Positions 1 to 64,000 of a DNA stretch of 64,000 nt are shown here, one piece after another. Source of the stretch: Roseobacter sp. MED193 (GTDB lineage Bacteria > Pseudomonadota > Alphaproteobacteria > Rhodobacterales > Rhodobacteraceae); NCBI RefSeq assembly GCF_000152965.1, contig NZ_CH902583.1, forward strand, positions 2,824,694-2,888,693, read 5' to 3'. Position numbers and translations under genes: made by a program. How positions within the stretch are numbered: the first letter of the stretch is position 1; each line of letters starts with the position of its first letter. The notes under the pieces are model-generated. The model ran no database searches. It was not told the origin of the DNA and saw nothing but the letters and a program-made list of their open reading frames with translations.

Positions 1-723
1 TCGCCGCGCCTGCGCGAAGCGGACCGGGCTCGTTTTGTCAAACTGGGACGCGAGCTTGCGCGGTCGGCCTTTGAACATGTAGAGCGTAAGTCCACGGACA
101 AGACTCTGGAAACGGCGGCGCGGGCCCTGCGGATCAGCTCGGTTAATGAGCTGCTGGCCCGCCTGGGCGCGGCAGAAATCACCGCGCATGATGTCGTGCA
201 GGCGGTCTATCCCGAACTCACCTCACAAGAGGGAGATGTGATCTCCCCTCGGCGGGCGGTGATTGGTCTGGAAACAGGGCAGAGTTTTGAACGCGCCCCC
301 TGTTGTCAGCCGCTGCCAGGTGAGCGGATCATCGGTATCACCTATCGCGGCCGCGGGGTTGTGGTGCATGCCGCCGACTGTGATCGTCTGGGCGAGTTTG
401 AGGATCAGCCCGAACGATGGGTCGATGTGCATTGGCACAGCGGCACCCATCCGGCGGTCTACGGTGTAACCCTGGGCTTGACCATCGGCAATGACGCAGG
501 CGTGCTGGGACGAATTTGCACATTGATTGGTGAGAAAAAGGCCAATATCTCCGACCTTGAATTCTCGGATCGGAAACCAGACTTTTACCGGCTGATGATA
601 AATGTTGAACTCAGGGATGTGGAACAGCTGCATTCGCTGATGCTAACGTTGGAGGCCGAAAGCGATGTCGCGGAAGTTGCGCGGTTCCGGGAAAAGCCGG
701 AGAATCGTCTGGCTGCGGGCTGA
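1..723 (+). CDS. RelA/SpoT-family (p)ppGpp synthetase/hydrolase, 3' end
   Basis: The reading frame is open from base 1, so only the C-terminal 240 residues are visible; the HD hydrolase and synthetase domains lie outside. What is seen is the conserved-cysteine region (CCQPLPGERIIG, then HAADCDRL) and a C-terminal ACT domain (NDAGVLGRICTLIGEKKANI). These are the regulatory parts of long RelA/SpoT homologues, which make and break the stringent-response alarmone. Most alphaproteobacteria carry one bifunctional enzyme (Rsh); that this is the same one is inferred. A DUF2062 gene follows 32 bases later on the same strand. Confidence 0.9.
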   Translation, partial: SPRLREADRARFVKLGRELARSAFEHVERKSTDKTLETAARALRISSVNELLARLGAAEITAHDVVQAVYPELTSQEGDVISPRRAVIGLETGQSFERAPCCQPLPGERIIGITYRGRGVVVHAADCDRLGEFEDQPERWVDVHWHSGTHPAVYGVTLGLTIGNDAGVLGRICTLIGEKKANISDLEFSDRKPDFYRLMINVELRDVEQLHSLMLTLEAESDVAEVARFREKPENRLAAG

Positions 724-755
724 GGCTCGGTTAAAACGAGGAAGGACGCAGGGCT

Positions 756-1463
756 TTGGTATTCAGGCGCCGTGATAGACGCCCGCTTCATCGCGCGGTT
801 GCGGATTTCATCTGGCCCCGTGGGGGCTGGAGACGGGCGTTTTTATACGTAAAGCACCGGGTGCGCCGTCTGCCTGATTCGCCGGAACGTATCGCACGGG
901 GGGTCTGGGCCGGCGTTTTCACCACCTTCACACCGTTTTACGCGATGCATTTCATCGTTGCGGCACTGATCGCACGGCTGATGAATGGCAATATCCTGGC
1001 CGCTCTGAGCGGAACGTTTTTTGGCAACCCGCTGACCTATGTGCCCATTGGCGTTGCGGCTCTGCAAACAGGTCATTGGATGCTTGGCACCGAATATGAG
1101 GAAGTCGACAAAACCCTCGTCGGTAAGTTCCTGGATGCAGGCAAGGATCTAAAAGATAATCTTATGGCCTTGTTTCGCGATCGACCTGCAGATTGGGACG
1201 GGTTGGATCGGTTCTATGATGAAGTATTTTTCCCCTATCTGGTAGGGGGGGTCATTCCTGGCGTCATCACGGCGACCATCTGCTACTTGATTAGCCTGCC
1301 AGTAATTCGCGCCTATCAGCAGCACCGCCGCTCACGTATTAAGGCCAAGTTTGAGGCTATCAAAAAACGTGCCGAGATGGAGGCCGCCGGGATCACTCCA
1401 GTCGTGGAACCGGCAAAGCCCAAGCCCAAGCTGTCGCTGTCGCGGGTGCGCAAGGCGAAATAG
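756..1463 (+). CDS. DUF2062 domain membrane protein
   Basis: 235 residues from a TTG start, chosen because GAGGAAGGA sits about ten bases upstream. The pattern FLYVKHRVRRLPDSPERIARGVWAGVFTTFTPFYAMHF (start near residue 28, split here only for reading) is the DUF2062 core: a basic region leading into a hydrophobic segment. A second hydrophobic stretch follows near residue 80 with GNPLTY, and a third near residues 165-185. The tail is rich in Lys, Arg and Pro and probably cytoplasmic. Function is unknown. It lies between the Rsh gene and pdxJ on the same strand. Confidence 0.75.
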   Translation: MVFRRRDRRPLHRAVADFIWPRGGWRRAFLYVKHRVRRLPDSPERIARGVWAGVFTTFTPFYAMHFIVAALIARLMNGNILAALSGTFFGNPLTYVPIGVAALQTGHWMLGTEYEEVDKTLVGKFLDAGKDLKDNLMALFRDRPADWDGLDRFYDEVFFPYLVGGVIPGVITATICYLISLPVIRAYQQHRRSRIKAKFEAIKKRAEMEAAGITPVVEPAKPKPKLSLSRVRKAK

Positions 1464-1549
1464 GTTGCTTACTCTGATCGCGGGGGGTTGCCCTTGGCGG
1501 TGCGGGGTCTAATCTCAGCGCAACAGATAGTGATTTCAGGACAAATGAC

Positions 1550-2299
1550 ATGGCTCACAACGCGTTGCGCTTGGGTGTGAATATCGACCACGTGGCCACG
1601 GTGCGAAATGCTCGCGGCGGTGATAATCCGGATCCGGTTCGGGCCGCCGTACTCGCACAAAACGCCGGTGCAGATGGGATTACCGCTCACCTGCGCGAAG
1701 ATCGCCGCCACATTGTTGATGCCGATATTGACGGCTTGATGGCAGCACTGCGTATTCCGCTGAATTTCGAGATGGCTGCGACCGAGGAAATGCAGGCGAT
1801 TGCCCTGCGTCATAAGCCCCATGCGGTCTGCCTGGTGCCGGAAAAGCGTGAAGAACGTACCACCGAGGGTGGCCTCGACGTGGCGGGCAATGACAATGCG
1901 CTGGCCGACTATATCGCTCCATTGCGCGCGGCGGGCAGTCGGGTGTCGATGTTCATTGGCGCCGAGAAATCACAGGTTGAGGCCAGCCATCGCATTGGCG
2001 CTCCGGTGATTGAGCTACACGCAGGGGCCTATGCGGACGCCTGGGCCGAAGGGCGCTGGGAAGAACGCGACGCGGAGCTGGCAAAGATCACCGAAATGGC
2101 AACCTTTGCCCATGGGTTGGGATTGGAGGTCCATGTTGGCCATGGTCTGACCTATGAAAGCGTCGGTCCGATTGCAGCGCTGCCAGAGGTCAAGGAGTTG
2201 AATATTGGTCATTTCCTGATGGGAGAGGCGATGTTTGTTGGACTGCCAGCCGCCCTGGCCGAGATGCGCCGCCAAATGGATCTGGCGCGGCAAGGGTAA
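1550..2299 (+). CDS. pdxJ: Pyridoxine 5'-phosphate synthase PdxJ
   Basis: 249 residues, full length for PdxJ. The enzyme condenses 1-deoxyxylulose 5-phosphate with 3-amino-2-oxopropyl phosphate, the last ring-forming step of DXP-dependent vitamin B6 synthesis, in the cytoplasm. Family motifs are [17 protein letters not shown] at the N terminus, [10 protein letters not shown] near residue 45 (His and Arg of the active site) and [13 protein letters not shown] near residue 190 (phosphate-binding glycine loop). It opens a same-strand run with a small secreted protein, acpS and lepB, with gaps of only a few to about 80 bases. Confidence 0.97.
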
Positions 2300-2305
2300 C
2301 CGAAC

Positions 2306-2824
2306 ATGGCGAAATTCGTCCCGTTTCTTGGCATCTGCACTGCCACCTCTTTCTTGGGGCTGTCCGTTGCAGGCGCACAAACGATTGAAAGCTGTGACTG
2401 GGTGGCTTCTGCTGCCAATCTGGTGGAGCCCTGGGCCGAAACCACGCGAACCTATGGGGATGGCGCGGTGCGCATTGCGCTGCTGGATACTGGCGGCGAG
2501 CCCGCCTGCTGTTCTAGCCATCTGCTCATCTTGTCGCCGGACCCTGAGTATGGTCAAGCCTGCAACATCCTGTCGGATCAGCCGGGAACAGGGTTTCGCC
2601 AAGTCTTTCTGGAGCAGAGCGACAGTGGCTATGATCCTAGCCAGGGCTTGTTGCTTACCATTCCCGTTGGTCGGTTAGACCCAGACACCGGTGGTGTGGA
2701 TGCGGCAAGCATTGAATCTGTGGAGATACGGATCAATCAGGCTTCTGGTGAATTGAGGATTGAGACAGGTGGCGCCAGCCCGGCGACCAGCCCCGGCGTA
2801 AAGAATTCGGATGCAAAGAAATAG
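2306..2824 (+). CDS. Hypothetical secreted protein between pdxJ and acpS
   Basis: 172 residues starting seven bases after pdxJ. An N-terminal signal peptide (about residues 1-24, ending SVAGAQ) predicts export. The mature part holds a Cys pair (PACCSS) and further single Cys residues that could form disulfides in the periplasm, then a Ser/Ala/Gly/Pro-rich polar tail. I recognise no enzyme motif. The tight spacing suggests cotranscription with pdxJ and acpS, but nothing in the sequence ties it to either pathway. Confidence 0.7.
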   Translation: MAKFVPFLGICTATSFLGLSVAGAQTIESCDWVASAANLVEPWAETTRTYGDGAVRIALLDTGGEPACCSSHLLILSPDPEYGQACNILSDQPGTGFRQVFLEQSDSGYDPSQGLLLTIPVGRLDPDTGGVDAASIESVEIRINQASGELRIETGGASPATSPGVKNSDAKK

Positions 2825-2902
2825 CAGTCTTTGCAAAGCTCTTTTGCTGGGGTGCCTCCCTGCTTGGCGGCATGGCTTCCTCACGTTTGTGAAAGGCTCC
2901 TC

Positions 2903-3358
2903 ATGATCCTCGGCATCGGAACTGATCTGGCCAATATCGAACGCATTCAGGGAACACTGGATCGCTTTGGTGACCGGTTCCGTAACCGGGTTTTTACAGA
3001 GGTGGAGCAGCGCAAGGCAGAGCGGCGACGGGATGTGGCCGGGACCTATGCCAAGCGCTGGGCCGCCAAGGAGGCCTGCTCCAAGGCCCTGGGCACCGGG
3101 CTACGCATGGGGATTGCTTGGAAAGACATGGCCGTGAGCAATCTGCGCACCGGGCAACCGGTGATGCATGTCACAGGCTGGGCTGCCGAGCGCCTGGCTA
3201 GCATGACACCACCGGGTCATGAAGCGATTATTCACGTGACCCTGACCGATGATCACCCCTGGGCGCAGGCCTTTGTGGTCATTGAGGCCCGGCCAATTTT
3301 GGCTCAGTCTGAGGCGCATTCTCAGGATCAGGCGATTGAAACCACTGGTGAAGCTTGA
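2903..3358 (+). CDS. acpS: Holo-[acyl-carrier-protein] synthase AcpS
   Basis: 151 residues from the ATG at 2903. A longer in-frame start at 2831 would add 24 residues absent from the family. AcpS moves 4'-phosphopantetheine from CoA onto apo-ACP to activate fatty-acid synthesis. The two signatures are present: [15 protein letters not shown] at the start (Mg-binding Asp) and [16 protein letters not shown] near residue 55 (catalytic Glu and Lys). The C-terminal 20 or so residues are polar and probably unstructured. lepB follows after 61 bases. Confidence 0.95.
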
Positions 3359-3419
3359 CTCAGGCCTCTCACGCCCTCATGTAGCGCCGGACCCTTTAAT
3401 TTATACCCCGGAGAGCCTG

Positions 3420-4256
3420 ATGACGGCAAAACCCACGGCCGGCCAATCGATCCTCGAAACGGTAAAGACCATTGTTTATGCCCTTTTGATCGCAGGGGTC
3501 TTCCGGACCCTGTTTTTCCAACCCTTCTGGATCCCTTCGGGCTCGATGAAGGAGACGCTGCTCATTGGCGATTTCCTCTTCGTCAACAAGATGGCCTATG
3601 GCTATTCCTATGCCTCTTGCCCCAGCGTACGCATTGGGGCCATTGGCTTGAATATTGATGCTGAAGACATCTGTGGCTTCCTGGACAGTGAAAACGCGCG
3701 CTTTCTCGGCTCTGAGCCTGAGCGCGGCGATGTTGTTGTGTTCCGTCATCCCGTGACAGGCACCGATTTCATCAAGCGCCTGATCGGTCTGCCAGGTGAC
3801 AAGATCCAAGTTAAGAATGGGGTTTTGATCATCAACGGCGAAGCCGTAGGTTTGGAAGATGCCGGCAACTTCGAAGAAGCTATGGCGCCACAAGGTCCAC
3901 AGGGCTCCCGTCCACGCTGTGAAAATGCACCTGTTGGCCTAGGGGGCGCCTGTCTCAAGTCCCGCCAAATCGAGACGCTTCCGGGGGGCACCCAACACGT
4001 GATCCTCAATATTGGCGACCAGTCGGCAGATCACACCGGTGTTTATCAGGTGCCAGAGGGGCATTTCTTCTTTATGGGGGATAACCGTGATAACTCCAGC
4101 GATAGCCGCCTGCCGCAGACCGCAGGTGGTGTAGGATTTGTGCCGCTGGAAAACCTGATTGGCCGCGCAGACCGGATCATGTTCTCTTCCGCCGGACGGT
4201 CGATGCTGTTCTTCTGGACCTGGCGTTCGGATCGTTACTTCAAGGGGATCGAGTGA
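3420..4256 (+). CDS. lepB: Signal peptidase I LepB
   Basis: 278 residues from the ATG at 3420; an upstream extension from 3249 overlaps acpS and lacks family similarity. LepB removes signal peptides from Sec and Tat substrates at the outer face of the inner membrane. One N-terminal membrane anchor (residues about 13-32) precedes the catalytic Ser box [14 protein letters not shown]. The Lys general base lies in [11 protein letters not shown], and box E ([11 protein letters not shown]) is intact. Cys-containing inserts in the middle (CPSVRIG, EDICGFL, RPRCENA, GACLKSR) resemble those of other alphaproteobacterial enzymes. The stop overlaps the rnc start (GTGA). Confidence 0.97.
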
Positions 4257-4939
4257 AACTATCCAAAGAAATGCGCATCTTTGAACAACGAATCGGGCAC
4301 CAGTTTGTCCGGCCAGAACTCTTGGTGCGCGCCTTGACCCATCCCTCGGTCTCCTCGCCAAATCGCAAGGACAATCAGCGCCTGGAATTTCTGGGCGACA
4401 GGGTGCTTGGTTTGGTGATGGCAACAGCCCTGTTGGATCACGACAAAGACGCTAGCGAAGGCCAGCTGGCGCCGCGCTTCAATGCGCTGGTGCGTAAGGA
4501 GGCCTGCGCAGATGTGGCGCGCGAGATCGAGCTGGGGGAGGTGTTGAAACTGGGTCGCTCCGAAATGATGTCTGGGGGGCGTCGTAAACTGGCCCTGTTG
4601 GGCGACGGCATGGAGGCGGTGATCGCCGCTGTCTACAAGGACGCCGGTTTTGAGGTGGCTCAGGCGATGATCCTGCGGCTTTGGGGCGCGCGGATTCATC
4701 AGGTCGAAGCCGATGCCCGTGACCCAAAAACCGCCTTGCAGGAATACGTACAGGCCCGGCGCCAAAACCCACCTGCCTATGTGCAAGTGGCACGTACAGG
4801 CCCGGATCACCAACCTATCTTTACCATTGCCGTTCGGCTGGAAGACGGCACCGAAGAGCGCGCGACTGCGGGTTCAAAACGTCTCGCCGAACAGGCCGCA
4901 GCCAAGGCGCTCTTGGCACGTTTGGAGCAAACATCATGA
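4253..4939 (+). CDS. rnc: Ribonuclease III
   Basis: 228 residues, GTG start overlapping the lepB stop, which implies translational coupling. RNase III cleaves double-stranded RNA in rRNA and mRNA maturation. The signature [15 protein letters not shown] carries catalytic Glu and Asp, and [18 protein letters not shown] carries the second acidic pair. A double-stranded RNA-binding domain starts at [13 protein letters not shown] (about residue 157) and ends with [15 protein letters not shown]. The ATGA overlap with era repeats the coupling pattern; rnc-era is a long-conserved pair. Confidence 0.97.
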
Positions 4940-5841
4940 CTACACGCGCCGGTTTTGTCGCCCTGATCGGAGAACCCAACGCGGGTAAATCGACCCTGCT
5001 GAATCGCATGGTTGGGGCCAAGGTCTCTATCGTTACCCATAAGGTCCAGACCACGCGCGCCCGGGTGCGTGGTGTGGCGATGGAAGGCGAAAGCCAGATC
5101 GTTTTTGTCGACACGCCAGGCCTGTTTCAGCCGCGGCGCCGCCTGGACCGCGCCATGGTGGCAGCTGCCTGGGGTGGCGCGGCGGATGCCGAAATTGTCC
5201 TCCTGCTGGTTGAGGCGCACCGCGGCATCACGGAAGGCGTGGAACGCATTCTTGAGGGGCTCGCGGATGTGGCCCAGGGCCGAACCGTTGGCCTGGTGAT
5301 CAATAAGATCGACCGCGTACAATCCGAGGTCCTGCTTGGCCTCACCAAGGACCTCAATGAGCGCTTTGACTTTGCCGAGACCTTTCTGATTTCTGCGGAA
5401 CGCGGCCATGGGGTTGATGATCTGCGCAGCTGGCTGGCCCAGGAACTCCCCGAAGGTCCCTGGCTCTACCCGGAAGACCAGATCGCTGATCTGCCGATGC
5501 GGATGATCGCGGCAGAAATCACCCGTGAAAAACTGACGTTGCGGCTGCATCAGGAATTGCCCTACCAGATGACGGTCGAGACCGAAAACTGGGAAGAGCG
5601 CAAAGATGGCTCCGCCAAGATCGACCAGGTGATCTATGTGGTCCGCGATGGCCACAAGGGCATCGTGTTGGGCAAACGCGGCGAAACAATCAAATCCGTT
5701 TCGCAGTCCTCCCGCGAAGAACTGACTGAATTCCTGGGCCGCAAGGTGCATCTCTTCCTGCAGGTCAAAGTGCGCCCCAACTGGCTGGAAGAGGCCGAAC
5801 GGTATTCCGAAATGGGCCTTGATTTCAAAGACGGAAATTGA
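4936..5841 (+). CDS. era: GTPase Era
   Basis: 301 residues. Era binds the 3' end of 16S rRNA and acts in 30S subunit maturation. All G motifs are visible: GEPNAGKST (G1), DTPGLF (G3), NKIDRV (G4) and an SAERGHG-type G5. The C-terminal KH RNA-binding domain is seen at [19 protein letters not shown], about residues 230-250. Its start codon overlaps the rnc stop by four bases, linking it to RNase III in both regulation and rRNA processing. Confidence 0.97.
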
Positions 5842-5876
5842 TCGTGATCTGGGTGGCCCCGCCGCCGCCCAGTTTT

Positions 5877-5905
5877 CATTTGGCCGTAAATATCCCCGCC
5901 GGAGG
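5877..5905 (-). repeat. Dispersed intergenic element, copy 1 (reverse)
   Basis: Read on the minus strand this stretch is CCTCCGGCGGGGATATTT followed by ACGGCCAAATG. Two further copies in the window share the frame CTCCGG, A/TATTT, GG and AAAGATG/AAATG, at 34326-34352 and 59991-60023. All three lie just outside coding sequence. Function unknown; see findings. Confidence 0.5.
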
Positions 5906-5962
5906 TATCCAGACCCTGCCGTATACTCCGCGCCTAGCAGCTCAGCCCCAGATAGAGACCCC

Positions 5963-6292
5963 ATGACCCGTTTGACCGCCCGCTTCTGGGTAGATGCCTA
6001 TCTTGCCCGCCTGCGCTTTCAGGATATCCCGGCTTTTGTCACCTCCCATGGTGATGACACCGCAGGGGCGGTTCTGGTTAAACTGAATACGCTGGATGGC
6101 CAGGCCCAGAGCTTTCACCGCTCCTATGACCTGATGAGTGGAATGCGCAAATGGATCGAACATGCCAGTGGCGCTGAGGCGGATGTGGATGCTGCCATTC
6201 GCCGCCAGCAGGAGTTCGACCCGGATCTTTGGGTCATCGAAGTCGAAGACCGTCAGGGCCACCATCTGCTGGATGAACCAGGGTTGGAATGA
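5963..6292 (+). CDS. DUF1491 family protein
   Basis: 109 residues from the ATG at 5963; an extension to 5819 would overlap era and the intergenic repeat, so it was rejected. The N terminus MTRLTARFWVDAYLARL and the WIEHA, RRQQEFDPDLWVIEVED and GRHHLLD-like (GHHLLDEPGLE) motifs match the small DUF1491 family of alphaproteobacteria. The fold and function are not known. No signal peptide or membrane segment. It lies between era and recO in the order typical of Rhodobacterales. Confidence 0.8.
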   Translation: MTRLTARFWVDAYLARLRFQDIPAFVTSHGDDTAGAVLVKLNTLDGQAQSFHRSYDLMSGMRKWIEHASGAEADVDAAIRRQQEFDPDLWVIEVEDRQGHHLLDEPGLE

Positions 6293-6405
6293 CCTGAGCC
6301 ATACCAGGCAACTCGCTCTGATGAGTACCTTTAAGGGGACTTGCCGCGCTTGCCTTATTGGGGTCTGATGCTTGCGACTGGAGTGTGCAATCATGGGGAT
6401 AAGCA

Positions 6406-7140
6406 ATGGAATGGCGTGATCATGGCATTCTGTTGACCCGGCGGCGCCACGGTGAAGGGGCTGCGATCATTGATGTTTTCACGGAACACCACGGCCGCCA
6501 CGCCGGTATTGTACATGGCGGTGCCAGTCGCAAAAAGGCGCCAGTTCTACAGCCCGGCGCGCAACTGGATCTGTTGTGGCGGGCCAGATTGCAGGAACAC
6601 CTGGGCAGCTATCAGGCCGAACCCCTGCGCAGTCGCGCAGCTGCGGCGCTCTCTGGGCGTTTGGCGCTGGCGGGGCTGAATGCGGTGACTGGCCTGTTGG
6701 GGTTCTGCCTGCCAGAACGGGCAGCCTACCCGGATCTTTATAAGCAGTCTGAGCAGTTACTGGATTTACTGGAGCAGGAGGAAATCTGGCCTTTGGCATA
6801 TCTGCGCTGGGAAATGGCCCTGCTCGCAGCAATGGGCTTTGGCCTCGACCTGAGCGCCTGCGCGGTTTCCGGGAGCAACGAGGATCTGGCCTATATTTCG
6901 CCAAAGACGGGGCGCGCGGTGTCCCGACAAGAAGCGGGGCAATGGGTCAACCGCCTGTTGCCGCTGCCCCCGGTTTTACGCGGGTTGGGGGAGGCACCAG
7001 ATCACGAGGTGGCCGAGGGGTTGCGGACAACCGGGTTCTTTCTGTCGGAACGTCTGGCGCCCAATCTGGGTAACCAGCCCCTGCCAGAGGCACGTGGACG
7101 ATTCATAGATGCTTTCATGCGTCGTTTGCCGGACAGCTGA
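6406..7140 (+). CDS. recO: DNA repair protein RecO
   Basis: 244 residues, the usual length. RecO works with RecR in loading RecA on SSB-coated single-stranded DNA (RecF pathway). The N-terminal OB fold begins [20 protein letters not shown] and runs to about residue 80, including the HAGIVHGG element. The C-terminal helical half includes [19 protein letters not shown], the region that carries a zinc ribbon in some homologues; only isolated cysteines remain here, so zinc binding is unlikely. Start chosen at the ATG at 6406, which leaves about 110 bases after the DUF1491 gene. Confidence 0.92.
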
Positions 7141-7199
7141 GCCCAAACACTCGGTGATTGGGTACATGGCCAAGGCTTTGCTATGGGCGCAGAGAGAAC

Positions 7200-7925
7200 C
7201 TAATCCGCTTGGACCGCATCGGCCTCGATCTTGATCAGATCTGCAATATGGGTGCCGATCGCGTGGCTGCCTTTGATCGAGGGGTGGATCATGTCCAGCC
7301 CGTGAAAACTGCGGTCGCCATGGGGAACAAGATCTGCAAGGGACAGAAAGAAGACGCCGTCATCCAGTTGCGCCATCCGGGCGGCGCGCCGGTCCAGCTC
7401 TTCGCCTTCATCCTTGCAGTATTCAATCGGAGACCCCCGTCCTGGGCTACGTAGATAGCCCGTATAGATCACCTTGGCGCCTCGGCTGCGCAGCTGGTTC
7501 ACCAGATCTGGAATGGCGCCGCTGCTGCCATCCTCCGAGGTAAGCCGGTCCATTTTCCGCCGACAGGCCGTGCAACCACAGCCAAGCCACAGATCATTGC
7601 CGCCCCCGTTCAGCACCACCCAATCCCAACGCATCCTCTTGGGCAGCTGTTTGGGAATGCTCAGCCCTGCCGCCCCGCTGATCGGCAAACGATAGATCAT
7701 CCGCGCACCGATCACGGATCTGTCTGTCACCTCAACCTCGAGATGTTTCTCCATAACGTCTGATATGGCCCGAGAAGAGGCCCTGTTCCAGGCCAGGAGA
7801 GAATCACCCATGACCAGAATCTGCCCCTCAGCATGGGTATTGGCGACCCGCTCGCCACAGCCGGACAGGGCAAGCAATGTGCCGAAGATACAGAAAAGTC
7901 GTGACAGGAGGTGTGGCATGAACAT
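7200..7925 (-). CDS. SGNH/GDSL-type hydrolase, probable lipoprotein
   Basis: About 241 residues. The start is uncertain (ATG at 7925 or 7919; a longer frame runs to 7985). I prefer 7925 because it gives a clean lipoprotein signal ending LLALSGCGERV. SGNH blocks are present: VMGDSLLAWN (nucleophile Ser), NGGGNDLW (block III) and DMIHPSIKGSHA (catalytic Asp-His). Such enzymes hydrolyse esters of lipids or sugars; the substrate here cannot be read. A CxC-x-x-C cluster (GCGCTACRRK) in the middle is unusual and could be a disulfide or metal site. It converges with recO, with no terminator between them. Confidence 0.8.
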   Translation of the reverse strand: MFMPHLLSRLFCIFGTLLALSGCGERVANTHAEGQILVMGDSLLAWNRASSRAISDVMEKHLEVEVTDRSVIGARMIYRLPISGAAGLSIPKQLPKRMRWDWVVLNGGGNDLWLGCGCTACRRKMDRLTSEDGSSGAIPDLVNQLRSRGAKVIYTGYLRSPGRGSPIEYCKDEGEELDRRAARMAQLDDGVFFLSLADLVPHGDRSFHGLDMIHPSIKGSHAIGTHIADLIKIEADAVQAD

Positions 7926-8080
7926 GGGGCTAACTTGGGTTGGACGTGAAACAGATAAAGCAATCAGAGCGAGTGCATTAACCAATAATTAGCAGCACCG
8001 TAGGGGGTAAGGCAAAGCCGAGGCAATTGTGAGGCAAGGAGGTCGATTGCAGGACCAATAGGCGAGGCCTGAAATCAAAA

Positions 8081-8103
8081 ATGCCCGACCAATGGTCGGG
8101 CAT
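8081..8103 (-). terminator. Rho-independent terminator of the acyl-CoA dehydrogenase gene
   Basis: A perfect 10-bp stem, atgcccgacc / ggtcgggcat, with a three-base loop. Read on the minus strand it is followed by five Ts. It sits about 80 bases beyond the stop codon of the gene at 8181-9866. Confidence 0.85.
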
Positions 8104-8180
8104 TCGTCGGCCTGGTGGAAGTAGTGGTCAGCCCAAGACAACAGGGCAAACCATCAGAACATGTCCGGCCAACTGGAGGG

Positions 8181-9866
8181 TTAGGCCAGCAGGCGGCGGG
8201 CAATAACCTGCGCTTGAATTTCCGCAGCCCCTTCAAAGATATTCAGGATCCGCGCATCGCACAGCACGCGAGAGATCTTATATTCCAGAGCAAAGCCATT
8301 GCCGCCATGGATCTGCAAACCGTTGTCGGCCGCCGCCCAGGCGACACGCGCGCCCAGCAACTTGGCCATGCCAGCCTCCAGGTCACAGCGATGGCCGTGG
8401 TCCTTCTCCCAGGCAGAGAAATAGGTGAGCTGACGCGCCACCATGATCTCAACCGCCATCATCGCCAGCTTGCCGGAAACGCGGGGGAAGTTGATCAGGC
8501 TTTTGCCAAACTGTTTGCGATCCTGGGCGTATTGCATGGAGATATCCAAGGCTGATTGCGCCACGCCAACAGCGCGCGCGGCGGTCTGGATGCGGGCGCT
8601 CTCAAAGGTCTCCATCAGCTGTTTAAAGCCTTTGCCCTCTGCTCCGCCCAGCAGGTTTGCCTGTTTTACTGCAAAACCGTCAAAGCCCAGCTCGTATTCC
8701 TTCATGCCGCGATACCCCAAAACCTCGATCTCGCCGCCGGTCATGCCGGGGGTTGGGAAAGGTGCCTCATCGGTACCGGGGGTCTTTTCTGCCAGGAACA
8801 TCGACAGGCCACGGTGATCAGTGGTTTCGGGATCGGTGCGTGCCAGCAGGGTCATTACATGGGTGCGGGCGGCATGGGTGATCCAGGTCTTGTTGCCTGT
8901 GATCTCATAATCGCCGGTTTCGGTCTTCACCGCACGGGTGCGCAGCGCGCCAAGGTCGGAGCCGGTGTTTGGTTCGGTGAACACAGCCGTGGGCAGGATC
9001 TCGGCGCTGGCGATCTTTGGCAGCCACTGCTCTTTTTGGTCATCCGTGCCACCACAGAGAATCAGCTCAGCGGCGATTTCCGACCGGGTGGCGAGAGAGC
9101 CGACACCGATGTAGCCACGCGACAGTTCTTCGGAGACCACGACCATCGAGGCCTTAGAGAGGCCAAAACCGCCAAACTCTTCTGGGATGGTGAGGCCAAA
9201 GACACCCATTTCAGCCAGCTCTTCGATGACCTCCATTGGGATCAGCTCATCTTTCAAGTGCCAGTCATGGGCATGGGGCTCTACCTTTTCCATGGCATAG
9301 CGGCGGAATTGATCGCGAATCATTTCCAGTTCTTCTTCCAGGCCAGAGGTGCCAAACATGGTGGCGCCGGCCTGTTCCTGCATCAGCTCCGCCAGACGGG
9401 TGCGGGCCGCTTGCGTATTACCGCCTTCGGTGAGATGCACTACGGCGTCTGTCCGCAGTGCTGTCAGCACCTCCTGCCCAAGGCCTAGGTCCTGCAGGCG
9501 CAGGATTTCACCCTGGTTCATCTGGATGCCGCCCTGAACCTGCGCCAGATATTCGCCAAAGGCGATCTGGTGGATCAGTTGCTCCATCTCATGAAAGGCG
9601 CCATCGCTTTGCAGCTTTTCGGCCCATTGCTGCATCTGGCGTAGCGCGTAGACATAGGTCGCAAGCCAGGAAAGCCCATGGGCGGCGGTCTGGTTCTCTT
9701 CGATCAGCTGGCCAGAAACGCGGTCCTCTTTGCTCACAGTTGCGCGCACGGCGATTCGTGCGGCTTCCAAAGTGGCCTCAAGCGGGGCCATCGTCGCGGC
9801 GGTGAGCCTCAGCAGTTCTGGGAGCACAATCGGTTTCATTTGCAGGTCCTGTCCGTCATGAGCCAT
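8181..9866 (-). CDS. mcd: Acyl-CoA dehydrogenase, probable (2S)-methylsuccinyl-CoA dehydrogenase
   Basis: 561 residues from the ATG at 9866, which has AAGGAC upstream on the minus strand; the longer open frame reaches into the neighbouring promoter. The C-terminal 390 or so residues are a complete acyl-CoA dehydrogenase: FTEPNTGSDLG, the FAD/substrate loop KTWITHAART, ARDRKQFG-like QDRKQFGKSL, LQIHGGNGF and the catalytic Glu in NIFEGAAEIQ. The extra N-terminal region of about 165 residues (GLSWLATYVYALRQM) is the trait of methylsuccinyl-CoA dehydrogenases of the ethylmalonyl-CoA pathway, which oxidise (2S)-methylsuccinyl-CoA to mesaconyl-CoA and pass electrons to ETF. Mcd is inferred from length and layout; another long-form acyl-CoA dehydrogenase is possible. 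Monocistronic, with its own terminator. Confidence 0.8.
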   Translation of the reverse strand: MAHDGQDLQMKPIVLPELLRLTAATMAPLEATLEAARIAVRATVSKEDRVSGQLIEENQTAAHGLSWLATYVYALRQMQQWAEKLQSDGAFHEMEQLIHQIAFGEYLAQVQGGIQMNQGEILRLQDLGLGQEVLTALRTDAVVHLTEGGNTQAARTRLAELMQEQAGATMFGTSGLEEELEMIRDQFRRYAMEKVEPHAHDWHLKDELIPMEVIEELAEMGVFGLTIPEEFGGFGLSKASMVVVSEELSRGYIGVGSLATRSEIAAELILCGGTDDQKEQWLPKIASAEILPTAVFTEPNTGSDLGALRTRAVKTETGDYEITGNKTWITHAARTHVMTLLARTDPETTDHRGLSMFLAEKTPGTDEAPFPTPGMTGGEIEVLGYRGMKEYELGFDGFAVKQANLLGGAEGKGFKQLMETFESARIQTAARAVGVAQSALDISMQYAQDRKQFGKSLINFPRVSGKLAMMAVEIMVARQLTYFSAWEKDHGHRCDLEAGMAKLLGARVAWAAADNGLQIHGGNGFALEYKISRVLCDARILNIFEGAAEIQAQVIARRLLA

Positions 9867-10025
9867 TGAATCACGTCCTTCTGTGGTCGCTTGGTGGTAA
9901 ATCACTTTGCAGGTGCAGCGCAACAAAAATACGCCGCACTGCGGCAATATGATAAAAAGTTGCGTGACGGAAGTTTGCGTCCGGTCGTGGTTCTCACTGC
10001 ACGAATGGGGTGATAGGTCAGGGCT

Positions 10026-10793
10026 ATGGACCAGTTCTTTTCGCTTCTCTCCGCCACTGATTTGGCTATGGCCTTTGGCATTGCGCTGCTTGCCGGGACG
10101 GTCAAGGGCATGGTGGGTTTTGCTATGCCGATGATTCTGGTCTCTGGGTTGAGCCTCTTTCTCGCACCCGAACTGGCTTTGGCCGGGCTGATCTTGCCGA
10201 CGCTGGTCACCAATTGGATGCAGGCTTTCCGGCAGGGCGGCGGGGCGGCCTTTGCCTCGCTTAAGCGGTTTCGTTTGTTCCTGTTGGTGGGGCTGGTCTG
10301 TTTGCTGCTGAGCGCGCAGATGGTGCGAGTTCTGCCGCAACAGGTAATGTTTTTGGCGATTGGCGTGCCGGTAACCCTATTTGTATTGTTGCAGCTCATT
10401 GGCGTGCCGCTGACCCTCGCCAAGCCGACACCGCGTGTGGAGGTGATGGTTGGAGCCATTGCCGGATTGATAGGCGGCGTGTCTGGCGTTTGGGGGCCAC
10501 CAACAGTGGCCTACCTGACCGCGCTTGGGACTGAAAAGAACGAACAGATCCGGGTGCAGGGTGTTATCTATGGTATGGGGGCTTTTGCCTTGCTATTTGC
10601 CCATATGGGCTCGGGTGTCATGCGCAGCGAGACCCTGCCGTTCTCAGTAATGCTGATAGCGCCCGCAGTATTGGGCATGTGGATTGGTGGGAAACTGCAT
10701 GATCGCATTGATCAAAGAGTTTTTAAGCAAGCCACGCTAATTGTCCTTTTGCTGGCCGCTCTAAATCTGCTTAGACGCGGGTTGATGTTGTAG
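10026..10793 (+). CDS. TSUP (TauE/SafE) family sulfite exporter-like permease
   Basis: 255 residues and strongly hydrophobic, with about eight predicted membrane segments in two similar halves. The family repeat is visible as GTVKGMVGFAMPMI near residue 25 and GLIGGVSGVWGPPT near residue 150, each with the Gly/Pro pattern of TSUP carriers. Members move sulfite, sulfoacetate, taurine-derived or other organic anions; the substrate cannot be deduced here. Transcribed divergently from the acyl-CoA dehydrogenase gene across about 160 bases. Confidence 0.85.
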   Translation: MDQFFSLLSATDLAMAFGIALLAGTVKGMVGFAMPMILVSGLSLFLAPELALAGLILPTLVTNWMQAFRQGGGAAFASLKRFRLFLLVGLVCLLLSAQMVRVLPQQVMFLAIGVPVTLFVLLQLIGVPLTLAKPTPRVEVMVGAIAGLIGGVSGVWGPPTVAYLTALGTEKNEQIRVQGVIYGMGAFALLFAHMGSGVMRSETLPFSVMLIAPAVLGMWIGGKLHDRIDQRVFKQATLIVLLLAALNLLRRGLML

Positions 10794-10835
10794 CCCGGCC
10801 GGACAAGGGTGGCGTAACCAAGGAATGCTGAAAAC

Positions 10836-11735
10836 GTGATGCAGGGGATGAACGCAGAACGACTGGCTCTGGGCACGATCCTGGTGGCTGTGCTGGTCCT
10901 GGGCCTGAAGTTGGTGGCCTGGTGGCTGACGGGGTCCGTTGCGCTCTTGTCGGATGCGCTGGAGTCTTTGGTCAATGTCGGTGGTGCGGTGATGGCCTGG
11001 ATGGCGGTGCACTACGCGAAAAGGCCTGCAGATGCCGGCCATCCTTTTGGTCACTACAAGGCAGAGTATTTTTCGGCGGTTCTTGAAGGGATCATGATCA
11101 TCATCGCCGCGTTGCTGATCCTTCAGCAGTCGGTACAGGCGCTTGGCAACCTGAGTGAGACGGTTGAATGGGGCCGCGCCGGGCTTTTGGTCAATGCGGT
11201 GGCTTTGGTGTTGAACCTGCTTTGGGCGCGGCTGTTGATCGCGCGAGGCGGAGCGCTGAAGTCGCCGGCTTTGACCGCGGGTGGGCGGCATTTGATGAGC
11301 GATGTCTGGACCTCGGTTGGGGTACTGTTGGGCTTATTGTTGGCCTTGGCGACGGGTTGGACCGTGTTAGATCCGCTCTTGGCGCTGTTTGTGGCGGTGA
11401 ACATCCTGCGTGAGGGCTACGGCGTTGTGGCCTCTTCTGTAAATGGATTGATGGATTCCGCCGCCCCTGAAGAAGAACGTGATCAGATTGAAGAGCTGCT
11501 GCACCATGCGGCTGCGGGTGCGCTTCAGGTGCACGGGCTGAAGACCCGCCGCGCTGGAGTTGCTCTGTTTGTCGAATGCCACATGGTGGTCGACGGCTCC
11601 ATGACCGTGCAGGCCTCCCATACGATCTGTGACCACATCGAAGAGGCGATCCGCAGCACCTTTCCAGAGGCGCAGGTTACTATTCATGTGGAGCCAGAAC
11701 ACAAGCTGGAGCCATCGGGTATTGCGCCGGGCTGA
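10836..11735 (+). CDS. Cation diffusion facilitator (CDF) transporter
   Basis: 299 residues from GTG at 10836; the ATG three bases later is equally possible. Six membrane segments are expected and visible. Transport-site motifs are LSDALESLVNVGG in the second segment and the HLMSD (HxxxD) motif in the fifth. HPFGHYKAEYFSAVLEG follows segment two, as in the family. The C-terminal 90 residues form the cytoplasmic ferredoxin-like domain, with HGLKTRRAG and VHVEPEHK-type (IHVEPEHK) His residues. CDF proteins export Zn, Fe, Co, Ni or Mn against protons; specificity is undetermined. Confidence 0.88.
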   Translation: MMQGMNAERLALGTILVAVLVLGLKLVAWWLTGSVALLSDALESLVNVGGAVMAWMAVHYAKRPADAGHPFGHYKAEYFSAVLEGIMIIIAALLILQQSVQALGNLSETVEWGRAGLLVNAVALVLNLLWARLLIARGGALKSPALTAGGRHLMSDVWTSVGVLLGLLLALATGWTVLDPLLALFVAVNILREGYGVVASSVNGLMDSAAPEEERDQIEELLHHAAAGALQVHGLKTRRAGVALFVECHMVVDGSMTVQASHTICDHIEEAIRSTFPEAQVTIHVEPEHKLEPSGIAPG

Positions 11736-11843
11736 CTTCTCAAGGCCGCTCTCCCCCAGGCGCCGTGAGGGAAGCATTTGCATTCTTGTGCAGGCTCCCG
11801 TTTAACCGCCTCCATGAGAATGGCAGTCACGGGAGCTCGGGCG

Positions 11844-13190
11844 ATGGAATGGGACAGGTTGTTGAACGCGGGGCGGCTGTGTCGCCCGGACTACCCAGAG
11901 GAACCAGGTCGCCCCGCCTACTTGCAGGACTATGATCGCATCTTGTTCTCTGAGCCCTTTCGGCGTCTGGCACAAAAAACCCAGGTGCATCCGCTTTATG
12001 AGCATGACCATGTGCATCACCGGATGATCCACTCCCTGGAGACCGCCAGCGCTGGCCGTTCCCTGGGGGTGTTGGCAGGGCAGGCGATGCTTGATCAGGG
12101 CTATATCTCCGAAGATCAGCGTGACGTGATCGCAGGCACGGTTCAAGCGGCCTGTTTGGTACATGACATCGGCAATCCGCCCTTTGGCCATTCCGGCGAA
12201 GACAGCATTGGCCAGTGGTTCACTAAACAATTTCAGGAAGGCTACGGGGTGGCGGGCGCGATCCCTGAAGCGCAACAGGCAGAGTTCAAGGAGTTTGAGG
12301 GTAACGCCCAGGGCTTCCGCATTGCCGGGCAATTGGAAATGGCGCGACGGGATGGGGGTATGCGACTGTCCTATGCCACCCTTGCTGCCTTTATGAAATA
12401 CCCCTGCACGGCAGAGGCCCGGCAAATGACACCCGCGGGCTATGTGGGGCTCAAGAAATTTGGCGTCTTCCAGTCAGAGGCTAAACTATTCGCCGAGGTG
12501 GCTGAGGCCACGGGGCTGCGCAGTGAAGGAACGGGAGCGGGCAAATACTGGCGACGCCACCCGCTGGCCTTCTTGGTCGAGGCGGCAGACGACATTTGCT
12601 ACCGGATTCTGGATCTGGAAGACGCTGCCACGGTGGGGGATCTCAGCACGGCCCAGGTGATCGACTGCCTGGAACTGATCGCAGGTAAACCCAATCGGGC
12701 GGATGACCCGCTGATGAGCACCCGCGAGGTGGTGGCGATGCGGCGCGCCAGCGCCATCCACCAGGCCATCAAAGCTGCGGTTGAGGCCTTTATGGACAAC
12801 TACGAAACCATCATGGCGGGGGCGTTCAACGATGGGCTGATGGAGGTTTCCTCCAAAGCAGAGGCTTTTGCCCAGATGAAAGAGATCTCAAACGCGCGGA
12901 TCTTTACGGCCCGCCGCAAGACGGAGCTGGAAATCTCCGGACGTCAGGTGATCTTTGCAGTGCTGGATCATTTCCACGGGCTGTATGATGATTTGCGCAG
13001 CTGTGGCTGGGATGTGGAAGCGTTTCTGGCGCAGCATGGATATTGGGCTAAACTGGTGCGGGCGGTGGATCTGGACCTGCGCGGCATCGGGGATGAATAC
13101 ACGGCCATGCATAGTCTGGCGGATTTTGTATCGGGCATGACCGACCGCTATGCCGTTAAAGTGCGCGATATGGTCAGCGGAAAAATCTAG
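11844..13190 (+). CDS. dgt: dGTP triphosphohydrolase-like HD protein
   Basis: 448 residues from the ATG at 11844, which has GGGAG eight bases upstream; in-frame starts at 11778 and 11814 are less well placed. These enzymes remove triphosphate from dNTPs and help control nucleotide pools. The HD-domain residues are HHRMIHSLE (first His), LVHDIGNPPFGHSGE (His-Asp pair) and EAADDICYRILDLEDA (last Asp). Length and FGHSGE fit the type 2 deoxyguanosinetriphosphate triphosphohydrolases. Actual substrate preference varies in this family. Confidence 0.9.
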   Translation: MEWDRLLNAGRLCRPDYPEEPGRPAYLQDYDRILFSEPFRRLAQKTQVHPLYEHDHVHHRMIHSLETASAGRSLGVLAGQAMLDQGYISEDQRDVIAGTVQAACLVHDIGNPPFGHSGEDSIGQWFTKQFQEGYGVAGAIPEAQQAEFKEFEGNAQGFRIAGQLEMARRDGGMRLSYATLAAFMKYPCTAEARQMTPAGYVGLKKFGVFQSEAKLFAEVAEATGLRSEGTGAGKYWRRHPLAFLVEAADDICYRILDLEDAATVGDLSTAQVIDCLELIAGKPNRADDPLMSTREVVAMRRASAIHQAIKAAVEAFMDNYETIMAGAFNDGLMEVSSKAEAFAQMKEISNARIFTARRKTELEISGRQVIFAVLDHFHGLYDDLRSCGWDVEAFLAQHGYWAKLVRAVDLDLRGIGDEYTAMHSLADFVSGMTDRYAVKVRDMVSGKI

Positions 13191-13270
13191 GGCAAAACTG
13201 CCAAGGTCACAAGACTGGATTGAAGGCCGTTCCGTGGTACGCTTTCAGGGATTTCTAGTTTGGTGTTCCC

Positions 13271-15274
13271 ATGTTTGCATTTGTTTCCTGCCTAGGCTGC
13301 CGTGCCGTTGGATTGCTCGGTTTTGTGACCCTCTTTTTGATTTTGACGCTTTGGTGCAGCCCCATCAGCGCCGAGACCAGCGCCGAGGAAAAGACGGCTC
13401 CTGTTAGGGTTGCTCTGGTCATCGGAAATTCCAGCTATGCCCATGTCCCGCAACTGCCTAACCCGACCAATGATGCCGCTGACATTGCCGACTCGCTGCG
13501 GCGGATCGGTTTTGACGTGGTTGAAGAGCATGACCTCGACTACCGCCATATGCGATTGGCCGTTCGTGATTTTGCGAAACGGGCCGAGACCGCAGATGTG
13601 GCAGTGGTCTATTACGCCGGACACGGGATCGAGATCGAGAACACCAATTACCTGATCCCGGTCAAGGCCGAGCTGAAGCGCGCCGCAGATGTCGAGTTTG
13701 AAGCCCTGCGGCTGGATACTTTGGTTTCAGCCTTGGAAGCGCCCAAAGGGCTGAAGATTGTTCTGATTGATGCCTGTCGTGACAACCCGTTCAAAGTGGC
13801 GATGCAGCAGACCGGGGCGCGCCGCTCGATCGGGCGCGGGCTGGCCCGGGTGGAGCCCTCGGGGGTGCTGGTTGGTTATGCGGCCAAGGGCGGCACCTAT
13901 GCTTTGGACGGGGAGGCCCGCAACAGCCCCTATGCCGAAGCGCTGTTGCAGCATCTTGAAACGCCGGGGCTGGAGCTGGGCAAACTGTTTCGCAAGGTGC
14001 GTGACACCGTGTTTGGCGCAACCGGTGGGCAGCAGGAACCCTTTGTCTATGGCTCCCTGCCAGGGCGCGATATTTTTCTGGTCGAACCGGTCGCGTTGAT
14101 TGCGCCGATTGAGGCGGCACCGGAGCAGACCCCTGCGCCTGAACCCGAAACAAAACCCACTGCACAGCCCTGGCCACTTTTGCAGAATGTTCCGCAAACA
14201 AATCTGGTGCCGCTGGATCAGCCGTTTGCACCGCCGGTTGTTGAGGAGGCGGAGGAGCCGCCCGAGCAGGTGGCGGCGCTGCCGCGCGCCGCAGGGAACG
14301 AGCAGATCATTTCGACGGATTTTGCATTGGCCACGGAGCAAAAGCATCTGGCCGGCTGGCGGAGCTTTTTGCAGAAATACAGCAATTACCCCGAACATCC
14401 CTTGGTGGTTCTAGCTGCCAGTAAAGTGGAAATATTGACTCTGGATCAGGATATTGCTCGCGGCTACCGGGTGTCCGAGCCCTGGCTCGCCACGGCCATT
14501 CAGGGGGATGGAGCCAATGTTGAACTCACCCGGTCCGACCGGCGCCTTATCCAGCATGCCTTGAACATGATGGGATTTGATACCGGCGGCGTGGATGGGC
14601 AGTTTGGGCCCAGATCCCGCAGTGCTATCGCCAAAGCGCGGGCGAAGGCTGGGCTGACACCCGGTAATAGGGTTGATGTCGCGCTGTTGAAGGTCCTGCC
14701 CAATGCAGAAGCGGTGCTGGGCCTGCGATCGGAAACGGCACGCAGCTATCAGCCCGAAGACCTGCCAGAGAGCCTGGAGCCGCGTCTGCGCAAGGCCCTG
14801 CTGAGTTTCGCCGGTAAGAACCTCGTCTTTGATTACTTTGGAGGGCACCTCTATCTGGTGATCAGTACCGAATTGACCGGCAACTCCTGGCGCGCCGCCA
14901 GTAACAAGGCCAGAGAGGCGGGCGGCTATCTGGTGGCGATCAACAGCCGCGCCGAGAATGATTTTCTGGTCAACCTGTTCTCCGGCGATCCAAGGTTCAT
15001 CGAAAAGGAATGGAATGGCGCCCAGCTGGGGCCCACAATCGGGCTGTATCAGGCGGATCGCAGCCGCGAGCCCGCCGGGGGCTGGGAGTGGGACAACGGC
15101 GATCCGCTGACCTTCAAAGCCTGGAGTCCGGGCAATCCTGACAACTACCGGGGGCGGCAGCATATCGCCCGCTTTTATCTGAAGCAAAAAATGAACAGGC
15201 CTGGCGCAAGGCTGCGCTATTGGGACGATGGCACCAGCGGCTATGGGCCGAGCTATATCGTTGAGATCGAATAG
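13271..15274 (+). CDS. Caspase-like (peptidase C14) protein with PG-binding and C-type-lectin-like domains
   Basis: 667 residues with an N-terminal hydrophobic signal or anchor (about residues 11-35). Residues 45-272 are a caspase-like p20 domain: RVALVIGNSSYAHVPQLPNP, catalytic His118 in YYAGHG and catalytic Cys169 in LIDACRDNP, so the dyad is intact. A Pro/Glu-rich linker spans 275-340. Residues 420-476 look like a peptidoglycan-binding type 1 fold (RLIQHALNMMGFDTGGVDG). Residues about 520-667 resemble a C-type lectin-like domain: GHLYLVI, TGNSWRAASNKAREAGGYL, WEWDNGDPLTFKAWSPG, NPDN and RYWDDG. The likely place is the periplasm or cell surface. Substrate and role are unknown. Confidence 0.85.
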   Translation: MFAFVSCLGCRAVGLLGFVTLFLILTLWCSPISAETSAEEKTAPVRVALVIGNSSYAHVPQLPNPTNDAADIADSLRRIGFDVVEEHDLDYRHMRLAVRDFAKRAETADVAVVYYAGHGIEIENTNYLIPVKAELKRAADVEFEALRLDTLVSALEAPKGLKIVLIDACRDNPFKVAMQQTGARRSIGRGLARVEPSGVLVGYAAKGGTYALDGEARNSPYAEALLQHLETPGLELGKLFRKVRDTVFGATGGQQEPFVYGSLPGRDIFLVEPVALIAPIEAAPEQTPAPEPETKPTAQPWPLLQNVPQTNLVPLDQPFAPPVVEEAEEPPEQVAALPRAAGNEQIISTDFALATEQKHLAGWRSFLQKYSNYPEHPLVVLAASKVEILTLDQDIARGYRVSEPWLATAIQGDGANVELTRSDRRLIQHALNMMGFDTGGVDGQFGPRSRSAIAKARAKAGLTPGNRVDVALLKVLPNAEAVLGLRSETARSYQPEDLPESLEPRLRKALLSFAGKNLVFDYFGGHLYLVISTELTGNSWRAASNKAREAGGYLVAINSRAENDFLVNLFSGDPRFIEKEWNGAQLGPTIGLYQADRSREPAGGWEWDNGDPLTFKAWSPGNPDNYRGRQHIARFYLKQKMNRPGARLRYWDDGTSGYGPSYIVEIE

Positions 15275-15297
15275 CTCTCGATTGAGGGTGCTAAAGA

Positions 15298-15322
15298 AAA
15301 ACCCGGCCAATGGCCGGGTTTT
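15298..15322. terminator. Bidirectional terminator between the caspase gene and pckA
   Basis: Stem acccggcc / ggccgggt with a three-base loop, flanked by an A run on one side and a T run on the other. It can therefore end transcripts arriving from both converging genes. Confidence 0.85.
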
Positions 15323-15345
15323 CTGTTGGTGCGAGCGAAGGAGCC

Positions 15346-16944
15346 TTAGCTGATGGCGGCGGCTTTTACGTCTTCGTCGATATAGGGCAGATACTGCTGG
15401 AAGTTGTTGGAGAACATTTCAACCAGTTTGGCGGCCTGTTTGTCATAGGCGGCCTGATCGTCCCAGGTCCGGCGTGGGTCCAGCAGGACTTCGGCAACGC
15501 CGGGTACGGAGACTGGCACGTCAAAGCCAAAGTTGCTGTCTTTGCGGAATTCAACCTGGGCCAGGGTGCCTTCGAGCGCCGCTGTCAGCAGGGCGCGGGT
15601 CGCGCGGATTGGCATCCGCGAGCCAACACCATAGGCGCCGCCGGTCCAGCCGGTGTTGACCAACCAGCAGGTTGCGCCATGGGCCGCGATCTTTTCGCGC
15701 AGCAGGTTGCCGTAAACCTCGGGGCGACGCGGCATGAACGGAGCACCAAAGCAGGTAGAGAAGGTGGGCTCGGGCTCGGTCACACCGCGCTCGGTGCCTG
15801 CCACCTTGGAGGTGAAACCAGACAGGAAGTGATACATCGCCTGCGCCGGGGTCAGGCGCGCAATTGGAGGCAGCACGCCAAAGGCATCACATGTCAGCAT
15901 GATGATGTTCTTGGGGTGGCCACCGGTTGCGGAGGCAGAGGCATTGGAGATGTAATGCAGCGGATAGGCACACCGCATGTTGGCGGTCAGGCTGTCGTCT
16001 TCAAAATCCAGCTCTTTGGTCTCTTCGTCAAAGACCATATTCTCGATCACGGTGCCGAACTTTGTCGTGGTCGCATAAATCTCTGGCTCGGCCTCGGGGT
16101 TGAGGCTGATGGTCTTGGCGTAGCAACCGCCTTCAAAGTTGAAGGTGCCGTTGTCGGCCCAACCGTGCTCATCATCGCCGATCAGCACGCGATCAGGGTC
16201 GGCAGAGAGCGTGGTTTTGCCGGTGCCCGACAGACCAAAGAACACGGCAGTGTCGACAGGGTTGCCCTTGGCGTGGTTGGCCGAGCAATGCATCGGCATG
16301 ATGCCTTTTTCGGGCAAGAGATAGTTCAGCAGGGTAAAGACGGATTTTTTATTCTCGCCCGCATATTCAGTGCCACCGATCAGGATCATCTTGCGATCAA
16401 AGTTCATCGCAATGACTGTTTCCGAGCGGCAGCTGTGGCGCTCTGGATTGGCCTGGAAGCTGGGGCAGTTGATGACGGTGAAGTCAGCAATGAAATCATC
16501 CAGGTCTTCGCGTTCGGGGCGCCGCAGCATGGTGCGGATGAAAAGCCCATGCCAAGCGAGTTCGGTGACCATGCGCACATTGATCGAGTGCTTGGGGTCA
16601 GCGCCGCCAACCAGATCCTGTACGTGGTAGTCGCCACCCTTCATGTGCTCCAGCATGTCGACATAGAGATTATCGAACCCTTCAGGAGACATTTCGGCGT
16701 TGTTTTCCCACCAGATGGTATCTTTGACGCTGTCGGATTTGACGACGTGCTTGTCCTTGGGCGAGCGGCCAGTGAACTTGCCGGTCGTCACAAGAAAGGC
16801 GCCGCCATTGCCCAGAGTGCCTTCGCCGCGCTTCAGGGCTGCCTCCACAAGTGCAGGCTCCATGAGGTTGTAATGGACATTGCCCAGACCCTCGATACCT
16901 TGATCCTCGAGGCGGAAATTCGGGTTAACCCGTCCAGATGCCAT
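15346..16944 (-). CDS. pckA: Phosphoenolpyruvate carboxykinase (ATP)
   Basis: 532 residues from the ATG at 16944, which has GGGAGAGAG upstream; an in-frame ATG at 16980 would add 12 residues. PckA converts oxaloacetate and ATP to phosphoenolpyruvate, CO2 and ADP, the first committed step of gluconeogenesis. The kinase P-loop [13 protein letters not shown], the metal/oxaloacetate region [18 protein letters not shown] and IGDDEHGW are all complete. It is transcribed away from chvI. In several alphaproteobacteria pckA is under ChvI control; that is knowledge of relatives, not something shown here. Confidence 0.97.
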
Positions 16945-17298
16945 GTGTTCTCTCTCCCGTGCCGGCTTTGTGTGCCGCATAGATTAAAAGCTGCGCCCCA
17001 AGGCAGATCGGGGCAAAAGTGCCGGTATCGCCACCGGTTAGGCAGCTCATAACATGACGTTTCCATGACTGAACAGGACGGTTTGGCGCAGTTAGCGCCA
17101 CCAAGGCGGAGTTTAGCGCAACCATTGTCCTGCTTGCCTGGTCGCTGTTCACCATTCAGCGAATGATAAGACATTTTTGCCCTAATTGTGGCCAAAGAAG
17201 GGCCTGATTCGCCAATGGGGATTGATTCGCCACGCAAGACGGGCGATGAAAGGGAAAAAACAACGACAATATAAAGAGCAGATTTAGGGGCAAATCCA
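16945..17298. promoter_or_regulatory. Divergent pckA / chvI promoter region with 10-bp direct repeats
   Basis: 354 bases without a gene, so it must hold the promoters of both pckA (minus) and chvI (plus). The decamer tgattcgcca occurs twice as a perfect direct repeat, at 17205-17214 and 17223-17232, 18 bases apart and about 70-95 bases upstream of chvI. Such spacing places two sites near the same helix face. They are candidate regulator sites, possibly for ChvI itself. I see no convincing -35/-10 pair. Confidence 0.4.
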
Positions 17299-18003
17299 AT
17301 GTCGAAGATTGCTTTGGTGGATGATGACCGCAACATTTTGACTTCCGTGGCAATGACACTGGAAGCCGAAGGGTTTGAGGTAGAGACCTATAACGATGGG
17401 CAGGCCGCGCTGGATGCCTTTAACAAGAAACTGCCGGATATGGCTGTGCTGGACATTAAGATGCCCCGCATGGATGGTATGGATCTGTTGCAGCGTCTGC
17501 GTCAGAAAACCCAGATGCCGGTGATCTTTCTCACTTCCAAAGATGATGAGATCGACGAGGTGTTGGGTCTGCGCATGGGGGCGGACGATTACGTCAAAAA
17601 GCCCTTCTCACAACGGTTGCTGGTAGAGCGTATCCGCGCCCTGTTGCGTCGTCAGGATGCGCTCAACAGTGATGAGGCCGGCATTGAGGCCCCTGAGACC
17701 AAAGTGATGGACCGGGGCAATCTGCGAATGGACCCCTTGCGCCACGCGGTGAGCTGGAAGGGCAAGGATGTGTCATTGACCGTCACCGAATTCCTGCTGC
17801 TGCAAGCCCTGGCGCAGCGTCCCGGTTTTGTCAAAAGCCGCGACCAGCTGATGGATGTGGCCTATGATGATCAGGTCTATGTGGATGATCGGACCATTGA
17901 CAGCCATATCAAACGGCTGCGCAAAAAGATGCGCACAGCAGATACGGATTTTGCCGCGATCGAGACCCTTTACGGGATCGGGTATCGCTATAATGAAGAG
18001 TAA
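17299..18003 (+). CDS. chvI: Response regulator ChvI (OmpR family)
   Basis: 234 residues. Receiver domain at about 1-118, with acidic residues VDDDRN, phosphoacceptor Asp52 in [13 protein letters not shown], Thr in IFLTSKDD and Lys in DDYVKKPF. A winged-helix DNA-binding domain covers about 135-234 ([34 protein letters not shown]). ChvI acts with ChvG in acid, envelope and carbon-related regulation. The gene order chvI-chvG-hprK-rapZ-EIIA-HPr supports the name over other OmpR-type regulators. Confidence 0.93.
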
Positions 18004-18036
18004 GACCTGCAGTCTTTTCCAGAGGGGCGTGCAACA

Positions 18037-19751
18037 ATGCGTGACACTGGCCTGACACCGCGTCAGCAAGATGGAGATGTGGTTCTGGGCGACGATTGGG
18101 TCGCACCGGATCAGACTGTTGCGGCTGAAATGCAGGTAAAGCGCGCCCGTCGTGGTTTTTTCTCTTTGAAAGGCTCACCGCTGACGCGCAAGATTATCAC
18201 CTTCAACCTGATCGCTCTGATCATTCTGGTTGCTGGCATTCTCTACCTTAACTCCTCTCGCCAAAGTCTGGTCAAACAGCGGGCTGGGGCCTTGGTGGCT
18301 GAGGTCTCGCTGATCGCCGATGTGTTTGAGGCGGTGCTGCCGTCCTCAGGTGCGGTTAGCCTCACGACGGGCGACGGCATTGATCCGGAGCAGGTGCTTG
18401 AGGGGCTCTCGCTGCGAGGCGGGGTTGAGGCATTTGTTTTGATACCTCCGGCGTGTTGGTGGCGCAGGTGACTGGTATCAATCGGCCGGATGCCCTGAAT
18501 GTCCTGAACGAAGGCTCCAAGAGCAGGACTTTGATCTCTGATGGATTGTCGAGCCTTTGGGCGACGCTGGGCGGTGTGTTCCAATCCCAGACCGGCGAAG
18601 AAGCCTATATCAAGCCGCTGCAGGAACAGTTGCAGACACTCGTCCAACATTCTTTGACTGGAACCGCCAAGATCGAAGTGGTCGGTGATACCAGCGGTGG
18701 CACAGTGTTGTCTGCGGTGGCTCCGATCCTGAGCAATGGCACAGCGATCGGGGTGGTGGCGCTGGCCTCGCCCTCGGGTGAGATCGACGCCTTGGTACGT
18801 GGAGAGCGGGAGCGGGTTTTGCAGATCTTTATCATCGCGCTACTGGTCTCGATTGGGCTGAGCCTGGTTTTGGCTTCGACTATTGCCAACCCGCTGGCGG
18901 ATCTGGCCGAGGCGGCTGAACTGGGGCGCGAGCGGGATTCCCGTAAGGCCCAGTCTGGCCGTATCCGAATCCCTGACCTATCCGCGCGCCCCGATGAGAT
19001 CGGCCGTTTGAGCCGCGCGCTGCGTGGCATGGTCAAGGCGCTCTATAGCAGGATCGACAGCAACGAACAGTTTGCCGCAGATGTGGCCCATGAAATCAAG
19101 AACCCGCTGGCCAGTCTGCAATCTGCCGTTGGCACCCTACGGATGGTCAAGCGCGATGAGCAGCGCGAGAAGCTGATGGAAGTTATCGAACATGATGTGC
19201 GCCGTCTGGACCGTTTGGTCAGCGATATCTCCAATGCTTCGCGTCTGGATGCGGAGCTGGTGAAAGAAGAAGAGGACGAATTCGACCTCTTGCAGATGCT
19301 CAACAACATCAACCAATATCTGGGCGAGGACGCGCGGGCCAAGAAGATCGACTATATTACCGACCTGCCGCAGCGCCCTGTGATGATCCAGGGGCTCGAG
19401 GCGCGTCTGGCGCAGGTCTTTGTCAATCTCATCACCAATGCCATTTCCTTCTGCGAAGAAGGCGACGCAATCCGGGTCTGGGCGCGTCGGCGCGACAATC
19501 GTGTGCTGATCGTGGTCGAAGACACTGGCCCCGGCATTCCCGAGCAGGCCCTGGCAAAGATCTTTAAGCGGTTCTACTCGCAACGCCCAGAAGAGCATTT
19601 TGGCAATAACTCCGGCCTTGGCCTGGCGATCTCCAAACAGATTGTTGAGGCGCATGGCGGTGTTGTTTGGGCAGAAAACATTCGCCCTACCGAGGCAGAT
19701 GTCACCTCTGAACCCTTGGGTGCACGCTTTGTTGTTGGCCTGCCTGTCTGA
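18037..19751 (+). pseudogene. chvG: Sensor histidine kinase ChvG, apparent one-base frameshift
   Basis: Two frames together make a full ChvG of about 571 residues. Frame 1 (from 18037) carries the N-terminal cytoplasmic region, membrane segment one (FNLIALIILVAGILYL) and most of the sensing domain, then ends early at a TGA at 18469-18471. Frame 3 continues from about 18441 with DTSGVLVAQVTG, membrane segment two, HAMP, the H-box FAADVAHEIKNPLASLQ, N-box NLITNAISF and G-boxes VEDTGPGIP and NNSGLGLAIS. The break lies at the TTTT tract 18437-18440: one more T would restore Val-Phe-Asp. It could be a sequencing error, a real mutation, or a -1 slip at GTT-TTG. Every catalytic motif is intact. Confidence 0.85.
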
Positions 19752-19757
19752 TCCGTG

Positions 19758-20219
19758 ATGCCTGCGCAAGGGTCCAGCCTCACCCTGCATGCCAGTTGCG
19801 TGTCGTTTGCGGGGCGTGGTCTCTTGATCCGGGGGGCCTCAGGCAGCGGCAAATCGGCCCTGGCTTTGCAGCTGATGGCCTATGGGGCGGATCTGGTTGC
19901 AGATGACCAGGTGCAGATCTGGCAGCAAGGTGCCACAGTATGGGCTGGTCCGCCCGCTGCGCTGTCGGGGCTGATTGAGGCACGCAACTACGGGATATTG
20001 ACGGCTGCCTTTGTGAAAGATACTGCAATCTGTGCTATCGTCGATCTCGATGAAGTGGAGGCGGAGCGACTGCCGCCCCTGCGCTACGAGAGTATCTTAG
20101 GACAAAAGATCCCGGCCTTTCGCCGGGTAGAGGGTCCGCATTTTGCGGCAGCGTTGATACAGTTTCTGAAATCCGGTTGCCTGGATCCAGATGCCAAACC
20201 GCATGATACAAAACTCTGA
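19758..20219 (+). CDS. hprK: Short HPr kinase/phosphorylase
   Basis: 153 residues, ATG at 19758 (an adjacent GTG is in frame). It corresponds to the C-terminal catalytic half only of the HprK of Gram-positive bacteria, the usual form in alphaproteobacteria. The Walker A loop GASGSGKSALALQL is followed by LVADDQV, which carries the acidic residues of the kinase/phosphorylase site. Expected role: ATP-dependent phosphorylation of HPr at Ser46 and its reversal. The HPr gene sits three genes downstream, and it still has that serine. Confidence 0.9.
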   Translation: MPAQGSSLTLHASCVSFAGRGLLIRGASGSGKSALALQLMAYGADLVADDQVQIWQQGATVWAGPPAALSGLIEARNYGILTAAFVKDTAICAIVDLDEVEAERLPPLRYESILGQKIPAFRRVEGPHFAAALIQFLKSGCLDPDAKPHDTKL

Positions 20220-20233
20220 GTGGCGGAGAGCCA

Positions 20234-21094
20234 ATGTCTGACCCTAAAGTAACCTCGATTGTTCTGGTGACTGGTCCTTCTGGAGCCGGGCGCACCACTG
20301 CGATCAATGTGCTGGAAGATCTCGGATTTGAAGCCATTGATAACCTCCCGCTCAGGCTGCTGCCCGGACTGGTTTCGGCGGCTGGCAATGTTGCACCGAT
20401 GGCGCTTGGGCTGGACAGTCGCAACCGCGATTTTTCTCCAGCGGCCTTGCTGGAGGTGATTGACATGTTGGAGGCCCGTGAAGGGTGCGATTTGTCGGTG
20501 CTCTATCTGGATGCCCGGCCAGAGGTCCTGTTGCGTCGCTATTCCGAAACCCGCCGCCGTCATCCGCTGGCTCCGGGGGAAACACCAGAACTGGGCGTAC
20601 AGCGGGAATTGAGCCTGATGGGGGCGATCCGCGATAGGGCTAGCCTTTTGCTGGATACCTCAGACATGAATGTGCATCAGGCCAAGGCCGAGATTGAGCA
20701 CCTCTTTGCCCCTGGCGGGCGCAACCTTGCGCTGTCGATCCAGAGCTTTTCCTACAAACGCGGCGTGCCCCGCAGCGTTGATATGGTTTTTGATTGCCGG
20801 TTTCTGGACAACCCCTACTGGGATAAAAACCTGCGCGGGTTGAATGGTTGCGACGCGGCGGTCCAGGCCCATGTGCAGGCGGACCAGCGCTATGAAGGCT
20901 TCTTTGCACGCGTGCTGGACCTCACGCGATTCCTGCTACCAGCCTACCGCGATGAGGGCAAATCCCACTTTTCCATCGCCTTTGGCTGTACCGGCGGGCA
21001 ACACCGGTCCGTCACCCTGGCAGAAACGCTTGCAAAAGCCCTTGCAGAAGAGGGCCAGCAGGTGTCAATTAGACATCGCGAGCTGCAAAGCTAG
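20234..21094 (+). CDS. rapZ: RapZ/YvcJ-family nucleotide-binding protein
   Basis: 286 residues. Walker A is [16 protein letters not shown] and Walker-B-like DNLPLRL follows; the C-terminal domain has the hallmark [15 protein letters not shown], which binds small phosphorylated ligands or RNA. In enterobacteria RapZ directs RNase E to a small RNA controlling glucosamine-6-phosphate synthase. In alphaproteobacteria the role is less clear, but the link to PTS genes is conserved. It lies 14 bases after hprK and 21 before the EIIA gene. Confidence 0.9.
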
Positions 21095-21115
21095 CAGGGA
21101 TACGGAGTTGCAGGA

Positions 21116-21523
21116 TTGATCGGGATCGTGATCGTGGCGCATGGCGGGCTGGCTGGGGAATACCTGGCGGCAGTGGAGCATGTTGTGGGGCCTCAGCCCA
21201 ACCTTTTGTCCATCGCCATCGCACCTGATGATGATCGGGAAGACAAGCAATGTGAAATCTGCGCCGCAGCGGATCAGGTTGATACCGGCGACGGCGTTGT
21301 GGTGGTGACAGATCTCTATGGCGGATCACCGTCCAATTTGAGCCTGCGAGCCTGCAAGCCGGTGAATAGGCGTATTCTCTATGGTGCCAATCTGCCGCTT
21401 CTAATCAAGCTGGCCAAGTCTCGCCATCTTGTTGTGGGGGAGGCCGTACGCCAGGCCATGGAAGCCGGACGTAAGTATATTAATTCTCAAAATATCAATC
21501 CCGATGGGGAGCAGGCGCAGTAA
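21116..21523 (+). CDS. PTS EIIA component, mannose class
   Basis: 135 residues from a TTG start at 21116; MIGIVIVAHGGLAGEY is the EIIA-Man N terminus with phospho-accepting His9. The pattern VVVVTDLYGGSPSNLSL (about residue 62) is also typical. No EIIB, EIIC or EIID transporter genes are present, so the protein is probably regulatory rather than part of a sugar uptake system. The stop codon abuts the HPr start directly. Confidence 0.9.
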   Translation: MIGIVIVAHGGLAGEYLAAVEHVVGPQPNLLSIAIAPDDDREDKQCEICAAADQVDTGDGVVVVTDLYGGSPSNLSLRACKPVNRRILYGANLPLLIKLAKSRHLVVGEAVRQAMEAGRKYINSQNINPDGEQAQ

Positions 21524-21793
21524 ATGGCTTTGAAGACGTTAAAAATTGTGAATGAAAAGGGGCTGCACGCCCGTGCTTCTGCCAAACTGGTGGAGGTTGT
21601 CGAAGGCTTCGATGCCACGGCGGAGGTCTCCAAGGATGGCATGTCTGCCTCTGGGGACAGTATTATGGGGCTTTTGATGTTGGCAGCCTCGAAAGGAACG
21701 ACTATTGACGTCGAGACTTCAGGACCAGATGCTGCTGCTCTAGCTGCTGCGGTCGAGGCCCTTGTGGCTGATAAATTCGGCGAGGGGTTCTAG
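21524..21793 (+). CDS. ptsH: Phosphocarrier protein HPr
   Basis: 89 residues. His15 in KGLHARAS is the site phosphorylated by enzyme I, and Ser46 in SGDSIMGLL is the site targeted by HPr kinase; both are present. The start codon follows the EIIA stop with no gap. With HprK, RapZ and EIIA upstream it forms a phosphorelay for regulation. Enzyme I is not in the window and must be elsewhere. The symbol ptsO might be preferred if the relay is of the nitrogen type. Confidence 0.93.
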   Translation: MALKTLKIVNEKGLHARASAKLVEVVEGFDATAEVSKDGMSASGDSIMGLLMLAASKGTTIDVETSGPDAAALAAAVEALVADKFGEGF

Positions 21794-21824
21794 TCTTTGC
21801 CCTCCAACTAACAGGAATGGCACG

Positions 21825-22718
21825 GTGGCGGATACGGCACATGAGCAAAACACCGGGGTAACACCGGAAAGCGATCAGGGCACTGGCGAGGTCTATGACC
21901 GTCGCACCCTGACCTATGCCAATTCCTTTGATGATCGCTGGACCTCTTTGGCGATCAAAGCCATTGAATGGATGACTGGCAAGCTGACCATTCTGCGCAT
22001 GGTAAACAAGTTTGAAAACCAAAACGCGGAGTATCGTGGCCAGAAGTTCTGGCGCGGGGCGCTCAATATCATGGGGATCAAACTGGAGACCCCTGAAGAG
22101 CAGATCCAACGCATCCCAGCAGAGGGACCGGTGGTGATTGTTGCCAATCATCCCCATGGTATGGTTGATGGTATGATCTTTGCCGATCTCATCGGCCGTG
22201 TGCGCCAGGACTACCGGATCCTGACCCGCTCTGTATTGACGGGGCTGGATGAGGCAGCGACCTCCTTTATGATCCCGGTGCCCTTTCCGCATGATCCCGA
22301 AGCACAGAAGAAAATGGTCGAGATGCGCGCCAAAACCATGACGCACCTTAAAACTGGTGGAGTTGTGGCGCTTTTCCCGTCGGGCGTGGTGATGTCCTCA
22401 GAGACCTGGTTCGGTCCGGCGATTGAGCAGGAATGGAATGTTTTCACAGCGCAGCTGATCCGTCGATCCGGGGCGCGGGTGGTACCGATCCTCTTCCCTG
22501 GCAGCAATTCCCGTAGCTATCAGATTGCCAATAAGCTTTCGCCGATCCTGCGCCAGGGCCTATTGCTGCATGAAATTGTGCGCTCCTGTAACAAGCCACA
22601 GGCGCCGGTGGTGGGGCAGCCGCTGACGGATGAACAGATGGCGCAGCTGCAAAGCGATCCGCGTGGGTTTATGGCCTGGCTTCGTGAGCACACTCTGAGC
22701 CTCGGTAAGAAGAGCTGA
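21825..22718 (+). CDS. Lysophospholipid acyltransferase family protein
   Basis: 297 residues from the GTG at 21825, chosen for AGGA eight bases upstream; the open frame extends further into ptsH. The acyltransferase motif is VIVANHPHGMVDGMIFAD, a variant with HPxG and Asp. VVALFPSGVVMSSE matches the substrate-binding block, and VVPILFPGSNSRS a later block. Such enzymes acylate lysophosphatidic acid, or in some bacteria make ornithine lipids. No obvious long membrane anchor; probably membrane-associated. The specific acceptor cannot be read. Confidence 0.82.
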   Translation: MADTAHEQNTGVTPESDQGTGEVYDRRTLTYANSFDDRWTSLAIKAIEWMTGKLTILRMVNKFENQNAEYRGQKFWRGALNIMGIKLETPEEQIQRIPAEGPVVIVANHPHGMVDGMIFADLIGRVRQDYRILTRSVLTGLDEAATSFMIPVPFPHDPEAQKKMVEMRAKTMTHLKTGGVVALFPSGVVMSSETWFGPAIEQEWNVFTAQLIRRSGARVVPILFPGSNSRSYQIANKLSPILRQGLLLHEIVRSCNKPQAPVVGQPLTDEQMAQLQSDPRGFMAWLREHTLSLGKKS

Positions 22719-22949
22719 GCCAGGCGTTTAGGGGCTTTTCAGTTTCCTAAGTCACCAAAGCAGCAATATCAAAGCCCTCATCGCCTGATCCCTGCGTGAC
22801 AGCGCCTTGGTCCTGTCCCAAGCAAAATGACGGTATCCACGCCCAAAGGGCGCGGAGCCTCCGCAATTTGGCTTGATCCCGGCCCGCTCCGCCGTCCTGC
22901 GGGGCCCAGGCGATGAGGACTCCGAAGCAGCAGCTCAAGGAGAGGTGAA

Positions 22950-23825
22950 TCAGCGGGTAGGGACGGGAGTTTCCCCGCGATAGTCGTAAAAACCGCGCTG
23001 GGTTTTGCGGCCCAGCCAACCGGCCTCGACGTATTTTGTCAGCAGCGGGCAGGGGCGGTATTTGGTATCCGCCAGGCCTTCGTGCAGCACATTCATGATG
23101 GCGAGACAGGTGTCCAGACCGATGAAATCGGCCAGTTCCAGCGGGCCCATCGGGTGGTTGGCACCCAGTTTCATCGACTCATCGATGGATTTTACCGATC
23201 CGACGCCCTCATAAAGGGTGTAGACCGCCTCGTTGATCATCGGCATCAGAATACGGTTGACGATAAAGGCGGGGAAATCTTCCGCGCTGGCTGCTGTTTT
23301 GCCCAGACGTTCGACTACCGCCTGGCAGCTGGCAAAGGTCTCTTCATCGGTGGCAATGCCGCGGATCAATTCCACCAGCTGCATCACGGGCACCGGGTTC
23401 ATGAAATGGAAGCCCATGAAGCGTTCAGGGCGATCGGTGCGGCTGGCAAGGCGGGTGATCGAGATCGATGAGGTATTGGAGGTGAGAATCGTATGCGGCA
23501 GCAAATGCGGTTGCAGATCCTCAAAGATCGCCTGTTTGACGGTTTCACGCTCGGTTGCGGCCTCGATCACCAAATCCGTGGCGCCAATATCCGCCAATAC
23601 CAGCGTTGTGGTGATCCGAGCCAGCGCCTCGGTGACAGCCGCCTCAGCGATCTTGCCTCGGCTGGCCTGGCGGGCCAGGTTTTTGTGAATTGCGCTGATT
23701 GCAGCGTCAAGGGATTGTTGGCTAATGTCATTCAAAACAACATCGTAGCCCGCCAATGCCATGACATGAGCAATGCCATTGCCCATCTGGCCTGCGCCGA
23801 TGATGCCAATCTTTTTGATATCCAT
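22950..23825 (-). CDS. hbd: 3-hydroxybutyryl-CoA dehydrogenase
   Basis: 291 residues from the ATG at 23825. The N-terminal Rossmann fold is KIGIIGAGQMGNGIAHVMA, with Asp at the end of strand two (VVLNDIS). NTSSISITRLA and the catalytic His in GFHFMNPVPVMQLVELI follow, then the C-terminal 3HCDH domain with KTAASAEDFPAFIVNR and ANHPMGPLELADFIGLD. It interconverts acetoacetyl-CoA and 3-hydroxybutyryl-CoA with NAD(P)H, feeding butyrate, polyhydroxybutyrate or ethylmalonyl-CoA routes. It stands alone, but the ETF genes lie about 1.1 kb away on the same strand. Confidence 0.92.
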   Translation of the reverse strand: MDIKKIGIIGAGQMGNGIAHVMALAGYDVVLNDISQQSLDAAISAIHKNLARQASRGKIAEAAVTEALARITTTLVLADIGATDLVIEAATERETVKQAIFEDLQPHLLPHTILTSNTSSISITRLASRTDRPERFMGFHFMNPVPVMQLVELIRGIATDEETFASCQAVVERLGKTAASAEDFPAFIVNRILMPMINEAVYTLYEGVGSVKSIDESMKLGANHPMGPLELADFIGLDTCLAIMNVLHEGLADTKYRPCPLLTKYVEAGWLGRKTQRGFYDYRGETPVPTR

Positions 23826-23982
23826 ACCAGGGGCTCCCAATTTGCCTGCTTGGCAACCTTATCGGGGGCTTTGGGGCAGTTACAAGGCTGCACATCTGGA
23901 ATTTTAGGTGAAATTTAACTTTAGGGAATTTGCAATCTTTCACCACCACAGTGATCCTTGGGTGAATAAATTGGTGGGAACT

Positions 23983-24798
23983 ATGAGTTACGAACTCAAA
24001 AGCGCAGGTGTGCTTTCGGGGGGGACGTGCTGCTATGCGGGATCGCGCTTGCCAGTACGTGGCCCCAAACGGGATCTGGACAGTCCATACCTCGCATTTC
24101 TTGGTGGGACAGAGGTTTTTGGGCGGTTTGTGAAAACGCCTTTTTCGGATGTTAGTGAGGCTTTGTTAAAAATGCCTTGTGTCAATCTCGCGGCAGTGAA
24201 CGCGGGGTTGGATACCTTTGCCAGCGACAAGGCATTGCTGGGGGTGGCGCGAGAGGCGCGCCTTTCTGTGATGCAGGTGCTGGGAGCGCAGAATGTTTCT
24301 AACCGCTATTACCGGGTGCATCCCCGGCGCAACGACCGCTTCTTGCAGGCGCAACCAGCGCTAAAGACGCTGTTCCCGGAAGTGGACTATACCGAGTTCC
24401 ATTTTAACAAACATCTTCTGACCACCTTGCAGGGGATCTCAGCTGAGCGTTTTGCAGAGGTACGTGACCATCTGCAGGAAACCTGGCTTGAGACGATGGG
24501 GCAGGTGATTGCCGAGCTGGAAGGGCGGGTTGTATTGCTTTGGGTCAGTTATGATCTGAAGGGCAATGGCGCGTTTAATCACGAGCCGGTGCTGGTGGAG
24601 CGCAGCATGGTCGAGGCGCTACGGAGCCGAGTTGCGGCGGTGGTAGAGGTCGCGGTGGCCCCTGCGGGTCTGGTCGATGACTTTGACGGGATGATCATGG
24701 GGGAGCTGGATTTTCCAGCGGCGCAGCACATGCTGGGGCCAAAGGAACATGCGCGGATCGGCTGCAGGCTGGCGGAGACCCTGCAGGGAAAAACCTGA
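23983..24798 (+). CDS. DUF6473 family protein
   Basis: 271 residues from the ATG at 23983 with GGTGGGA upstream; the frame is open further back. The pattern RLPVRGPKRDLDSPYLAFLGGTEVFGRF, seen from about residue 24, followed by NLAAVNAGLD, VMQVLGAQNVSNRYYRVHPRRNDRF and YTEFHFNKHLL matches my memory of the DUF6473 family found in Rhodobacterales. FLGGTE and NAGLD resemble the nucleotide/substrate loops of SGNH or sulfotransferase-like proteins, but this is speculation. Divergent from hbd. No signal peptide. Confidence 0.7.
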   Translation: MSYELKSAGVLSGGTCCYAGSRLPVRGPKRDLDSPYLAFLGGTEVFGRFVKTPFSDVSEALLKMPCVNLAAVNAGLDTFASDKALLGVAREARLSVMQVLGAQNVSNRYYRVHPRRNDRFLQAQPALKTLFPEVDYTEFHFNKHLLTTLQGISAERFAEVRDHLQETWLETMGQVIAELEGRVVLLWVSYDLKGNGAFNHEPVLVERSMVEALRSRVAAVVEVAVAPAGLVDDFDGMIMGELDFPAAQHMLGPKEHARIGCRLAETLQGKT

Positions 24799-24851
24799 AG
24801 CCGCTCTACTGAAGGGGCGTAGAGGCCGCATATGTGGACACAAGCAAAAAG

Positions 24852-24882
24852 AACGGGGCCCGCAATTGATGCAGGCCCCGTT
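24852..24882. terminator. Bidirectional terminator between the DUF6473 gene and etfA
   Basis: Stem aacggggcc / ggccccgtt separated by a 13-base loop, with A-rich sequence on one side and TTTT on the other. It serves two converging genes. Confidence 0.8.
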
Positions 24883-24924
24883 TTCATTTGTGTCCTGGGG
24901 GGCCCCCAGAGAGTCAAGATCGGC

Positions 24925-25854
24925 TTAACCGAGCTTTTCGGTCAGCTCAGGTACGGCGGCAAAGAGATCCGCAACCAGGCCAAAGTCAGCAACCTGGAAG
25001 ATGGGTGCTTCTTCGTCCTTGTTGATCGCAACGATCACTTTGGAGTCCTTCATACCGGCCAGGTGCTGGATTGCACCGGAGATGCCAACAGCGACATAGA
25101 GGTCAGGCGCGACGACCTTACCGGTCTGACCAACCTGCCAGTCGTTGGGGGCGTAGCCGGAGTCAACTGCAGCACGCGAGGCACCAACCGCAGCACCCAG
25201 CTTGTCCGCCAGACCTTCGATCAGTTTGAAGTCTTCCTCAGAGCCAACGCCACGACCACCGGAAACAACCACACCAGCTGAAGTCAGCTCGGGGCGGTCG
25301 GATTCGGCAACCTTGTCTTCGACCCATTCGGACAGACCGGGGTTTTCGGCAGCACCGATGGTGTCAACGGAGGCAGAGCCGCCATCGCCAGCCGCGTCAA
25401 AGGTCGCGGTGCGGAAAGAGATAACTTTCTTTGCATCCGAGGATTTGACGGTCTGGATCGCGTTACCTGCATAGATAGGACGCTCAAAGGTGGAGCCGTC
25501 AACAACAGCTGTGACGTCCGAGATCACCATGACGTCCAGCAGCGCAGCCACGCGGGGCAGCACGTTCTTGGCGTCGGTGGTTGCAGGGGCGACGATGTGC
25601 TCATAGTCACCAGCCAGCGAGGCGATCAGCGCCGCAGTGGGTTCCGCCAGGCGGTGGCCCAGGGAGGCATCTTCGGCGACCAGAACCCGTGAAACGCCAG
25701 CGATCTTGGCGGCTTCGGCACCAGCAGCCGCAGCAGAGGCGCCAGCGGCCAGAACGGTCACATCACCCAGAGCGGCAGCCGCAGAAACGGCCTTGGCGGT
25801 TGCGTCCAGCGCCAGGGCGCCATCGGTCACTTCAGCAAGGAGAAGAACAGCCAT
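24925..25854 (-). CDS. etfA: Electron transfer flavoprotein alpha subunit
   Basis: 309 residues. EtfA binds the redox FAD and carries electrons from acyl-CoA and related dehydrogenases to ETF:ubiquinone oxidoreductase. The FAD domain is clear at the C terminus: [33 protein letters not shown], and the signature [20 protein letters not shown]. Its start overlaps the etfB stop by one base (TAATG on the minus strand), so the two subunits are translationally coupled. It is a natural electron acceptor for the acyl-CoA dehydrogenase at 8181-9866. Confidence 0.97.
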
Positions 25855-26612
25855 TACACAGCCCCCGCTTCTTTGAGTTTCTCGACCAGCTCGTCAACGG
25901 AGCCAACCATGATACCGGCGGCACGGGCCGCTGGCTCGGAGGTGGAAACCACTTCCAGGCGCGGGGTGACGTCGACGCCGTAATCGGCGGCGGTCTTCTC
26001 GGCCATGGGCTTCTTCTTTGCCTTCATGATGTTTGGCAGCGAAGCATAGCGTGGCTCGTTCAAACGCAGATCGACGGTGACGATGGCGGGCATGTTCACC
26101 TTGATGGTTTGCAGACCGCCGTCCACTTCGCGGGTCACAACAGCTTTGTCGCCGTCGATGTCCAGCTCAGAGGCAAAGGTACCTTGCGACCAGCCCAGTA
26201 GGGCCGAGAGCATCTGGCCAGTGGCGTTCATGTCGTTGTCGATCGCCTGCTTGCCAGCCAGAACCAGGCCGGGCTGCTCTTCGTCGACGATGCCTTTGAG
26301 GATCTTGGCAACCGCCAGTGGCTCGATGTCGCTGTGCACATCATCAGCGGCCACAACCAGGATGGCGCGGTCGGCGCCCATGGCCAGAGCGGTGCGCAGG
26401 GTTTCCTGAGCCTGCTTAACGCCGATGGAAACAGCAACGACTTCATCAGCCTTGCCTGCTTCTTTGAGGCGGATGGCCTCTTCTACAGCGATTTCGTCGA
26501 AGGGGTTCATCGACATTTTTACATTGGCGAGATCGACACCGCTGCCGTCCGCTTTGACGCGGACTTTCACGTTATAGTCAATCACGCGCTTGACAGGCAC
26601 GAGTACCTTCAT
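25854..26612 (-). CDS. etfB: Electron transfer flavoprotein beta subunit
   Basis: 252 residues from the ATG at 26612 ([19 protein letters not shown]); an upstream in-frame ATG at 26657 would add a non-family extension. The subunit binds AMP and forms the ETF heterodimer. The beta-subunit signature is seen in [27 protein letters not shown] and the recognition loop [21 protein letters not shown]. It comes first in the etfBA unit. Confidence 0.97.
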
Positions 26613-26981
26613 TTTGCGTTCTCTCCTTAACAAACGGCACACCGCCGAAACGGGCACCCTCTATGCTCTCGCGCTGTTGATACCGGGTCAGACCGGGGCA
26701 CAACAGGGAAAAATCGTCACGTTGCAGTTCGCAGACGTCGTGTTTTGTCTTTTGCCACGACAATCTTGCAAGAATGTTTCGTGGTGGCTGCTCGCATTTC
26801 GCATGGTGACGCGAAACCGGCTGGCGGCTTGCTCCGGTGTGACGGGTTCCGGAACAAGAGTTAGCTAGGCGCGAATCGCCGCTCTGTCGATGGGTTTTGC
26901 GGCAGGTGACGCTGCGGCGCAGCATGTGACGCTGGGTGCCTTTGGGAAAACCCTGCGCCAGAATCTGCCTCAAAGGTCCCC
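26613..26981. promoter_or_regulatory. Gene-free stretch upstream of etfB
   Basis: 369 bases between the etfB start and the stop of the adenosyltransferase gene, both on the minus strand, so the etfBA promoter should lie here. I see a 9-base direct repeat gtgacgctg at 26906-26914 and 26926-26934 with a small hairpin gctgc/gcagc between. I cannot pick out a convincing promoter or terminator, and no open frame looks coding. Confidence 0.3.
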
Positions 26982-27560
26982 TTAGCGATTGGCGCCGGGC
27001 ACCCAGAGCACATCCCTGGCGCCGTTGTCATTGGCATGGCGCGAGGCGACAAAAAACCAATCCGACAGGCGATTGAGATAGGTCACAGCCACCGGGTTGA
27101 TGTCTTCCGCTGTCGCGAGTTCTGTTGTCAGCCGTTCAGCGCGCCGCGCTACGGTGCGGCAGATATGCAGATGCGCCGCCAGGGCAGAGCCCCCGGGCAG
27201 GACAAAGCTGCGCAGCGCGGCCAGATCTTTGTTCATCGCGTCGATTTCGCTCTCCAGCCGGTCGACATGAGACTGGGCAATGCGTAGTGGCGGATATTCT
27301 GCCTCAGCGTCTTTATCCATTTCGGGGCGGCACAGATCGGCGCCCAGATCAAAGAGGTCGTTCTGGATACGCGACAGGGCGCTGTCCATTTTGGCGTCAT
27401 CAGAGCTTGAAAGGCGGGCAACGCCGATACAGGCGTTCAGCTCATCCGAGGTGCCATAGGCGTTGACGCGGGCGTCATGTTTGGCGACCCGCGCTCCATT
27501 GCCAAGCGCGGTATCGCCCTTATCGCCGGTGCGGGTGTAGATCTTGTTCAGGACTACCAT
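26982..27560 (-). CDS. Cob(I)yrinic acid a,c-diamide adenosyltransferase, PduO type
   Basis: 192 residues. The enzyme moves the adenosyl group of ATP to cob(I)alamin, making coenzyme B12. PduO-type marks are IYTRTGDKGDTALGNG (ATP loop), NAYGTSDELNACIGVAR, IQNDLFDLGADLC and FVLPGGSALAAHLHICRTVARRAER. Adenosylcobalamin is needed by ethylmalonyl-CoA and methylmalonyl-CoA mutases, so the gene fits the carbon genes nearby. The HIG1-like gene lies just upstream on the same strand, two bases away. Confidence 0.93.
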   Translation of the reverse strand: MVVLNKIYTRTGDKGDTALGNGARVAKHDARVNAYGTSDELNACIGVARLSSSDDAKMDSALSRIQNDLFDLGADLCRPEMDKDAEAEYPPLRIAQSHVDRLESEIDAMNKDLAALRSFVLPGGSALAAHLHICRTVARRAERLTTELATAEDINPVAVTYLNRLSDWFFVASRHANDNGARDVLWVPGANR

Positions 27561-27562
27561 GG

Positions 27563-27769
27563 TTACTGACCTCCCTGACCACGCAGATAGACATAGGCGA
27601 CCAAAAGCACCACGGCGATGAATTGAAACAGCAACCTCAGCCGCATCAGCTTATTCGCGTATTTCTGGTTGAAGGCCCCGCCTTTTCCAAAGCCGCCGAG
27701 CCCAAGAACAAGCACCACAACCACGGCGGCCATTGCCAATATTGCCAGTAGATAGAGCGGATCACCCAT
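27563..27769 (-). CDS. HIG1-like twin-transmembrane small protein
   Basis: 68 residues with two hydrophobic segments (about residues 4-26 and 45-63) joined by a basic loop, NQKYANKLMRLRLLFQF. The loop resembles the hypoxia-induced gene 1 (HIG1) domain, whose members associate with cytochrome oxidase in mitochondria and some alphaproteobacteria. The stop of this gene is two bases from the adenosyltransferase start, suggesting one transcript. A role in respiration is inferred from the family only. Confidence 0.75.
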   Translation of the reverse strand: MGDPLYLLAILAMAAVVVVLVLGLGGFGKGGAFNQKYANKLMRLRLLFQFIAVVLLVAYVYLRGQGGQ

Positions 27770-27841
27770 TTGATGTCTTCCTTCGCGTTTGCCTGGGCAC
27801 TGGTCTAGCCCCTGCCGCCGGGCTTGGCGACAGGGAAATAC

Positions 27842-28672
27842 CTATCTAAGCCGGGCTAGGATGCGGTCAATTGCCCGGGTTGTCAGGATGCGGCGCAGGA
27901 AACCGGCGATATGGGTTGGCGTGGTCACATAGTAGCGCGCGCGGGGGCGTGACGATTCGCACGCGTGGATCAATTTGGCGGTGACCGCAGAGGCGGGCAG
28001 TTCGAACTGGTCCGGGCCTTTGCTTTCATAAAGCCGCTTGAGCAGCTTCTTCTCATAGAGCGGGCGAAAGGGCGAATTCTGCCAATCTATGAAGCGCTCA
28101 AAATGGGGAATGGCATTTTCGCGGAATTTTGAGGTCACCGGGCCGGGTTCAATCAGGGCGACTTTGATATCCGTGTCGACCAATTCCACCCGCAGCGTGT
28201 CGGTGAGCCCTTCGATGGCAAATTTTGTCGCCACATAGGCACCGCGCCAGGGAAAGGACACCAGCCCGAGGATCGATGAATTCTGCACGATGCGGCCATG
28301 ACCCTGTGCTCGCATGATGGGCAGCACCTGCCGTGTGAGTTCATGCCAGCCAAAGACATTGGTCTCAAAAATTTCGCGCAGCCCCTCGGTGGCCAAATCC
28401 TCTACTGCGCCGGGCAGTCCATGGGCGCCATTGTTAAACAGTGCATCCAGGGTGCCGCCAGTGGCCTTTAGAACCTCTGCCAGCCCGGTGGTGATGCTTT
28501 GCGTATCTGCGTAATCGATGCGGGGGCTGTCAAAGCCCTCGGCCCGTAGCCGGTCGCAGTCCTCGGCTTTGCGGCAAGAGGCAAAAACGCGCCAGCCGCG
28601 ATCCCGCATGCCGCGTGCGGCGTCTAGGCCGATCCCAGAGGAGCAGCCAGTGATCAATATGGTTTTTTGCAT
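27842..28672 (-). CDS. Short-chain dehydrogenase/reductase (SDR)
   Basis: 276 residues. Classical SDR features: TGCSSGIGLDAARG (cofactor glycine loop), DALFNNGAHG (variant of NNAG), catalytic Ser in QNSSILGLVSFP and YVATKFAIEG (Tyr and Lys). The Arg after the third strand (SCRKAEDCDRL) suggests NADP preference. The C-terminal 80 residues are longer than the minimal SDR and basic, as in membrane-associated retinol-dehydrogenase-like members. Substrate unknown. Confidence 0.88.
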   Translation of the reverse strand: MQKTILITGCSSGIGLDAARGMRDRGWRVFASCRKAEDCDRLRAEGFDSPRIDYADTQSITTGLAEVLKATGGTLDALFNNGAHGLPGAVEDLATEGLREIFETNVFGWHELTRQVLPIMRAQGHGRIVQNSSILGLVSFPWRGAYVATKFAIEGLTDTLRVELVDTDIKVALIEPGPVTSKFRENAIPHFERFIDWQNSPFRPLYEKKLLKRLYESKGPDQFELPASAVTAKLIHACESSRPRARYYVTTPTHIAGFLRRILTTRAIDRILARLR

Positions 28673-28729
28673 CCCTAAACCCTGTTTCCAATCGCCTGGT
28701 CAGAAGTATGCCAAGCCCTTTGGCCAGAG

Positions 28730-29443
28730 TTATGAGCGTTTCTTGCTCACCAGGGAAGCGGCAACCCAGCCGATCTTGTTGCCAATGCGGGTTCTAAGCT
28801 GCAGCCAGCCAGTGCCGTTGTCTTCGACAATAAGAACCTCATCCCCCGCCAACAGCCGTGCGGTCACCGGATAGATCGTTCCTGGCCCTTGGCGCATATT
28901 GACGCGCGAGGCGCGGATTTCGCGAATGTCGAGATAGCTTTCGGCTGGCGCAACAGGCTGGGCGGGTTCGGCGCCCGCCAGCCCGGTGTTTAGGGCCAAG
29001 CCGCCAGTGCCACCTTGAATGTCTTGGCGGTTACTCATAGCGATGAGACCCCCCTGGATGTGGTCCATATGCAGGAGCCCGGTTTCGGCGCTTGGTGCAA
29101 AGGCGCTGCTGGAGCTTTGCAGGTTTGCTCCAGCAGCGGCAATTTTTTCCAAGGCCACCGTCTGGCGATGGGCAGGATCTGCGCCGGGGCGCGATCCTGC
29201 TGCAGGCTGGGCAGTTGCGGCTGGCTGCAAAACAGGCGCTGGAACCAAAGAGGCAGCGCGAATTTTGGCACTGCGTTGGAATTTGTTGGTCGCAGGGGAC
29301 GTGGTTGCGAGGGGAGCGGAGGTGGTAGAGACTTCAGCCAACTGCTCAGGCGGGCGTTCAGGTGCAACAAAATCAGCCCCGCCGCTTATCTCGTAGAAGC
29401 CCCAGCCCAAGAACGCAAAAGATACAATAGCAAAGCGCGACAT
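28730..29443 (-). CDS. SH3-domain protein with N-terminal anchor
   Basis: 237 residues from the ATG at 29443, which has AGGGGGA upstream on the minus strand; the longer open frame to 29722 lacks such a site. A hydrophobic N terminus (MSRFAIVSFAFLGWGFYEI) suggests a signal or anchor. An Ala/Pro-rich, probably disordered stretch fills about residues 20-165. The C-terminal 65 residues form a bacterial SH3 domain (SRVNMRQGPGTIYPVTARLL, VLIVEDNGTGWLQLRT), often a peptidoglycan-binding module. Likely an envelope protein. Confidence 0.8.
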   Translation of the reverse strand: MSRFAIVSFAFLGWGFYEISGGADFVAPERPPEQLAEVSTTSAPLATTSPATNKFQRSAKIRAASLVPAPVLQPAATAQPAAGSRPGADPAHRQTVALEKIAAAGANLQSSSSAFAPSAETGLLHMDHIQGGLIAMSNRQDIQGGTGGLALNTGLAGAEPAQPVAPAESYLDIREIRASRVNMRQGPGTIYPVTARLLAGDEVLIVEDNGTGWLQLRTRIGNKIGWVAASLVSKKRS

Positions 29444-29760
29444 AGCGCATCCCCCTGAACAATAAATCAATAGCGGCATAAATTGGCGGCACGTCCAAAT
29501 AAGCTGGAACACGGCATTGGACCACTGCGGCAGCACGTAAAGGCCGCCATAGCCTAATCTGATCTCCTTAATATAGTTCGAATCGTTGCAGAGCACAGGG
29601 GAGAGTGCTCGGGCTTCTCCCCCTTTGGGCGCTCTCAGCACAAACCGATTTGCGGGCAGGCGGGTGCAAAGGATGCTGCAAAGGCACCATCTGCTGCAAG
29701 GCGGTGGATAAATATGAACCATCGCTTTACCGCAGCAGGAGGTGGAAGTATCACAAAGGT
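29444..29760. promoter_or_regulatory. Divergent region between the SH3 gene and parC
   Basis: 317 bases holding promoters for two divergent genes. Purine-rich AGGAGGTGG at about 29738-29746 lies just upstream of parC. The stretch gagagtgctcgggcttctcc (29601-29620) has some self-complementarity with gggcgctctc downstream. I see no clear -35/-10 pair and no other gene; open frames crossing this region are extensions of the flanking genes. Confidence 0.3.
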
Positions 29761-32106
29761 ATGAGCGACACCCAAGACGATACCGATGCCCCTATGCCGC
29801 AAAACGGCGAGATTCTGGAACCCCTGCGCCGCGCCATTGGGGAGCGCTACCTCACCTATGCGCTGAGTACCATCATGCACCGGGCCCTGCCTGATGCGCG
29901 CGATGGGTTGAAGCCGGTGCACCGGCGGATCCTTTATGCGATGAATCGGCTGCGGCTCAGCTCGACCGGGGGGTTTTTGAAATCGGCGAAGATTTCGGGC
30001 GATACCATGGGGGATTTTCACCCCCATGGCGATGCCGCGATCTATGATGCCATGGCCCGCCTGGCGCAGGACTTCAACGTCCGCTACCCGCTGGTTGATG
30101 GCCAAGGCAATTTTGGCAATATCGACGGCGACAACCCGGCGGCCTCACGCTACACCGAGGCGCGGATGACCTTCATCGCCGAGGCGATGCTGGAAGGGCT
30201 GAATGAGGATTCGGTAGATTTTCGCGACAACTACGATGGCCGCCTGACAGAGCCTGCGGTACTGCCTGCAACCTTCCCCAATATCCTTGCCAATGGGGCG
30301 GCGGGGATTGCCGTGGGCATGGCGACAAATATTCCGCCCCACAACATTGCGGAGCTGATTGATGCCTGCATCCACCTGATCAAATCGCCAGGCGCGGATG
30401 ATGACACCCTGTTGAAATATGTGCCGGGGCCTGATTTCCCCACGGGTGGCATTATCGTGGAACCCCGCGACAACATCGCCAAGGCCTATCGCACCGGGCG
30501 CGGGTCCTTCCGCCTGCGCTGCACCCATGAAGTCGAAGACCTGGGGCGGGGGCAGTGGCAGATCGTGGTCACCGAGATCCCCTACCAGGTTCAGAAATCC
30601 AAGCTGATCGAAAAGATCGCCGAGCTGATCCAGACCAAGAAGGTGCCGATTCTCGCCGATATCCGCGACGAAAGTGCTGAAGACATCCGCATCGTTCTGG
30701 AACCGAAGTCGAAGAATGTCGACCCGGATGTGTTGATGAACATGATGTTCCGCAACTCCGATCTGGAGCTGCGCTTTAGCCTCAACATGAATGTGCTGAT
30801 CGACGGTGTGACGCCCAAGGTCTGCTCGATGAAGGAAGTGCTGCGCGCCTTCCTCGATCACCGTCGCGACGTGTTGCGGCGCCGGTCTGAATACCGCATG
30901 GGCAAGATTGATCACCGGCTGGAGGTGTTGGATGGTTTTATCATCGCCTTCCTCAATCTGGACCGGGTGATTGATATCATCCGATATGACGAGGATCCAA
31001 AATCTGCTCTGATGCGGGAGAACTGGGGGCTGGATCACCCGCGGGCCTATGAAGAATCAGACTATGTCACCCCAGCACCGGGGGAGGGTGAACTGAGCGA
31101 AGTTCAGGCCGAGGCGATTCTCAACATGCGTCTGCGCTCGTTGCGCCGCCTCGAAGAGGTGGAGCTGACCAAGGAGCGCGACGCCCTACGCGAAGAGCGC
31201 GCTGGGCTGGTGGAGCTGTTGGGATCTGACGATCTGCAATGGAGCAAGATCACCGAACAGCTGCGGGCCACCAAGAAACAGTTTGGCAAAGACTATGTCG
31301 GTGGCGCCCGTCGCTCGCGCTTTGCCGAGGCTGGCGAGGTCGAAGAGGTGCCGCTGGAGGCCATGATCGACCGCGAACCGATTACCGTTGTCTGTAGCCA
31401 GATGGGCTGGATCCGGGCGATGACCGGCCATATCGATCTCAATCGCGAGCTGAAGTTCAAAGATGGCGATGGTGCAAGGTTTATCTTCCATGCGGAAACC
31501 ACTGACCGTTTGCTGGTCTTTGGCAGCAATGGCCGCTTCTACACCGTCAGCGCCGCCAATCTGCCCGGTGGGCGCGGCATGGGGGAGCCGCTGCGCCTGA
31601 TGGTGGATCTGCCCAATGAGGTCGAGATCGTCGACATCCTGATCCACAACCCAGAAGGAAAGCTTCTGGTGGCCTCTTCGGCAGGCAACGGGTTTATCTG
31701 CGCCGAGAAGGACATCGTGGCCCAGACCCGAACCGGCAAGCAGGTGCTGAACGTCAAGGATGACGACCGTGCCCAGATCTGTATTCCGGTGACGGGCGAC
31801 CACGTGGCGATTGTTTCGGAAAACGGCAAATTTCTGGTCTTCTCGGTCGAAGAGATGCCAGAGCTGACCCGCGGCAAGGGCGTGCGGCTGCAAAAATACA
31901 ATATGGCGCGCGGGAAACAGGGCTCGCTTGAGCTCGACGGTGGGCTCAGCGATATCACCACCTTCAACTGGGACGAAGGTATCTCCTGGGAAATGGGCGG
32001 TGGCAAGACCCGCCATGAAACGGACCTCAGCCAGTGGCTGGGCAAACGCGCCGGCATCGGCAAGCGGCCCCCCTATGGCTTCCCACGGAACTACAAATTC
32101 AAATAG
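29761..32106 (+). CDS. parC: DNA topoisomerase IV subunit A
   Basis: 781 residues from the ATG at 29761. ParC is the breakage-reunion subunit that decatenates daughter chromosomes. The catalytic Tyr131 is in NPAASRYTEARMT. The fingerprint GDFHPHGDAAIYDAMARLAQ spans about 84-103. The E. coli ParC quinolone residues Ser80 and Glu84 correspond to Ala and Asp here. ParC rather than GyrA is favoured by the start (EPLRRAIGERYLTYALSTIMHRALPD, broken over the region 19-44) and by a shorter C-terminal pinwheel. parE is not nearby. A terminator follows. Confidence 0.95.
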   Translation: MSDTQDDTDAPMPQNGEILEPLRRAIGERYLTYALSTIMHRALPDARDGLKPVHRRILYAMNRLRLSSTGGFLKSAKISGDTMGDFHPHGDAAIYDAMARLAQDFNVRYPLVDGQGNFGNIDGDNPAASRYTEARMTFIAEAMLEGLNEDSVDFRDNYDGRLTEPAVLPATFPNILANGAAGIAVGMATNIPPHNIAELIDACIHLIKSPGADDDTLLKYVPGPDFPTGGIIVEPRDNIAKAYRTGRGSFRLRCTHEVEDLGRGQWQIVVTEIPYQVQKSKLIEKIAELIQTKKVPILADIRDESAEDIRIVLEPKSKNVDPDVLMNMMFRNSDLELRFSLNMNVLIDGVTPKVCSMKEVLRAFLDHRRDVLRRRSEYRMGKIDHRLEVLDGFIIAFLNLDRVIDIIRYDEDPKSALMRENWGLDHPRAYEESDYVTPAPGEGELSEVQAEAILNMRLRSLRRLEEVELTKERDALREERAGLVELLGSDDLQWSKITEQLRATKKQFGKDYVGGARRSRFAEAGEVEEVPLEAMIDREPITVVCSQMGWIRAMTGHIDLNRELKFKDGDGARFIFHAETTDRLLVFGSNGRFYTVSAANLPGGRGMGEPLRLMVDLPNEVEIVDILIHNPEGKLLVASSAGNGFICAEKDIVAQTRTGKQVLNVKDDDRAQICIPVTGDHVAIVSENGKFLVFSVEEMPELTRGKGVRLQKYNMARGKQGSLELDGGLSDITTFNWDEGISWEMGGGKTRHETDLSQWLGKRAGIGKRPPYGFPRNYKFK

Positions 32107-32156
32107 TGGGACGTTTTTCGCCTATGATCTGTGACCCTTAGGCCACCGAAATTGTC

Positions 32157-32193
32157 AGAGCCGCCCCATCCGGTTTACCGATTGGGCGGCTCT
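32157..32193 (+). terminator. Terminator after parC
   Basis: Ten-base-pair stem agagccgccc / gggcggctct with a 17-base loop, followed by GGTTTAT. The T tract is short, so efficiency is uncertain. Confidence 0.7.
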
Positions 32194-32246
32194 GGTTTAT
32201 CTGACGCTAGACCAAAACCCATAGTTGTTACCCGATGAGGCCTTTG

Positions 32247-32867
32247 ATGATCCGAATTCTTGCTCTTTTGGCCTCGATGGTCCTGCTGGCGGCCTGCGAA
32301 GAAACCCAGTTGAACGAGGCCAAAGAGGACCTTGGCGATTTCAACATGCGGGTCTCGTTCGTCTATACCGACAAGGCGCTGCAATGGCCGCTGTCACGGG
32401 CTGCCGAAACGTCTGAATGGAACGAGCCCATTGAGCGCGCCCTGGAGGCGCGGCTGGGGCGCTACAATGGCTCCGGCAAATATGATGTGGCTATCACGCT
32501 GGAAGGCTTCTTGCTGGCCACTGGCGGCATCCCGGTCCTGATGAACCCCAAAAGCGCTGCTGTGGTGAATGTCTTTGTCTATGATGTGAACACCAAGACC
32601 TACCTGCTCAAAGAGCATCAAATGAAAATATTTGAAGACACCACTGGCGAGAGCGCCATTATCGGATCGGGCTACAGCCGCACCAAGGCAGAGCAAATCG
32701 ATGGGCTCGCCCTGAAAATTGTTGATGGGCTGGAAGAATACATGGCCGAGCAACGTGTTGAAAAAGGCTGGTTTGGCGGGGCGCAACCCGCTGATGACAG
32801 CGCCAGCGCCGCAGCCCCGTCCACCCAGCCTGAACCTCGTCCTGTGGCCGAGGATGTTGCAGAGTAA
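32247..32867 (+). CDS. Hypothetical lipoprotein upstream of tuf
   Basis: 206 residues from the ATG at 32247, which has GAGG six bases upstream; an in-frame ATG at 32235 is possible. A lipoprotein signal ends in VLLAAC, so the mature protein should be lipid-anchored at the inner or outer membrane. The mature part has a mixed alpha/beta look (VAITLEGFLLATGGIPVLM, VNVFVYDVNTKTYLLKEHQMKIFED) and a Pro/Ala/Ser-rich tail. I do not recognise a domain. It sits where fusA would lie in a standard str operon. Confidence 0.7.
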   Translation: MIRILALLASMVLLAACEETQLNEAKEDLGDFNMRVSFVYTDKALQWPLSRAAETSEWNEPIERALEARLGRYNGSGKYDVAITLEGFLLATGGIPVLMNPKSAAVVNVFVYDVNTKTYLLKEHQMKIFEDTTGESAIIGSGYSRTKAEQIDGLALKIVDGLEEYMAEQRVEKGWFGGAQPADDSASAAAPSTQPEPRPVAEDVAE

Positions 32868-33010
32868 AAACAAGCTGCGGGAAGATGGCTAAAAGCTGCC
32901 TGATCAAACAGGTACGGGTTGATTTTCCTCTCCAAACCAAATATGCGGCGCGCGCAGAGGAAATCTTTGGGTCGGTTGTCGGCCCTCTCTTTCAAAAGGG
33001 CGCCTAAAGA

Positions 33011-34186
33011 ATGGCTAAGGAAAAGTTTGAACGTAATAAGCCGCACGTCAACATCGGCACCATCGGCCACGTTGACCACGGTAAAACCACTCTGACCGCA
33101 GCGATCACCAAATACTTTGGTGACTTCAAAGCCTACGACCAGATCGACGGCGCACCAGAAGAAAAAGCGCGCGGCATCACCATCTCGACTGCTCACGTTG
33201 AGTATGAAACCGAGACCCGCCACTACGCGCACGTCGACTGCCCCGGCCACGCTGACTATGTGAAAAACATGATCACCGGTGCGGCGCAGATGGATGGCGC
33301 CATCCTGGTTGTGAACGCGGCTGACGGCCCTATGCCTCAGACTCGTGAGCACATCCTGCTGGGTCGCCAGGTTGGCATCCCTTACATGGTTGTCTTCATG
33401 AACAAAGTTGACCAGGTCGACGACGAAGAGCTGCTCGAGCTGGTTGAAATGGAAATCCGTGAGCTGCTGTCCTCCTATGAGTACCCTGGCGACGATATTC
33501 CAATCATCGCAGGTTCCGCTCTGGCGGCGATGGAAGGCACCACCCCTGAAATCGGCGAAGAGAAAATCAAAGAGCTGATGGCAGCGGTTGACGAGTATAT
33601 CCCCACGCCTGCGCGTGCGGTTGACCAGCCCTTCCTGATGCCTGTTGAAGACGTGTTCTCGATCTCTGGTCGTGGTACCGTTGTGACTGGCCGTGTTGAG
33701 CGTGGCGTGATCAATGTTGGTGACAGCATTGAAATCGTTGGCATCAAAGACACTCAGACCACCACCTGTACCGGTGTTGAAATGTTCCGCAAGCTGCTGG
33801 ATCGCGGTGAAGCTGGCGACAACATCGGCGCCCTGCTGCGCGGCATCGACCGTGAAGCTGTTGAGCGTGGCCAGGTTCTGTGCGCACCTAAGTCGGTTCA
33901 GCCTCACACCAAGTTCGAAGCTGAAGCCTATATCCTGACCAAGGATGAAGGTGGCCGTCACACGCCGTTCTTCGCGAACTACCGTCCACAGTTCTACTTC
34001 CGGACCACAGATGTCACCGGCACCGTTACTCTGCCCGAGGGCACCGAGATGGTTATGCCAGGCGACAACCTGAAGTTCGACGTTGAACTGATCGCCCCGA
34101 TCGCGATGGAAAACGGTCTGCGCTTTGCGATCCGCGAAGGCGGCCGCACCGTTGGCGCCGGCGTCGTTTCCAAAATCACCGAGTGA
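33011..34186 (+). CDS. tuf: Elongation factor Tu
   Basis: 391 residues, the normal alphaproteobacterial length. EF-Tu brings aminoacyl-tRNA to the ribosome as its GTP complex. G1 GHVDHGKT (residues 19-26), switch [28 protein letters not shown] and SALAAMEG are intact, as are domains II ([18 protein letters not shown]) and III. Codon use is very biased (CTG, GGC, AAA), as in highly expressed genes. No rpsL, rpsG or fusA precedes it, so the str operon is split or this is a second tuf copy. Confidence 0.98.
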
Positions 34187-34205
34187 TTTTGAAACAGCGG
34201 TGACA

Positions 34206-34286
34206 GGTGATCTTCCCCAGCGGGGGAAATCACCGAGAGCCACACCGGTGAAAAGAAAGAAAGGGCGTCCCTAGGGGCGCCCTTTT
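34206..34286 (+). terminator. Double hairpin terminator after tuf
   Basis: Two hairpins follow the stop codon. The first, 34206-34234, pairs ggtgat with atcacc and ttcccc with gggggaa. The second, 34262-34286, pairs agggcg with cgccct around taggg and is followed by five Ts, the actual intrinsic terminator. Confidence 0.8.
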
Positions 34287-34325
34287 TCTGTGCAGGGTAG
34301 GGAATTTGCGAGGCTCTGCCTCGCG

Positions 34326-34352
34326 CTCCGGAATATTTGGGGAAAGATGATG
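34326..34352 (+). repeat. Dispersed intergenic element, copy 2
   Basis: ctccggaatatttggggaaagatgatg, given here as its halves ctccggaatatttgg and ggaaagatgatg. It follows a perfect 7-bp hairpin gcgaggc / gcctcgc at 34308-34324. It matches copy 3 at 59991-60023 at most positions. Confidence 0.55.
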
Positions 34353-34580
34353 GGGGAGGGGGCGCTGGCTATAGCCCTGTTGCTGGCTATAGCCCTGTTA
34401 ATGTCAATGCTGCCTTTGGTTTTTGGCGCAAAGCAATCAATCCCTTATTGGAGGCTTTTTCATTTTCCCAAAAATGCCGAGGGGCAGCGCCTCGAACTGC
34501 TGACAGAAGAACGACGCATCAAACAGCAAGAAAAGGCTTCATTCTCATTTGAAGTGAGTGGTCGGCGTGAAAAACTATGA
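34347..34580 (+). CDS. Possible small membrane protein
   Basis: An open frame of 77 codons begins at the ATG at 34347, which has GGGGAAAG upstream; the frame is also open back to 34290. It starts with a hydrophobic segment (residues about 5-28) made partly by an 18-base tandem duplication (ALAIALLLAIALL). The rest is polar and basic, with a charged run LLTEERRIKQQEK. The start overlaps a dispersed repeat, which weakens the case. I do not recognise the sequence; it may be spurious. Confidence 0.35.
   Translation: MMGEGALAIALLLAIALLMSMLPLVFGAKQSIPYWRLFHFPKNAEGQRLELLTEERRIKQQEKASFSFEVSGRREKL
34364..34399 (+). repeat. Perfect 18-bp tandem duplication
   Basis: gctggctatagccctgtt occurs twice in direct succession (34364-34381, 34382-34399). 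The unit is a multiple of three, so the frame of the possible small membrane protein is kept and its hydrophobic segment is lengthened by six residues. Confidence 0.9.
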
Positions 34581-34850
34581 GGCGCTGCGGATGTGCTTGG
34601 GTTTGAAAAGGTAGCTGTGTGGTTCCCTCCTCTATTGGTTTTGCAAACAATGAAGGTTTCAAGGGTCTTTAGTAGTGTTGCGAAATGGGCACGGGCGGTA
34701 GAGCGCGCGCCTGCATGGATTGAGGTGCCATTTTAGTGTGCAGGAAAAACGCGTAGGCACACCCAGTATTCAGACAAACACCTGCGTTCGTTAGACAATA
34801 CACGCGATTACAATGGTCGATTTTGATCGATATAATTTCTAAGGGAAAAT

Positions 34851-35456
34851 ATGACTAAGAAAACTATTGCCGCTTTGGCCCTTATTGCTGTTTCCGCAAC
34901 ACCAGCCGTATCGGCCGAAAACTATTTTGGTTTCGCGATTGAGGGCATGTCGGCGGAATCAACAACGACCGGAAGTGTAAGTGGACATGTCTCGAAGGCG
35001 GTCGTTCCAGGTGTCTCGGTTATTGTGGGCCGTACCTATGAAACTGGGAACTTCTTTTGGGGTATTGAAGGCAGTGCCACAATGAACTTTGGTAAGGACT
35101 TCGATAACAACGGCACTCGCTGCTCCACCAGCGCTAGCGGCCCATATGTGTGTGACCAAACAGCAGCGGTTCGGGTTTACGGGGTTATCGGCAAGGAGTT
35201 TGATGGTTTCGATCTCTACGGTAAATTGGGGTACGGCGCGGCTTTTGGTGATTTTGCGACAAACACCAACACTCAGGCTAGCGGCTCGATAAGAGGCGCT
35301 ACTGTGGCTGTGGGTGCTGCTCGTGAGGTCGAAAAGTTCGGAAAAATCTTTGCCGAAGTGATCTATGATGACTTTCGGTCCTCCCACCAGCCCGGCGGCT
35401 TTGACAGCAACTACAAATCTGTAGGGCTCCGCGTGGGCTTGATGAAGCCGTTCTGA
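34851..35456 (+). CDS. Outer-membrane beta-barrel-like protein
   Basis: 201 residues with a signal peptide (cleavage after about residue 22, AVSA-EN) and AAGGGA upstream of the ATG. The mature part alternates polar and apolar residues in strands with Gly/Asn/Thr turns (VSVIVGRTYETGNFFWGIEGS, FDLYGKLGYGAAFG, FAEVIYDDFR). It ends in Phe (LMKPF), the usual last residue of a barrel recognised by the BAM complex. Two Cys (RCSTS, YVCDQ) could form a loop disulfide. About eight strands fit this length. Lower GC than neighbours. Function unknown. Confidence 0.7.
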   Translation: MTKKTIAALALIAVSATPAVSAENYFGFAIEGMSAESTTTGSVSGHVSKAVVPGVSVIVGRTYETGNFFWGIEGSATMNFGKDFDNNGTRCSTSASGPYVCDQTAAVRVYGVIGKEFDGFDLYGKLGYGAAFGDFATNTNTQASGSIRGATVAVGAAREVEKFGKIFAEVIYDDFRSSHQPGGFDSNYKSVGLRVGLMKPF

Positions 35457-35471
35457 TTTTCAAAAGTGTAG

Positions 35472-35503
35472 CCAGGGCCCCTTGTCTCGGGGGGCCTGGT
35501 TTT
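35472..35503 (+). terminator. Terminator after the barrel protein gene
   Basis: Stem ccagggcccc / ggggggcctgg with a short loop (tgtctc region), followed by TTTTATT. Confidence 0.8.
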
Positions 35504-35579
35504 ATTGGTTAAGAGATCCATCTAAGGGCTACCTTAAAAGCCCGTCTTTCTTTTTTCTTCCAGCATGGCGATGTCTCTT

Positions 35580-35654
35580 GCCTGACTCGCTATTCAGGCG
35601 TATAGGGCGCTAGTTCGCTTCGTGCGAATGAAGGCGGGGTGATTCCCGCCTTTT
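35580..35654 (+). promoter_or_regulatory. Structured leader upstream of rpsJ: three hairpins, the last terminator-like
   Basis: Three hairpins in a row: gcctga/tcaggc (35580-35599), ttcgc/gcgaa (35614-35628) and aaggcggg/cccgcctt (35631-35652), the last with TTTT after it. The terminator-like hairpin ends about 70 bases before the rpsJ start with no gene between, so it is a candidate attenuator of the S10 operon, perhaps sensed by a ribosomal protein such as L4. The inference rests on structure only. Confidence 0.45.
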
Positions 35655-35724
35655 GGGTTCGATGAGGGTAAGCGGTGGTCGCTGCCCCTCCTCTCAACCT
35701 TCACGCCTAGATAAAGGCTGACTA

Positions 35725-36039
35725 ATGCAAAGCCAAAATATCCGTATTCGGCTCAAGGCATTTGACTATCGTGTACTGGACGCCAGCACACAAGAGATCG
35801 TCAACACTGCCAAGCGGACCGGCGCGACTGTTCGCGGCCCGATCCCACTGCCAAACAAGATCGAGAAATTCACTGTTCTGCGTGGTCCCCACGTTGACAA
35901 GAAATCTCGTGACCAGTTCGAGATCCGTACGCACAAGCGTATGCTCGACATCGTTGATCCGACCCCCCAGACCGTGGACGCGCTTATGAAGCTCGACCTG
36001 GCCGCTGGTGTGGACGTCGAGATCAAGCTGCAATCTTAA
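35725..36039 (+). CDS. rpsJ: 30S ribosomal protein S10
   Basis: 104 residues, [19 protein letters not shown] at the N terminus and the S10 signature [21 protein letters not shown]-like stretch near residue 37. S10 lies in the head of the 30S subunit and, as NusE, also takes part in transcription antitermination. First gene of the S10 cluster, preceded by a structured leader and followed by rplC after 18 bases. Confidence 0.97.
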
Positions 36040-36057
36040 GATCGGAGGGTATAGATA

Positions 36058-36768
36058 ATGCGCTCTGGTATTATTGCAAAAAAAGTCGGCATGACCCGTC
36101 TGTTCATGGAAGATGGTCAGCAGATCCCTGTGACCGTTCTTCACCTGGACGGCCTGCAGGTCGTGTCTCAGCGTACCGATGACAAAGACGGCTACACAGC
36201 TGTTCAGCTCGGTGCGGGTTCCGCCAAAGCAAAACGCACATCCAAAGCGATGCGCGGTCACTTTGCGGCCTCCAAAGTAGAGCCTAAGCGTAAGCTCGTG
36301 GAATTCCGCGTGCCTGCCGATGCTCTCATCGAAGTTGGCGCCGAAATCTCGGCCGAGCACTTCCTGGAAGGTCAAAAAGTTGACGTGACCGGTACTTCGA
36401 TCGGTAAAGGTTTTGCCGGTGCGATGAAGCGCTGGAACTTTGGTGGTCTGCGCGCGACACACGGTGTTTCGATTTCGCACCGTTCGCACGGTTCCACCGG
36501 CCAGTGTCAGGATCCCGGTAAGGTTTTCAAAGGCAAGAAGATGGCTGGTCACATGGGCGCTGCCCGCGTTACCACACAGAACCTGGAAGTCGTCAAAACT
36601 GACGCCGACCGTGGTCTGGTCTTCATCAAAGGCGCCGTACCTGGTCCGAAATCCGGCTGGGTTACCGTCAAGGATGCCGTGAAGAAGAAAGCTCCTGAAG
36701 GTCTTCCCTTCCCAGCTGGTATCAAAGCCGCTGCGAGCGAAGCCCCTGCGGAAGGTGGTGAAGCATGA
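36058..36768 (+). CDS. rplC: 50S ribosomal protein L3
   Basis: 236 residues with GGAGGG upstream. Starts [16 protein letters not shown]; the L3 signature is near [18 protein letters not shown] and [10 protein letters not shown], including the Gln that is methylated in other bacteria. L3 is an early assembly protein near the peptidyl transferase centre. An alphaproteobacterial Ala/Glu/Pro-rich C-terminal tail is present. The stop overlaps the rplD start (ATGA). Confidence 0.97.
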
Positions 36769-37382
36769 AACTTGATGTGATGAATCTCGACGGCAGCAAA
36801 GCTGGCGACATCGAGCTGAACGCTGACCTCTTTGGTCTGGAGCCACGTGCGGACATTCTGCACCGTGTGGTCCGCTGGCAGCGTAACAACGCACAGGCCG
36901 GTACCCACAAGGTAAAGACCCGTTCGGAAGTCAAATACTCGACCAAGAAGATCTACCGTCAGAAAGGCACCGGCGGCGCACGTCACGGCGCACGTTCTGC
37001 TCCGATCTTCCGCGGTGGTGGTATCTACAAAGGCCCCGTTGTGCGTTCGCACGGCCACGAGCTGACCAAAAAGTTCCGCAAGCTGGGTCTGCGTCACGCA
37101 CTCTCCGCTAAGGCAAAAGCCGGCGAACTGGTGGTGATCTCTGACGCCGCTGCCGAAGGCAAAACCGGTGCTCTGGCCAAACAGGTTGCAAACCTGGGCT
37201 GGAAACGCGCGCTGGTCATCGACGGTGCCGAAGTAAACGAAGGCTTCCTGAAAGCCTCGCGCAACATTGAAGGTCTGGATATCCTGCCAACAATGGGTGC
37301 AAACGTTTACGACATCCTGAAGCGTGACACCCTGGTTATCACCAAGGCTGGTCTCGAAGCACTGGAGGCTCGTTTGAAATGA
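36765..37382 (+). CDS. rplD: 50S ribosomal protein L4
   Basis: 205 residues. The loop segment [21 protein letters not shown] lines the peptide exit tunnel. L4 is also the autogenous regulator of the S10 operon in enterobacteria; whether that holds here is unknown, though a hairpin leader precedes rpsJ. Overlaps rplC at its start and rplW at its end, both by four bases. Confidence 0.97.
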
Positions 37383-37675
37383 ACGCTAAAGCAGAACACT
37401 ACGATGTGATCCGCAAGCCGATCATCACCGAGAAAACCACCATGGCATCCGAAAACGGTGCGGTTGTTTTTGAAGTTGCGATCGACAGCAACAAACCCCA
37501 GATCAAAGAAGCTGTTGAAAGCCTCTTTGGTGTGAAAGTGAAGGCGGTCAACACCACCATCACCAAGGGTAAGCAAAAGCGGTTCCGCGGCCAGATTGGC
37601 CGTCGCAAAGACGTGAAAAAAGCCTATGTGACGCTCGAAGAGGGCAACACAATCGACGTGTCCACCGGACTCTGA
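37379..37675 (+). CDS. rplW: 50S ribosomal protein L23
   Basis: 98 residues, [18 protein letters not shown] at the N terminus and [31 protein letters not shown] in the core (region 55-85). L23 lies at the tunnel exit and docks trigger factor and SRP. In most bacteria rplB follows directly; here a strong terminator, a lipoprotein gene and a 353-base gap intervene. Confidence 0.97.
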
Positions 37676-37701
37676 GACTGAGGTTTTTGACCTGACGAGA
37701 G

Positions 37702-37731
37702 AGGCCCTCGCTGCGAAGCGGGGGCCTTTTT
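37702..37731 (+). terminator. Strong terminator after rplW
   Basis: Stem aggccc / gggcct extended by cgc/gcg inside, followed by five Ts. It would end the rpsJ-rplC-rplD-rplW transcript before rplB. Confidence 0.85.
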
Positions 37732-37894
37732 CATTGTTACGGTGTCTTTGGTAGGGTCCGGTATAGCGTACTGTGCGGCTGTCCCATGGTCTGCGATGAT
37801 TGCGTGTGTAATTAGCGTATAAGGCGAAGGTACCACCAAGACACTTTGTTACTGTACTTGCGCGCAGGCCTTTAAGACAGGACAGGATACGGTA

Positions 37895-38479
37895 ATGAAC
37901 AAAACGCGCAAAACAGACCTCCAGCGCTTCACAAGACGTATTTCGATGACCGGTTTGGTGCTGGTTGCATCGCTTGCCGGCTGTGTGCCGATCCCGTTTG
38001 CACAGAGATACTACCAACCCAACAAGGCAGATGTGACTGTGGAGCGTGGCCACCGAAGCGGATGCGCCTTTAATGAAAACTCTGACTGGGGCCTGCAGCG
38101 GGTTGGAGGCGTCGAATTCAAAAGCCGACTGTATACCCGAGACCTAGAGGGTGCATCGCCACGGGCTATCTTGTCGCTCTCGGTGTCGGAACGAAATGCC
38201 AACGGTAGACTCTCGAAGGTATCGCTGAGCGCGTCCCGGATTAGACTGGAAGAAGGGGGGCGCGTTCTGCGCGGTCGGTTAGACGACACCCGAACATTCG
38301 ACATAGGAACATCCCTTGTCGTTGCCTTTCCATCGCCTTCGGGAGTGGAGGACAATGTCCGCATCGTCTTTTCGCCAAATACGGTGCGCCTAGATGGCAA
38401 GCCCATCACGCTAAAACCCATTCGGTTTTCGCTAGATGAAAGCCCGGTGATATATATGTTCCCCTGTATTCCAAGCTGA
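37895..38479 (+). CDS. Hypothetical lipoprotein inserted between rplW and rplB
   Basis: 194 residues. The N terminus is a basic stretch followed by TGLVLVASLAGC, a lipoprotein signal with Cys at about residue 30. The mature part is rich in beta-prone, charged sequence (SRLYTRDLEG, VSLSASRIRLEEGGRVLRGR). I do not recognise the family. The region's base use differs from the highly biased ribosomal genes around it, and it has its own upstream gap, so it is probably a separate transcription unit. Confidence 0.7.
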   Translation: MNKTRKTDLQRFTRRISMTGLVLVASLAGCVPIPFAQRYYQPNKADVTVERGHRSGCAFNENSDWGLQRVGGVEFKSRLYTRDLEGASPRAILSLSVSERNANGRLSKVSLSASRIRLEEGGRVLRGRLDDTRTFDIGTSLVVAFPSPSGVEDNVRIVFSPNTVRLDGKPITLKPIRFSLDESPVIYMFPCIPS

Positions 38480-38832
38480 TCAGGGGTGAAAAATTCGCTA
38501 GGCCTTGGCGAAGCCAAATATGAATTGAAAAGTTCACCGGCACACGGAGCGCTGGTGCACATATCCGCTGTTGAGAAAGCGCGCAGTTGTGGCGGCTTCC
38601 CCATTGCCACCCACCTCCAACCCTGCTACATCCGCCCAATCCTACTGGCCTCAGATTCGTTCTGGGGCCGTTATCTTTGTGGGAAACACATGAGCTGGGG
38701 ACCTTCGGGGCCCTAAAGACTGGCCACCTTAGTAGTCATTGTTCCATAGGGGCAGGCGGACGGGGGGCTTACACATAGCGGGTCCAAAGACAAAAACCTA
38801 GGGATCCGCACGCTAAACGGAAGACAGAAAGC
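38480..38832. promoter_or_regulatory. Gene-free stretch before rplB
   Basis: 353 bases that must supply a promoter for rplB-rpsS-rplV-rpsC-rplP, since a terminator closes the upstream unit. Two overlapping open frames here (from 38486 and 38587) have no start signal or recognisable protein and look spurious. Runs such as ggggcccta and gacggggggc occur, but I cannot define a promoter. Confidence 0.35.
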
Positions 38833-39675
38833 ATGGCACTCAAGTCGTATAAGCCGACGACGCCGGGCCAGCGTGGGCTGGTTCTGATCGACCGTTCGGA
38901 GCTTTGGAAAGGACGTCCCGTCAAGTCTCTCACTGAGGGTTTGACGAAATCGGGCGGCCGGAACAACACCGGACGGATCACTTCACGCCGCCGCGGCGGT
39001 GGCGCAAAGCGTCTCTACCGGATCGTTGACTTCAAACGGAACAAATTGGATGTTGCGGCAACCGTTGAACGGATCGAATATGACCCGAACCGGACCGCAT
39101 TCATCGCGCTGATCAAATATGACGATGGCGAGCAGGCCTATATCCTGGCCCCTCAGCGTCTGGCAGTTGGTGACAAGGTTGTTGCTTCGGCAAAAGCTGA
39201 CATCAAACCCGGTAACGCAATGCCTTTCTCTGGCATGCCAATCGGTACCATCATCCACAACATCGAGATGAAACCAGGCAAAGGCGGCCAGATCGCCCGT
39301 GCAGCTGGGACTTATGCTCAGTTTGTTGGTCGTGATGGTGGCTACGCTCAGATCCGCCTGTCCTCGGGCGAGCTGCGCATGGTGCGTCAGGAATGCATGG
39401 CCACCGTTGGTGCCGTGTCGAACCCAGACAATTCGAACCAGAACTACGGTAAAGCTGGCCGTATGCGTCACAAGGGCAAGCGTCCTTCGGTTCGTGGTGT
39501 TGTTATGAACCCGATCGATCACCCACACGGTGGTGGTGAAGGTCGTACCTCTGGTGGTCGTCACCCGGTAACCCCATGGGGTAAGCCAACCAAAGGTAAG
39601 CGTACCCGTAACAAAAACAAAGCGTCGCAAAAGCTGATCATCCGCTCGCGTCACGCCAAGAAGAAGGGACGTTAA
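38833..39675 (+). CDS. rplB: 50S ribosomal protein L2
   Basis: 280 residues, [20 protein letters not shown] at the start. L2 binds 23S rRNA near the peptidyl transferase centre and helps join the subunits. The catalytic-region motif is [20 protein letters not shown] near residue 225, with the conserved His. [14 protein letters not shown] is the basic tail. It opens the second part of the interrupted S10 cluster. Confidence 0.97.
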
Positions 39676-39678
39676 TTT

Positions 39679-39957
39679 ATGTCTCGCTCTGTATGGAAAG
39701 GTCCTTTTGTCGACAGCTACGTGCTTAAAAAAGCCGAAGCTGCGCGCGAGTCGGGCCGCAATGATGTCATCAAAATCTGGTCTCGTCGTTCCACCATTCT
39801 GCCCCAGTTCGTGGGTCTGACATTTGGTGTGTACAACGGTCAGAAGCACATTCCTGTCAACGTCTCGGAAGACATGATTGGTCAGAAGTTCGGTGAATAT
39901 TCGCCAACTCGTACCTATTATGGCCACGCCGCTGACAAAAAAGCGAAGCGGAAGTAA
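39679..39957 (+). CDS. rpsS: 30S ribosomal protein S19
   Basis: 92 residues, [20 protein letters not shown]. The S19 signature is seen in the segment [22 protein letters not shown] (about residues 55-76). S19 sits in the 30S head and contacts S13. It starts three bases after rplB and ends three bases before rplV. Confidence 0.97.
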
Positions 39958-39960
39958 GTC

Positions 39961-40341
39961 ATGGGTAAGGTACAAAATCCCCGCCGCGTGGCAGACAACG
40001 AAGCAATGGCGAAAACTCGCATGCTGCGTACTTCCCCGCAAAAGCTGAACCTGGTTGCGCAAATGATCCGCGGCAAGAAAGTTGACAAGGCTCTGACCGA
40101 CCTGACTTTCTCGAACAAGCGCGTGGCTCAGGACGTGAAGAAATGCCTTCAGTCCGCGATTGCCAATGCTGAAAACAACCACAACCTGGACGTTGACGAG
40201 CTGATCGTTGCCGAGGCTTGGGTTGGTAAGAACATGACCCTCAAGCGTGGTCGTCCACGGGCGCGTGGTCGTTTCGGCAAGATCTTGAAACCGTTCGCTG
40301 AGATCACCATCAAGGTGCGTCAAGTTGAGGAGCAAGCCTAA
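39961..40341 (+). CDS. rplV: 50S ribosomal protein L22
   Basis: 126 residues. Core motif [24 protein letters not shown], then [25 protein letters not shown]-type hairpin (about residues 85-108) that reaches into the exit tunnel and is a site of macrolide resistance elsewhere. Its stop shares a base with the rpsC start. Confidence 0.97.
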
Positions 40342-41051
40342 TGGGACATAAAGTCAATCCGGTTGGCATGCGCCTGCAGATCAACCGCACCTGGGACAGC
40401 CGCTGGTACGCCGACACCAAAGATTTTGGTGATCTGCTGCTGGAAGACATCAAACTGCGTGACTTCATCAAAGATGAGTGCAAGCAGGCTGGCATCGCTC
40501 GCGTGATCATTGAACGCCCTCACAAGAAATGCCGTGTGACAATCCACACTGCACGTCCTGGCGTGATCATCGGCAAAAAAGGCGCTGACATCGAAGTGCT
40601 TCGCAAGAAGCTGGCCTCGATGACAGACTCGGAACTGCACCTCAACATCGTTGAAGTGCGCAAGCCCGAGCTGGACGCGCAGCTGGTTGGTGAGTCCATT
40701 GCTCAGCAGCTGGAACGTCGTGTATCCTTCCGTCGCGCGATGAAGCGTGCCGTACAGTCTGCCATGCGTATGGGCGCCCTGGGTATCCGGGTGAACGTTG
40801 CTGGCCGTCTGGGTGGCGCTGAAATCGCCCGTACCGAATGGTACCGCGAAGGTCGTGTGCCTCTGCACACTCTGCGCGCCGACATCGATTACGCTCACAA
40901 CGAAGCCATGACACCTTACGGTATCATCGGGATCAAAACCTGGATCTTCAAAGGCGAGATCATGGAACACGATCCTCAGGCACGTGACCGTAAAGCACAG
41001 GAACTCCAGGACGGCCCTGCACCTCGTGGTGCTGGTGGCGGTCGTCGCTAA
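40341..41051 (+). CDS. rpsC: 30S ribosomal protein S3
   Basis: 236 residues, [22 protein letters not shown] at the start. A KH type 2 domain spans about 40-110 ([20 protein letters not shown]), with the C-terminal S3 domain around [27 protein letters not shown]3 helps the mRNA helicase activity of the ribosome entry site. The C-terminal tail is Gly/Arg-rich. Confidence 0.97.
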
Positions 41052-41062
41052 GGAGAGAATAG

Positions 41063-41476
41063 ATGCTTCAACCAAAGCGTACAAAATTCCGCAAGATGCA
41101 CAAAGGCCGGATCAAGGGCGAAGCCAAAGGCGGCTCTGATCTGAACTTTGGCACCTACGGCCTCAAGGCAACCACACCTGAGCGCGTCACCGCGCGTCAG
41201 ATCGAAGCTGCCCGTCGTGCCATGACCCGTCACATGAAACGTCAGGGTCGTGTCTGGATCCGTATCTTCCCAGATACTCCAGTAACCTCCAAACCTGTCG
41301 AAGTTCGTATGGGTAAGGGTAAAGGTTCCGTGGATTATTGGGCATGCAAGGTCAAACCTGGCCGCGTGATGTTCGAAATCGACGGCGTCAACGACGACAT
41401 CGCGCGTGAGGCCCTGCGTCTTGCTGCGATGAAGCTGCCGGTGAAAACCCGTGTCGTGGTTCGCGAAGACTGGTAA
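41063..41476 (+). CDS. rplP: 50S ribosomal protein L16
   Basis: 137 residues, [20 protein letters not shown] at the start. The signature [26 protein letters not shown] lies around residues 62-87 and contains the Arg near the A-site tRNA. In most bacteria rpmC follows immediately; here a 12-bp terminator and three unrelated genes come first. Confidence 0.97.
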
Positions 41477-41500
41477 GCCCGGTCATCGAGAAAAATCAGA

Positions 41501-41537
41501 AACCCCCGCTGAGCAATCAGCGGGGGTTTTCTTTTTT
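41501..41537. terminator. Perfect 12-bp terminator after rplP
   Basis: Stem aacccccgctga / tcagcgggggtt with a GCAA tetraloop and a following T-rich tract, with an A-rich tract on the other side. The stop codon of the converging gene at 41517-42290 lies inside the stem. Confidence 0.95.
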
Positions 41538-42290
41538 AGGTCGTTGGGAGGTCAGTCGTTTTTTTTGCAGCTCGTTGCCAGAGAAATTGCCAACGCCCCA
41601 GAAATCATTGGTCCGACCATCGGCATAGAAGCCTTCGAAATAGTCGCGGGGCTTGACCTGCTTCAGGCTCTCATCGCTCTGGCAGATCAGAAAGTAATGA
41701 TAATCAATATAGATCGCGCAATAGAGTGATTTGTCCTCAGCCCAGAGCTCTACACATCCGTGTTCAGTTTGCCTATCCAAGAGGGTCGCGACCTGTAATT
41801 CCTCCGGAAAAGATCCAAAATGGCCCGCGCTGATCAGGCTGTCGTGGCCCGCAGCTTTCGCAAAACTTCCCAGGGAGAGTTCCAGCAGGGGAGAGGAGCA
41901 GCCTTCATCTGGTGGGTAGATACTTCGAGCAGCGCAGATCCCTAGCATGTGGTCTGTTTCATGCTGACTGGCATATCTGGTGGATATACGCTTTGAGCCG
42001 GTCAGCCGCAGGGCGCGGTTGACTTGGTGGATCGAGGCAAAGCCGCAGAGCTCCGCAACCTCCTGCCAGCTGACTCCGCAGGAAGGTCCTAATTTCAACG
42101 CATCTTGAATGGCACTGTCTGGCACCGGATCACTATTTTTGAATGGTGGGTGATCGGGGAGCCTGAGGAAGGGGTTCAAAGCGATAAAGACAGAGGAAAA
42201 CTTACCCGCGAAATGATCCAGATAGGCGGTGTCATCTTCGCTCGGATAGCTGAACGGAGGGCGGTATATTTGGTTGCTCGCTTCTGTCAT
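41517..42290 (-). CDS. Hypothetical protein inserted between rplP and rpmC (minus strand)
   Basis: 257 residues, unrecognised. No signal peptide or membrane segment. A helix-turn-helix-like stretch is visible near residues 70-100 (VSWQEVAELCGFASIHQVNRALRLTG), followed by a beta-rich half with clustered aromatic residues (CAIYIDYHYFLICQ) and several Cys. The last codons and the stop are encoded in the stem of the rplP terminator. It points against the ribosomal genes, so cannot be part of their operon. Confidence 0.65.
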   Translation of the reverse strand: MTEASNQIYRPPFSYPSEDDTAYLDHFAGKFSSVFIALNPFLRLPDHPPFKNSDPVPDSAIQDALKLGPSCGVSWQEVAELCGFASIHQVNRALRLTGSKRISTRYASQHETDHMLGICAARSIYPPDEGCSSPLLELSLGSFAKAAGHDSLISAGHFGSFPEELQVATLLDRQTEHGCVELWAEDKSLYCAIYIDYHYFLICQSDESLKQVKPRDYFEGFYADGRTNDFWGVGNFSGNELQKKRLTSQRPKKENPR

Positions 42291-42380
42291 TCCGCAATCC
42301 TAGGTGGAGGCGCCTTGCAGTGCAACTTCCTTGGCTAAGGCGGATTGGTTCTGCCGCCTCGCTGCGGTAAAGGTGAGGCC

Positions 42381-43001
42381 ATGGCCCAGATAGAATCCCT
42401 CTTTGTGACCCGCTTGTACCGCGCTGCCCTGTCCGAATGCGGACCGGCCATTGATGCGCAGGAAATGGAAACCTCTTGCATTGTTATCGCTGAAGATGAC
42501 GAGGCCGGACAGGATTGGTGCGAGGAGAACGGCTATCCCGGCTATACCTCCTATGCTTCCCTGACCGATCTGCCTTGGCGCTTTCCGGTCTTTGCCGATC
42601 TGGTGAAGTCACTGGACGCGCATGTCGCCAATTTTGCCAAGGATCTGGAGTTTGATCTCGATGGCCGCAAGCTGGTTCTTGAGGATCTCTGGATCAATAT
42701 CCTACCAGAAGGCGGCATGCATTCCTCACATCTTCACCCGCATTCCGTCATTTCCGGCACCACCTATGTGGCGATGCCCGAAGGCGCCTCGGCGCTGAAA
42801 CTGGAAGATCCCCGTTCTGGCCGGATGATGGCCGCCCCCACCCGCACCAAGGAGGCCCGGCGCGAGCTGCAGCCCTTTATCTACATGAAGCCTGCCGTGG
42901 GGGATGTGTTGCTCTGGGAGAGCTGGCTGCGCCATGAGGTGCCGATGAACATGGCCGAAGACGAGCGGATTTCGGTGAGCTTTAACTACAAGTGGGAGTG
43001 A
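42381..43001 (+). CDS. TIGR02466-type 2-oxoglutarate/Fe(II) oxygenase-like protein
   Basis: 206 residues from the ATG at 42381 (AGGTGAGG upstream). The core has a His cluster GGMHSSHLHPHSVISGTTYV, an acidic/hydrophobic strand ALKLEDPRSG and a late GDVLLWESWLRHEVPMN with a His. This is the double-stranded beta-helix oxygenase pattern of the family, and the His, Asp and His metal ligands appear present. Such proteins hydroxylate proteins or small molecules; its location inside a ribosomal cluster makes a ribosomal protein an attractive guess, without evidence. Confidence 0.8.
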   Translation: MAQIESLFVTRLYRAALSECGPAIDAQEMETSCIVIAEDDEAGQDWCEENGYPGYTSYASLTDLPWRFPVFADLVKSLDAHVANFAKDLEFDLDGRKLVLEDLWINILPEGGMHSSHLHPHSVISGTTYVAMPEGASALKLEDPRSGRMMAAPTRTKEARRELQPFIYMKPAVGDVLLWESWLRHEVPMNMAEDERISVSFNYKWE

Positions 43002-43038
43002 GGCTCCGCAGGTAAAGCGACCATCGCACGGGCAGATC

Positions 43039-43728
43039 TCACACTTCATCCGATGGAAGCAGTTCGTACTGTATCCAATCCCAATAGGTGAGCAGTTCTC
43101 TCTCGGCGGTGTCAAACTCCGGGTGATAGTGGTGCGTGTGGGGTACGGGCGTCTCTATTGGTGCCGGAGAAAACTCTCTCTCCTCGAGCGCTCGCTCCAG
43201 TGTGTCGAGGTTTCCATACGCGTAGATAACATTGTGCCGATCTAAAATCAGTTGGTTCTGGGTGGGGAGTGAGATCACCCAGATGTCGTGGCGGCCATCT
43301 TGTTCGAAAAACTCCTGAAATGAGTAGAGGAATAGCTCAAGGTCTTCGTAGCTGACGGGATGAGGGCTTTGAAAGCGCCCCCCGGTTTCAATCGTGCGAG
43401 GTGCCGATAGGACATACAACACCCCAAATGGGCCATCCCAATTCTTGCACAAGTCAAGGAGCAGAGGGATTTCATGCAGTCTTGGACCTATGGCCAGACG
43501 GGACCAACCGGGATAGTTCTGGCGCTCCCAAATATCGGGGTGGGTATAGTTCCTGGCGGAAGCCTGCTCCGATGCCGAGAACTTGGATAGTGTTTCCATG
43601 TCAAAAACCGTTGGAAATAGTTTTCGGCTACCATAGGCAGAAAGTGGGTTTTCTCCAATCGGCATTGAGAAGAATAGTTTTGCGAGGTTAGTCACGGCCT
43701 CCCCAACCTTTCCCTTGCCCCCACGCAC
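43039..43728 (-). CDS. Hypothetical protein inserted between rplP and rpmC (minus strand, second)
   Basis: 229 residues, start uncertain (43728 or 43662). Unrecognised. Soluble-looking, rich in aromatic residues and His: YTHPDIWERQNYPGWSRLA, FGVLYVLSAPRTIETGGRFQSP, WVISLPTQNQLILDRHNVIYAYG and HTHHYHPEFD. Composition is lower in GC than the flanking ribosomal genes, which fits an acquired gene. A resemblance to contact-toxin immunity proteins is no more than a general impression. Confidence 0.55.
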   Translation of the reverse strand: MRGGKGKVGEAVTNLAKLFFSMPIGENPLSAYGSRKLFPTVFDMETLSKFSASEQASARNYTHPDIWERQNYPGWSRLAIGPRLHEIPLLLDLCKNWDGPFGVLYVLSAPRTIETGGRFQSPHPVSYEDLELFLYSFQEFFEQDGRHDIWVISLPTQNQLILDRHNVIYAYGNLDTLERALEEREFSPAPIETPVPHTHHYHPEFDTAERELLTYWDWIQYELLPSDEV

Positions 43729-43889
43729 TATCTCCCCTATAAGGGCACATCGCTTGGGCTAAATCCTCCTTGGATTTGGGCTTGGTGATTCTTTTCTGCA
43801 CTTTCTTAAGTGCGGTTTTTACATAACCCACCAGATGAAAAGGTGACCCTCACGGGGCCTTCTGGTGCTTTGGACAAGGAACAAAGGCG

Positions 43890-44093
43890 ATGAACGCCAA
43901 TGATCTGCGTGACAAGACCGTGGATGAACTCCGCGATGTGCTTGCCAACATGAAAAAAGAGAGCTTCAATCTCCGTTTTCAACAAGCTACCGGTCAGCTG
44001 GAAAACACTGCAGGCATCAAAGCGGCACGCCGCAATGCTGCCCGTGTGAAAACCATCCTGAACGAAAAAGCTGCAGCCGCAGCTGCAGAATAA
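43890..44093 (+). CDS. rpmC: 50S ribosomal protein L29
   Basis: 67 residues, [20 protein letters not shown] at the start and the L29 signature [19 protein letters not shown]. It lies at the tunnel exit near L23. It opens the third piece of the S10 cluster, with about 160 bases of leader upstream that must contain a promoter. Confidence 0.96.
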
Positions 44094-44105
44094 GGAGCCT
44101 GACAG

Positions 44106-44336
44106 ATGCCCAAACGTATTCTCACAGGCACCGTGACCAGCGACGCCAACGCCCAGACCGTAACAGTTTCGGTTGAACGCCGCTTCACGCACCCTGTTCT
44201 GAAAAAGACCATTCGTAAGTCCAAAAAGTATCGGGCGCACGATGAGCAGAACGCTTTCAAGGTCGGCGACCAAGTCCGCATCATCGAATGCGCGCCGAAA
44301 TCGAAAACGAAACGCTGGGAAGTTCTGACCGCTTAA
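44106..44336 (+). CDS. rpsQ: 30S ribosomal protein S17
   Basis: 76 residues, [19 protein letters not shown]. The OB-fold signature is [22 protein letters not shown]17 binds the 5' domain of 16S rRNA early in assembly. rplN follows after 97 bases that hold small hairpins (gacc/ggtc and aaact/agttt) and a larger one pairing gggg with cccc around a cagc/gctg stem. Confidence 0.96.
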
Positions 44337-44433
44337 GAGACCGTAAGGTCCCATAAGCGGCAAACTGACCAGTTTGTCGAAACCCTGGGGGATAACAGCA
44401 CGCATCGCTGCCCCATAGGTCGGGAGAAACCAC

Positions 44434-44802
44434 ATGATCCAGATGCAAACAAACCTGGATGTTGCTGACAACTCCGGCGCTCGCCGAGTTCAGTGCATCA
44501 AGGTTCTGGGTGGTTCCAAGCGTAAATACGCATCCGTAGGCGACATCATTGTTGTCTCGGTTAAGGAAGCCATCCCCCGCGGTCGCGTTAAGAAAGGTGA
44601 TGTCCGTAAGGCCGTCGTCGTTCGCACCGCCAAAGAAGTCCGTCGTGCCGATGGTACCGCGATCCGTTTTGATCGCAATGCCGCCGTCATCCTGAACACC
44701 AACAACGAGCCCGTAGGTACACGTATCTTTGGACCAGTTGTTCGTGAGCTGCGCGCCAAGAACTTCATGAAAATCATCTCGCTTGCTCCGGAGGTGCTGT
44801 AA
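44434..44802 (+). CDS. rplN: 50S ribosomal protein L14
   Basis: 122 residues, [20 protein letters not shown] at the start, with the signature [19 protein letters not shown] in the middle and [11 protein letters not shown] near the end. L14 contacts 16S rRNA in a subunit bridge. First gene of the spc-type cluster; upstream gap contains hairpins (see rpsQ). rplX begins two bases after the stop. Confidence 0.97.
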
Positions 44803-44804
44803 CA

Positions 44805-45110
44805 ATGGCTGCTAAACTCCGCAAAGGCGACAAGGTTGTCGTACTGGCCGGCAAGGACAAGGGCAAAGAGGGCACCATTGCCTCTGTTGACCCAAAGGCT
44901 GGCAAGGCTGTTGTTGATGGTGTGAACATGGCGATCCGCCACACCCGTCAGTCGCAGAACGAACAGGGCGGACGTCTGCCCAAGGCACTGCCAATCGAAC
45001 TGTCGAACCTGGCTCTGCTCGACTCCAAAGGCAAAGCAACTCGTGTTGGCTTCCGTGAGGAAGATGGCAAGAAAGTGCGCTTCGCCAAAACGACTGGGGA
45101 GACTGTCTGA
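44805..45110 (+). CDS. rplX: 50S ribosomal protein L24
   Basis: 101 residues. KOW motif [19 protein letters not shown] at the start. L24 is an assembly-initiator protein of the 50S subunit. Stop and rplE start overlap (TGATG). Confidence 0.96.
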
Positions 45111-45673
45111 TGCTTGATAACGCAACCTACACTCCACGTCTGAAAACTCTCTACAAGGAAACCATCTGTGGTGCCCTGAAAGAAGAGTTCGGCTACAAGA
45201 ACGACATGCAGCTGCCCAAGCTGGAAAAAATCGTTCTGAACATCGGCTGCGGCCGGGCTGCTGTTCGTGACAGCAAAAAAGCCAAATCCGCTCAGGCCGA
45301 TCTTTCCACCATCGCTGGCCAGAAAGCTCTGACCACCGTGGCAAAGAACTCCATCGCTGGCTTCCGCGTTCGTGAAGGCATGCCGATGGGCGCAAAGGTA
45401 ACTCTGCGCGGCGACCGGATGTTCGAATTCCTCGACCGTCTGATCACCATCGCGATGCCCCGTATCCGTGACTTCCGCGGCGTATCGGGTACCTCCTTTG
45501 ACGGCCGTGGCAACTACGCCATGGGTCTGAAAGAGCATCTCGTGTTTCCAGAAATCGATTTTGATAAAATCGACGAGAACTGGGGCATGGATATCGTGAT
45601 TGCCACCACCGCGAAAACCGATGCCGAAGCTAAGGCGCTGTTGAAAGCTTTCAACATGCCCTTCAATAGCTGA
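45110..45673 (+). CDS. rplE: 50S ribosomal protein L5
   Basis: 187 residues. The L5 signature lies at [22 protein letters not shown], followed by [19 protein letters not shown] and the C-terminal [21 protein letters not shown]5 binds 5S rRNA and contacts the P-site tRNA. Confidence 0.97.
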
Positions 45674-45695
45674 GCGCGGGAAGGATAGTAGAGAC

Positions 45696-46001
45696 ATGGC
45701 TAAGAAAAGCATGATCGAACGCGAGAAAAAGCGCGAGCGTCTGGTGGCAAAATATGCCGCAAAACGCGCCGAGCTGAAAGAAATCGCGAATGACGAATCC
45801 AAACCGATGGAAGAGCGTTTCAAAGCGCGCCTGACATTGGCCAAACTGCCGCGGAATTCCTCGGCAACTCGTCTGCACAACCGTTGTCAGCTGACCGGTC
45901 GTCCCCACGCTTACTATCGTAAGCTGAAGGTCAGCCGGATCGCGCTGCGGGAACTGGGCTCGAATGGCCAGATCCCCGGTATGGTGAAATCGAGCTGGTA
46001 A
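45696..46001 (+). CDS. rpsN: 30S ribosomal protein S14 (zinc-free)
   Basis: 101 residues, [19 protein letters not shown]. The long form without the zinc-binding Cys quartet; [23 protein letters not shown] has one Cys only. S14 lies in the 30S head with S3 and S10. Confidence 0.97.
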
Positions 46002-46014
46002 GGGAGAGACAGAT

Positions 46015-46407
46015 ATGAACGATCCTATCGGCGATATGCTCACCCGTATCCGTAACTCGCAAATGCGTGGCAAATCCACCGTAAGCTCCCCAGCGTCAAA
46101 GCTGCGGGCTTGGGTTCTGGACGTGCTGGCAGACGAGGGTTACATCCGCGGCTACGAGAAATCCACTGACGAACGCGGCCACCCGTCGCTGGAAATCAGC
46201 CTCAAGTACTACGATGGCGATCCTGTCATTCGCGAAGTGAAGCGGGTTTCCAAGCCTGGCCGTCGCGTTTACATGGGCGTCAATGACATCCCGTCGGTCC
46301 GTCAGGGCCTGGGCGTGTCGATTGTCTCCACCCCCCAGGGTGTGATGTCGGACGCAAAAGCACGCGCAGCCAATGTTGGCGGCGAAGTGCTCTGCACCGT
46401 CTTCTAA
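46015..46407 (+). CDS. rpsH: 30S ribosomal protein S8
   Basis: 130 residues, [20 protein letters not shown] at the start and the S8 signature [20 protein letters not shown] at the end. S8 is a primary 16S rRNA binder and regulates the spc operon in E. coli; no S8-site mimic was searched for here. Confidence 0.97.
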
Positions 46408-46420
46408 GGAGGCCTAATCG

Positions 46421-46954
46421 ATGTCCCGTATTGGTAAAAAATCGGTCGAACTGCCCAGCGGTGTTACCGCAAGCGTTTCCGGCCAAAGCATCGAAGTGAA
46501 GGGCCCCAAAGGGACCCGTAGCTTCACTGCAACCGACGATGTCACTCTGACTGTTGAAGACAACGCTGTTTCGGTCACGCCTCGCGGCATGTCCAAGCGC
46601 GCCCGTCAGCAGTGGGGCATGTCCCGCACCATGGTTGCCAACTTGGTAACCGGCGTGACCACCGGCTTTAAGAAAGAGCTGGAGATCCAGGGTGTGGGTT
46701 ACCGGGCTCAGATGCAGGGGAACACCCTGAAGCTGAACCTCGGTTACAGCCACGATGTCGAGTTTGTCGCTCCGGAAGGTGTCACTGTCACCGCACCGAA
46801 GCAGACAGAAATCGTTGTGGAAGGGAACGACCAGCAGCAGGTGGGCGAAGTCGCGGCGAAGATCCGTGATTGGCGCCGTCCCGAGCCCTACAAGGGCAAA
46901 GGCATCCGCTACAAGGGTGAGTTCGTCTTCCGCAAAGAAGGCAAGAAGAAGTAA
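46421..46954 (+). CDS. rplF: 50S ribosomal protein L6
   Basis: 177 residues, [20 protein letters not shown] at the start. The L6 signature [21 protein letters not shown] lies at the C terminus. L6 sits near the factor-binding site. Confidence 0.97.
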
Positions 46955-46965
46955 GGACCAGCACA

Positions 46966-47325
46966 ATGGCAAACAGCAAACGTACCCTGTTTCTGAAGCG
47001 TCGCCTGCGCGTCCGGAACAAACTTCGCAAGGTCAACGCTGGCCGTCTGCGTCTTTCCGTCCACCGTTCGAACAAGAACCTTTCGGTTCAGCTGATCGAC
47101 GATCTGGCAGGCAAGACACTGGCGTCCGCATCGACCCTGGAAAAAGATCTCGGCTTTGTTGGCAAGAACAACATCGAAGCTGCAACCAAAGTAGGGTCGG
47201 TTATCGCCGAGCGTGCCAAGGCTGCTGGCGTCACCGAGGCCTATTTCGATCGTGGCGGCTTCCTGTTTCACGGCAAGGTGAAGGCTCTGGCCGACGCTGC
47301 GCGTGAAGGTGGCCTCAAGATCTAA
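46966..47325 (+). CDS. rplR: 50S ribosomal protein L18
   Basis: 119 residues, ending [28 protein letters not shown]18 binds 5S rRNA together with L5. rpsE follows after 113 bases that contain a gggcggc / gccgccc hairpin. Confidence 0.97.
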
Positions 47326-47438
47326 AGACCTGCGGGCGGCGATAGCGCCGCCCCGATGATCCGGGGGGTACGTCGTAAGGCGTGCCTCACCAGGATTGGA
47401 ACAATTGGCGCCAGTCGCCACATACAAAGGAATGCTTT

Positions 47439-48008
47439 ATGGCAGAACGTGAAAACCGTCGGGGCAACCGTCGCGACCGCGATGAGACACCTGAATTTGC
47501 GGATCGTTTGGTTGCGATTAACCGTGTATCCAAAACTGTAAAAGGCGGTAAGCGCTTTGGTTTTGCAGCACTGGTTGTTGTTGGTGACCAAAAGGGCCGT
47601 GTTGGCTTTGGCAAAGGTAAAGCCAAAGAAGTCCCCGAGGCGATCCGCAAGGCCACCGAACAGGCCAAGCGTCAGATGGTCCGTGTACCTCTGAAAGAGG
47701 GCCGCACCCTGCATCACGACATGAACGGTCGCCACGGCGCCGGCAAGGTTGTCATGCGGACGGCTCCTGAAGGTACCGGTATTATTGCTGGTGGTCCTAT
47801 GCGTGCAGTTTTCGAAATGCTCGGCGTCAAAGACGTTGTGTCCAAATCGATTGGCTCGCAGAACCCATACAACATGATCCGCGCCACCATTGATGGCCTG
47901 ACCAAAGAGCAGAGCCCCCGTTCGGTTGCTCAGCGTCGTGGTAAAAAGGTTGCCGACATCCTGCCCAAGCGGGACGAAGCACCTGCTGCTGAAGCAGCAG
48001 AAGCGTAA
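47439..48008 (+). CDS. rpsE: 30S ribosomal protein S5
   Basis: 189 residues from the ATG at 47439 (AAAGGA upstream); an earlier in-frame ATG at 47382 adds 19 residues foreign to the family. The double-stranded RNA-binding segment [22 protein letters not shown] and [19 protein letters not shown] are typical. S5 acts in decoding accuracy; mutations here give spectinomycin resistance in other bacteria. Confidence 0.96.
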
Positions 48009-48020
48009 GGAAACGGACAG

Positions 48021-48209
48021 ATGGCTAAAACAATCGTTGTTAAGCAGATCGGCTCCCCGATCCGCCGCCCCGCCGACCAGCGCGCAACGCTGATCGGTCT
48101 GGGTCTGAACAAGATGCACAAAACCCGTGAACTCGAAGATACCCCTTCGGTTCGTGGCATGGTGCGCAAGGTCTCTCACATGGTGGAGATCATCGAAGAG
48201 CGCGACTAA
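48021..48209 (+). CDS. rpmD: 50S ribosomal protein L30
   Basis: 62 residues, [31 protein letters not shown] (residues 3-33) is the L30 core. In the usual spc order rplO follows directly; here a terminator, a DUF1127 gene and a further gap intervene. Confidence 0.96.
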
Positions 48210-48233
48210 GCCTCTTTCGAGCGAATGATTATG

Positions 48234-48264
48234 GACGCCTCCGGGAAACCGGGGGCGTCTTTTT
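48234..48264 (+). terminator. Terminator after rpmD
   Basis: Stem gacgcc / ggcgtc enclosing ccgg / ccgg with a GAAA-type loop, followed by five Ts. Confidence 0.88.
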
Positions 48265-48463
48265 GTGTGGGAGGGTGTGGTTTGCTTCACGCGTAACAAA
48301 GCCGTTGCAGCTGTCTTAAGCCAAGCCTATGCGCCGGATGCATAGCGGGTTGTCTTGTTGCAGTGGTTGTTTGTAACAAATTTATTCCTTTATTCCAGAG
48401 ACACCTAAACAGGTTTGAAAAGGGCTGAGAAATGGGTCTCGGCCAGAGATAAGGAATACTGAT

Positions 48464-48679
48464 TTGGCTTTTGTTCAAAACACCACCACCGAGTTCGGTC
48501 TCATGTCGCGCCTGCGCGCCGTTGTGGCGAAGGTTGCTGCAAATTGGGCCATGAACCGCGAATACAAGCGGACCTATGCGCAGCTGTCCCGGCTCACCAA
48601 TCGTGAACTGGCGGACATCGGTGTACGGCGCTGCGATATCGCCGATATCGCCCGCAAACATGTTCATCAGAGTTTCTAA
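48464..48679 (+). CDS. DUF1127 small protein between rpmD and rplO
   Basis: 71 residues from a TTG start at 48464 with TAAGGA eight bases upstream. The C-terminal half is the DUF1127 pattern: YAQLSRLTNRELADIGVRRCDI, with the Leu/Arg-rich LTNREL..IGI-type motif. Small DUF1127 proteins can bind RNA or take part in phosphate, carbon and stress regulation in alphaproteobacteria; the role of this one is not known. It has its own leader after the rpmD terminator. Confidence 0.85.
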   Translation: MAFVQNTTTEFGLMSRLRAVVAKVAANWAMNREYKRTYAQLSRLTNRELADIGVRRCDIADIARKHVHQSF

Positions 48680-48962
48680 CCAGCCTGAGATCTCCTCCCT
48701 CGGTTTTGGTTTGACCCAGCGCCCCTGCAGCTATGTGGGGGCGTTTGGCGTTTCGGTCTCTGGGGCTGGATACGGGGGAAGGACCACGCGTCATATTGCT
48801 GCTTGGCTGATAGTCGACCACACGCTTGGGGCTTGAACCATTCGGGCAGGGGGGCTATAGGCACACGGTGGCCTCTTGGGGTCATGGAATCATACATCAA
48901 AGACATGCCGTGGTTGATCCTGTTTACGCTTCTGGGATCACATCCGGCGAAGGAGAAGCGAA

Positions 48963-49433
48963 ATGAAACTTCACGAACTCAGCGACAATCCAGGCGCCGC
49001 CAAGAAACGCATGCGCGTTGCCCGTGGTCCCGGCTCCGGCAAGGGTAAAATGGGTGGCCGTGGTATCAAAGGTCAGAAATCCCGTTCGGGTGTTTCGATC
49101 AATGGCTACGAAGGTGGTCAGATGCCTTTGTACCAACGTCTGCCTAAGCGTGGCTTCAACAAGCCAAACCGCAAGGCATTCGCCGTTGTAAACCTGAGCC
49201 TGATCCAGAAATTCATCGACCTGGGCAAGCTGGACGCAGCTTCGATCACCGAAGACACTCTGGTGGCTTCCGGTCTGATCCGCCGCAAAAAAGACGGCGT
49301 CCGCGTTTTGGCCAAGGGTGAATTCACGGCAAAGGCAACCATCGCCGTAACCGGTGCCTCCGCCGCTGCAGTAGAAGCAGTTGCAAAGGCCGGTGGCGCA
49401 TTGACCGTGGCAACAGCAGCCGCAGCTGAGTAA
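48963..49433 (+). CDS. rplO: 50S ribosomal protein L15
   Basis: 156 residues, [22 protein letters not shown], then the Gly-rich [22 protein letters not shown] typical of L15 (about residues 22-43) and [11 protein letters not shown]. The C-terminal tail is Ala-rich. The preceding 283 bases after the DUF1127 gene must hold its promoter. Confidence 0.97.
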
Positions 49434-49442
49434 CACCTTGTG

Positions 49443-49523
49443 AGCGGCGAAAATGCCGCTTACATAGGTCATCAGTTTTCCAGTACGCCGTCCGAGCCGG
49501 AAAATGGCTCCGGGCGGCGTTTT
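49443..49523 (+). promoter_or_regulatory. Two hairpins between rplO and secY
   Basis: agcggc / gccgct with a GAAAAT loop (49443-49460), then a larger imperfect hairpin from 49485 to 49520 pairing acgccg with cggcgt and gagcc with ggctc, followed by TTTT. The second could partly terminate or attenuate transcription into secY, which follows 20 bases later. Confidence 0.45.
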
Positions 49524-49543
49524 CGCAAAAAGAGACCCATTTC

Positions 49544-50908
49544 ATGGTATCAGCAGCAGAACAAATGGCAGCGAACACCAGCTGGTCCGCACTTGGCAAA
49601 GCCACGGATCTGCGCAATCGCATCTTGTTTACGCTTGGCCTTTTGATCGTCTATCGCCTCGGCACCTTTATTCCGGTTCCTGGCATCGACGCGAACGCCC
49701 TACGCAACTTTATGGAAGCGGCGGGGCAGGGCATTGGCGGCATGGTGTCGATGTTCACCGGTGGCGCACTTGGCCGTATGGGTATCTTTGCCCTCGGGAT
49801 CATGCCCTATATCTCGGCTTCGATCATTGTCCAGTTGCTGACCTCGATGGTTCCGGCACTTGAGCAACTCAAAAAAGAGGGTGCCCAGGGCCAGAAGAAA
49901 ATCAACCAATACACCCGTTACGGTACCGTGGCGCTGGCAACAGCCCAGGCCTATGGCCTTGCGGTATCGCTGGAAGCCGGTGATCTGGCGACCGATCCGG
50001 GCATGTATTTTCGCATGGCCTGCATGATCACCCTGGTGGGTGGCACCATGTTCCTGATGTGGTTGGGTGAGCAGATCACCCAGCGTGGTCTCGGCAACGG
50101 TATTTCGCTCATTATCTTTGTTGGCATCATTGCCGAGGTTCCTGCCTCCATCGCCCAGTTCTTTGCCTCTGGCCGCTCCGGCGCGATCAGCCCTGCCGTG
50201 ATCATTGGTGTGATCCTGATGGTGATTGCTGTGATCATGTTTGTTGTCTTCATGGAACGTGCCCTGCGTAAGATTCACATCCAGTACCCACGCCGCCAGG
50301 TCGGCATGAAGGTCTATGATGGTGGCTCTTCGCATCTGCCGGTCAAAGTGAACCCCGCAGGCGTTATCCCGGCGATCTTTGCCAGCTCGCTTTTGTTGCT
50401 GCCAACCACGATCTCGGCCTTCTCATCCGGGGCAACCAACGGTCCAGTAATGTCCTGGCTCCTGGCCAACTTTGGCCCCGGCCAGCCGCTGTACCTGTTG
50501 TTCTTCGTCTCGATGATTGTGTTCTTCGCTTATTTCTACACCTTCAATGTGGCTTTCAAGCCCGAGGATGTTGCGAATAACCTCAAAAACCAGAACGGTT
50601 TTGTTCCCGGTATTCGCCCTGGCAAGAAGACCGCAGAATATATTGAATATGTCGTGAACCGTGTGCTGGTTCTGGGGTCGTTGTATCTGGCGCTTGTTTG
50701 CCTGTTGCCCGAAGTGCTGCGTGGGCAGTTTGCCTTCCCAGTCTATTTTGGCGGCACATCTGTGCTGATCGTGGTCTCTGTGACCATGGACACCATTCAG
50801 CAAGCCCAAAGCCATTTGTTGGCGCACCAATATGAGGGGCTCATCGAGAAGAGCCAACTGCGGGGCCGTAACAAGAAACGTGCAAAACGGGGGCCCTCGC
50901 GTCGATGA
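49544..50908 (+). CDS. secY: Protein translocase subunit SecY
   Basis: 454 residues with ten predicted membrane segments. The signature [16 protein letters not shown] lies near residue 85, with the plug-region [10 protein letters not shown] before it. [13 protein letters not shown] and [17 protein letters not shown] follow, and the C-terminal basic tail [11 protein letters not shown] is cytoplasmic. SecY forms the channel of the Sec translocon. Its stop overlaps the adk start (ATGA). Confidence 0.98.
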
Positions 50909-51549
50909 CCAACATTATTCTACTTGGACCACCCGGTGCGGGTAAGGGCACCCAAGCACGCCATTTGACAGATAGCCGCGGCATGGTGCAGCTTTCTACT
51001 GGTGACATGCTGCGTGAAGCCCAGGCCAATGGCTCTGAGATGGGCAAGAAGGTGGCTGATGTTATCGCGCGCGGCGAGCTCGTCACAGATGAGATCGTTA
51101 TCGGACTGATCCGCGAGAAGATCGCCGAGGGTGCTGAGGGTGGTTTCATCTTTGATGGCTTCCCCCGGACGCTCGGGCAGGCAGACGCTTTGGGTGAATT
51201 GCTTGCTGAAATGGGGCTTTCCCTGGATGCAGTGATCGAAATGGCTGTCGATGACACTGCGCTTGTTGCCCGCATCACCGGTCGTTCGACATGTGGGGGC
51301 TGCGGCGAGGTCTACCACGATGAGACCAAGCCTTGGCCTGAAGATGGCAAATGCACCAATTGCGGTAGCACTGAGGTAAAGCGCCGTACAGATGACAATG
51401 AGGAAAGCCTCAAGACTCGTCTGATGGAGTATTACAAGAAGACTTCGCCGCTGCTGGGCTATTACTATGCCAAAGGCGACCTGACCTCAGTAGATGGCCT
51501 CGGCTCCATGGACGCCGTTCGTGAGGATATCGCCAAGGTTCTGGGTTAA
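50905..51549 (+). CDS. adk: Adenylate kinase
   Basis: 214 residues. P-loop [18 protein letters not shown]-binding region and the signature [16 protein letters not shown] are present. The LID carries STCGGCGEV and KCTNCGST, a four-Cys cluster, so this is a zinc-type long adenylate kinase. It balances ATP, ADP and AMP. Position after secY is conserved in alphaproteobacteria. Confidence 0.97.
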
Positions 51550-51580
51550 CCATCTCAGCGACAGAGAGCGAAAGATCTAG

Positions 51581-51606
51581 GTGGGGGGGGCTTTGGGCCC
51601 TCCCAT
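51581..51606 (+). terminator. Likely terminator after adk
   Basis: A G-run and a complementary CCCTCCCA stretch flank ctttgggc, followed by TTTTCATTT. The stem is less regular than the other terminators here. Confidence 0.5.
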
Positions 51607-51732
51607 TTTCATTTGCGGCAGCCGGGGTTTGTTGCCTGCAAGCCACGTTCCTAGCGGGCATGTTTAGAAACTTCCCGTTCTGCGGGAGCCTTGGATGTAT
51701 CTAGATAGATATCTTTATCCAAAGGGGCAGCT

Positions 51733-52113
51733 ATGCGCGCTTTAATTGCAAGTTTGATCGTCGTGGCATCCGCACAGGCCGCCCTGTGTGAAGATATATA
51801 CGTAAATGATCTGGAAGGCTGCGCCATGATCGCAGGCAATCCTGATGGGGTATTTGATTTCGCCAGTGAGGGCGGCATGGTTCTTGACGAAACTGGCTAT
51901 TCCTCCATCGAATACCATTGCAGTTTTGAACCTGCGTTCAGCTTTGATTGGAGTGAGGCGAAAGTCACCACCCATGTGGGCTATTGCGAAGAACCTGGCC
52001 CCTATATCATGCCACAGCTGTTTTCGATCCTGCTGGATCCCTATAGTCCAGGGGAGGTCACGATTTTTACAGGTGAGGGCGAGCCGCAACGGTTTTATGC
52101 CTGCGGATTGTGA
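51733..52113 (+). CDS. Hypothetical secreted protein between adk and rpsM
   Basis: 126 residues with AAAGGGGC upstream of the ATG. A signal peptide (about residues 1-19, ending ALCE) predicts export. The mature part is acidic and holds Cys residues (EGCAMIAG, YHCSFEP, GYCEEPG, YACGL) that could form two disulfides. Unrecognised. It has an AT-rich promoter-like upstream region with the palindromes tatctagata and agatatct at 51698-51714, so it is probably transcribed alone. Confidence 0.65.
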   Translation: MRALIASLIVVASAQAALCEDIYVNDLEGCAMIAGNPDGVFDFASEGGMVLDETGYSSIEYHCSFEPAFSFDWSEAKVTTHVGYCEEPGPYIMPQLFSILLDPYSPGEVTIFTGEGEPQRFYACGL

Positions 52114-52206
52114 GGCCAATTGCCTGAAAAGCCCATGCTTTGAGGAAAAATGACTGGTTGGTCCAATGACGGGTTGACGCTTTGTTGAAATCCTCATACG
52201 CAAGCC

Positions 52207-52223
52207 CATCCCTTCGCGGGATG
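52207..52223 (+). promoter_or_regulatory. Hairpin in the rpsM leader
   Basis: catccc / gggatg around a five-base loop, within the 242-base stretch between the small secreted protein and rpsM. Without a T tract it is not a terminator; it may be part of the leader of the alpha-type operon. Confidence 0.3.
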
Positions 52224-52355
52224 ATTCCATGTGGGCGGATTCTTTTGCTCACATGACCACCTCAAAATGCTGGGCTGAACGGCTGAATGCCAAGGTCAAG
52301 CGTTGTGAAAAAAGGTTCTGGGACTACGGAACCGCAACGAAAAGGAAAGTGACAC

Positions 52356-52724
52356 GTGGCACGTATTGCCGGCGTAAACATCCCCGCTGCTAAGCGGGTG
52401 CCTATCGCCCTCACATATATCACCGGAATCGGAAACACCTCGGCCGCGACCATCTGCGAAGCCGTTGGCATCGATGTGACTCGTCGCGTCAACGAACTGT
52501 CTGATGCCGAAGTACTGTCCATCCGTGAGTACATCGATGCAAACTTCACCGTTGAAGGTGATCTGCGTCGTGAAGTTCAGATGAACGTTAAACGCCTGAT
52601 GGATCTTGGTTGCTATCGCGGCCTGCGCCATCGTCGTAACCTGCCCGTTCGCGGTCAGCGGACCCACACCAACGCTCGCACTCGCAAAGGTCCTGCAAAG
52701 GCCATTGCTGGTAAGAAGAAGTAA
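52356..52724 (+). CDS. rpsM: 30S ribosomal protein S13
   Basis: 122 residues, [22 protein letters not shown] at the start (20 of these residues define it) and the C-terminal motif [22 protein letters not shown] near residue 92. S13 bridges the two subunits and contacts tRNA. rpsK follows after 15 bases with AGGGAGGG. Confidence 0.97.
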
Positions 52725-52739
52725 GGGAGGGTTTGATCA

Positions 52740-53129
52740 ATGGCACGCGATAAGACTCGTACGAAGAAAAAAGAACGTAAGAATATCGCCACTGGTGTGG
52801 CGCATGTGAATTCCTCGTTCAACAACACCAAAATCCTGATCTCTGACGTTCAGGGTAACGCTATTGCATGGTCCTCTGCTGGTTCCATGGGCTTTAAGGG
52901 CTCGCGTAAGTCGACTCCTTATGCGGCTCAGATGGCAGCAGAAGATGCAGGCAAAAAGGCCCAGGATCACGGTGTTAAAACTCTTGAAGTTGAAGTCCAG
53001 GGCCCCGGTGGCGGTCGTGAATCCGCTCTGCGCGCTCTGGCCGCAATCGGCTTCAACATCACCTCGATCCGCGACGTTACACCGATGGCACACAATGGCT
53101 GCCGTCCACCTAAGCGTCGTCGCGTCTAA
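52740..53129 (+). CDS. rpsK: 30S ribosomal protein S11
   Basis: 129 residues. Signature near [26 protein letters not shown] at the C terminus; [22 protein letters not shown] lies in the N-terminal part. S11 is in the platform of the 30S subunit. Confidence 0.97.
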
Positions 53130-53243
53130 GACGTCGAGAATTACGCTGGGGCCCCGCTTGTGTGCTGGGCCCCAGTCCGTCATTTTAAACCTCGGGCGTC
53201 TGCACCTTCGGACATGAGGTACAGACAGGAATGGAGGGACTGC

Positions 53244-54260
53244 ATGATCCATAAAAATTGGGCAGAGCTGATCAAGCCAACACAGCTTGAAGCTAAGCCG
53301 GGCAATGATCCCGCACGTCAGGCAACTATTATTGCCGAACCGCTTGAGCGTGGCTTTGGCCTGACGCTGGGCAACGCACTGCGCCGTGTTCTGATGAGCT
53401 CGCTGCAGGGTGCCGCGATCACATCCGTACAGATCGACAATGTTCTGCATGAATTCTCCAGCGTTGCTGGCGTTCGTGAAGACGTCACTGACATCATCCT
53501 GAACCTGAAAGGTGTTTCCTTGCGCATGGAAGTCGAAGGCCCCAAGCGCCTGTCGATCAATGCCAAGGGCCCAGCGGTTGTTACAGCTGGTGATATCTCC
53601 GAATCCGCAGGCATCGAGGTTCTGAACCGCGAGCACGTGATTTGCCACCTGGATGATGGTGCCGACCTGTTCATGGAACTCACCGTGAACACCGGTAAGG
53701 GCTATGTCTCTGCCGATAAGAACAAGCCAGAAGATGCACCCATTGGTCTGATCCCAATCGATGCCATCTACTCGCCGGTGAAAAAGGTCTCCTATGACGT
53801 GCAGCCCACCCGTGAGGGCCAGGTGCTGGACTATGACAAGCTGACATTGAAAATCGAAACAGACGGGTCCGTGACCCCGGATGACGCGCTGGCCTATGCC
53901 GCACGCATCCTGCAGGACCAGCTGTCGATCTTCGTCAACTTTGAGGAGCCCGAGTCGGCCAACCGTCAGGACGAAGACGATGGTCTCGAGTTCAACCCGC
54001 TTCTGCTCAAGAAAGTGGACGAGCTGGAATTGTCTGTGCGGTCTGCAAACTGCCTGAAGAACGACAACATCGTTTACATCGGCGATCTGATCCAGAAGAC
54101 CGAAGCAGAAATGCTGCGCACGCCAAACTTTGGCCGCAAGTCGCTGAACGAGATCAAAGAAGTTCTGTCTGGCATGGGGCTGCACCTCGGCATGGACGTC
54201 GAGGACTGGCCACCGGACAACATCGAAGATCTGGCCAAGAAGTTCGAAGACACGTTCTAA
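53244..54260 (+). CDS. rpoA: RNA polymerase alpha subunit
   Basis: 338 residues from the ATG at 53244; an upstream extension from 53160 is not family-like. The N-terminal domain ([20 protein letters not shown], dimerisation and assembly) and the C-terminal DNA- and activator-binding domain ([43 protein letters not shown]) are separated by a linker near residues 240-250. The residues that contact UP elements in E. coli (Arg/Asn region RSANCL) are conserved. Confidence 0.98.
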
Positions 54261-54282
54261 GAACCTCTGACCACACCGGTTA

Positions 54283-54308
54283 TAAGGGCAGGCCCCGGTC
54301 TGCCCTTA
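54283..54308 (+). promoter_or_regulatory. Hairpin between rpoA and rplQ
   Basis: Nine-bp stem taagggcag / ctgccctta with an eight-base loop, not followed by a T tract. It may be an RNA-stability or processing element in the rpoA-rplQ transcript. Confidence 0.35.
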
Positions 54309-54415
54309 AACAATGCCCGCAAGTGCGGGGAAGATCCGGGCATCTGCCCCAAGGAGATCGGCTGACACGCATCGGCTGACAGACAAAGCAAAAACGCGAA
54401 AGAAGGAATTCAACA

Positions 54416-54841
54416 ATGCGTCACGCACGTGGTTACCGCCGCCTGAACCGTACTCATGAGCACCGTAAGGCCCTGTTTGCAAACATGGCAGGCTCGCTGA
54501 TCGAGCACGAGCAGATCAAAACGACTCTGCCAAAAGCAAAAGAATTGCGCCCCATCATCGAAAAGATGATCACCCTGGCAAAACGCGGCGACCTGCACGC
54601 CCGTCGTCAGGCCAACGCGCGCCTGAAAGAAGACCAGTATGTCTCCAAACTGTTTGACGTGCTTGGCCCCCGCTACAAAGACCGTCAGGGCGGCTATGTT
54701 CGCATCCTGAAAGCGGGCTTCCGCTATGGTGACATGGCGCCTATGGCGATCATCGAATTCGTCGACCGTGACGTTGCTGCCAAAGGCGCCGCCGACAAGG
54801 CCCGCGTTGCTGCAGAAATCGAAGTTGAAGACGCAGAATAA
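54416..54841 (+). CDS. rplQ: 50S ribosomal protein L17
   Basis: 141 residues, [20 protein letters not shown] at the start and the signature [20 protein letters not shown]. The C-terminal tail, beyond residue 120, is Ala/Glu-rich. Last gene of the alpha-type operon; followed by a strong terminator. Confidence 0.97.
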
Positions 54842-54868
54842 GACTGTCTGACATCGTCAGATGGCATG

Positions 54869-54897
54869 GCCCCCGTTCCATTGGAGCGGGGGCTTTT
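54869..54897 (+). terminator. Strong terminator after rplQ
   Basis: Stem of 11 base pairs from gcccccgttcc to ggagcgggggc with a three-base loop, followed by TTTTCTTTT. Confidence 0.92.
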
Positions 54898-55000
54898 CTT
54901 TTGGAATGCATCAGAGGTGAGTATTCAGCCGCCTGGTTGCTTTGGCGTCTTTGTGCCGTCTCACAAAACCACCGCGTCCGAACCGAGGGGGGAAGCGAAG

Positions 55001-55051
55001 CGCCCGCCCCGTGGGGGCGGCTCGGGCGTTGCCAAAGCAAAGCTTTGGCAA
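55001..55051. repeat. REP-like palindrome pair downstream of rplQ
   Basis: Part of a 364-base gene-free stretch (54842-55205). Two adjacent hairpins: cgcccg / cgggcg with inner cccc/gggg (55001-55028) and ttgccaaagc / gctttggcaa with a three-base loop (55029-55051). They lack T tracts and look like a repetitive extragenic palindrome; only this copy was found in the window. The rest of the stretch shows no gene I trust. Confidence 0.45.
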
Positions 55052-55205
55052 TTGGCGCGACACGTGATTGCGACGGCTTTTTGTGGCTCGCTAGTCGGAC
55101 AAAATCACCGTTGGTTACGAGAGCTCAAAGGACCACTTCATATCGGCCCTACGCTATTTATTTCTCTGGAAGTCAGGGCTCTGGTATTGGCTTTCTGGGA
55201 GGTGG

Positions 55206-55652
55206 CTAGGGAGACATCAGAGCCAAAATTTGGGCCTTTACCCAAATATACCCGAAATATGCCAGCAGCGCGCAAATCCCTAGTGACGCAATCCAGCCCA
55301 TAACTCGGTAGGAGTACTTAATGCCATCGGCAAAGTGCTCGCGCACAAGATCGTGTTGGCTCACTATGTTCGCCTTTCTAGACAACACGAGACGAGGGTA
55401 AAACACGGCGATCCCATGTACAATTCCAACTGGAACGAACAGAATAGTCAGCCCGATGGCGAAGAGACCGGCTGCAACAGCTTCTGCAGTCCATTGGGAG
55501 TTCCAAGCTTCTGGAAGTTGTATCAGAACCGCTAAAATCATTAAGGTGGAGCTTAATCCCACAACCAGTGCACCAATGCGCTGCATCGGTGTTTCAGGTG
55601 CCGAATTAGCCCAGTACTTTAAAGTACGTTCGAAGATTGAAATGGGAGTCAC
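55206..55652 (-). CDS. Hypothetical small membrane protein
   Basis: 148 residues with three hydrophobic segments (about 25-45, 59-82 and 116-138) and a basic/acidic loop between the second and third. The N-terminal region MTPISIFERTLKYWANS is amphipathic. Unrecognised. Lower GC than neighbours, which suggests later acquisition. It is divergent from the aro leader region and near the end of the ribosomal block. Confidence 0.6.
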   Translation of the reverse strand: MTPISIFERTLKYWANSAPETPMQRIGALVVGLSSTLMILAVLIQLPEAWNSQWTAEAVAAGLFAIGLTILFVPVGIVHGIAVFYPRLVLSRKANIVSQHDLVREHFADGIKYSYRVMGWIASLGICALLAYFGYIWVKAQILALMSP

Positions 55653-55843
55653 CTAAAGCTGTTAGGGATGAGTTGCTCGCATGCTACCAAAAACTAATGA
55701 CTTTTGAAGCTCGAAACGAACGCAAGGGAATGGGATGGCGGGGAGTGGTCATCGCCAAGTGGTGATTAACCTCCAAATAGCGGCGGCGAATGCCGATAAC
55801 TTTCCTAATGACACGCTACCGAATCTCCGCTAGCGTCGCCGAC

Positions 55844-55924
55844 ATGACCCAAACCTATGCTGCAATCTGGTTTTATTTTTATCCGGGCCGACAGGCGGAC
55901 GGAGGGGTCTTGGCGTGCAGATGA
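55844..55924 (+). CDS. Aromatic-amino-acid leader peptide, 26 codons
   Basis: ATG at 55844 opens a 26-codon frame ending TGA at 55922-55924. Codons 8-13 encode Ile-Trp-Phe-Tyr-Phe-Tyr; Tyr also occurs at codon 5. Five consecutive aromatic codons, one for Trp and two each for Phe and Tyr, in front of DAHP synthase are exactly what an attenuator sensing all three end products needs. An in-frame ATG at 55808 would add 12 residues. No strong Shine-Dalgarno sequence is evident for either start. Too short to be found by length-filtered gene calling. Confidence 0.75.
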   Translation: MTQTYAAIWFYFYPGRQADGGVLACR

Positions 55925-55953
55925 CATAAGCGCGCAACAGCAGATACCACACC

Positions 55954-55982
55954 AACCGCCCTCAGCAGATGGCGGTTTTTTT
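55954..55982 (+). terminator. Attenuator terminator before the DAHP synthase gene
   Basis: Stem aaccgcc / ggcggtt with a ten-base loop, followed by seven Ts (55976-55982). It begins 30 bases after the leader-peptide stop and ends 47 before the gene start. GGCGG at 55894-55898 is complementary to CCGCC in the left arm and could form an alternative antiterminator when ribosomes stall at the aromatic codons. cagcagat also occurs twice (55938 and 55963). Confidence 0.85.
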
Positions 55983-56029
55983 GTAGCCGCCGCCACGCTC
56001 CGGGGCCTCCCGCAAGGAACCTTAGGACC

Positions 56030-57100
56030 ATGACCACCAAAATCGAAAACCTCCGTATCACGGATATGCAGGAACTGATCTCGCCGGATGAACTGGCGGC
56101 CAAGCTGCCCAGCAATGATCTGGCCAGCAAAACCGTGCTGGATAGCCGCGCTGATATTCAAAAGGTGCTGCGTGGCGCCGATGACCGTCTGATCGTCGTC
56201 GTCGGGCCCTGCTCGATCCACGACACCAAGGCCGCGCTGGACTACGCTGAACGGCTAAAACCCCTACGCGATGAGCTGGCGGGCGAGCTGGAAGTGGTGA
56301 TGCGGGTCTACTTCGAGAAACCCCGCACCATCAGCGGCTGGAAGGGGCTGGTCAATGACCCGCGGCTGGATGGCTCCTTCCGCATCAACGAAGGGCTGGA
56401 GATGGCGCGCAAGCTTCTCCTCGATATCAACCAAATGGGCCTGCCGGTAGGGACCGAGTTCCTGGACACAGCCGTGCCGCAATACCTTTCGGACCTGATG
56501 GCCTGGGCGGCCATTGGTGCGCGCACGACTGAGAGCCAGATCCACCGCGAGATGGCCTCGGGGCTCAGCTGCCCGGTGGGTTTCAAGAACGGCACGCGGG
56601 GGAACGTGCAGATCGCCATTGACGCGGTGCGCTCGTCAGCCCATCCGCATCATTTCATGGCCCTGGCCAAAAATGGCCGCGCGGCAATTGCGGCAACCAG
56701 CGGCAACCCCGATTGCCACCTGATCCTGCGTGGCGGTGGTGGTACCAACTACGATGCGGGTTCAGTAGATGCAGCCTGTAACAAGGCCGAACAAGACGGT
56801 ATTCGTGGCCATGTAATGATCGACGCCAGCCACGCCAACAGCGACAAAGATCCGGCCAAACAGCCGTTGGTTTTGCAGGATGTGGGTGATCAGCTGCGCG
56901 CCGGCGAACAGCGCATCACCGGGGTAATGATAGAGAGCCACCTTGTGGCGGGACGTCAGGATCTGGGCAAAGGCGAACTGACCTACGGCCAGTCGATCAC
57001 CGATGGCTGCATCGGCTGGGGCGACACCGTTACAGAACTGCGCAAATTGGCCGAGGCCGTCAAGCAGCGCCGCGCCTTGCCTGCGCAGATGGCAGGTTGA
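56030..57100 (+). CDS. aroG: 3-deoxy-7-phosphoheptulonate synthase, class I (DAHP synthase)
   Basis: 356 residues, the length of the AroF/AroG/AroH family. It condenses phosphoenolpyruvate and erythrose 4-phosphate, the first step to chorismate and Trp, Phe and Tyr. Motifs: VVGPCSIHDTKAALDYAERL, YFEKPRTISGWKGLVNDPRLDG, GARTTESQIHREMASGLSCPVGFKNGT and MIDASHANSDKDP. Metal and substrate residues (Cys in GPCS, His and Asp near the end) are in place. Which amino acid inhibits it cannot be told. An attenuator in its leader implies control by all three aromatic amino acids. Confidence 0.94.
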   Translation: MTTKIENLRITDMQELISPDELAAKLPSNDLASKTVLDSRADIQKVLRGADDRLIVVVGPCSIHDTKAALDYAERLKPLRDELAGELEVVMRVYFEKPRTISGWKGLVNDPRLDGSFRINEGLEMARKLLLDINQMGLPVGTEFLDTAVPQYLSDLMAWAAIGARTTESQIHREMASGLSCPVGFKNGTRGNVQIAIDAVRSSAHPHHFMALAKNGRAAIAATSGNPDCHLILRGGGGTNYDAGSVDAACNKAEQDGIRGHVMIDASHANSDKDPAKQPLVLQDVGDQLRAGEQRITGVMIESHLVAGRQDLGKGELTYGQSITDGCIGWGDTVTELRKLAEAVKQRRALPAQMAG

Positions 57101-57232
57101 GGGCGAATTCGACCACCGCCTCATCTGGGTGCCAGGTGAGGCGGGCGGAGCTGCGCTGGGGGCAGTCGGCAAAGCTTGCATTCGGGCGGCGGCGGCAGCA
57201 TATCCTAGGGGAGCATATTTCCGGGAGATCCC

Positions 57233-58639
57233 ATGATCCGTTCTGTCTTTTCCGCCCGCCTCGCCCTGTCTCTGGTTCTGGCGCTTGTGACCATGGGGAT
57301 GGCGCAGGCCGAAACACGTGTGCCCCAGTCGCAGGCAGAAATCTCATTGGGGTTTGCGCCGCTGGTCAAACAGGCGGCGCCGGCGGTGGTCAATATCTAC
57401 GCCAAGATCGTGCGCCAGCAGCAGCAGCGCTCACCCTTTATGAACGATCCCTTCTTTGAGGACTTTTTTCGTGGGTTCTCCAACCCACGCCCAAGGGTTG
57501 AAAGCTCTCTTGGCTCAGGGGTCATCCTCTCTGAGGATGGGGTTGTTGTCTCTAACTACCATGTGGTGGCCATGGCGACGGAAATCCGGGTCGTGACCAC
57601 GGACAAACGCGAATACGAGGCCCGTGTCGTGTTGGCAGATCAGGCCAGTGACCTGGCCATTCTTCAGCTCGAAGAGGCCAAAGGCCTGCCCTATCTGTAC
57701 CTGCGGAACAGTGACCAGGTTGAGGTGGGCGAATTGGCCCTGGCCATCGGGAACCCCTTTGGTGTCGGTCAGACGGTCAGCAGCGGTATCGTTTCGGGGC
57801 TGGCCCGCAGCGGCACCGCCTCGGGTGAGGGCTTTGGCTATTACATCCAGACTGATGCGCCGATCAATCCGGGCAATTCCGGCGGTGCACTGATTGATGT
57901 GAATGGCGATCTGATTGGTATCAACACACGGATCCTCAGCCGCTCTGGTGGTTCCAACGGCATTGGCTTTGCCATTCCCGCCAACCTGGTGCGGGAATTT
58001 GTCAAACAGGCCCACAATGGCGCGGAGGAGTTCCAGCGCCCCTGGGCCGGAATGGCAGGCCAGCCGGTGGACGCGGATCTGGCCGGGTCTTTGGGGATGG
58101 AGCTGCCCGAGGGCATGGTGATTTCCGAATTGCATCCCAAAAGCCCCTTTGCCAAGGCGGGGTTTGAGGTGGGGGATGTGATCACCGAAGTTGACGGTGA
58201 GGTGGTGAATTCCCCGTCAGAAATGGTGTTCCGCATGTCTGTGGCTGGGCTTGATGGCACCTCTATGGTGACACGCCTACGAGGCGAGACCCGTGAGACC
58301 CTGGTGGTCGAGATGTTCACAGCGCCTAATGATCCGCCTGCGCGCTCTGTTGTGATGAACGAAAACAGCGTGTTACCGGGGCTGACCGTTGGCTTGATCA
58401 ATCCTGTCGCCATTGTTCGCCTGCAACTTCCGCTCTCGGCAACTGGGGTAGCGGTTCTGGATCCTGGCCCCTATGCGGCCCGAGCAGGGATCCGCGCTGG
58501 AGACATCCTGCTTGCGATCAACGGCGCAGAGGTCATCGCCTCCGAAGATGTGCCGAACCTGCTGGAACAGGCCGGGCGCCGTTTGCGGTTTGATTTGAAC
58601 CGGCGCGGCCAACGGGTCAGCCTGCACATGCGGCGTTGA
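57233..58639 (+). CDS. Deg/HtrA family periplasmic serine protease
   Basis: 468 residues. Signal peptide about 1-26. The trypsin-like domain carries the triad His110 (SNYHVV), Asp140 (ASDLAI) and Ser216 (GNSGGAL). Two PDZ domains follow: about 250-345 (MVISELHPKSPFAKAGFEVGDVI) and about 375-460 (GVAVLDPGPYAARAGIRAGDILL). Such proteases degrade or refold misfolded envelope proteins. DegQ-like by length. rarA starts three bases after the stop. Confidence 0.95.
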   Translation: MIRSVFSARLALSLVLALVTMGMAQAETRVPQSQAEISLGFAPLVKQAAPAVVNIYAKIVRQQQQRSPFMNDPFFEDFFRGFSNPRPRVESSLGSGVILSEDGVVVSNYHVVAMATEIRVVTTDKREYEARVVLADQASDLAILQLEEAKGLPYLYLRNSDQVEVGELALAIGNPFGVGQTVSSGIVSGLARSGTASGEGFGYYIQTDAPINPGNSGGALIDVNGDLIGINTRILSRSGGSNGIGFAIPANLVREFVKQAHNGAEEFQRPWAGMAGQPVDADLAGSLGMELPEGMVISELHPKSPFAKAGFEVGDVITEVDGEVVNSPSEMVFRMSVAGLDGTSMVTRLRGETRETLVVEMFTAPNDPPARSVVMNENSVLPGLTVGLINPVAIVRLQLPLSATGVAVLDPGPYAARAGIRAGDILLAINGAEVIASEDVPNLLEQAGRRLRFDLNRRGQRVSLHMRR

Positions 58640-58642
58640 GCT

Positions 58643-59962
58643 ATGGCAGATCTGTTCGATAGCGATGCAACGCCCGAAGCCCAACCGCCCAAAGAGGTTA
58701 ACAGGCCATTGGCGGATCGTCTGCGCCCCAGATCTCTGTCAGAGGTGATTGGCCAGGCTCAGGTCCTTGGGGAGGAGGCTCCGCTGGGCGTGATGCTCTC
58801 CTCGGGGTCACTGTCCTCGTTGATTTTCTGGGGGCCGCCAGGGGTGGGGAAAACCACCATTGCGAGGTTGCTGGCGCAGGAAACAGATCTGCATTTTGTT
58901 CAGATCTCGGCTATCTTTACCGGGGTTCCAGATCTGCGAAAGGTGTTTGAAGCCGCCAAGATCCGACGCCAGAACGGGCAGGGCACCCTGTTGTTCGTGG
59001 ATGAGATCCACCGCTTCAACAAAGCGCAACAGGATGGGTTTCTGCCTTACATGGAAGATGGCACCATTTTGCTGGTTGGGGCCACCACCGAGAATCCCTC
59101 GTTTGAGCTGAACGCGGCTGTGCTGTCGCGGTCCCAGGTCCTGGTGTTGGAACGGCTGTCTCTGGTCGATTTGGAGCTTTTGACCCAGCGGGCTGAGCGG
59201 GAGTTGGGCAAAGCGCTGCCGCTGAGTGGTGAGGCGCGGGATGCGCTGCATGAAATGGCCGATGGTGACGGGCGCACGCTGCTGAACCTGATCGAACAGG
59301 TTGCGGCCTGGCGGGTAGCGACCCCCTTGGGGCGGGAGGCGCTGGCCACCCGATTGATGCGTCGGGCAGCAAAGTATGACAAATCCGGCGATGAACATTA
59401 CAACCTGATTTCCGCCCTGCATAAATCTATCCGGGGGTCTGATCCGGATGCGGCGCTGTATTGGCTGGGACGAATGCTGGAAGGCGGCGAGGATCCGCGG
59501 TTTTTGGCGCGGCGTCTGACCATGATGTCGACCGAGGATATCGGTCTGGCAGATCCACAGGCCAATACGGTCTGCTTGAATGCCTGGAACACCTATGAGC
59601 GGCTTGGCAGCCCCGAAGGCGAGCTGGCACTGGCCAATGCCGCCGTCTATCTGGCGCTGGCGCCAAAATCCAACGCGGTCTATGTAGGTATCAAGGCTGC
59701 TCGTCGTCTGGCCAAGGAGACCGGGTCCGCACCGCCACCAAAACATATCATGAATGCTCCCACCAAATTGATGGCAGAGCAGGGCTATGGAGATGGCTAT
59801 GCCTATGATCATGATGCAGAGGATGGGTTTTCAGGTCAGAATTATTTCCCAGATGGGGTGCGCCGCCCGGTTCTCTATCAGCCGGTGGAACGTGGCTTTG
59901 AGCGGGAATTGAAACGGCGTTCTGAATATTTTGCCAAGCTCCGGTTGCAGAGAAACGCATAG
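58643..59962 (+). CDS. rarA: Replication-associated recombination protein A (AAA+ ATPase)
   Basis: 439 residues. Walker A WGPPGVGKTTIARLLA, Walker B LLFVDEIHRFNKAQQD, sensor 1 GATTENPSFEL and the C-terminal MgsA-type tetramerisation region (SGDEHYNLISALHKSIRGSDPDAAL, ...). It acts at stalled replication forks with SSB. Four bases from the Deg protease gene, so probably cotranscribed. Confidence 0.94.
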   Translation: MADLFDSDATPEAQPPKEVNRPLADRLRPRSLSEVIGQAQVLGEEAPLGVMLSSGSLSSLIFWGPPGVGKTTIARLLAQETDLHFVQISAIFTGVPDLRKVFEAAKIRRQNGQGTLLFVDEIHRFNKAQQDGFLPYMEDGTILLVGATTENPSFELNAAVLSRSQVLVLERLSLVDLELLTQRAERELGKALPLSGEARDALHEMADGDGRTLLNLIEQVAAWRVATPLGREALATRLMRRAAKYDKSGDEHYNLISALHKSIRGSDPDAALYWLGRMLEGGEDPRFLARRLTMMSTEDIGLADPQANTVCLNAWNTYERLGSPEGELALANAAVYLALAPKSNAVYVGIKAARRLAKETGSAPPPKHIMNAPTKLMAEQGYGDGYAYDHDAEDGFSGQNYFPDGVRRPVLYQPVERGFERELKRRSEYFAKLRLQRNA

Positions 59963-59990
59963 AAGGGCTTTGCGGATCGCAAAACCCTGG

Positions 59991-60023
59991 CCTCCGGCGG
60001 GAATATTTTTGGGAAAGATGATG
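59991..60023 (+). repeat. Dispersed intergenic element, copy 3
   Basis: cctccggcgggaatattttt then gggaaagatgatg, preceded by an 11-bp hairpin agggctttgcg / cgcaaaaccct (59964-59988, one mismatch). It lies between rarA and crcB in a 283-base gene-poor stretch that shows no riboswitch-like structure I recognise, including no fluoride riboswitch. Confidence 0.55.
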
Positions 60024-60245
60024 CCCAGGGGGTTTCTGCGGTGGTGACGGGAGGTTCAGGTCGCGCGTGCCCGAATCTCCGTCTGTGATATCTGGGGCAA
60101 GGATGGCGTTTTGCTTATTCATTTTACCACCTGCTAGAGATTCACGAGGGGTGTCTCTCGGCCCATTGGGCCTGAGTGAGGTGGGAGCTTTGCTGCATAG
60201 CGGCTAAAACTTGACATCTTGGTCCTGTCGCGCCACAGACCCTTG

Positions 60246-60626
60246 ATGATTTCAACGGTATCTCTGGTCGCCCTTGGCGGCGCTTGCGGGGCGGTGCTGC
60301 GCTATCTGACGGGACTGGGCGTTTTGCGCTTGTTTGGCCATCAGGACTTTCCGCTCGCCATTTTGACTGTGAATGTGATTGGCTCCTGTTTGATGGGGGC
60401 CTTTGTGGTGGCGGCGGCACAAAAGGGGCTGACCCATCTTAGCCCGTTGGTGATGACTGGGCTTTTGGGTGGCTTCACCACCTTTTCGGCCTTCTCGCTG
60501 GAGACGGCCAATCTGATCGAACGCGGTGCCTTTGGGCAGGCTGCGCTTTATGTTTTGCTTTCTGTTGGCCTGTCGGTTGGTGGATTGTTTCTGGGCCTGT
60601 GGATGGCAAGAGGAGTGTTCGCATGA
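60246..60626 (+). CDS. crcB: Fluoride exporter CrcB/Fluc
   Basis: 126 residues from the ATG at 60246; an earlier in-frame TTG at 60219 is less likely. Four membrane segments. Family marks: ALGGACGAVLRYLTG, LTVNVIGSCLMGAF and GLLGGFTTFSAFSLE with the pore Phe and Thr residues. Small dimeric channel that releases F-. Its stop overlaps the next gene (ATGA), suggesting cotranscription with the pseudouridine synthase. Confidence 0.93.
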   Translation: MISTVSLVALGGACGAVLRYLTGLGVLRLFGHQDFPLAILTVNVIGSCLMGAFVVAAAQKGLTHLSPLVMTGLLGGFTTFSAFSLETANLIERGAFGQAALYVLLSVGLSVGGLFLGLWMARGVFA

Positions 60627-61669
60627 GCGGCGTACAGATGATTACCGTAGCCGAGGCGGATGACGACCAACGGATCGACCGTTGGCTGCGCCGGCTGTTT
60701 CCCCATGTGAACCAGGGTCGGATTGAAAAGATGTGTCGCAAGGGCGAGCTGCGCCTGGATGGGGGGCGGGTCAAAGCCAATACGCGCGTCGCGGCTGGCC
60801 AGGTCGTGCGGGTACCACCCCTGGCGGAGTCGGATTTGAAACCGGCGGCCCCTCGTGTGGCGCGTATTTCCGAGACCGATGCCAAGATGATTCGCGGCTG
60901 TGTCATCTATAAAGATGACGATGTGATTGTGCTGAACAAGCCTGCGGGTCTGGCGGTGCAGGGCGGCAGTGGTACCACCAAACATGTTGATGGTCTGGCT
61001 GATGCACTGCGTTTTGATGCCGAAGAAAAACCCCGTCTGGTTCACCGTCTCGATAAGGACACCTCCGGGGTTCTGGTGCTGGCGCGCAACCGGCTGGCAG
61101 CGAAATCGCTGACGGCGGCCTTTCGCCATCGCAATACCCGCAAGATATACTGGGCGCTGGTTGCTGGTGTTCCTACGCCCTACCTAGGTGAGATCAAAGC
61201 GGGGCTGGTCAAAGCTGGTGGACATGGCGCCGGCGGGGAAGGCGAAAAAATGATCGCTGTGCATCCAAATGAGATTGACAGAACCCCAGGGGCCAAGCGG
61301 GCGCATACCTATTACGCCACTCTCTACCGAGTTGCGGGGCGCGCCTCTTGGGTGGCGATGGAGCCGGTAACCGGACGCACCCACCAGCTGCGCGCGCATA
61401 TGGCCGAGATTGGTCATCCGATCATTGGTGATGGGAAATACGGCGGATCGGGCCAGGAAAACCTGGGCGATGGCTGGGGGGCACAGTTGGGTGGTGTGAT
61501 CAGTAAAAAGCTGCATCTGCATGCACGCCGTCTGGTGTTTGAACACCCGACCACCAAAAAAGACATCGTGATGATGGCCGAGCTGCCGTCGCATATGAAG
61601 GACAGTTGGGAGACCTTTGGCTGGACTGAGGATCTGGCGGCAGATGATCCTTTTGAGGGGCTGATGTGA
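60623..61669 (+). CDS. RluA-family 23S rRNA pseudouridine synthase (RluC/D-like)
   Basis: 348 residues from the ATG at 60623, which overlaps the crcB stop. An S4 RNA-binding domain lies at the N terminus (QRIDRWLRRLFPHVNQGRIEK). The catalytic motif is LVHRLDKDTSGVLVLARN with the Asp; GRTHQLRAHMAEIGHPIIGDGKYGG is the family signature. Likely modifies 23S rRNA. The target position is not readable from sequence alone. Confidence 0.93.
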   Translation: MSGVQMITVAEADDDQRIDRWLRRLFPHVNQGRIEKMCRKGELRLDGGRVKANTRVAAGQVVRVPPLAESDLKPAAPRVARISETDAKMIRGCVIYKDDDVIVLNKPAGLAVQGGSGTTKHVDGLADALRFDAEEKPRLVHRLDKDTSGVLVLARNRLAAKSLTAAFRHRNTRKIYWALVAGVPTPYLGEIKAGLVKAGGHGAGGEGEKMIAVHPNEIDRTPGAKRAHTYYATLYRVAGRASWVAMEPVTGRTHQLRAHMAEIGHPIIGDGKYGGSGQENLGDGWGAQLGGVISKKLHLHARRLVFEHPTTKKDIVMMAELPSHMKDSWETFGWTEDLAADDPFEGLM

Positions 61670-62334
61670 GCGCGGACCTGCGGCTGATCCTGTTTGACGT
61701 CGATGGCACTCTGGCGGACAGCCAGAATGCCATCGCCTCTGCCATGGTGTCGACCTTTGAAGGGCTGGGGCTCGAGGTTCCGGCTCATGGGGATATTCTC
61801 TCAATTGTGGGGTTGTCGCTGCCTTTGGCCATGGACCAACTGGCCCCAAGCCAGTCCGCAGAGGTGCGGTACCAATTGGTTGAGGGCTACAAGCGCGCCT
61901 ATATGGACAAGCGGCTGGCACAGGGAGCGGGGCATTCTCCGCTGTTTCCGGGGGCTTCTGAAGTACTCGCTGAGTTACACGCCGTACCGGAGTATTTGCT
62001 GGGAGTAGCGACCGGTAAATCACAACGTGGCCTGGACGCTCTTATCGCGGCTCATGGGCTTGGGTGCTTTGTCACCAAGCAAGTGGCGGATCATCATCCC
62101 TCCAAGCCGCATCCCTCGATGGTGCTGACGGCGATGGCTGAAACTGGGGTTGAGCCAGCCAATGCAGTGATGATTGGGGATACCAGTTTTGACATTGATA
62201 TGGGGCGCGCAGCGGGCGTTCGCACCATCGCGGTCGATTGGGGCTACCATCCTGCAGCTGACCTGGGGGCGGATCATATCATCAGCCGTTTTGATCAATT
62301 GACCCCGTTATTGCAACAGATCTGGAAGACATAA
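61666..62334 (+). CDS. HAD-IA phosphatase (phosphoglycolate phosphatase-like)
   Basis: 222 residues from the GTG at 61666, overlapping the previous stop (GTGA). HAD motifs are ILFDVDGTLADSQ (nucleophile Asp), GVATGKSQRGLDAL (motif II Thr), HHPSKPHPSM (motif III Lys) and MIGDTSFDIDMGRAAG (motif IV). The helical cap follows motif I. Such enzymes remove phosphate from small metabolites; phosphoglycolate is one guess. Confidence 0.88.
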   Translation: MSADLRLILFDVDGTLADSQNAIASAMVSTFEGLGLEVPAHGDILSIVGLSLPLAMDQLAPSQSAEVRYQLVEGYKRAYMDKRLAQGAGHSPLFPGASEVLAELHAVPEYLLGVATGKSQRGLDALIAAHGLGCFVTKQVADHHPSKPHPSMVLTAMAETGVEPANAVMIGDTSFDIDMGRAAGVRTIAVDWGYHPAADLGADHIISRFDQLTPLLQQIWKT

Positions 62335-62337
62335 GAC

Positions 62338-63042
62338 ATGAGCGAGTGGAAGCAAAAGCGGTTCTGGAAAGAGGCCAAAGCCGTTGAGGTTGAGGGTGGG
62401 TTTTCGGTTCATCTGGATGGTCGCGGGCTAAAGACACCGGCGAAGACGTCGCTCATTCTGCCCAGTCGCGCCATGGCCGAGGCAATTGCAAAGGAATGGG
62501 ATGCCCAGGTTGAGGGCATCAATCCCCAAACCATGCCCTATACCCGCTCTGCCAATGCGGCCATCGATAAGGTCGCGAATCAGCATGGGGAAGTCGCAGA
62601 CATGTTGGCGGACTATGGCGATTCGGACCTTCTGTGCTACCGGGCCGAGAGCCCGCAGGAGCTGGTAAAGCGCCAGGCTGATCATTGGGACCCAGCTTTG
62701 AGCTGGGCAGAAGAAGTGCTAGGGGCACGTTTGGAAACCCGTCATGGGTTGCTGCATTCCGGGCAGGATCCAGCGGCCCTGAAGGTGCTCCGGCAAGCGG
62801 TGCACGCGCTAGACAATTTTCGACTCGCGGCCTTTCAAGACCTTGTGTCAATGTCCGGATCTTTGGTCTTGGGCTTTGCAACTGCTCAAAATTGGCGCAC
62901 AGCGGATGATATTTGGCAGATTTCGCGCCTGGATGAGACCTGGCAGGAGGAGCAGTGGGGCGTTGACGAAGAGGCCCAGGAGGCAGCCGGGTTGAAGCGG
63001 GTAGCCTTTTTGCACGCCAAGAGTTTCTACGACATATGTTGA
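62338..63042 (+). CDS. ATP12-family chaperone protein
   Basis: 234 residues. ATP12 family features: KRFWKEAKAVEVEGGFSVHLDGRGLKTPAKTSL, TRSANAAIDKVANQHGEVADMLADYGDSDLLCYRAE and SWAEEVLGARLETRHGLLHSGQ, here quoted in short stretches across the first 150 residues. In mitochondria ATP12 helps assemble the alpha subunit of F1-ATPase; alphaproteobacterial members are assumed to do the same. It starts three bases after the HAD gene and probably ends that operon. Confidence 0.85.
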   Translation: MSEWKQKRFWKEAKAVEVEGGFSVHLDGRGLKTPAKTSLILPSRAMAEAIAKEWDAQVEGINPQTMPYTRSANAAIDKVANQHGEVADMLADYGDSDLLCYRAESPQELVKRQADHWDPALSWAEEVLGARLETRHGLLHSGQDPAALKVLRQAVHALDNFRLAAFQDLVSMSGSLVLGFATAQNWRTADDIWQISRLDETWQEEQWGVDEEAQEAAGLKRVAFLHAKSFYDIC

Positions 63043-63273
63043 GAAGACAGCAAATTGCGGGATCGTTTCTCTTTCTGAAATTTTACATCGAATAGGAAAG
63101 AGTTCACTATCCGGACATCGAAATTCATGATCACGCACTTGACGTTTGTTGATGAATGCGCCCAAACTCCCTGTACGAACTGGGGTTTCACCTCAGTTCA
63201 CACCATTTCCGGCACCACCTGTGTCGGGCAAAAAAAACCACCGCAATAGGTGGAACATCAGGAAGAGGTAAAA

Positions 63274-64000
63274 ATGAAAAATACCGTAATTTTGGGCGCG
63301 CTGACCATTGCTGGTCTGTCGGCTGGTGCAGCTGCTGCTGGCACTCTGGACGACGTGAAGGCCCGCGGCAAACTGAACTGCGGCGTCACCACCGGTCTGG
63401 TCGGCTTTGCGGCTCCAAATGCAAGCGGCGAATGGGAAGGCTTTGACGTTGCCGTATGTCGCGCTGTTGCAGCCGCCGTACTGGGCGATTCCAACGCTGT
63501 TGAATTCGTGCCAACAACCGGCAAGACCCGCTTTACTGCGCTGGCCTCCGGCGAAATCGACATGCTGGCCCGGAACACCACTTGGACCTTCTCGCGCGAT
63601 GTTGACCTGAAGTTTGAATTCACCGGCGTGAACTACTACGACGGTCAGGGCTTCATGGTGCCTAAGGAGCTGGGTGTTTCCTCGGCCAAAGAACTCGATG
63701 GTGCGACAGTCTGCATCCAGACCGGCACCACCACCGAGCTGAACCTGGCGGACTTCTTCCGTTCGAACAACATCTCTTATGAGCCTGTTCCGATCGAAAC
63801 CAACGCCGAAGCACAGCAGCAGTACCTGGCTGGCGCCTGTGACGTTTACACCACCGATGCTTCTGGTCTGGCCGCGACCCGTGCCACATTTGAAGCACCA
63901 GACGCACATACTCTGCTGCCCGAAATCATCTCCAAAGAGCCTCTGGGCCCGCTGGTTCGCCACGGCGACCACGAGTGGGGCGATGTTGTTCGCTGGACTC
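63274..64000 (+). CDS. Amino-acid ABC transporter substrate-binding protein, 3' truncated by window
   Basis: 242 residues are visible; the frame is open at the window edge. Start ATG 63274 with GGAAGAGG upstream. Signal peptide about 1-22 (SAGAAAAG). The mature start LDDVKARGKLNCGVTTGLVGFA, then GEWEGFDVAVCRAVAAAVLGD and RFTALASGEIDMLARNTTWTF match the general L-amino-acid binding protein of the AapJ/BztA type. A permease and ATPase would be expected just beyond the window. TTGACG at 63139-63144 is a possible -35, with no clear -10. Confidence 0.88.
   Translation, partial: MKNTVILGALTIAGLSAGAAAAGTLDDVKARGKLNCGVTTGLVGFAAPNASGEWEGFDVAVCRAVAAAVLGDSNAVEFVPTTGKTRFTALASGEIDMLARNTTWTFSRDVDLKFEFTGVNYYDGQGFMVPKELGVSSAKELDGATVCIQTGTTTELNLADFFRSNNISYEPVPIETNAEAQQQYLAGACDVYTTDASGLAATRATFEAPDAHTLLPEIISKEPLGPLVRHGDHEWGDVVRWT

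Follow-up and report, generated by a model that had tools for sequence, protein, structure and literature searches.

The window, the whole 64-kb stretch of DNA that was analysed, carries an AroG-type (class I) DAHP synthase gene, here called aroG, whose product matches Pfam DAHP_synth_1 (1.2e-89) and NCBIfam aroFGH (3.3e-153), and which is the sole AroG-type DAHP synthase found in that genome. The features in front of this gene are listed in Table 1. The initial annotation had described there a 26-codon ORF with the run Ile-Trp-Phe-Tyr-Phe-Tyr, a GC stem followed by seven T, and a GGCGG/CCGCC pairing that could compete with this stem, and all three were located exactly where it had placed them. 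The ORF translates as MTQTYAAIWFYFYPGRQADGGVLACR up to its stop codon; the terminator stem AACCGCC...GGCGGTT spans 55954-55977, beginning 29 nt 3' of that stop codon, and the seven T occupy 55976-55982. An alternative in-frame ATG at 55790 would give a peptide of 44 aa, but the start at 55844 is preferred because of its conservation and the position of the predicted promoter. On the other side of aroG, 132 nt past its end, lies an ORF for a Trypsin/PDZ (HtrA-type) protease (57233-58639), followed at 58643 by that of an MgsA-type AAA ATPase.

Table 1. Features of the aroG leader locus; coordinates are those of the window.
Feature	Position	Strand	Basis or remark
-35 promoter box ATGACA, predicted	55808-55813	+	GACA position conserved among alphaproteobacterial leaders
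-10 promoter box TAGCGT, predicted	55831-55836	+	base counts over 59 alphaproteobacterial leaders
Transcript start, predicted	at or beside 55844	+	-10 box position
26-codon ORF of the leader peptide, probably leaderless	55844-55924	+	ORF list, conservation, promoter position
Control codons Trp-Phe-Tyr-Phe-Tyr (W9-Y13)	55868-55882	+	sequence
Putative 1:2 protector hairpin, weak at this locus	55882-55903	+	-9.5 kcal/mol folded alone
Region 2, antiterminator 5' strand GGCGG	55894-55898	+	14 nt past the first base of the run's last Tyr codon
Intrinsic terminator, region 3, region 4 and seven T	55954-55982	+	sequence, alignment
Region 3, CCGCC	55956-55960	+	terminator 5' arm, could pair with region 2 or 4
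Region 4, GGCGG	55971-55975	+	second GGCGG, terminator 3' arm
AroG-type (class I) DAHP synthase, controlled gene	56030-57100	+	Pfam DAHP_synth_1, NCBIfam aroFGH

No Rfam 15 leader family gave a gathering-score match at 55808-55982, and the leader matched no Rfam, Pfam or NCBIfam family; the sole Rfam match in the window is an L2-Alphaproteobacteria ribosomal protein leader at 38722-38830. A generic sigma-70 scan of 55300-57800 returned no promoter, and the terminator is not listed by a consensus terminator scan, which takes loops of 3-8 nt, the perfect stem in the window enclosing 10. Short ORFs are common and the fold of the whole region is unremarkable (z = -0.66), as would be expected if a chance ORF lay before a constitutive terminator or before the terminator of an upstream gene; the nearest long upstream ORF (55206-55652), however, is on the opposite strand, and comparison with other genomes speaks strongly against such a coincidence.

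Leaders were sought upstream of AroG-type genes as ATG-initiated ORFs with at least four W, F or Y within seven codons, Markov shuffles serving as the control. Such an ORF precedes 98 of 135 genes, against 2.9 expected in the shuffles, in a sample tilted to close relatives whose fraction is not an estimate for AroG genes at large. When at least five of seven are demanded, the count is 85 of 135 against 0.24, and an earlier pass over 137 loci had given 100 against 2.8. The 135 derive from 140 numbered loci, L103, L111 and L112 having been dropped as partial or weak, and L014 and L044 left out as unanchorable in a count in which the gene start was anchored on a conserved motif. The loci came from 15 of 295 genomes of the family, 9 of 12 of the genus, 10 of 289 of the class (two of them weak), 173 of 299 of the phylum, from which the best 30 matches were taken, and a named genome collection represented by the best 80 of at least 591 matches; one species may be present in more than one source. 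By source, the leader was found at 14 of 14 family, 7 of 7 genus, 5 of 7 class, 24 of 28 phylum and 48 of 79 named-collection loci, and the fifteenth family locus, L014, which lies outside the 135, has a leader too. A plasmid search with the leader DNA gave no match.

Leaders occur in alphaproteobacteria, betaproteobacteria and some gammaproteobacteria, and one lies outside them, in an Anaerolineae MAG (L065). One and the same succession, from start codon through aromatic run and competing pairing to terminator, is seen in Rhodobacteraceae, Devosia, Bradyrhizobium and Mesorhizobium, and also in Xanthomonas relatives and Burkholderiales. Thus the comparison with relatives that had been proposed together with the initial annotation came out in favour of a conserved start, Trp/Phe/Tyr run and terminator. 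The 37 AroG-type genes without an ATG leader include those of Enterobacterales, Vibrionaceae, Methylotenera and Azoarcus; for two of the 37 the upstream DNA amounts to just 43 nt (L075) and 157 nt (L104), and a third (L125) has a GTG-start leader that the ATG test missed. In Candidatus Burkholderia humilis (L033) the aromatic run KFYFYF is kept within an ORF extended to 48 codons, and the attenuator looks as though it were decaying.

A terminator with a perfect stem was found by script after 96 of 100 leader loci; at L002 and at the Leisingera loci L016 and L017 interrupted stems were recognised by eye, and at L065, which was left out of the alignments, none is obvious. Dereplication at a similarity cut of 0.88 reduced 99 leader regions to 54, in which the antiterminator core, GGCGG in the leader and CCGCC in the terminator (regions 2 and 3, hence 2:3), is paired in 54, 54, 54, 51 and 54 of 54 at its successive positions, two leaders (L013 and L137) having the compensatory swap AGCGG/CCGCT. 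In a separate alignment of an 8-pair antiterminator, 81.8% of the cells are paired, a share that does not exceed 55.9% when the pairing is shifted by as many as 3 columns; 16 cells are double-changed against 7.2 in shuffles, 2 within the core and 14 outside it; at each of the three pairs flanking the core 17-33 of the 54 are unpaired. For the terminator 93.9% of the cells are paired, with 32 double-changed against 10.2. These comparisons with shuffles can be inflated by relatedness, and two of the five measures, the number of pairs with a double change and the number of pair types, are not beyond shuffles for the antiterminator (27 and 135 of 500) nor clearly above them for the terminator. The window's 2:3 core of 5 bp is no better than that obtained by resampling synonymous codons (129 of 200 as good), and 10 or fewer of 200 resamplings are as good in just 25 of 96 loci, which makes codon choice by itself a weak argument for 2:3. 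Even so, the frequency of the ORF, these compensatory changes, the preferred spacing described below and the persistence of the arrangement among 54 distinct regions out of 99 largely refute a chance ORF, which we regard as scarcely credible.

A covariance model built from the leaders, R1, gave nine strong matches in 149 genomes of the family (E of 7e-10 or better), all directly before AroG-type genes and none at any other gene; eight of the nine loci had gone into building the model and are no independent proof. Weak matches in the family fell at 12 places (E from 7e-4 to 0.01), and among the seven inspected an aromatic ORF was present at L210 alone. This locus, in another Rhodobacteraceae genome (G034:C1:752515-752616, minus strand), has a 19-codon ORF ending in ARWYFTAYT, followed by a terminator and an acetyltransferase-like gene below the NCBIfam cut-offs; perhaps this is an aromatic leader unrelated to the others. 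Among 200 genomes of the phylum, R1 matched in 26. New finds were the GTG-start leader of L125 and, in three genomes belonging to another family, leaders like MQTQRAYFFYFWFSPPAAER ahead of DAHP synthase paralogues that had not been used in building R1. Of L233 and L236-L238, all leaders that the ATG scan missed or did not cover, one starts with GTG and three precede an additional class I DAHP synthase in one other family. Two weak matches fell on Phe-rich leaders, before pheS and pheA. On inspection L240 and L242-L244 proved not to be leaders.

The beginning of the transcript can be approached through the promoter-like boxes. In 55 of 59 alphaproteobacterial leaders, a set that was not dereplicated and in four of which the start was moved to an in-frame ATG lying 6 or 9 nt upstream, GACA begins 33-35 nt before the leader ATG; 36 of 59 have T at -13, as many have A at -12, and 57 have C at -1. 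A Shine-Dalgarno-like 4-mer precedes one of these 59 leaders and none of 41 others. From these boxes, transcription in alphaproteobacteria would start at the ATG of the leader itself, which probably makes the mRNA leaderless. The apparent -10 box of the Burkholderia leaders is found about 40 nt upstream, and the leaderless reading is therefore confined to alphaproteobacteria and perhaps Xanthomonas relatives. The trpL transcript of Sinorhizobium meliloti is likewise reported to begin at its own AUG, and its RNA and peptide (rnTrpL and peTrpL) to act in trans (PMC10117765, PMC7298713), so that the terminated leader RNA or the peptide studied here might additionally do the same; those parts of the peptide that lie outside the aromatic run and region 2 are variable, and we hold such an action to be improbable.

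Measured from the first base of the final aromatic codon, with only codons beginning over 8 nt ahead of region 2 considered, region 2 starts at a distance of 14 nt in 33 of the 54 dereplicated leaders and of 11-20 nt in all. From the ribosomal footprint, the leading edge of a ribosome stalled at that codon would end at about the start of region 2. On partial transcripts ending after region 3, 2:3 has a mean predicted probability of 0.38 in 54 leaders without a ribosome, and of 0.89 in 53 leaders when a ribosome occupies the final aromatic codon; in 32 of 54 there is at least one aromatic codon at which a stalled ribosome adds more than 0.2 to this probability. The window is, by this modelling, a poor example of ribosome-dependent switching: its 2:3 is predicted at 0.98 without a ribosome and at 0.95 or above at every aromatic stall position, and its 1:2 protector does not outcompete 2:3. 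Once region 4 is present the terminator is predicted to win at equilibrium even with the ribosome stalled (0.78 against 0.22 in the window, and likewise in most of the 54), so antitermination would have to be kinetic. The leader stop codon starts at a distance of 28 nt downstream from the first base of region 2, and given the same footprint a terminating ribosome would therefore not cover region 2.

With this anatomy, conservation and geometry and some compensatory changes observed, the locus is very probably a ribosome-mediated transcription attenuator before aroG that would sense a shortage of any of Trp, Phe and Tyr. RNA polymerase would initiate at or beside the leader ATG, and a ribosome would load onto the bare 5' AUG. 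Should charged tRNA run short for any one of Trp, Phe and Tyr, this ribosome would stall in W-F-Y-F-Y with its leading edge just before GGCGG, leaving region 2 free to pair with region 3; the terminator would then not form and aroG would be transcribed. If all three amino acids are in ample supply, the ribosome would proceed, regions 3 and 4 would pair, and transcription would halt before aroG. The leaderless start, the stalling, the direction of this response and an equal weight for Trp, Phe and Tyr are inferred from the sequence.

That all three would be sensed is read from codon content. W, F and Y are all present somewhere in 81 of the 98 leader ORFs and lie together within the dense run in 79, while a Trp codon is missing from 17, including those of Oxalobacteraceae, Cupriavidus and four alphaproteobacteria. 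Since 52 of the 54 dereplicated leaders have Tyr or Phe as their last aromatic codon, it is possible, though on balance doubtful, that the attenuator effectively senses Phe and/or Tyr, the Trp codon being passive or minor. The aroR leader of Corynebacterium, reported to respond to limitation of Phe and not of Tyr (PMC11802643), points the same way; the presence of all three residues in the dense run of 79 leaders argues against such a reading, as does the window, in which every aromatic stall position would favour 2:3, although the absence of a ribosome does so equally. Lineages differ in how many W, F and Y their leaders have and in which order, and the RNA spacing is held in most, an arrangement better suited to codon-dependent stalling than to arrest by the nascent peptide itself upon a free aromatic ligand. 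Certain leader peptides, TnaC being one, do arrest ribosomes upon tryptophan, but arrest peptides usually require fixed residues, and this mechanism is very unlikely here.

The controlled gene is not alone in its function. The window genome additionally encodes a class II DAHP synthase, which is also present in 47 of 54 AroG genomes tested, among them all 43 alphaproteobacterial ones, and in 38 of 41 of a family sample, while the AroG-type gene is patchy in the family (15 of 295 sampled genomes). No recurring aromatic leader was found before class II genes in 59 upstream regions (L141-L199; some class II genes found did not become loci), two of which (L163 and L191) reach four aromatics in seven codons, the other 57 remaining below. 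Because class II co-occurs without such a leader, the attenuator is tied to a patchy second isozyme, and we propose that its output would be a second, inducible DAHP synthase alongside the class II enzyme. The initial annotation had one leader sensing three end products at the first step of the pathway; the conserved order of the elements supports this, but the enzyme is not the sole entry to the pathway. A relation between Trp-less leaders and the presence of class II was considered and found unsupported, since the genomes of both Trp-less (G360, G583, G463 and G333) and Trp-containing alphaproteobacterial leaders carry class II.

It appears reasonably likely that these leaders form an unnamed attenuator family of alpha-, beta- and some gammaproteobacteria, leaderless in alphaproteobacteria, which would sense any of Trp, Phe and Tyr and switch on a second, dispensable DAHP synthase beside a class II enzyme not under such attenuation. 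If so, a single leader reading three end products at the first step of a branched pathway would be a compact logic gate and a natural multi-aromatic biosensor, and would help to explain the division of labour in bacteria with two DAHP synthases; the Trp-less lineages offer a ready comparison for which codons count.

Among the Phe leaders are those named pheL and pheM in enterobacteria. They too combine a Phe-rich leader with a terminator, and R1 matched weakly before pheA and pheS, but their control codons are Phe, Trp is absent, and they precede other genes. Proteobacterial attenuators have reportedly been surveyed by Vitreschak in 2004. No named proteobacterial AroG leader was found in the open-access literature, an earlier mention elsewhere being possible, and none before aroG or another DAHP synthase gene appears in the main-text passages searched of PMC5688073 and PMC4035088 (on Burkholderia RNAs), PMC2965389, PMC11109978, PMC1262725 and PMC10117765. 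S. meliloti trpL (rnTrpL) shares the leaderless leader ORF, the attenuator and the alphaproteobacterial host, but is a Trp leader before trpE(G) (PMC10117765, PMC7298713). uORFC-13-1 of Acholeplasma aroF is likewise a predicted uORF with a terminator before a DAHP synthase gene, but is described with at least one Phe codon, from 24 sequences of Acholeplasma and environmental origin (PMC8632094). The aroR leader of aroF in C. glutamicum (Neshat 2014, via PMC11802643 and PMC4046766) likewise has an aromatic leader peptide with attenuation ahead of DAHP synthase; its trait of Phe/Tyr codons in that position is found at the window locus as well, but it belongs to an actinobacterium, reads Phe-Tyr-Phe, and is presented in the accessible text of these two papers with no mention of Trp. 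The trpL, pheL, pheST and aroR leaders are each described in PMC11802643 as following one amino acid. Attenuators of this kind are well known, while the three-amino-acid make-up, the leaderless start, the breadth of distribution and the tie to a second isozyme appear to be new.
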